Of a stretch of 24,034 bases of DNA, positions 1 to 24,034 are shown in pieces (the first letter of the stretch is position 1; each line of letters starts with the position of its first letter). The notes below the pieces were generated by a model, which did no database searches, was not told the origin of the DNA, and saw only the letters and a program-made list of their open reading frames with translations. The DNA comes from a virus, in IMG/VR virus record IMGVR_UViG_3300030098_004493, positions 1 to 24,034 of that record; one strand, written 5' to 3'. The position numbers and the translations under genes were made by a program.

Positions 1-547
1 AAACATGTCTACCGTGGACCGACACAGACATCTGCTTAGTGATATCCGTAAACCTATCCGTAAGTAGGCAGGTGTTGTTTGCGTCCCCTACTGCGGATCC
101 TTTTGCAACCTTTTTGCTGGAGCCAGTCATGCCAGGAACGCCTTGACCAACAAAGCTAGTCCACTTATCTGCAAGAGAGTCGTAGTACTCAATAAACACA
201 GAGGTGGTCTTGCCTGTTTGAGTTACTCGGTAGACATAACCATAGCCATACCCATCACTTCGAACCCCTCCTGATTCCTTTTGGATTCTAAAGGTGACAG
301 GAAAGAAGTCTTCAACCTTAGAAGCACTGCCAAACTGGTAAGCAGACGCAACTGAACTATCCGTAGTTTGGTAGTCAAGCTCAGCTAATTTTGAGAACCC
401 GGAGATAGGCCTTAGCCCTCCGTCAAAATTACCATCAGCCCCAATGATCTCGTAGGCTTTTCCCGGACGAGTAGAGACACGAGGACGACTCTTGTCCTCA
501 CTAGTCTCAACCATGTTATAGGTCCACTGAGTGGTAAGTTCGTTCAT
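1..547 (-). CDS. Partial virion (tail-region) protein, N-terminal 182 residues
   Basis: An open frame runs from an ATG at 545-547 leftward off the window edge without a stop, giving the first 182 residues. It begins MNELTTQWTYNMVETSEDK, followed by a stretch containing RPGKAYEIIGADGNFDGGL and a Tyr/Gly-rich strand pattern (YGYGYVYRVTQTG). The start overlaps the stop of the upstream 102 aa gene as ATGA, which indicates translational coupling. It is the last gene seen in the late block, downstream of the connector candidate and the Cys-rich protein. The RPG-type N-terminus and beta-rich composition would fit a tail nozzle or stabilisation protein, but that is inference and I do not recognise the family. 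Confidence 0.8.
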   Translation of the reverse strand, partial: MNELTTQWTYNMVETSEDKSRPRVSTRPGKAYEIIGADGNFDGGLRPISGFSKLAELDYQTTDSSVASAYQFGSASKVEDFFPVTFRIQKESGGVRSDGYGYGYVYRVTQTGKTTSVFIEYYDSLADKWTSFVGQGVPGMTGSSKKVAKGSAVGDANNTCLLTDRFTDITKQMSVSVHGRHV

Positions 548-852
548 TTTGGTCCACCAAAGATGCTTGAAAGCCTATGGATAAATCCTCCCCCCACAGG
601 GAAGGGGATCATCTTGTTGAGTTTACGTTGCCTCTTACTACATCCGCAACCAGGTTTTTTCTTTATTTTGACAGTACTAGCTACCTTTGATATGAGGTCG
701 CCTGCACCCTTTACTTCGGCGTCATTAGGCTCTAAAGCTGTAACAACACGAGCAGTCATCTCTTGCTCATCCACCTCGACCTCAAAGACATAGGGTCTAC
801 CTTCAATAGGCAGGTGAATAGGAATAGTTACTTTGTTCTGTTCTTCACTCAT
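544..852 (-). CDS. Small phage protein with C-terminal CGC-KRQRKLN motif (102 aa)
   Basis: The 102 aa protein starts at the ATG at 850-852, which overlaps the TGA of the 604 aa gene (ATGA). The frame stays open up to 903, but that extension would read 51 nt into the upstream gene and lacks the coupling junction. Residues 1-60 are an acidic beta-rich segment. Residues 61-80 hold a lysine-rich stretch followed by PGCGCSKRQRKLNK (Cys69, Cys71), then a Gly/Pro-rich tail. A CGC-x-KRxxxLN pattern recurs, as I recall it, in small phage proteins of unknown role. The paired Cys could bind metal or form disulfides (inference). Its own stop overlaps the next gene's start as ATGA. Confidence 0.85.
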   Translation of the reverse strand: MSEEQNKVTIPIHLPIEGRPYVFEVEVDEQEMTARVVTALEPNDAEVKGAGDLISKVASTVKIKKKPGCGCSKRQRKLNKMIPFPVGGGFIHRLSSIFGGPK

Positions 853-2663
853 ACGGCTGTAAATTGGAAGTTCCCGCCAGACATCGTGGGGCTTGCTGCA
901 CACCCAAACTTCTCAGGGCTGAGAGATACGATGTCTTGAGATTTCCAGTTCTCTCCATCAAAGGCATATATGAATCCAGCATCAGCAAATCCATTATACG
1001 CAGCATAGCTATATAGGTCGCTATACCCGCAATCGGTACCTCCCGGTAAAGATTGGCTGCTCATAAGTTCTTTCATAAGAGTTGGGTAGCACTCTGTGCC
1101 GTCTAGCCCTTCATTTTTCATCCGACAACGACTCTCAGGAAACCCAAATTGAAGACAATCGTACTCTCCAGCCGAAGTACCACAACCAAACCCGTTACTT
1201 GCAAAGTGATTGCTTGTTCTTAGATGAAGAACGTATTTACTTTCAGCTGTTTCGTGGTTATCTAAAGCTCCGCCGTCTGATCCGGATCCTGTGCTTTCAC
1301 AACCAACAAACATTCCCCCTGGATGGTTCGTAGTTGCACCACTACTGTTGTCTACTCGACAACAGTCTCCTGACGTAGGAGAGCCTCCTCTACAACAGTC
1401 AAACGTGCAATTTGAATTACAAGTAACTCCGGCATCATCCCAATCGTCGCCCGTCCAAAAAGTAAACTTAACTCTAAAATCAGGGTGAGCACGACCTACT
1501 GGAGGTTGGTCGCAACTAAACTTTAATCTTATGTAGGCAGAGGCGCTTTTTCTGTCGCCTACATTAGTGTTGCAAGACACAATAGTCCTACAATCTTCAG
1601 TCATATTCTGAGAACCACAAGCTAAATCAGTAGGGTCACATGGGTCGGGTCCGCAGTTAGTGCTGCAAGTATACTTTGCTTGACCTCTCATACTAGAAAT
1701 TGTCCAGCCGTTAGCTACTCTCATCTTTGAGGTTTCACTTGGGTAGCCAGGATTAGGGTAGTAAACAGCTTCTGATGGGTCTTGATCGTCTAGGTTTTCT
1801 TTTGTTAACACGTAAACCTTAGGAAGACTTCTAACTTGTTCAATGTTCCTAATGTAATGATCTTTACTTTGAGCCAATTTAACCCAAGGTCGGTTAACGT
1901 CTTGTACGCAGTCTCCACTGCCATTTAATCTTCCATCACATCTTCCGAATGGAGAACAAGGGTCGCCAGTAGGACAACTTTCTAGGTCAGCCTTGCAAGG
2001 AACCTTGCCATCATAAGTAGATCTTCCTTGGTGATCCCAATTCAAATCGGTAACGTCTCTTCGACCACCTGCATCCTGACCGCCTTTATCACAAAAGTAA
2101 GAAATGCCACCTGCTGCCATGCAGTCAGATTGAATCTCATTACAGTTACCTGTTTCCGTTGAAGATTCATATGACAAAGAAGAAACACTAACTACTATTC
2201 GGTCAGGCCAAAACTTTTCATTATTGCAATACCAATCGCAATCATCACACTCGTCAACACGATCATCGCAATTAGTGCATGTGTAGGGAGTTCCCGGATC
2301 CTTAGTTCCATCTAGACCGTAGAAAGGCCAAGGACAAGGTGATTCTTGTGTTTGCTGTCCCGCATCTTCAAAATAACCACAGACTTCTTCTCCGTCCAAT
2401 CCCCCGTTAAGACGCCGACATTTAGGGTCTAGAAACTTAGCTTTGTAAACCTTACCCGTAACAATTAGATTGCCGTCTTGGTCACGCCTTTCAGCACCTT
2501 CAGCTTTCCACTCCCCGTTAACAAGAACTTGACCTGGAACAGTATCAACTAACTGTTCTTCACCACAATCAAGGCACATGTCAGGGTTGTTACCGCAAGG
2601 AATCCACCTCCAACAAGTGGGGTTTGTAGCGGGAGCACAGCAACAACCTCGGTGATGACTCAT
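849..2663 (-). CDS. Cysteine-rich virion-region protein (604 aa, about 43 Cys)
   Basis: I do not recognise this protein. By eye it contains about 43 cysteines (7%), starting with Cys7-Cys8-Cys9 and then Cys17, Cys23, Cys30 and Cys33, with repeated CxxC and CC pairs to the C-terminus. It is acidic (many Asp/Asn/Gly) and has no obvious signal peptide or membrane helix. Phrases such as LNGGLDGEEVCG and LNGSGDC recur loosely, suggesting small disulfide- or metal-held modules. The ATG at 2661-2663 overlaps the stop of the 357 aa gene (ATGA), and its stop overlaps the 102 aa gene the same way, so three or more genes are translationally coupled. Its place beside connector and tail candidates suggests a particle component. 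Such high cysteine content is unusual for a protein assembled in a reducing cytoplasm. Confidence 0.85.
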   Translation of the reverse strand: MSHHRGCCCAPATNPTCWRWIPCGNNPDMCLDCGEEQLVDTVPGQVLVNGEWKAEGAERRDQDGNLIVTGKVYKAKFLDPKCRRLNGGLDGEEVCGYFEDAGQQTQESPCPWPFYGLDGTKDPGTPYTCTNCDDRVDECDDCDWYCNNEKFWPDRIVVSVSSLSYESSTETGNCNEIQSDCMAAGGISYFCDKGGQDAGGRRDVTDLNWDHQGRSTYDGKVPCKADLESCPTGDPCSPFGRCDGRLNGSGDCVQDVNRPWVKLAQSKDHYIRNIEQVRSLPKVYVLTKENLDDQDPSEAVYYPNPGYPSETSKMRVANGWTISSMRGQAKYTCSTNCGPDPCDPTDLACGSQNMTEDCRTIVSCNTNVGDRKSASAYIRLKFSCDQPPVGRAHPDFRVKFTFWTGDDWDDAGVTCNSNCTFDCCRGGSPTSGDCCRVDNSSGATTNHPGGMFVGCESTGSGSDGGALDNHETAESKYVLHLRTSNHFASNGFGCGTSAGEYDCLQFGFPESRCRMKNEGLDGTECYPTLMKELMSSQSLPGGTDCGYSDLYSYAAYNGFADAGFIYAFDGENWKSQDIVSLSPEKFGCAASPTMSGGNFQFTAV

Positions 2664-3733
2664 TCACAAGTTCCGTCGTGCGGAGTAAGACCCTGGAAAA
2701 AGTAAGTGTTTTCGCCTGCTTGGAGTTTGTTGCTTACGTCTTTCCAAATAAACACGTAAGGGTGTTTCAAGTAAAGATTTGAAGGCACTTCAGAATCGGT
2801 AGACGGACTGTAGTAATACGGCTGAGGTTCAAATCCTGCAGGGTAACTAGATCCACAGAGGTCTACGCCCCCCACTATAGGTGAGGGGTAGGCTGAAGAG
2901 TCACAAATGTCTTGTGCAAGACCGCTCTGCCTTAAAGCAACCTCTGATAAGTTGTAGGCTGTTGACGTTATTGCAGACCCGTCAGAGTTAAGGCCACAGC
3001 CTGCAACCCCAACAATGCTATACTTCCAGAGATAATCGTAAGAAAGACCGTTAGCGGCTTCCTTGGAGTAGCCTGTAATCCGCGCTACTCCCCAATAGTT
3101 GTAGATTGTTTTCTCTTCTTCTACAAGCTTTATAAAGTCGTTATCGTTAGTTATATACAAACCACTAAGAGTAAAAGGTCCAGTACCCGTTACTTTAATG
3201 GTATCGCTACCTGTAACCCCTCCTGCTGCAGTAGATGTGATTGTTATCACATTAGCCGACTCACTTATGGTTATGTTCGAACCCGCATCAAGTGTCTTAA
3301 TTACAGCATCTTCACCTTCTTCTGCCGTTGCTTGGAGGATATTAGCGTCCCCTCCACCTGCACTAGATATTTTTTTAACACCGACGTTATCTGATCCGCC
3401 GCCACCACCGCCGCCACCGATACCATCACCATCAGGAAGAACACTATCGTCAGGTAGGTTTAGTGGAGGCCACTGGGGATTTGGAAAGGTGGGCATACTC
3501 GGGAATGCAGGGAATTGCATGTTGAACTGCATTCCCTGATTGGCTAAGCCCGACCCCGAGTTAATAGGCAAGGGGCTTCCACCAAAAGACCCCCCTGGAA
3601 ATGCAGGGTGGTTTCTTCCTGGGATTGTTTGCTTTTGAAGAAAGCCTGCTTGAAACTTGTTGTAAGCAGACGGGCCAAAGGCGCTCCAAATAGGGCCATA
3701 GGCCGAAGCAAAGGCAGGAGTCGGAAATGTCAT
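2660..3733 (-). CDS. Gly-rich, mosaic virion-region protein (357 aa)
   Basis: The start is an ATG with a good ribosome binding site (AAGGAG) in the short gap after the 301 aa gene. The protein has three visible parts. An N-terminal region (about 1-100) is rich in Pro, Phe, Gly and Ala with MQFNMQFPAFPSMP-like short repeats. A run of eight glycines at about 109-116 follows a DGDGIG turn. Then comes a beta-rich region (GSNITISESANVITITSTA) and a C-terminal domain with many Tyr, Ser and a few Cys. The ITIS/VITIT stretch is of the type seen in phage fibre shafts. No family was recognised. A flexible linker joining a virion anchor to a surface domain is the most natural reading (inference). The gene is coupled to the Cys-rich gene by a 4-nt overlap. 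Confidence 0.85.
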   Translation of the reverse strand: MTFPTPAFASAYGPIWSAFGPSAYNKFQAGFLQKQTIPGRNHPAFPGGSFGGSPLPINSGSGLANQGMQFNMQFPAFPSMPTFPNPQWPPLNLPDDSVLPDGDGIGGGGGGGGSDNVGVKKISSAGGGDANILQATAEEGEDAVIKTLDAGSNITISESANVITITSTAAGGVTGSDTIKVTGTGPFTLSGLYITNDNDFIKLVEEEKTIYNYWGVARITGYSKEAANGLSYDYLWKYSIVGVAGCGLNSDGSAITSTAYNLSEVALRQSGLAQDICDSSAYPSPIVGGVDLCGSSYPAGFEPQPYYYSPSTDSEVPSNLYLKHPYVFIWKDVSNKLQAGENTYFFQGLTPHDGTCE

Positions 3734-3742
3734 TACTACTCC

Positions 3743-4648
3743 TTAAGGCAACAAGAACATTGAATTGTCAGCGTTATCAAGAGTGTCCTTATCCCAATGC
3801 TTAGGTGTTCTCATTTGGATGTTGGAGTAGTGATCGCAGACAGTCTTCATTGCATCTCGATATTGCATTTGAATCATCTGGAAGTGAGTTCCAGTAATCT
3901 TCTTATATGAGGCCAGCTTTAATGCACCTGCTGCTGAAATAGCTTCGTACATTGCTTGGAGACCAAAGGGTGCAATCTCATAGCTGATGGAAGAAGAAGG
4001 GGAGTAATGGTCAAACTCCATCCGAGTAGTTAGCTCGATGTCCCCTGTAAACTCACTTGCGCTACTGCTGTCAATAACTCGTTCTTCAATTACATTACCT
4101 GAGAGCAGTCTCAACATAGACCCGGCATAAGCATTAGGCCTTTTGTCAATAGCCCCTAAGGTTGCAGTCCCTAAGGTGAATACTTTATTTGTTGAGTCAA
4201 GTGTTCCTGTGCTGGAGTAATGCAAGAGCAGATCACCCGTATGGGTGTAAAAGATATCAATGTCCCTAGCATTGTTTGGAAAGGGTTTAACTGAAAGAAG
4301 GTTTCCTTCAATGCTCCAACTAGGACCTCTAGGATTCCAGTGGCTTCTAGGCCTGAAGTCATTAGATAAGACCCCACCCTCTTCGTCATAGATACCCACC
4401 GTCCACACCTCACCCACTGTGGGGGGAAGCTGGTAGTACTGCTGATCCTTTACCAACGAAATCCGCAACCGCGACACAACCGGGTTTGTCAGGCTGTTGT
4501 TTACACGAGACACTACGCTCGTCATACAAGGCATAACAATATGTCGGACAAGGAAGTCATCAGAATACTTTGCATCAAGGTCAGGATCGTCCAGGTACCC
4601 GCGAATCCGCTCAATGACCGTATACAAGAATGAGTTAGTTGAATGCAT
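3743..4648 (-). CDS. Putative head-tail connector/adaptor protein (301 aa)
   Basis: The 301 aa protein starts MHSTNSFLYTVIERIRGYLDD. The N-terminal helix is followed by conserved-looking text (LRISLVKDQQYYQLPPTVGEVWTV) and a beta-rich centre. A helical C-terminus contains MYEAISAAGALKLASYKK and FQMIQMQYRDAMKTVCDHY. An N-terminal RIRxYLDDPDLDAKYSDD segment followed by a YQLPP motif is typical of phage connector proteins that join the portal to the tail, as I recall the family. It lies between small structural genes in the late block, 3 nt from the 92 aa gene upstream. The function call is by pattern only. It could also be another virion protein. Confidence 0.65.
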   Translation of the reverse strand: MHSTNSFLYTVIERIRGYLDDPDLDAKYSDDFLVRHIVMPCMTSVVSRVNNSLTNPVVSRLRISLVKDQQYYQLPPTVGEVWTVGIYDEEGGVLSNDFRPRSHWNPRGPSWSIEGNLLSVKPFPNNARDIDIFYTHTGDLLLHYSSTGTLDSTNKVFTLGTATLGAIDKRPNAYAGSMLRLLSGNVIEERVIDSSSASEFTGDIELTTRMEFDHYSPSSSISYEIAPFGLQAMYEAISAAGALKLASYKKITGTHFQMIQMQYRDAMKTVCDHYSNIQMRTPKHWDKDTLDNADNSMFLLP

Positions 4649-4651
4649 GGT

Positions 4652-4930
4652 TTACCCTCGGGCAAAGAGATCTATCAGGTCTTCAAGGTTGCTTTCAACA
4701 TCCATGTAGTTGCGACGAGCTACAGGATCAGCACTGCCAAACCCACCCATATGAAGCTTATCTCTAAGGGGTTCTTTTTGTTTCATTAGGGCTTTGGTTT
4801 TTTTACCGTAGTCCCCATAACGCATGGCCCTTCCTTCTTGTTTTGAGATCTCAAGAAGTTTGCGAATTTCGCTTTTAGAAAGTTCAGGCCTTAAAGATTT
4901 TGCAAGTTTTAAGAGTTGGGCAAGGGGCAT
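4652..4930 (-). CDS. Small basic hypothetical protein (92 aa)
   Basis: I do not recognise this 92 aa, lysine- and arginine-rich protein. It is predicted mainly helical by composition: LAQLLKLAKSLRPELSKSEI could form a helix-turn-helix-like pair, then a KK-rich centre and an acidic tail (ESNLEDLIDLF). It sits 5 nt after the 189 aa gene and 3 nt before the 301 aa gene, so it belongs to the same transcript. The Shine-Dalgarno sequence before its ATG is weak, and translation may depend on coupling. A minor virion or assembly role is possible, but nothing in the sequence settles it. Confidence 0.7.
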   Translation of the reverse strand: MPLAQLLKLAKSLRPELSKSEIRKLLEISKQEGRAMRYGDYGKKTKALMKQKEPLRDKLHMGGFGSADPVARRNYMDVESNLEDLIDLFARG

Positions 4931-4935
4931 GTTGT

Positions 4936-5505
4936 CTATCCGTGAGTGATAATGCGGGAAGAGGCACGAGCCATACAGGAGACCTCGTCCTTAAGTTCTT
5001 GGAAGGATTCTCCCCCCATTGCCTCTGGAGTATACCTGTCAATTCCACGATTCATACGGTCAGCTGCTTCGAATAAACCCATTTTGCGAAGTCGATTGAC
5101 GGCATCGTCCTTTTCCTCAATGCCCTCTTCCCTAGCAGCTTTCTCCTCATACCTCATACGTTTTAGCTTCTGGTGCATATGCATGACCATGTCGTCAGCC
5201 ATGCAACAACGCCATCGTAAGGTATCCATCGTGGGCCGACCCTCTTGATATAAGTCGGGGGGATGAGGCATTACTTCCAACTCAATGGAAACCCTTAACC
5301 CATCCTCGTCCTTATAAACCCACTCGGCAAGGACAAAGTTACCCGTGCCCCTATGGTGGTATACGAAGAGGTTATCCCGTCCAGTAACTCGACGGACAGC
5401 AAGGATCCACTCCCCATCGGGAAGGACCTCATGCTCCTCTCCCATGAAGAGGTATTTTTCGGCAGCTTCCTGCCTGGGGTCAAATACGACTTCAATGTTG
5501 GTCAT
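4936..5505 (-). CDS. Hypothetical phage protein (189 aa)
   Basis: The 189 aa protein has an ATG preceded by AGGGAG at proper spacing. The N-terminal half is beta-rich (FMGEEHEVLPDGEWILAVRR, then VYHHRGTGNFVLAEWV). The second half is charged and helical, with MADDMVMHMHQKLKRMRYEE continuing into EKAAREEGIEEK as a probable coiled coil at about residues 100-135, and a C-terminus ending MARASSRIITHG. It lies in the late operon, downstream of a 39 aa basic ORF and upstream of the 92 aa gene. No family was recognised. The mix of a beta domain and a charged helix would suit a minor virion or assembly protein (inference). Confidence 0.8.
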   Translation of the reverse strand: MTNIEVVFDPRQEAAEKYLFMGEEHEVLPDGEWILAVRRVTGRDNLFVYHHRGTGNFVLAEWVYKDEDGLRVSIELEVMPHPPDLYQEGRPTMDTLRWRCCMADDMVMHMHQKLKRMRYEEKAAREEGIEEKDDAVNRLRKMGLFEAADRMNRGIDRYTPEAMGGESFQELKDEVSCMARASSRIITHG

Positions 5506-5534
5506 TATTCAGATCTCCCTGAGGCAGCTAAGGA

Positions 5535-5654
5535 TTAACGGACGCGCAATTTTTGCCGTTGAGAAGGTTTGTATACAAGCTTCTTCTTTTTACGAGGGCT
5601 TTGGGTTACTCGGTATTTCATTCGAGATTGGTTACCTGGAGAAGAGTAGGCCAT
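5535..5654 (-). CDS. Very small basic protein (39 aa)
   Basis: A 40-codon frame runs from the ATG at 5652-5654 to the TAA at 5535-5537. A strong ribosome binding site, CTAAGGAGCAC, lies just upstream and overlaps the stop of the 105 aa gene, so spacing and context are those of a real gene. The 39 residues include MAYSSPGNQSRMKYRVTQ and then a run of Arg and Lys (PRKKKKLVYK), ending in QKLRVR. The protein is strongly basic with no acidic residue. It could bind nucleic acid or an acidic virion partner (inference). The otherwise unexplained 157-bp gap between neighbouring genes supports it. Confidence 0.65.
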   Translation of the reverse strand: MAYSSPGNQSRMKYRVTQSPRKKKKLVYKPSQRQKLRVR

Positions 5655-5662
5655 AGTGCTCC

Positions 5663-5980
5663 TTAGGGGGCGTTAGATTGAAGAAGAGGTCGGACGCATG
5701 GCTTGGCAATAGAGGTTTGGGCCGTGCTGTCCATAATGGCTAAAAGGGAAGCAAACACCGCCGCTACATTATGAACATCGGCTCCTGTTAATCGAGAGAT
5801 CCCCTCAGACTCTCGATTGTCTACGATTGCACTTGTGTCGTTGGGAAATAAGCTGCTGATCTCAGCCCACTTAGTTGCCCAGTCTGACCCCCTCATATTC
5901 ATATACCTAAGGGTTTCACACATCGGACGAATGTAGTCGTTTACGAAAGCGATTGCTTCTGCGTTTGTAACGTCTGCCAT
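5663..5980 (-). CDS. Conserved-type phage hypothetical protein (105 aa)
   Basis: The 105 aa protein begins MADVTNAEAIAFVNDYIRPM and carries the phrase IVDNRESEGISRLTGADV, followed by an Ala-rich helix. From memory, phages of several groups encode small proteins with this layout (FVNxxIRP near the N-terminus and a DxRExEGxxxLTGxDV core) near their structural genes, without known function. The start is supported by AGGAA upstream, and the gap to the beta-helix gene is only 9 nt. A structural or connector-accessory role is plausible from context alone. Confidence 0.75.
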   Translation of the reverse strand: MADVTNAEAIAFVNDYIRPMCETLRYMNMRGSDWATKWAEISSLFPNDTSAIVDNRESEGISRLTGADVHNVAAVFASLLAIMDSTAQTSIAKPCVRPLLQSNAP

Positions 5981-5989
5981 GATAAGTTC

Positions 5990-7099
5990 CTAGAAAACGT
6001 GGGCGACCTCAGGCACAGGTCGCATTACCGCGCCTATGTCAGGGAATGTAGTTCGAGAAGTAGAAGTTGCCGACACAATACTAGGATCGGCGTGGCTTTT
6101 CAATGCGCCTCGTTCCTTTAACAAAGCGCCTCCGCCAGCTGCATTGTTCAATTCGTAGTTGGTCGTATCTACAAATGGACTGGCAGTCAAGGTGATTTGA
6201 TTTATGTTCATGTCACCCATGTTGGTGAAGGTAGTTCCCGTAATGGCCCCTGTCGCATTGTTGTTTAGGAAGTGACCTATGGTGGTTGTATTTGTGCCTT
6301 GAAGGTTTTCAAACGCTTTGACACAGTTGTAGATAATGTTGTTCTGGAAGACAATAACGTCCAGCCTATCGGTAGCTGAACCTTCTTGCATTTGAACTCC
6401 AATGCCACAATTCTCAACTGTGTTGTTTATGCAAACTCCACCTCGTCTTCGGTGATCGTTTCTGTATTGGATTCCGATGAGGTCTGAATCACCGTTTCCT
6501 TTGATAATGCAGTTTACAACATCGTTTCGCTTAAAATCACATTCTACGATAAGTACTCGGGCACCACTTGCTGCAGTACTACCTGTTGCCTCAAAGTAAC
6601 AGTCGATGGCGCTTCCTCGTTTTAGCCATACAATGCCAGCTGTATTGATGGGTGCTGCAACGTAGCAGTTTATCATTGAGCCGTCTTCTGCTTGTGCAAT
6701 GCTTCCTGTATTAGAAGTACTGACAATCTTGCATCTATAAGAACAACTCATGTCCCCAGATACCCAGAGGAGGAGTGTGGTAGTGGAGCTAATGTCAAGA
6801 CCTTCAATCAAGACATTCTCGCCCGTACACTTGAATCTATTGTTCTGTTCGAACATCCCCCCATCACCAATGGTGCTTGTATAGGCACGAATGTGAATGG
6901 GAGCGGTAGCCGTTCCACTTACATTCCAGGTGATTTCACCTGTAGCTATTCGGGAAGAAGTTCGTTTGACGTTGATGCGATCCCCGGCTGAAGCGCCAGA
7001 AATGGCATCTCCCCAAGTTTGCCAGGCATTAGCCTCAGAAGAACCATCGTTATCCCCTGAAGATAAGTCATAGTTGAGGTACTTTTCTGTGAACGCCAT
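5990..7099 (-). CDS. Right-handed parallel beta-helix protein, candidate tailspike (369 aa)
   Basis: The N-terminus (about 1-45) reads MAFTEKYLNYDLSSGDNDGS and then ANAWQTWGDAISGASAGDRI, the usual entry into a pectate-lyase-like beta-helix. Rungs of about 20-25 residues follow, with repeated short strands and Asn/Cys/Gly turns: NVLIEGLDISSTT, GSMINCYVAA, GSAIDCYFEATG, NDVVNCIIKGNGDSD, CINNTVENCGIGVQMQ and VIVFQNNIIYNCV. The fold is known for phage tailspikes that bind or cleave host polysaccharide. No catalytic residues can be assigned by eye. At 369 aa it is short for a full depolymerase and lacks an obvious separate head-binding domain. It sits directly after two fibre-type genes, 3 nt from the upstream stop, which supports a receptor-binding or surface role. 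Confidence 0.75.
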   Translation of the reverse strand: MAFTEKYLNYDLSSGDNDGSSEANAWQTWGDAISGASAGDRINVKRTSSRIATGEITWNVSGTATAPIHIRAYTSTIGDGGMFEQNNRFKCTGENVLIEGLDISSTTTLLLWVSGDMSCSYRCKIVSTSNTGSIAQAEDGSMINCYVAAPINTAGIVWLKRGSAIDCYFEATGSTAASGARVLIVECDFKRNDVVNCIIKGNGDSDLIGIQYRNDHRRRGGVCINNTVENCGIGVQMQEGSATDRLDVIVFQNNIIYNCVKAFENLQGTNTTTIGHFLNNNATGAITGTTFTNMGDMNINQITLTASPFVDTTNYELNNAAGGGALLKERGALKSHADPSIVSATSTSRTTFPDIGAVMRPVPEVAHVF

Positions 7100-7102
7100 A
7101 GG

Positions 7103-7831
7103 TCAACTCTCTGCTAATTCGACCATTACGGTGGCCCTGGTAATTGTTGCAGGGGTACCTGTTACTTCGAACTCAAACATATCATCTGCTGCAATAGTTG
7201 CGTCATCAAAGCTAGATGTGATTTCCGCAGTCTGAGCACTTGAGACAGAGATCACATCAGTTGTCGCAGATGTTCCAGAGATAGCCCCACTGGCTCGGGT
7301 CCTAATTGTTACCTCAAGGTTGCCCGAAGCGTTGCAGACAAGATTTATCTGCTGAACCGTACATGCATAAGGAATCCTTCTCCAACCCTTTATCCCCGTC
7401 GTAATGACGTTGCTCCCCCCATCAATGGTGATACCGATCACCTCCTTGTTTTTGGTGTCTGAACTAGGGCCCGAATATGCAAATACACCAGTGGAATTGT
7501 TGTAACTAAGGCCAGTACCCGTCGCACTAAAAGAGGACTTGGTAGTGTACCCTGAGTCGTTCGTTAAGACACTTAACGTCTTTGGTTCGGAGTAGCTAAT
7601 CAATCCAGTAGTGGAGTTATAGCTAAGATCGCCCCCCACTGAAATAGAGTTCCTTGCGTCAGCTTGGTTAAAGGTGACATCAGAGGAGACACTAACTGTG
7701 GGGTTTGCGGTTGCACTTACTGTGACCGAGGGAGCAGCTGTCGCAGAAACGGTTACGCTAGGCGCAGCACTAGCTGTGACTGTAACTGCTGGGGGATCTG
7801 TTTGCGTAACTACTACAGTGGGGCTACTCAC
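7103..7831 (-). CDS. Tail-fibre-like protein with short N-terminal repeats (242 aa)
   Basis: The start is the GTG at 7829-7831, overlapping the TGA of the 363 aa gene (GTGA). Residues 1-50 are tandem repeats of about 10 residues of the type APSVTVSATA (four copies with variations). Next come two fibre-shaft repeats, DLSYNSTTGLISYSEP and GLSYNNSTGVFAYSGP, a pattern known from phage tail fibres. A C-terminal domain of about 115 residues begins at GITIDGGSNVITTGIKGWRR, a compact beta domain I associate with distal ends of aquatic phage fibres. This layout fits a small trimeric fibre with a terminal ligand-binding domain (inference). It is followed after 3 nt by the beta-helix gene. Confidence 0.75.
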   Translation of the reverse strand: MSSPTVVVTQTDPPAVTVTASAAPSVTVSATAAPSVTVSATANPTVSVSSDVTFNQADARNSISVGGDLSYNSTTGLISYSEPKTLSVLTNDSGYTTKSSFSATGTGLSYNNSTGVFAYSGPSSDTKNKEVIGITIDGGSNVITTGIKGWRRIPYACTVQQINLVCNASGNLEVTIRTRASGAISGTSATTDVISVSSAQTAEITSSFDDATIAADDMFEFEVTGTPATITRATVMVELAES

Positions 7832-8919
7832 TTAGTTACCTCAGGCCTTACATTGATTGTACCTTCAAGAAGGCGGTACTTTTTGCCTGCTGAAGGATAA
7901 CCAGTTAACTCTAAATCGTAGACATAGTTTGCAGGAGCACTTAAGGCTGCAGTGTTTGTGTCCGAAAGATTGACTGTAACCACGCCTGCGTCTGTCATCG
8001 AGATCTCAGAATCATAACCGCCTGTAAAATTAGAGACAGTCATACTAGATCCCGTTTCGGTAATCGTCGTATTCCCTGCAGAACCACCCGTCGCATTTGT
8101 GATGGTTAAGGTTCCCCCACTACGACTGGTAGTAAGTTTGGCATTCTGGTGTCCATTTGGTGAAGCAGCAATTGCTGTGGCAAGCTCCGCAGCACACAAC
8201 TCAGCAGAGTCCTTTAGCTCAACAATAACATCGGAACCATCCAAGTTCCCAGTAGTGCCTCCTGTTTGGAAGACGTACTTCTTTGATGTGCCGTCTTGGG
8301 AGATAAGCGTTACGGAGTCTCCTCTGTCCGCTTCCTCACCTGCAACAGAAAGAGCCATGCCCTCAGTAACCGTAGTGTTTCCAGCTTCTCCTGAAACTGC
8401 TTGAGTAAGAGTCAACACGTTACTAGACTGCGAAACTAAAATCTTACCGTTATGCCCGTTGCTGTCTTCAATAGCACCTTTTAGCGCAGTAGCTATTTCC
8501 GTAGTGCTTCCTGCTGACCCTCTGAATTGTTGACTTGAATAGGAGTTAGCAGCTTGGCAAGTGTAAGTTACGCTAGTTCCATCAGTAGAGATTAGCACGA
8601 TTGTTGTGCCGTTTGAGCTAACCCCCTCGACCGTAACCTTACACGCTGCAGTTCGACCTGCTTCTGTGCCGCCCGTAAACTTATTTGTAGCAAGACCTGA
8701 AACAGGAAGTGAGCTTACGGTTACAGTTCCTACAGCTTTTTGGACTGCGCTGTACATGGTGACAGCTGCGGAGCTAGAGGTGTAGGCACTTCTAATTTGA
8801 AGTTCAGAAGTAATGCTGGCATCGTCAAGATCAACAGCATTACCGTCTGCGTCTTTGAAAGTTACTGTCAGGGTTTCGTCTTGGCCCTGGTTTATAGTCC
8901 ACTTGTAGCTAGTTGCCAT
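7828..8919 (-). CDS. BppU-like fibre-base protein with a duplicated inserted domain (363 aa)
   Basis: The first 60 residues (YKWTINQGQDETLTVTFKDA, then DLDDASITSELQIRS) and the last 60 (VVTVNLSDTNTAAL, YVYDLELTGY, YRLLEGTINVRPEVTK) look like the two halves of a compact beta domain. In many phages these halves form one protein of about 120 residues, related to the baseplate-upper-protein N-terminal fold. Here they are separated by about 240 residues. Within the insert lie two related units, about 103-196 and 200-300, each with LISxDGTS near its start, then NGH, then a GNTTxTE motif. The gene is the first after the hairpin downstream of the capsid gene and is coupled to the 242 aa fibre gene. 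An attachment protein between particle and fibre is likely (inference). Confidence 0.7.
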   Translation of the reverse strand: MATSYKWTINQGQDETLTVTFKDADGNAVDLDDASITSELQIRSAYTSSSAAVTMYSAVQKAVGTVTVSSLPVSGLATNKFTGGTEAGRTAACKVTVEGVSSNGTTIVLISTDGTSVTYTCQAANSYSSQQFRGSAGSTTEIATALKGAIEDSNGHNGKILVSQSSNVLTLTQAVSGEAGNTTVTEGMALSVAGEEADRGDSVTLISQDGTSKKYVFQTGGTTGNLDGSDVIVELKDSAELCAAELATAIAASPNGHQNAKLTTSRSGGTLTITNATGGSAGNTTITETGSSMTVSNFTGGYDSEISMTDAGVVTVNLSDTNTAALSAPANYVYDLELTGYPSAGKKYRLLEGTINVRPEVTK

Positions 8920-8950
8920 TACAAAGCCTCATGCACCAGGTGTTTGGGTA

Positions 8951-8981
8951 GGGGGAGGGGTTCCGAAGAACCCCCACCCCC
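8951..8981 (-). terminator. Stable cUUCGg hairpin downstream of the capsid gene
   Basis: In the 85-bp gap after the capsid gene, the minus-strand transcript folds into GGGGG, an internal bulge, then GGGGUUC, loop UUCG, GAACCCC and CCCCC. Paired arms are 951-955/977-981 and 957-963/968-974 (add 8000). The C(UUCG)G cap is the classic extra-stable tetraloop. No U-tract follows (the next bases are UACCCAAACACC), so it is more likely a leaky attenuator or a 3'-end stabiliser for capsid mRNA than a full terminator. Confidence 0.65.
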
Positions 8982-9004
8982 CGCCTCAAGGGAGAAAAGG
9001 TTAA

Positions 9005-10567
9005 TTACGCACCGAAGATTTGGTCAGTGGTGCAACCAGTCAGCTTCAGACCTGCGGGTTGATCTGGGATCAACTGCATGCGAAGCATACCTGGAAGCTG
9101 GACACCCTCAGTGACCTGAGTACGACCGCCATCAGTTCCGTCAGTTGTGCTGATTGGAGCCTTGATGCCGCCGTAGCCAAGAGCCGGAGCAACAAATTCG
9201 AATGGCAAGAATGATTCTGCCTTATCAAACTTTTGCGTACCAGCTGGTGACGGTGGGACGTAACGCTTCCAGTTATTGCCACCCTTACGGATGCCATAAA
9301 CTGCACCATCTTCGACATAGTTAGACGTGTAACCCTTATAGGAACGTCCGTCCATTGCGAAGGTAAAGCCTTCATCCGAACCTTGTGAGTTAAGGGACGA
9401 AGGACGACCAGTTCGATCAATCATGTACTGACCGATCTTCTGTGACTCGTAGTTGAGCCACACACCATCGGATGCGATCAGGCAGTCAATGTACATGCCG
9501 TATCGGTCCTTGGCGCGGTGGAACCCACGAAGGTACTGACGAAGCTTATGCTCAGTCAAAGCACCGACTGAAGACTTGGTGTAAGACTTGTGCTCTGTGT
9601 GGATGCCTACGTCAATAGCGTTGCCGGAAATGGCATCATTACCGAGAAGGTTACCCGAAGCCTTAAGCCAGGAGTTTACACCAGCGATTGCACCGTCATT
9701 TGCTGCACTAGAACCTGCAGTGGTGTTACGGTATCCAGGAAGAACAATACGGTCGCCCGTACCAGCTGCGCCAGTTGCGACGTTGCTGTTAAGGTCCCCT
9801 GCACTACCAACATTTTGACCGAGGGTAACAGTTCCTGCTACCTCATCAACTGCAAGAACATAAACACCAGTTGCTGCACTAAGAAGGTCGTCTTGAGCAT
9901 CGCTTTCATCAATGATGTCAACACGCATACCAACTGCAAAGCGGTGGTATGACTTCTCATTTGTTGTGATCTCGACCGCATCAGTGGCGTCAAAGCTACT
10001 GGAAACGTTCGATGTCGTAGCAACGGTACCAAGAACGTAGTTGTCGTTCTCAGTGGTGTACCAAGTGTTGCAGACGGTTTGAGAGATGTTACGGGCAAAG
10101 CCTTCCATCTTAGGAGCAATCACGCTACCGATGAAAGCAGGAGTTGCTTCAGCTTGAAGCTCACCCATTGTCATCATCAGGTTGGTGTGGATTGCACGCA
10201 TTGGAACCTGCATACGGTACGGGGTTGCATTTGGACCCGTAAGCGCGTCAGGGAAAGACTGAGTCAGTTCTTGGAGGTGAAGCTTTGGACCAAGTGCCGC
10301 ATCTTCATCGCCAAACAAGGTGAAGTCTTGAGTATTAGTTGAGTTACTCATTTGAACAACACCAGCCATCGAGCCCATAAACACCTTAGTGACGAGCATG
10401 TCTCGACCGATTGCGGAAGCAGGACCGACGCCCTGCGAGGAAACGATTGTGTCCCGCCATGCGGGATCCATCGACGGCAGAATGACGCCGATGTTCTTAT
10501 TGATGACTTCCTCGATACGCCCACTATGCGTATTGAAGAGGGAGTCGGCAGTTACTGTGTAAGCCAT
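9005..10567 (-). CDS. Major capsid protein (HK97-like fold, 520 aa)
   Basis: This 520 aa protein directly follows the scaffold gene (27-nt gap, ribosome binding site TGAGGA) and is followed by the only strong hairpin in the late block. Those positions suit the most highly expressed virion gene. Text such as MAYTVTADSLFNTHSGRIEE, YRMQVPMRAIHTNLMMTMGE, LTEHKLRQYLRGFHRAKDRY and LIASDGVWLNYES matches the style of HK97-fold capsid subunits of the larger type. About residues 195-300 (VDIIDESDAQDDLLSAATGV to LPGYRNTTAG) look like an insertion domain in the fold. Residues about 430-520 carry the C-terminal strands. The assignment rests on gene order with portal and scaffold, length and sequence style; no database comparison was made. 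Confidence 0.85.
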   Translation of the reverse strand: MAYTVTADSLFNTHSGRIEEVINKNIGVILPSMDPAWRDTIVSSQGVGPASAIGRDMLVTKVFMGSMAGVVQMSNSTNTQDFTLFGDEDAALGPKLHLQELTQSFPDALTGPNATPYRMQVPMRAIHTNLMMTMGELQAEATPAFIGSVIAPKMEGFARNISQTVCNTWYTTENDNYVLGTVATTSNVSSSFDATDAVEITTNEKSYHRFAVGMRVDIIDESDAQDDLLSAATGVYVLAVDEVAGTVTLGQNVGSAGDLNSNVATGAAGTGDRIVLPGYRNTTAGSSAANDGAIAGVNSWLKASGNLLGNDAISGNAIDVGIHTEHKSYTKSSVGALTEHKLRQYLRGFHRAKDRYGMYIDCLIASDGVWLNYESQKIGQYMIDRTGRPSSLNSQGSDEGFTFAMDGRSYKGYTSNYVEDGAVYGIRKGGNNWKRYVPPSPAGTQKFDKAESFLPFEFVAPALGYGGIKAPISTTDGTDGGRTQVTEGVQLPGMLRMQLIPDQPAGLKLTGCTTDQIFGA

Positions 10568-10594
10568 TTGAAGGGGTCCTCAGGAAAGGGGCCG

Positions 10595-11524
10595 TTAGGC
10601 CTTTGACTCTCCGCCTGTAGAAGTATCTTCTGCAAGACGGCTAAGAACGTCCGTATTCCATTCTTTAACGGACGCATCCACGGTACCTCTGTCCATCCCC
10701 GGCTTAAATTCCGGCTCTGGAACAGGAGGCTTGGAAGCAAGAGTCGGCTCTCCGGAGACCGTTTCCGGTGCTCGACCGATTGAGTCGATATCACCGATTA
10801 CCGTCCGGTACGTACCAAGCACTTCTTCGGTAGCTTGTTTTGCTGTGTCTTGGACCCATGCCTCATTGAAGTTGCCTTCCCGAGCCTTACGGTCTTGGAG
10901 CATCTTCAGCGTTCGGTCATGAACCTGTTGTTCAAGACTACCTCGTGCTTTCTCGAAAGCTTCTGAATTGTCGCCTGATTTAAGGCGTCCTAACAATACT
11001 TCAACGTCCTTATTAGTGTCAAGGGCATTATGTATACCTGACTGCATTTCACGTTGAAGCATGGCAAGTCGATATTGACGAAGCTCCTCAGAAGCACGAG
11101 CAGCTTCTTGGCGAGCTTGGGTATCTTCATAGTTCATTTCTGGAGTCTCTTCTACTGGCATTTGGGTCCCCTCAACTTCTTCTTCTTGTTCGGGGCTGTA
11201 CTCTTCTTCTGGCATGCTTAATGCGTTTTGGTATTCAGCCATGTACTTTTCGATTTCAGGAGCTGAGTACCCTGACTCCGAAAGGATAATTCGGGCAGCT
11301 TGCATTCTTTGGTCATCACCAGCAGCACCCGACATCAACTGAACGGTACTTTGCTTGAACTCATTAAGGCGGTCTACCTGGCCTTGAAGGTCTTGCATTT
11401 GGGACTGAGCCTGCATCAAGTCTGAAAGAGTATAAGTCTTTCCTTCAAACTCAATTTCAGTGTCCATTGAGATTTCATCAGAGGCGGGATGTGGACTCTG
11501 AGGTACGGGAGTTTCATCTGACAT
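10595..11524 (-). CDS. Scaffold protein (309 aa, acidic, coiled coil)
   Basis: The gene lies between portal and capsid, the standard place for a scaffold. The 309 aa are acidic and mostly helical. Residues about 25-65 include an N-terminal helix (LMQAQSQMQDLQGQVDRLNE) predicted as a coiled coil. Residues about 105-130 are a Glu/Pro-rich linker (EEEYSPEQEEEVEG), followed by a second long helical region with EAARASEELRQYRLAMLQRE. The C-terminus is disordered and Pro-rich. Its ATG overlaps the portal end by 11 nt, with AAGGAG placed inside the portal gene. Scaffolds direct capsid assembly and are lost from the mature head. No protease domain is visible. Confidence 0.8.
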   Translation of the reverse strand: MSDETPVPQSPHPASDEISMDTEIEFEGKTYTLSDLMQAQSQMQDLQGQVDRLNEFKQSTVQLMSGAAGDDQRMQAARIILSESGYSAPEIEKYMAEYQNALSMPEEEYSPEQEEEVEGTQMPVEETPEMNYEDTQARQEAARASEELRQYRLAMLQREMQSGIHNALDTNKDVEVLLGRLKSGDNSEAFEKARGSLEQQVHDRTLKMLQDRKAREGNFNEAWVQDTAKQATEEVLGTYRTVIGDIDSIGRAPETVSGEPTLASKPPVPEPEFKPGMDRGTVDASVKEWNTDVLSRLAEDTSTGGESKA

Positions 11525-13526
11525 TCATTGCTCCTTGAAGCATTTGTGGCCCTTGAGGCCCTTGAGGTTGTTGCGGCTGGGGCATTCCCATTTCCGCGAT
11601 TTCATCAGGATTCGGAACCATAGCAGGAAGTGTCTGACCCATAAAGGAGATCAATGCTTCACGATAGGTTTTGAATGAATCCTGAACTTGAGGCGAGGCT
11701 AACCCCATAATGGGTCCCGTCATGAAACCGGACAACACACGAAGCTGGATGTCTGGTCGTGAGGTATGGGGAGTAACAATGATTTGTTGAGGATCTTCCC
11801 CTGACCCAAAGAGGGTAAGGATGTTTCGAACGACGGTTTCGTAAGCAGCTTTTTCCTCGTCCATCCACATTGCAAAGTCTAGCCCTTCTTTCAGAGCAAG
11901 TAGCTTTACGCCCATTGGATCGGTTAGACGTTTGTCTAGCAGCTGGATAGCTTCTTGTTTACGAGCCACCTCTGACTTGGGATTAGTTTCCCTAACCGCA
12001 AAGGAGACTTGGCTCATATTGGGGATCGGATTATCCTTGAAGTTAACCATGCTAGTTTCTTGGTCGATAACTGCACCAGCAAGGTCCAATGTAAGTTTAT
12101 TCACTGGAAGCGAAGGACTTGTTACAACGATGTGACGAGTGGCATTGGATACAGTTGCCTTATACATCTGTCCAAATGCACGCTGAAGTCCTGAGGTGGG
12201 GTTAGTCATTGCACGGTTGAGTTGCTCATCAAGGAACTGCAAACCAGCTGCACTATCAACACGACCCTTCTCAGCAATAAGATCCTGCAAAGGAGAAAGT
12301 TGCCGCATGACATCACGAGCCAACCCAGCCACCTTGCCTGGAGCATCACCCGCATTGTGGGGGGAAATCACGATGGGCCGGAAGTCCTCACCCATAAGAG
12401 CATCCTTCGAATACGTCATGTAACGAAGGCCCTTACCTACGTCCCGCAACATAGCCCGGTCGTTAATGGTGCCATGAGGAAGAAGGACTACCCCATACTT
12501 GTCGATATCCCTCACGTTGTTGAAGAGGGATTTCATCATTCGTTCTAGTTCTCTTACGAGAGAGAACATCAAGTCAAACATACCAATCCCGTGGAACGTG
12601 CCAGTATCCATAAACCGGGCAAACCCTACGGGACAGTAAACCTCAAGACTGGAGAGATCCTGGTCTTCAATGATGTAATCACCTGAAGACACGATGTAAC
12701 GTGAGCAGGTACCTCTGGGGCCATCAAGCCACAACTCTCTGATTTTCACTACGTCCATCTCAGTTTCATATTTACCTGAGTTGTAGTGCATACCAGAACC
12801 TGAGAACTGTCTGTCTGGGGAGGTGTCATTCATCTCATCAGACTTTTCGGGGACTTCCATGTGATGTCCCTGTTCCCATACCCATACATCCATCTCTTGC
12901 TTATGGGCGTTAATCTTCTTGCCGTAGATATCCTTCAAGAAGTTAAGAGGGACCATTCGTTGTCGGACAAGACCCCTTACCTTAGTGTTATCTACATTAA
13001 GGCTTGGGAATGGGTAGAGTTCTTTGGGGTGGACAACTTCAAGGTCAGCAGACAGCCCAATAGTTGGGTGGTCCGTAACGTGACCCGTAATGCCACATGA
13101 CCCCAGCGTTACAAACAAGCTGGCAAACTGAGCCTTGACCTCGTCAATCTGGTGCTCAGAAAAAACCGCATCAGCAATTAACTGGGCGCTTGTTCGTTCT
13201 CGAAGACCAGACAAGGAGTTACCTTGGCGCATGGCTTTAGGACGTAAGTCCATACTGGAAAGCCGCCCCGTAATCCTGTCGATCATGGCGATTAGATCTT
13301 GGGATTGAAACTCCAGGTTGCCGTCTTTATCCAGGTAATGAGGAACAATGTGATTCCTCACTGGATCAAAAGCGTCAAACCTACGGAATCCATTCAAGTA
13401 GTACCAAGCAAGAAGCCACATGCTCTTTCGATAGGAAAGCCGAGATTGCTCCCGATCCATATGGAGAGAGATAATCCTAGCCAGTGACTTCTTATCCTTG
13501 GGAAGCTGTACAGTGTCAATCGCCAT
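11514..13526 (-). CDS. Portal protein (670 aa)
   Basis: The 670 aa protein begins with a helical segment (RLSYRKSMWLLAWYYLNGFR) typical of podoviral portals. The central hallmark is a helix at about 313-337, GIGMFDLMFSLVRELERMMK followed by SLFNN, then KYGVVLLPHGTINDRAML. The stem and crown region follows (LARDVMRQLSPLQDLIAEKG and GLQFLDEQLNRAMTN, about 403-442). Residues 649-661 are a Pro/Gln/Gly tail with QPQGPQGPQ collagen-like triplets. The portal forms the ring through which DNA enters the head and to which the terminase docks. It sits two genes after the large terminase and directly before scaffold and capsid. It overlaps the 86 aa gene by 11 nt at the start and the scaffold gene by 11 nt at the end. 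Confidence 0.9.
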   Translation of the reverse strand: MAIDTVQLPKDKKSLARIISLHMDREQSRLSYRKSMWLLAWYYLNGFRRFDAFDPVRNHIVPHYLDKDGNLEFQSQDLIAMIDRITGRLSSMDLRPKAMRQGNSLSGLRERTSAQLIADAVFSEHQIDEVKAQFASLFVTLGSCGITGHVTDHPTIGLSADLEVVHPKELYPFPSLNVDNTKVRGLVRQRMVPLNFLKDIYGKKINAHKQEMDVWVWEQGHHMEVPEKSDEMNDTSPDRQFSGSGMHYNSGKYETEMDVVKIRELWLDGPRGTCSRYIVSSGDYIIEDQDLSSLEVYCPVGFARFMDTGTFHGIGMFDLMFSLVRELERMMKSLFNNVRDIDKYGVVLLPHGTINDRAMLRDVGKGLRYMTYSKDALMGEDFRPIVISPHNAGDAPGKVAGLARDVMRQLSPLQDLIAEKGRVDSAAGLQFLDEQLNRAMTNPTSGLQRAFGQMYKATVSNATRHIVVTSPSLPVNKLTLDLAGAVIDQETSMVNFKDNPIPNMSQVSFAVRETNPKSEVARKQEAIQLLDKRLTDPMGVKLLALKEGLDFAMWMDEEKAAYETVVRNILTLFGSGEDPQQIIVTPHTSRPDIQLRVLSGFMTGPIMGLASPQVQDSFKTYREALISFMGQTLPAMVPNPDEIAEMGMPQPQQPQGPQGPQMLQGAMNVR

Positions 13527-13776
13527 TAGAACCTAGCTTCCTATACCCTGCAGGCATTTCCTCAAATAGGTCTACGCCCTTCAGGTTAATAGTATCCCCC
13601 ACTGATACGGGGGAGGGGTCGATGTTGGTTGATTCAAATGCCTCGTCGGTATGAGAGGAAGGCATAACTGAGTGGAAGTGATCCACCAGGGTACGGTAGT
13701 ATTCGAAGGGGATTGTCACGTATCTAGGATCAGACCTTTGATTCTGTTGATCCTGATCCATTTCCGGTATGGGCAT
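13516..13776 (-). CDS. Small hypothetical protein between terminase and portal (86 aa)
   Basis: I do not recognise this 86 aa acidic protein. It starts at the ATG at 13774-13776, preceded by GGAG at usual spacing, and overlaps the last 47 nt of the large terminase gene and the first 11 nt of the portal gene. It begins MPIPEMDQDQQNQRSDPRYV. The middle (IPFEYYRTLVDHFHSVM) may be one helix, and the C-terminus is GVDLFEEMPAGYRKLGSNGD. An internal ATG at 13759-13761 is an alternative start that would shorten the overlap. Small proteins at this position occur in many phages and are often packaging accessories (inference). Confidence 0.7.
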   Translation of the reverse strand: MPIPEMDQDQQNQRSDPRYVTIPFEYYRTLVDHFHSVMPSSHTDEAFESTNIDPSPVSVGDTINLKGVDLFEEMPAGYRKLGSNGD

Positions 13777-15679
13777 TGAAAAGCTCCGAAACTTGTTGGG
13801 GAGTTAGCTTGGACGGATCCAAGGACTCCACATAGTTAATCCCCGTTTCTGAGTCAATAGTAATGCCTGATTGTATTTTAGACCAGACATCAACAGGCTC
13901 ATTATTGCTCTTAGTGACATACTGACGACCTTTAACTATAAACATAGACATTGCTACTGTGTCTAGGACATCGTCATGCTGGAGCCCCCCATTGGGGGCG
14001 TCAGGGTTAAACTCGTCCAGTTGGGTGAACAACATCGACCAAGGCTTGTCGTACCTACGGCGTAGAGGTAGTTTAATAAGTCCATGTTCAAATCGAAAGC
14101 CTAAAGCATTTATCTTAGAAGTCTTGTCCATTTGCCCCACCTTTAGGGGAACAATGCGAGGCAAGCTGGCAACCCCAGCCATTTCAACTGCCCTCTGCTG
14201 CACGATGGATTGCATCGTGGCATAGAGAGAAAATGACTGCTTGACGACTTCTGGGTGAATAGACTTGCAGTTCCATTTCTGGGCCATCTGGAAAGCCCTG
14301 GCAATCAGAACGGATTCCTTCGTCTGGCCTGCCCAGCAATCCAACACAAACAAGGAAGCACTTACCTGATCGTAGCCCATGAGGGTGGCTACCTTGTAAT
14401 CCGAGTCCTTAGTGCTGGTATAGGAAGTGTCGCAGGTAATGAAGGTCTTAACCCTACTGGAGAGGAAGTTAGCAAGAGATTCAGATTGCTTTTCCCCCTC
14501 CTTGTCGTACCAACACATCAGCGTCCTACTCTGTGGGGGGTCCTCTCCGTCAGGCTCCTCAGTCCACCACCCATGCTTGGTTTCCTCAAGCACCCCAAAG
14601 TGCTGATCTTCAGCTTGGCCTGGTTCAGCCATATATTCTGCTGCATAGTTAGCTGAGCCGATCAGTCTTTTAATTTGTTCGAGTGAGACTGCGTCCTTGA
14701 GCTTGTCGTTCTTTTCCTTGTCGGCGTCAGTAAGAGGCCACATAATAGGCCAGCAAGAATGACGCACTCCGTCTTCGTCTTTATATTCTGCTTTGAGAAC
14801 CAGACGACTCCACTCGTCAAAACGAGGATCACGAGAGCGAGGACCAGAAGGTGTGTCCTCAACATCCATTGCGTGCCATGCATAGTGCCTCCTCGATACG
14901 AAGGTGGCTAACCACCTAACGCTCGTATCTCTTCGGGTAACCATTGGCATAACGACCTTAAACAATAACTGTTCCATATAGGAACGAAGAAGCGACAGGG
15001 AAGTTCCAGCCCTTCCGTCGTATTCCGGGTCATCCAATAGGTAACACTGGGGACGCCCACCACGCTGGCGAGACTCGGCAGACAAACTTCTAAACCAAGA
15101 CCCATTGTCTAAGTACATTAGTTCAATACCAAATGACTTCTCTCCTCTCCTAGGAGTAATACGATTCCCAGGAGACTCAGGTGCAAAATCATCAGATATT
15201 CGACTGTTGTCTGTGAATTGTGTCTTTAATACTTGTGCTGTCTGCGCTGCGTTATCGTGGGAGGAAGTGGCATAAATGAACGAGTACCCAGGTCGGGAGA
15301 GCATTTGAAGCAATGCCGACTTGCGGATGCAATTACTTTTAGCAAATCCACGGGGCGCAATAGCCAAAGCACGACGAGAAAGAGCCCACAAACGATAAAT
15401 CGCAAAGTGACCCAAGGGAGGATCAAGAGGCGTATCATCGTAGAACATGGGGTAAAAGTCAGCTTCGTCGTCTGGGTAGAGGTAATAGCTATCGAAGAAA
15501 TGGACCGCAGATGCAAAGGCGGTTGCCTTTCGCTGAGGGTCGTTATGCTGAACCATCCACTGACGACAAGCATTAACTCTCGATAACCGTTGACCTTCTT
15601 GAGTCAACTCTTGATAGTCGGCAGGCAAGGGATACAAAGGGTTCCCTTGGTCCTTCATTGGAACTGAAACTACTTTCAT
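13730..15679 (-). CDS. terL: Terminase large subunit (649 aa)
   Basis: The terminase large subunit is the packaging motor ATPase and headful or end nuclease. Walker A is IAPRGFAKSN at about 107-116, of the xRGxxKS type found in T7-like terminases. Walker B is CYLLDDPEY at about 212-220 (Asp216, Asp217, with Glu219 near the catalytic position). The C-terminal RNase H-like nuclease has FITCDTSYTSTKDSDYKV at 413-430 (Asp417), VLDCWAG at about 445-451 (Asp447) and HDDVLDT at about 568-574. All core residues are present and the length is usual. The ATG overlaps the stop of the 128 aa gene as ATGA. The N-terminal 95 residues are a helical lead-in without known motif. Confidence 0.95.
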   Translation of the reverse strand: MKVVSVPMKDQGNPLYPLPADYQELTQEGQRLSRVNACRQWMVQHNDPQRKATAFASAVHFFDSYYLYPDDEADFYPMFYDDTPLDPPLGHFAIYRLWALSRRALAIAPRGFAKSNCIRKSALLQMLSRPGYSFIYATSSHDNAAQTAQVLKTQFTDNSRISDDFAPESPGNRITPRRGEKSFGIELMYLDNGSWFRSLSAESRQRGGRPQCYLLDDPEYDGRAGTSLSLLRSYMEQLLFKVVMPMVTRRDTSVRWLATFVSRRHYAWHAMDVEDTPSGPRSRDPRFDEWSRLVLKAEYKDEDGVRHSCWPIMWPLTDADKEKNDKLKDAVSLEQIKRLIGSANYAAEYMAEPGQAEDQHFGVLEETKHGWWTEEPDGEDPPQSRTLMCWYDKEGEKQSESLANFLSSRVKTFITCDTSYTSTKDSDYKVATLMGYDQVSASLFVLDCWAGQTKESVLIARAFQMAQKWNCKSIHPEVVKQSFSLYATMQSIVQQRAVEMAGVASLPRIVPLKVGQMDKTSKINALGFRFEHGLIKLPLRRRYDKPWSMLFTQLDEFNPDAPNGGLQHDDVLDTVAMSMFIVKGRQYVTKSNNEPVDVWSKIQSGITIDSETGINYVESLDPSKLTPQQVSELFNAHTGNGSGSTESKV

Positions 15680-16062
15680 GCGTTGTTAAGGAATGCATTT
15701 ATTGCACCCACCCTTAAGATCAAAGAAGAAAGAAAGTCGTAGTTTCCTGATACAAGGCTGATTTGACTGAGGGTTTCGCCTGCCTTTACATACTGAGGCT
15801 TTAGCGAGTTTCCATCCAGTATTTCTTCTCGAATCAACTCCCCCAGGCGACCAGAACTTCCTGCCCATTGAGCAGGGTCACGAAGGCATAGTTCCTGAAG
15901 AATGGCCCCGCCTGCCCTAGCAATTGACTCTCTATCAAGAGAAAGAATCCTATTCAACGCCAAGACTAACTCTCGGCTCATTTCTGGTTCGGGTTGTTTA
16001 GGTTTCTCGGGCTGGGAGGTAACGGGCTGCGAACTCTGGTTTTTCGTTGTCTGTGAGGACAT
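15676..16062 (-). CDS. Hypothetical protein upstream of the large terminase (128 aa)
   Basis: The ATG at 16060-16062 has AAGGAG at ideal distance, which supports a 65-nt overlap with the upstream 139 aa gene instead of the later in-frame Met (MSRELVLAL). Residues 1-27 are a Gln/Pro/Ser-rich disordered lead (SQPVTSQPEKPKQPEPE). The rest is helical with RILSLDRESIARAGGAILQE and an end of AINAFLNNA. No family was recognised. Its coupling to the large terminase through ATGA suggests a packaging role. It could be the small terminase instead of its neighbour. Confidence 0.75.
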   Translation of the reverse strand: MSSQTTKNQSSQPVTSQPEKPKQPEPEMSRELVLALNRILSLDRESIARAGGAILQELCLRDPAQWAGSSGRLGELIREEILDGNSLKPQYVKAGETLSQISLVSGNYDFLSSLILRVGAINAFLNNA

Positions 16063-16417
16063 CTGGAATCTCCTTGAGGTTGTCTACTAAACGATTGGTC
16101 ACTCCAGTCATTACGACCTTGCGACCCTCTTCTTCTTTAGTCATCTCGACTTTTTGTTGGCCGATAAGACCATTAGCCAAAGCAACTTCTTTAAGGATAC
16201 CACGAAGTTGCGCCATTGCTCGAAGAGAGACCTTGGGGTCTGCATCCCGAGAGTGGCGAATCAGCTGACTCATTTCTTCTTGAACGTCCCACTCGTTTGC
16301 TTGGATGGCAAGCGAGGCCCCCTCAAGCGAAAAAAAGGAACGCACTGTTTCCTCTCCTGAAGGAATCTTTTCTACCTTAGCGTTTTTCTTTGAAAGCTTG
16401 TGGGGTTTAGGCGGCAT
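15998..16417 (-). CDS. Candidate small terminase / DNA-packaging protein (139 aa)
   Basis: The 139 aa protein has a basic N-terminus (MPPKPHKLSKKNAKVEK). A helical core, about 45-85, contains EMSQLIRHSRDADPKVSLRA and then AMAQLRGILKEVALANGLIG, and an acidic end follows. The DPKVxLxAxxxLRxIL pattern is of the kind seen in small terminase subunits, which recognise phage DNA and load the large subunit. Position two genes upstream of the large terminase supports this. The start overlaps the stop of the 562 aa gene by one base (TGATG). This is a pattern-based call without a recognisable helix-turn-helix. Confidence 0.55.
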   Translation of the reverse strand: MPPKPHKLSKKNAKVEKIPSGEETVRSFFSLEGASLAIQANEWDVQEEMSQLIRHSRDADPKVSLRAMAQLRGILKEVALANGLIGQQKVEMTKEEEGRKVVMTGVTNRLVDNLKEIPDVLTDNEKPEFAARYLPARET

Positions 16418-18105
16418 CAGTATAGGTATCCCTTCCTAAGAACCTTCTCCATAACATCGTGATCCAAGAACTCTAGGGGATTGTACTTCGCTACCTCACC
16501 AGATTCTGCTGCAATTGAAAGTCTTCGTTTAGAGATGGCTTCCATTCTCTGGAGCGGGTTAAGCTTTTCAAACTCAGGGCTTCCGAAGAAAGGACGCATC
16601 CCCCCAGCACGTTCGCGGGGTACTCTCCAGGTAGGTCCGGCGGGTAGGTCCCTAGCTAACCCAAGTGCCTTTGAGAAACCGGGAACCTGACTAAGCAACT
16701 TAGCAGAGTGTACACCTGAGAATGTAGGAATAGATCCCTGCTTATACGCAACCTTCGAAGCTAGATCCGCAATCGGTAAGGTGAGGGTTCCCTTACCTGG
16801 CTTCGTAGTGACATACTTCTTCATGTCACTACTTAGTCGGGATAGTGCCTTGGGGTCTAAGTCTACTGTGACTGCGCCTTCTTCTAATGCACGACCAAGA
16901 ACTACGTCAAGAAACTTTGAACTTCGCCGCTGGAGCGGAGCTTCCATTGCAACCTTCATTGCTTGTTGGAAAGGAAGCGGAACGTCTGAAGCCTCACCCA
17001 TTACCCGTTGGCGTATGGGGTCTGCTAAATCGCCTACTCCAAGGTTTTCTTCTTGGATTAAACCTTCTTGGGTTTTAGTTAAAGGACCCTTATCTATCTT
17101 TTCAAACGGAGACGGCTCAAACTCACCTTTATCAAAGTCTCGTAAGTTAAGCCCTCTGCCTGCGCGTTCTCGGGCTACCTTCATTCCCATTGCCTCAGCT
17201 ATGCCCCGCTCAGCAAGTTCGGATCCAGCCCCAACGGTACGACTCGGTGCGGCCATGCCGGAGTGAGCCAACATGCGGTTCATGAATAACGGGAGTAGTT
17301 CAGGCTCGGCACTATTTAGTTCTTTACTTATTTGACCTACTACTTGTTTAGCAGTCTTCGGATCTGCGTGATGAACAAAACGAGCAAGCAAGTCAATATC
17401 GAAAGCAACTTGTCGGCCTGCTAACTGAGGCGAAAGCAAAGCAGACAAAGTAAGAATGGGGTGACCTTGCTTACGCTTTGTTGTTAAAGAAGGAGCCTCG
17501 GGATCAGGCAACGTAACCGAACTTATCTCTTGCCTTTGTCTTGCACCTTCTCCAACCTTTGGGCCTCTTTGTTTAGAGGCTTGGAACAAGTCTTGAGCTT
17601 GTGGGTTGAATCCCCCCAGTTGTGCCCGTAAAGGAGATCGTTCTCGTGCTTCACGCAGGGCAGGAGGAACCGCAGCCTTTTTAGGAGGCACTACGCCTTG
17701 ATGAATAAAGTTCTTTTGGATTTCATCTAGCGCAGCTTTACCCTCCTTAGAGGTAGAGAACTTAAGCAACTGCCTAATGTCAATGTCCGAACCGTGCTTC
17801 TTTTGTGCCTTCAAAATGAAGTTTACAAGTGCAGGTCCTGCAGCTATGTCAGTTGGAAGTCCTGTTCCTTGGAGAACAGCAGCAGAGGGTGCTTGTTGTA
17901 ATCCTGCACCCTTTGGCAAAATGTTCTCCAAAGACGCAAGAAGTTCTTTAATGTCCTTTGTGTCTTTAGGCTTAAGAACTAGATCGGCAGTAGTTTTTCT
18001 TTTTTGTCCTATTACCGCCCGGACTGCCTCTTCAAGCATTCCTGGTTCACGAGATGTAGCTAAACGAAAAAATGGAAGAAGAGGCTGATAAGCTGTTGCT
18101 CTCAT
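16417..18105 (-). CDS. Unrecognised large basic protein (562 aa)
   Basis: I do not recognise this 562 aa protein. It is rich in Arg, Lys, Ala and Pro, and alternates helical stretches (FDIDLLARFVHHADPKTAKQ, AELLPLF-like segments) with basic or low-complexity linkers (EGARQRQEISS, EARERSPLRAQLGG). No transmembrane helix, signal peptide or enzymatic motif can be seen. The N-terminus MRATAYQPLLPFF has AAGGAGG, a near-perfect Shine-Dalgarno sequence, upstream and overlaps the 169 aa gene as ATGA, so strong translation is expected. Location upstream of the packaging genes is typical of neither tail nor head genes. An ejected internal virion protein or a packaging-associated DNA-binding protein are both possible. 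Confidence 0.8.
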   Translation of the reverse strand: MRATAYQPLLPFFRLATSREPGMLEEAVRAVIGQKRKTTADLVLKPKDTKDIKELLASLENILPKGAGLQQAPSAAVLQGTGLPTDIAAGPALVNFILKAQKKHGSDIDIRQLLKFSTSKEGKAALDEIQKNFIHQGVVPPKKAAVPPALREARERSPLRAQLGGFNPQAQDLFQASKQRGPKVGEGARQRQEISSVTLPDPEAPSLTTKRKQGHPILTLSALLSPQLAGRQVAFDIDLLARFVHHADPKTAKQVVGQISKELNSAEPELLPLFMNRMLAHSGMAAPSRTVGAGSELAERGIAEAMGMKVARERAGRGLNLRDFDKGEFEPSPFEKIDKGPLTKTQEGLIQEENLGVGDLADPIRQRVMGEASDVPLPFQQAMKVAMEAPLQRRSSKFLDVVLGRALEEGAVTVDLDPKALSRLSSDMKKYVTTKPGKGTLTLPIADLASKVAYKQGSIPTFSGVHSAKLLSQVPGFSKALGLARDLPAGPTWRVPRERAGGMRPFFGSPEFEKLNPLQRMEAISKRRLSIAAESGEVAKYNPLEFLDHDVMEKVLRKGYLY

Positions 18106-18611
18106 GAGTCAACCTCCTTTTCGAGAAGGGCAAGAGACTTCTTCTCGTATTCTTCTTGTAAGTCAGAAACCTTAGTGTGAAGTGCCATCTCGGTTAATCG
18201 TTTCGCAGCGCGTTTAGCTAAGTCAGAAACTTCGTTAGGCGTAGTAAGACTGTTCATCTTGCGAGAAGCAAGAAGTTCCGCAAGAACATTCTTCCATTCC
18301 CTATTGAAATAGGAAGAGTCTAATTCTTTATTGCCCCTCTTTATGTTTTTCTTAAGAGGTTCACAACCCGGCACATAAAAGTCATTCTGACCTACTCGAC
18401 ATACAGCCTTCATAGCAAGCTGAAACGAAGTTAGGTCCACCATTGCAGTAGTGCCTATGTGAACTAAAGGAACCTTCAATGCTCTACACAACGAACGAAA
18501 GCCCCGGCGGGTCATTCCCATCGGGGCTAACTCTTTGATGAAGTAATCCTCGCTGAAGAGCTTAAGCCCCCCACCAAAAGAAAGATAAACTTGTGCTTCA
18601 GAGGTTGCCAT
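18102..18611 (-). CDS. Possible DNA-binding protein (169 aa)
   Basis: The 169 aa protein begins MATSEAQVYLSFGGGLKLFS. A segment at about 30-70, GMTRRGFRSLCRALKVPLVH followed by IGTTAMVDLTSFQLAM, resembles an excisionase- or MerR-type winged helix (a helix, a turn, then the wing-like VHIGTTAMV). The C-terminal half is a charged helix (VSDLQEEYEKKSLALLEKEV) likely to form a coiled coil. That combination would suit a DNA-recognising packaging or regulatory subunit (inference). The Shine-Dalgarno sequence is weak for the ATG at 18609-18611. The gene is followed by the 562 aa gene with a 4-nt overlap. Confidence 0.7.
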   Translation of the reverse strand: MATSEAQVYLSFGGGLKLFSEDYFIKELAPMGMTRRGFRSLCRALKVPLVHIGTTAMVDLTSFQLAMKAVCRVGQNDFYVPGCEPLKKNIKRGNKELDSSYFNREWKNVLAELLASRKMNSLTTPNEVSDLAKRAAKRLTEMALHTKVSDLQEEYEKKSLALLEKEVDS

Positions 18612-18640
18612 TGGCTGGTACTTCTGGTACTATCCCCGAT

Positions 18641-19165
18641 CTAAAAATTAGGGTCTTCGAAGAGAAGAAGGTCCATAGGTCTTTGAAGAAGTGCAGGCAC
18701 CGCAGGTTGTCCGACAAGTGTCAAGGCTGGATCAGTAGAGGATGGAAGTTGCCTGTTACGGAACGAATCAATCATGCCTCCAAGTGGGTTGTTGGGGTCA
18801 AACTCCAAGCCCATATCCCTGGTCTTTTTCTTTCTACGAATCTGTTCGTTTGCACGAGCTTTATTACGTTCGCTACGTTGTTGGTTAGCTGCTTTAGCTG
18901 CTTTAGCTCTTTGTTTTCCTGGAACATAACCAGCTTCAACCGCTCGTTGGCGGTCTCTTGCAGTTCGTTCTGCAGCACTCATGCGGGGGTCCGCTCCCGC
19001 TGAACGCATCATATTTCCTGCCCGTTTACCCGATGACTCGAACAAAGGATTCATTCGAGTCATTCCTCGACGCGCTCGTTTTTCTTTCCGAAGTCTATTT
19101 GATTCATCAGTAAGGTTACTGAGAAACCCGGAAAGCTGCCTCAAAGGACTGTATTCATTTGCCAT
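18641..19165 (-). CDS. First late gene: highly basic hypothetical protein (174 aa)
   Basis: This is the first gene of the leftward block, from the ATG at 19163-19165 with TGAGGTT upstream. The 174 residues are strongly basic to about 110 (ESNRLRKEKRARRGMTRMNP, AERTARDRQRAVEAGYVPGK, AKAAKAANQQRSERNKARAN) and then become Pro/Leu-rich. The Arg/Lys and Ala repeats suggest long helices that bind nucleic acid or a scaffold partner. No family was recognised. It stands 22 bp from the divergent helicase gene, and its promoter must lie inside that gene. Possible roles are a DNA-binding or internal head protein (inference). Confidence 0.75.
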   Translation of the reverse strand: MANEYSPLRQLSGFLSNLTDESNRLRKEKRARRGMTRMNPLFESSGKRAGNMMRSAGADPRMSAAERTARDRQRAVEAGYVPGKQRAKAAKAANQQRSERNKARANEQIRRKKKTRDMGLEFDPNNPLGGMIDSFRNRQLPSSTDPALTLVGQPAVPALLQRPMDLLLFEDPNF

Positions 19166-19187
19166 CGCTAAACCTCAAGGGGAATTC
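19166..19187. promoter_or_regulatory. Divergent junction with back-to-back ribosome binding sites
   Basis: The only DNA between the leftward late block and the rightward helicase is 22 bp. Its left half, read on the minus strand, gives TGAGGTT for the 174 aa gene. Its right half gives AAGGGGA for the helicase. There is no room for two promoters, so each transcript must begin inside the opposite gene and the 5' ends must overlap as antisense RNA. Confidence 0.6.
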
Positions 19188-20615
19188 ATGGATTGGAATA
19201 ACCACCCATTAGAGTCCTTGGAACCGATCAAGGTTGCAAGGCGTGTACTTAGAGATTATTTCACAGGATCCACTGGACATCAAGGATTGTACAGGTGGAG
19301 AGGGGAATTTTGGTATTGGGACGGAGATCAATGGAAAATACTACGAGAAGACGAAGTCCGTGAGCGGATCTTACTCATCTTAGAAGATGCTGTTTGGGAG
19401 CAGATAACCGCAAACGGACCCGTCATTAGAAGGTACGCCCCGGACAAAAGCAAGATCGAAGGCGTAGTGGGTGCGTTGGAAGCTCTTTGTCGTTTAGACA
19501 AGGAGGAAGTTCCTTGTTGGATTATACCACAGGCAGAAAATATAGATGCTACTCATTGTATTGCTTTTCAAGATCAAATCATTGATGTAAATAACAGTGA
19601 AGTAGATGCTTGGAGTACAAGGAAGCGGGATCAAAGGTGGTTTGATACTAGTGTGGTTCCTTGCAAAGTAGACTCGAATGCAGGGTGTCCCCGGTGGATT
19701 AAAGCCTTAGACGAATGGGGGGATGGAGACCCTGAGTGGGCAAAGCTTTTACAGCGATGGTTTGGCTATTGCTTGATGGGTACGAGGAAGTACGCCAAGT
19801 GGTTGTTGATGTATGGGAAGATCCGAGGGGGAAAGGGAACTATTTGCGAAGTTTTGAAAAGGTTGAACGGTCCCACGAGTTATCTAAGTACTTCGCTGGA
19901 GGACTTGGCTAATGAATTTGGATTGGATGGTTTAGAGCTTAGTCGGGTTTTGTCGATTAGTGAGGTAAGCGAAATCGACAGTAAGTCGGGCGAACGGGTT
20001 TGTAGGATTCTCAAAAACATTGTGGGTCGAGATCCTATGACGGTGAATGTGAAGTACAGAAGGCAGTTACGGAATGTCGTTGTGGGCGCTGCACCTTTAA
20101 TGCAGAGCAACGAGATTCCGGTGCTGCCTAATAAGGGGCGGGGGTTATCGGGGAAGATGTTAGTCTTGCCTTTTGATGTAAGTTTTGAGGGAAGGGAAGA
20201 CTACGACTTGGATAGGGAGTTAAGGAAGGAGTTGCCGGGTATTGCAGCCTGGGCGGTTCGCGGGGCTATTGAGTTAGAAAAGGCAAAGAGAGAAGATAAG
20301 TGGCCTACCCCTCAAAGTGCTAAGGGAGCTATCCGGCTTTATCACCTGCAGAACAATCCGTTTGATAGTTTTCTTGAGGCCCGGTTTATCAGGAATGAGA
20401 ATGGGTTTACTGCGAACGAGATTATTAGGAGTCAATGGGAGAGTTGGCTAAGGGCTAATAAGGTGAAGATGTATGTACCTCGCAATATGTTGATTCAGAG
20501 GGTAGTTCAGGATTGCTCATGGGATTTGAGACAGACAAGACTTTCAGTGAATGAGGGCCATCATCGAGGTGTCTCTGGTATGACGTTGAAGAGGGAGTAT
20601 GATGATGAGCACTGA
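19188..20615 (+). CDS. D5-type SF3 replicative helicase (475 aa)
   Basis: The start at the ATG at 19188-19190 has AAGGGGA just upstream; an upstream extension would run through the opposite gene. The domains are an N-terminal D5_N-like region (about 1-200: VRERILLILEDAVWEQI, then HCIAFQDQIIDVN and WFGYCLMGTRKYAKWLLMYG), Walker A GKIRGGKGT at 210-218, a Walker B-like stretch VLSISEVSEID at about 254-264, and a motif C-like APLMQSNEIP at about 302-311 (Asn308). The fold is that of poxvirus D5 and P4 helicases, hexameric motors that unwind the replication fork. No primase domain (TOPRIM or AEP) is fused, so priming must come from another gene. Its stop overlaps the 78 aa gene start (TGATG). Confidence 0.85.
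   Translation: MDWNNHPLESLEPIKVARRVLRDYFTGSTGHQGLYRWRGEFWYWDGDQWKILREDEVRERILLILEDAVWEQITANGPVIRRYAPDKSKIEGVVGALEALCRLDKEEVPCWIIPQAENIDATHCIAFQDQIIDVNNSEVDAWSTRKRDQRWFDTSVVPCKVDSNAGCPRWIKALDEWGDGDPEWAKLLQRWFGYCLMGTRKYAKWLLMYGKIRGGKGTICEVLKRLNGPTSYLSTSLEDLANEFGLDGLELSRVLSISEVSEIDSKSGERVCRILKNIVGRDPMTVNVKYRRQLRNVVVGAAPLMQSNEIPVLPNKGRGLSGKMLVLPFDVSFEGREDYDLDRELRKELPGIAAWAVRGAIELEKAKREDKWPTPQSAKGAIRLYHLQNNPFDSFLEARFIRNENGFTANEIIRSQWESWLRANKVKMYVPRNMLIQRVVQDCSWDLRQTRLSVNEGHHRGVSGMTLKREYDDEH
19248..19283 (-). promoter_or_regulatory. Candidate leftward sigma70-type promoter inside the helicase gene
   Basis: On the minus strand, TTGATG (19278-19283) is separated by exactly 17 bp from AATAAT (19255-19260), which is preceded by TGA, an extended -10 (TGn). 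Transcription would start near 19248, leaving an 83-nt leader before the first late gene. Match to consensus is 4/6 and 5/6. It is the only good candidate I saw near the divergent junction; a phage-specific promoter cannot be excluded. Confidence 0.35.
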
Positions 20616-20851
20616 TGGAAAGTCCCGAGATAAACATGCGGGTTCAGCCCCCCACTACACCTAAAGTTGCAGCGGCCCTCCAGGTTCTTGAGTTTTTGCG
20701 GGAGCAGGAGCAGCCTACTTTTATTATCTCCAGTGCCGATGACCCTAAGTTAATGCCTCAACCTTCGAAGGCATTAGATGCGCAAGAAAAGGCGTTGAAG
20801 TCAGCTGCCTTGCGATATCTGCTGCATTATTTCCTCGGCGAGATGGACTAA
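20615..20851 (+). CDS. Small hypothetical protein coupled to the helicase (78 aa)
   Basis: The ATG at 20615-20617 shares a base with the helicase stop (TGATG), and no close ribosome binding site exists, so translation is probably by reinitiation. A second in-frame Met at 20636 is an alternative start. The 78 residues contain VAAALQVLEFLREQEQPTFI and a C-terminal helix (ALKSAALRYLLHYFLGEMD). The helix-rich content would allow a small partner of the helicase, but no family is recognised. Confidence 0.65.
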   Translation: MESPEINMRVQPPTTPKVAAALQVLEFLREQEQPTFIISSADDPKLMPQPSKALDAQEKALKSAALRYLLHYFLGEMD

Positions 20852-20947
20852 CCCCTCTGACAGCATTCTGTGGGGGGTAAGTACCGGAGGATCCGGGGGG
20901 CCCTATTCTCTCTCTATATATTCTTCTTCTATAAAGGAGAAGGACCA

Positions 20948-21067
20948 TTGGTATCCCTGGTATGGAGAATTTTCAGAAAGATGGGGTGTTTCTACAACGG
21001 ACCAGCCGCAGGAGCGGGGGGCCGGAGGGGTAGCGACATATCCAACAAATCTTCGGCGCGAAAGTAA
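20948..21067 (+). CDS. Possible TTG-start small ORF (39 aa), doubtful
   Basis: The strongest Shine-Dalgarno-like sequence in the region, AAGGAGAAGG (20934-20943), sits 8 nt ahead of TTG at 20948-20950, after which a 39-residue frame (MVSLVWRIFRKMGCFYNG, then a Gly/Arg-rich end) runs to TAA at 21065-21067. The product would be strongly basic. Codon usage is not obviously that of a gene, and a competing frame (see findings) reads more like protein. Listed as possible only because of the ribosome binding site. Confidence 0.25.
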   Translation: MVSLVWRIFRKMGCFYNGPAAGAGGRRGSDISNKSSARK

Positions 21068-21179
21068 CGCCACCAAGAGCGAGACCCCCCCACCATACTT
21101 ACCGTCGGGATCTTCTTGGCAACTAACAGCCCCAGAAAACAGGGTAGCCAGGCATTTCACTGTAATGGGTCATTCACAC

Positions 21180-21225
21180 CACTATATGTAGTACCTACTC
21201 CCTCACATACCCCCTACATTTAGTG
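21180..21225. repeat. Imperfect 12-bp inverted repeat
   Basis: CACTATATGTAG at 21180-21191 is the reverse complement of CTACATTTAGTG at 21214-21225 with one mismatch, separated by 22 bp of pyrimidine-rich DNA. It could be an operator or origin-binding site pair, or a hairpin. Confidence 0.5.
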
Positions 21226-21250
21226 GCTCATCTACCACGTACTGCACCTC

Positions 21251-21268
21251 GGTCGCACCCCTGCGACC
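21251..21268. repeat. Perfect 7-bp hairpin with CCCC loop
   Basis: GGTCGCA at 21251-21257 pairs with TGCGACC at 21262-21268 around a CCCC loop. A small further inverted repeat (ACAAC, one base, GTTGT) follows within 10 bp. Confidence 0.5.
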
Positions 21269-21298
21269 CGCACACAACAGTTGTTTGTACGTCTGTTG

Positions 21299-21367
21299 GT
21301 GGTGGTTACACGCACACCCCTTGTGCCATACCTCCGGGTGGCACAAGGTGTGTCACCACCACTTTTT
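21299..21367 (+). terminator. Long two-part hairpin with T-tract before the small-gene array
   Basis: Inner stem CCTTGTGCCA (21319-21328) pairs perfectly with TGGCACAAGG (21339-21348). CACA/TGTG (21313-21316/21349-21352) extends it past a CC bulge, and GTGGTGGT (21299-21306) pairs with ACCACCAC (21355-21362). TTTTT follows directly at 21363-21367. This has the form of an intrinsic terminator or attenuator. The next gene's ATG is only 28 nt beyond the T-tract. Confidence 0.75.
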
Positions 21368-21395
21368 CTCTCCGTCTTTCTCGAAAGGAACAGAC

Positions 21396-21875
21396 ATGTC
21401 CGATACTAAGATCTCATTCGACTCACTCAAGTCCCGCTTCTCTGGCCGCGTTGCTTTCTCGCCAAACGTCGAGACAGTCGCAATCACTAACGTGACTGCG
21501 CTTCGCGTTGAGTCTGCTGAGGGCACGGTCCAAGAGACCATCGTCCTCACCACCGACCTCGGCTACATCTGCATCTGGTCACCACTTGGTGGTAACCTGC
21601 TTCAGCAGAAGAAGTACCAGGAGCGTGCTAACACCGTCGCTCCTGTGCTGACGGGGCTCTATGCAGCTGGCAACCTGCAGTCGCAAGCTGCATCGCTCAA
21701 GCACCCTGGCTGCGAGGACTTCCTCTTCTCGTACGAGCTTCCCGTTCCAGCCACTGCGACCATCGAGTTCTCCGACTCTATGCCGTTCTGGCCTGCTGGC
21801 GTTGAAATGGACTGCTTACCTGTCGGCCAAGAACGTCCAGTCTTGATCGTCACGCAGTTCAAGCTCGTTGACTAA
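21396..21875 (+). CDS. Hypothetical small-array protein 1 (159 aa)
   Basis: The start is the ATG at 21396-21398, preceded by CGAAAGGA; a longer in-frame version would run through the terminator hairpin. It begins MSDTKISFDSLKSRFSGRVA. The sequence is beta-rich (VAITNVTALRVESAEGTVQE, TTDLGYICIWSPLGG) with a Cys at about 120 and an end of LPVGQERPVLIVTQFKLVD. No family is recognised. It is the first gene of the plus-strand array, where it would be the most abundant product if the upstream hairpin is read through or a promoter overlaps it. Codons ending in C are common, unlike the late block. A single-strand DNA-binding fold is possible but not supported by any motif. Confidence 0.8.
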   Translation: MSDTKISFDSLKSRFSGRVAFSPNVETVAITNVTALRVESAEGTVQETIVLTTDLGYICIWSPLGGNLLQQKKYQERANTVAPVLTGLYAAGNLQSQAASLKHPGCEDFLFSYELPVPATATIEFSDSMPFWPAGVEMDCLPVGQERPVLIVTQFKLVD

Positions 21876-21912
21876 TCACCTCTCTTTTTACTTGAACGAA
21901 AGGACTACGAAC

Positions 21913-22188
21913 ATGACTATCATGGTTACGCCTTCCAACTTCCGTGTCTCTTCCAATGAAGACCACACTACAACCATCACCCTCAACAGCAAGTACCTCC
22001 CTCTTCTTGCTCACCTCATCGAGGAAGGCTCGGACATGCTCCGCAACGACCTCTCACGCGCCGACGAGCACGCCCACGAAACAGACGATCCAGCAGTCTT
22101 CGAAGAAGTTGAACGCCTCCAAGGACAACTCCTGATCGTCAGCCTCTGGATTAGTCGCATCGGCTACCACATCCTTGAAACCACTTAA
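21913..22188 (+). CDS. Hypothetical small-array protein 2 (91 aa)
   Basis: The start is the ATG at 21913-21915 after CGAAAGGACTACGAAC; the frame opens upstream, but that part lacks a ribosome binding site. It begins MTIMVTPSNFRVSSNEDHTT. The first 30 residues are beta-rich, then two long helices follow: LLAHLIEEGSDMLRNDLSRA and AVFEEVERLQGQLLIVSLWI. The protein is acidic (Glu/Asp/His-rich centre). Such a small acidic two-helix protein could be an inhibitor or partner of a host enzyme (inference). A 37-nt gap without a proper terminator separates it from gene 1, so the two are probably one transcript. Confidence 0.75.
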   Translation: MTIMVTPSNFRVSSNEDHTTTITLNSKYLPLLAHLIEEGSDMLRNDLSRADEHAHETDDPAVFEEVERLQGQLLIVSLWISRIGYHILETT

Positions 22189-22195
22189 CGCGCAC

Positions 22196-22234
22196 CTCCA
22201 GGAGTCGAGCAGTTTGGCTCCTGGAGTCTTTTTT
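22196..22234 (+). terminator. Intrinsic terminator after array protein 2
   Basis: CTCCAGGAG (22196-22204) pairs with CTCCTGGAG (22218-22226), extendable by two pairs into the loop. The tail is TCTTTTTT (22227-22234). The stop codon of the 91 aa gene is 8 nt upstream. Confidence 0.85.
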
Positions 22235-22260
22235 CATACTTACACGAAAGGACCCCGAAC

Positions 22261-22530
22261 ATGCACTACACCGTTACCTGCGTATCTGACCTACGTATCT
22301 TCTCCTCCCGCATGGTCTTCCGATTCGAAAGCGTCTTAGAGGCTCTCGCTTTCGAGGAAACGCAACTCGATCCGGACCTCCGCGCTTGGCCGTGGGCTGA
22401 AGTCAAGTTCGAGGCATGGGAGGACGAGGTCATCGAGTGCTCATACTGCTCCGCACTCGTGCCCAAGAACGACACGGGCACAGTCGGCATGGAAACCTCG
22501 CGCTGCAGTGCATGCGGCGGCGACCTTTAA
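22261..22530 (+). CDS. Zinc-ribbon small protein (89 aa)
   Basis: The ATG at 22261 follows CGAAAGGACCCCGAAC. The first half is a small alpha/beta segment (VTCVSDLRIFSSRMVFRFES, LDPDLRAWPWAEVKFEAWED). The C-terminus is a zinc ribbon: Cys60-x2-Cys63, 18 residues, Cys82-x2-Cys85 (ECSYC and RCSAC). Short zinc ribbons of this kind in phages often bind RNA polymerase, DNA or RNA. The partner is unknown. The gene is bounded by an intrinsic terminator on each side, so it forms an isolated unit. All four metal ligands are intact. Confidence 0.8.
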   Translation: MHYTVTCVSDLRIFSSRMVFRFESVLEALAFEETQLDPDLRAWPWAEVKFEAWEDEVIECSYCSALVPKNDTGTVGMETSRCSACGGDL

Positions 22531-22539
22531 CCCAACCCC

Positions 22540-22571
22540 AGCAGTGGAGGCAACCGACCCCACTGCTTTTT
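22540..22571 (+). terminator. Intrinsic terminator after the zinc-ribbon gene
   Basis: AGCAGTGG (22540-22547) pairs with CCACTGCT (22560-22567). The final T opens a five-base T-tract (22567-22571). The stem begins 9 nt after the stop codon. Confidence 0.8.
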
Positions 22572-22605
22572 CCGATCCCTGGACATCTCAATTAGAGGAG
22601 GTCTC

Positions 22606-22941
22606 ATGACCAATACCAATGACAACTCAAAGATGTTTACTGACGACATAAGTGCATACGTAGATTCACATAAGGACATAGTCCGCATTGCCTTACCACG
22701 AACATACTTCATGGACTTCCTTCAAGCACTACAAGTTGCCAAAGATGAGAAGTGGATGGAAGTAATTCGTGAAGAAGCACGAGCTAAAGAGACAGGAATG
22801 GGATACGACAAGCAGATAGCTCGGGTGACAGAGAAGAGAGCGCAACTCATAACTCGATGGCATATGCACCTCAATCAGGTGTACTGTGATGACATCAAGC
22901 ACGAAGAGACGATGCGTGATCTGACCCCGTCCAACTTGTGA
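22606..22941 (+). CDS. Hypothetical helical small-array protein (111 aa)
   Basis: The ATG at 22606 follows GAGGAGG. The protein is charged and mostly helical. It begins MTNTNDNSKMFTDDISAYVD, contains FLQALQVAKDEKWMEVIREE and DKQIARVTEKRAQLITRWHM as two likely helices, and ends DLTPSNL. No motif or family was recognised. It shows the A- and T-ending codons typical of the late block more than its neighbours do. Hairpins bound it on both sides. A protein-protein adaptor role is plausible but unsupported. Confidence 0.75.
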   Translation: MTNTNDNSKMFTDDISAYVDSHKDIVRIALPRTYFMDFLQALQVAKDEKWMEVIREEARAKETGMGYDKQIARVTEKRAQLITRWHMHLNQVYCDDIKHEETMRDLTPSNL

Positions 22942-22967
22942 CACTTACTTATGACTGATGTTGTGGC

Positions 22968-23000
22968 TACTGCCCCCCGCCGTGTGGCCGGGGGGCAGTA
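22968..23000 (+). terminator. Strong GC-rich hairpin without T-tract
   Basis: TACTGCCCCCC (22968-22978) pairs perfectly with GGGGGGCAGTA (22990-23000), with a further GCC/GGC inside. No T-run follows directly, so it may act as a stability or processing element or a rho-independent-like pause. Confidence 0.6.
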
Positions 23001-23010
23001 ACCCCTTACT

Positions 23011-23034
23011 ACCCTATTAGGGTTTCTATTCTTT
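23011..23034 (+). terminator. Small hairpin with T-rich tail before the DUF669-like gene
   Basis: ACCCT (23011-23015), loop ATT, AGGGT (23019-23023), then TTCTATTCTTT. The 5-bp stem is short, so alone it is weak. With the preceding stronger hairpin it may terminate or attenuate. Confidence 0.4.
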
Positions 23035-23059
23035 TACTCTTGAAGAAAGGTTCTCAATC

Positions 23060-23539
23060 ATGGCAACTCTCATTAACGCTAAGTTCGTCGATGTTGACTC
23101 TCCTGTCTCACCTGGTGGATATCCCTGCGAGATCTCCTATGTGACAGAGAAGTCAACCGAACAAGGTCTCGTCGTCAACATTACTTGCACCGTTGATGAC
23201 AACGGCACTGCTAAGCAAGTCTTCGACCGCCTTCAGTTCGAACATCCCAACAAGACAGTTCGAGACATCGCTCGTCAAAAGACCATGTCTTACATGACAG
23301 CTACCGATCAAGGTAAGATGGCTGACTTTGTCAACTTCCTCCAAGGTAAGGGCGGCTTCGAGTTCCAAGACCTCATCGGTGGTCAGTGCTGGATCAATGT
23401 CGTTGCATCTGAGGATGGACAATGGCGTAACGTGGACCTCGCTAATGGTCCTCGCCCACTTACTGCAGGTGAATCCTTCACGATGCCTGGACCTGATGGT
23501 TCCGACAAGGGTCGTCGTCCAAACCTCAAGAAGGCTTAA
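23060..23539 (+). CDS. Putative DUF669-like DNA-metabolism protein (159 aa)
   Basis: The 159 aa protein has the DUF669-type layout as I recall it: a polar N-terminal strand region (MATLINAKFVDVDSPVSP, then YVTEKSTEQGLVVNITCTVD), a short segment about a reference phrase (AKQVFDRLQFEHPNKTVRDI), a helix (QGKMADFVNFLQGKGGFEFQ), then GGQCWINVVASEDGQWRNV and a flexible, charged tail (GPDGSDKGRRPNLKKA). DUF669 members occur in phages beside recombination and replication genes and are thought to bind single-stranded DNA. The basic tail differs from the acidic tails common to single-strand-binding proteins. The ribosome binding site is GAAAGG. Confidence 0.55.
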   Translation: MATLINAKFVDVDSPVSPGGYPCEISYVTEKSTEQGLVVNITCTVDDNGTAKQVFDRLQFEHPNKTVRDIARQKTMSYMTATDQGKMADFVNFLQGKGGFEFQDLIGGQCWINVVASEDGQWRNVDLANGPRPLTAGESFTMPGPDGSDKGRRPNLKKA

Positions 23540-23553
23540 TAAATCCTAACGGT

Positions 23554-23585
23554 GTCCGTACCAATGCACGCTGCTAAATACGGAC
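23554..23585 (+). repeat. GTCCGTA/TACGGAC inverted repeat
   Basis: GTCCGTA (23554-23560) pairs with TACGGAC (23579-23585) around an 18-nt loop, 14 nt after the stop of the DUF669-like gene. It stands directly before the next terminator hairpin and may stack with it. Confidence 0.5.
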
Positions 23586-23587
23586 AG

Positions 23588-23641
23588 GTATCAGGGCATC
23601 TTCTAACGTCCTAAGAAGCTCTGCCCTTGATACTCTTTTTT
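23588..23641 (+). terminator. Intrinsic terminator before the last gene
   Basis: GTATCAGGGCA (23588-23598) pairs with TGCCCTTGATAC (23622-23633) with one bulged T. CTTCT (23600-23604) pairs with AGAAG (23614-23618). The tail TCTTTTTT ends at 23641. The ATG of the following gene is 16 nt past the T-tract. Confidence 0.8.
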
Positions 23642-23656
23642 ACAGAGAGGACAAAC

Positions 23657-24034
23657 ATGACAGTACGACGAGCACATCACATTACAGAAGCTGACTTAGG
23701 TGGCTTCTCAAACATACCAATGAGTGAGTCTGACACATTCGACATACATGCAGATGACAATCCCTCCAATGAGGAAGCTCTCGGTGAGTATGCATGGTGG
23801 TCACTAGGTGAAGATGACTTCGAAGTTCAGACCTCCACACCTGACGAACAAGCCCTCATCAACATTGCCACTCTACTGACTGGCATCCCGAACAACTTAA
23901 AGTCTATCCCTAACCTTTATGCTCCTGAGAACATAGATGGTTTCGGTCTTATCGAGCATCCTCATATCCGACCTCATGATGACCATGAGCCTCGAAGCTA
24001 CATGGAGATCGCTCATAAAGTCACTCGATCCGAC
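23657..24034 (+). CDS. Partial acidic protein, N-terminal 126 residues
   Basis: The ATG at 23657-23659 follows AGAGAGGAC. The frame stays open for 126 codons to the window end without a stop. The start is MTVRRAHHITEADLGGFSNI. The protein is strongly acidic in its first 60 residues (SESDTFDIHADDNPSNEEAL), then contains QALINIATLLTGIPNN and a His/Pro-rich part (EHPHIRPHDDHEPRSYME). No family is recognised from this half. As the last gene in view of the hairpin-bounded array, it may be a replication, recombination or host-takeover factor. Confidence 0.8.
   Translation, partial: MTVRRAHHITEADLGGFSNIPMSESDTFDIHADDNPSNEEALGEYAWWSLGEDDFEVQTSTPDEQALINIATLLTGIPNNLKSIPNLYAPENIDGFGLIEHPHIRPHDDHEPRSYMEIAHKVTRSD

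Follow-up and report, generated by a model that had tools for sequence, protein, structure and literature searches.

Phage tail proteins are folded in the reducing cytoplasm of the host and usually contain few cysteines. What role, then, might be served by a protein with 43 cysteines whose gene sits within the late cassette of an uncultured phage? This gene is carried by a 24,034-base virus contig from IMG/VR, the whole of which is called the window here, and the features of the window that bear on the question are as follows.

849 to 2663, minus strand: Cys-rich protein gene (604 aa, 43 Cys), a proposed swappable host-contact adhesin on the basis of its open reading frame (ORF), its composition and the syntenic Cys-rich genes.
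2637 to 2645, minus strand: N-terminal CCC box of the Cys-rich protein (residues 7-9, MSHHRGCCCAP), common to most of the families that cannot be aligned with one another.
544 to 852, minus strand: gene of the small partner (102 aa), joined to the Cys-rich gene by an ATGA overlap; its product has a conserved CGC-x-x-R-x-x-x-LN tail.
640 to 648, minus strand: Cys-Gly-Cys motif of the small partner.
2660 to 3733, minus strand: Gly-rich protein (357 aa), the ATGA-coupled upstream neighbor, sharing 29-31% identity with its syntenic relatives.
3743 to 4648, minus strand: adaptor-like protein (301 aa) with a weak SU10_adaptor match (PF24175, E=0.016), which served as the anchor for the relative search.
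2 to 547, minus strand: first 182 aa of a conserved protein, probably the tail nozzle, that extends past the edge of the window and is large (990-1257 aa) in relatives.

The terminase encoded in the window matches phrog_38 (1.8e-34). In the late cassette, it is followed by a portal-size protein of 670 aa, a scaffold-like protein, a capsid-size protein of 520 aa, several tail or decoration genes, the adaptor-like, Gly-rich, Cys-rich and small CGC genes, the large protein and then large Cys-poor proteins. The gene order is like that of short-tailed phages that have an adaptor, a nozzle and internal proteins, and the contig represents part of the genome of an uncultured phage of this type. The nozzle label is assigned from position and size because the profile of the large protein has no database match, and tblastn linked this protein to the relatives.

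Probes made from the adaptor, portal, capsid and Cys-rich genes found no match among cultured phages (50,697 phage records), and adaptor and capsid profiles found no relative in about 85,000 GTDB genomes. The terminase alone gave distant partial matches among the phage records or GTDB. The lineage to which the window belongs (loci L011-L090) consists of diverse phages of about 50 kb that are unmatched by these genes in the two collections. One near-complete relative (50 kb) encodes a family-A DNA polymerase and a DUF5906/D5_N protein, and no tRNA genes were found in the loci scanned. Elsewhere in the window, positions 5990-7099 (minus strand) encode a 369-aa protein with 2.7% Cys whose sequence resembles a right-handed beta-helix spike, with no match in Pfam or PHROGs; this product may be an alternative host-contact protein. 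The protein encoded at 7103-7831 (minus strand) begins with low-complexity repeats of the TVTVSATAAP type, and similar VSSTDPPTVTVT runs occur in relatives.

A preliminary description of this DNA had noted a protein of 604 aa with about 43 cysteines, or roughly 7%. The exact values are 43 and 7.12%, and to these we add the strand (minus), which that description did not give. The cysteines form one CCC group (residues 7-9), two CC groups and three CxxC groups. By comparison, the window's 20 remaining late genes encode 47 cysteines in 5707 residues (0.82%), and at this background rate the binomial probability of at least 43 cysteines in 604 residues is 3.5e-26. The base composition of the gene alone predicts about 3.2% Cys. 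The translational coupling that had been claimed with the Gly-rich gene upstream and the CGC gene downstream is also borne out, in that 4-nt ATGA overlaps join the stop of the Gly-rich gene to the start of the Cys-rich gene and the stop of the latter to the start of the small CGC gene. A third such overlap, beyond the earlier claim, chains the stop of the small CGC gene to the start of the next gene. The Cys-rich protein of the window has no match in Pfam (up to E=1), in PHROGs or among PDB sequences (up to E=10), and no transmembrane segment was found.

When used as a direct query, this protein recovered no relative in the 50,697 phage records or in IMG/VR. Relatives of the gene were found only via the adaptor gene, which identified 9 loci when used as a single sequence and 80 loci when used as an alignment. 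We counted as relatives the 44 IMG/VR loci with distinct adaptors in which both flanking anchors are present, and 43 of them have a Cys-rich ORF between these anchors (the sole exception is L045). The ORF of the window is therefore not an artifact of frame choice. For a few loci of high GC content, automatic ORF selection landed on a false frame; the true gene there, of about 500 aa, encodes only 2-4% Cys. The Cys-rich ORFs of L051 and L053 are short (about 130 aa), while the other syntenic proteins range from about 240 to 1405 aa and carry up to 85 cysteines. They fall into about a dozen families whose bodies do not align with one another, and even the proteins of the window and L011 share a local match only (E=7e-5). 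A Cys-rich gene at this place is a real trait, strongly conserved across a large lineage of uncultured phages.

What most of these families do share is the extreme N terminus. Of 46 unique relatives, 29 have a CCC group among their 35 N-terminal residues, which is about 56-fold above shuffled sequences (mean 0.5, maximum 4). Likewise, the best matches of several family pairs compared with hhalign fall on residues 1-26. Common ancestry of all families over their whole length was considered and rejected, because hhalign supports the N-terminal box alone. We propose that the CCC box may be an anchor or assembly motif.

The remainder of the gene diverges rapidly between close phages. Loci L012 and L016 are 95-98% identical across most of 20 kb, whereas their Cys-rich gene, the most divergent of all, retains 37-61% nucleotide identity per 300-base block and 43-48% amino acid identity. 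The first 27 or so codons are unchanged, and the divergence begins after them. In five looser pairs (L059/L060, L052/L055, L017/L018, L047/L068 and L046/L088), the portals are 83-97% identical and the Cys-rich proteins 28-57%. The pair L021/L034 shows the opposite order, with 70% identity for the adaptor and 85% for the Cys-rich protein. Hypervariability of the gene is therefore established for the close pair L012/L016 and for several more distant pairs. Mutagenesis by a retroelement appears disfavored as the source, since the divergence is spread along the whole gene. A second patch of divergence between L012 and L016 (63-74% nucleotide identity; L012 positions 3901-4500) lies inside the capsid gene and suggests a variable, surface-exposed capsid region, and identity drops again, to 73%, in the nozzle-like gene.

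Some relatives show affinities to known fibers. L089, L075, L083 and L086 have Gly-x-y repeats like those of collagen-like phage tail fibers (PF01391; phrog_1806 and phrog_30509, "collagen like minor tail"), with Cys-rich parts after them. The PF01391 matches of L089 and L075 have E values of about 1e-11 and 1e-12, and L089 also matches many tail-fiber PHROGs. In contrast, the Cys-rich protein of the window lacks a collagen repeat and does not match these families. Carbohydrate-related genes were also seen in this interval in two relatives. In L066, a polysaccharide pyruvyl transferase (PF04230, 2e-13; positions 14410-15183) is encoded between the Cys-rich collagen fiber and nozzle genes and possibly modifies the fiber or a host glycan. 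In L065, a protein with an SO2946-like C-terminal domain occupies the interval of the Cys-rich gene.

Structure prediction gave limited guidance. An AlphaFold model of L060, a family-I relative, was built from eight sequences and has long, confident beta strands, with a mean pLDDT of 54 and a pTM of 0.60. This low-confidence model has no BFVD match at E<=0.001, and its best PDB Z score of 6.7 is in the common range. Outer-membrane barrels were the best PDB rows, but with Z below 7 we read them as a generic beta arrangement and did not adopt this identity. The single-sequence model of the window protein (pLDDT 33) is uninformative.

The closest parallel is offered by modular phage receptor-binding proteins (RBPs), such as the tail fibers and tailspikes of Klebsiella phages, which have a short conserved N terminus and a variable remainder, are encoded in the tail module and are swapped between phages (PMC8262889, PMC12692247). 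The Cys-rich proteins share the conserved short N terminus (the CCC box in 29/46 relatives and the unchanged codons of L012/L016) with a variable rest, and variation between close phages far above that of the rest of the genome, for which L021/L034 is a counterexample. They also share the location in the tail module, as judged by gene position alone, the swapping between phages and the collagen-type fibers at the same place. They differ in that their Cys content is 3-12%, the N terminus carries the CCC box, a dedicated small partner with CGC accompanies them and no known RBP domain is present; their contact with the host is putative. By this analogy, the Cys-rich protein most likely works like a modular RBP. 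A search of the open-access literature returned no description of such Cys-rich phage proteins.

The second component of the locus is the small partner, which in the window is 47% identical to its L011 counterpart. A strict pattern (CGC or a near variant, then R..LN or LT) identifies such an ORF between the Cys-rich and nozzle genes in 19 of 40 loci; the same pattern gave 40 hits overall in 1.3 million residues. Twelve more loci have a partner recognizable by eye, 11 with CGC and L059 with CSC. Many partners have a zinc-ribbon-like layout (Cx2C...Cx2CGC...CP) ending in CP..KW, with weak matches to DUF6171 and the NOB1 zinc ribbon. The L085 partner, for example, matches DUF6171 at E=0.0027 (18.5 bits versus a cut-off of 27) and phrog_13558 at 6.7e-9. 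The distant partners thus have the CxxC...CxxCGC...CP layout of the small Cys proteins of DUF6171, phrog_13558 and phrog_32048, whereas the window partner retains only the CGC-x-x-R-x-x-x-LN tail and matches phrog_32048 (2.8e-4) but not DUF6171. To our knowledge, none of these three families has an assigned function. In L049 (positions 10447-11454), and also in L051 and L053, the short Cys-rich gene is followed by a gene whose product joins DUF6734 to a DUF6171 domain at the C terminus (PF20508, E=4e-34; PF19668, 4e-7), and the L049 fusion passes the DUF6171 cut-off at 30.7 bits. This arrangement resembles a fusion of the small partner with another enzyme-like protein. The redox potential of CGC dithiols is reportedly similar to that of disulfide isomerase, and small CGC peptides are reported to mimic that enzyme (PMC4316792); a redox role for the partner is possible by analogy with this chemistry.

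Similarly Cys-rich but otherwise very different proteins are thus found at the same place in nearly all relatives, which points to a protein that is probably fast changing, braced by disulfides and in contact with the host. We give somewhat better than even chances to the reading that the Cys-rich protein is a variable, disulfide-braced host-contact component of the short tail, with a CCC N terminus and a CGC partner; its presence in the particle, its contact with the host, its disulfide state and the job of the partner are all things we infer. A variable tail component of the receptor-binding or adhesin type would be encoded in the ATGA-coupled cassette between adaptor and nozzle. Its short conserved N terminus with the CCC box would attach it to the virion or to the partner, and the beta-rich remainder would evolve or be swapped as a unit while retaining its cysteine spacing. 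The cysteines would most likely be reduced in the host cytoplasm and form disulfides after lysis in oxidizing water, yielding a rigid, protease-resistant fiber or knob with variable loops. The small CGC protein would act as the dedicated partner of the Cys-rich protein by holding it, shielding it or aiding its oxidation. The earlier interpretation thus survives in part: a gene of the structural module that is probably host contacting fits its place between adaptor-like and nozzle-like genes, its coupling, its hypervariability and the occurrence of one family independently of the virion backbone (see below). The suggestion of eukaryote-like modules finds no support, given that searches of the window protein and its non-collagen relatives revealed no Pfam domain and that the PDB search with the window protein found no match up to E=10.

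Are the cysteines joined in disulfides, or do they bind metal? They are the most conserved residues within families. Among BLAST alignments of relatives less than 90% identical, 78% of aligned cysteines are kept, compared to 64% of Gly and 61% of Trp, so the poor cysteine conservation that had been named beforehand as evidence against the idea was not found. Even in the L012/L016 pair, at about 48% overall identity, 25 cysteines align to cysteine and 11 to other residues. An unlikely alternative is that the protein has the same surface role but its cysteines bind zinc or iron in the reducing cytoplasm, making it rigid before lysis, with metal delivered or shared by the CGC/CxxC partner. This would explain how the protein can fold under the reducing conditions of the cell and is in keeping with the zinc-ribbon-like partners of relatives. 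It also accords with the prevalence of odd cysteine totals among CCC-box proteins (18 odd, 8 even), which implies that not every cysteine is in an intrachain disulfide; such totals are weakly compatible with an interchain CCC box and pairing of the remaining cysteines. However, paired CxxC motifs, as in zinc knuckles or ribbons, are no commoner than chance across 38 relatives (78 observed versus 71.8 in shuffles, z 0.8), and histidines are few (1.3%, with 9 in the protein of the window). Because C-x4-C and C-x6-C spacings are enriched in addition (z 4.1 and 3.5), we lean toward disulfides, which the spacing statistics favor weakly over classical CxxC zinc knuckles. Thioredoxin and DsbA families were absent above cut-off from all 25 related records examined, with positive controls, whereas an Erv/ALR search gave no match but its control was equally silent. 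Oxidation would therefore be spontaneous after lysis or depend on host factors or the partner.

A further alternative, to which we also assign a low probability, is that the protein is part of the virion backbone, such as a tail or collar decoration, that stabilizes the particle without choosing the host, with its variation reflecting relaxed constraint or escape from host proteases. The fixed place in the adaptor-nozzle cassette and near-universal presence are as such a part would have, and the capsid and nozzle genes vary too. Collagen-fiber variants at the same place argue against it, as does the distribution of one family. The profile of this family (A4) found 23 loci, and L095 and L106-L113 lack the adaptor and nozzle of the short-tailed lineage. 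L111 instead encodes a gp6-type head-tail connector (PF05135, 1.9e-11) and a tail-tube protein, with the CCC protein downstream of the tail genes, and L095 carries a RecT gene. A small CGC protein follows the CCC protein in both. The Cys-rich protein of L095 aligns with that of L060 over its full length (32% identity), and its small partner is 41-43% identical to partners of the short-tailed lineage. One family thus recurs in unrelated backbones of the long-tailed (siphovirus) type, at least two of them still with the small CGC protein, and the pair behaves as a backbone-independent cassette, which would be unexpected for a backbone part. This occurrence concerns the one family only, and scans with three other families gave only contigs already known.

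A more ambitious version of the host-contact reading seems doubtful at present, namely that the two genes form a transferable adhesin system in which a disulfide-armored, hypervariable tail adhesin is accompanied by the CGC protein as its own thiol-disulfide catalyst or holdase. If true, these two genes would enable the virus to make, within the reducing cytoplasm, a Cys-rich protein of the extracellular style. It is very improbable that the protein is non-structural, for instance one that accumulates during infection and binds thiols, metals or redox enzymes of the host: the virion location is predicted from gene context and no fold is assigned, but the gene is ATGA-coupled inside a late structural cassette, and the pattern of diversification and the collagen and tail-fiber matches of relatives indicate a place in the tail.

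A whole uncultured phage lineage and some unrelated phages keep an extremely Cys-rich and fast-diversifying protein at one place. If the host-contact reading is confirmed, these proteins would represent a class of host-recognition scaffold that current annotation has missed, as illustrated by the window protein, which matches neither Pfam nor PHROGs. They would also point out the host-range gene in a large number of genomes from uncultured phages, and direct tests would become possible of how virion proteins braced by disulfides or metal are made.
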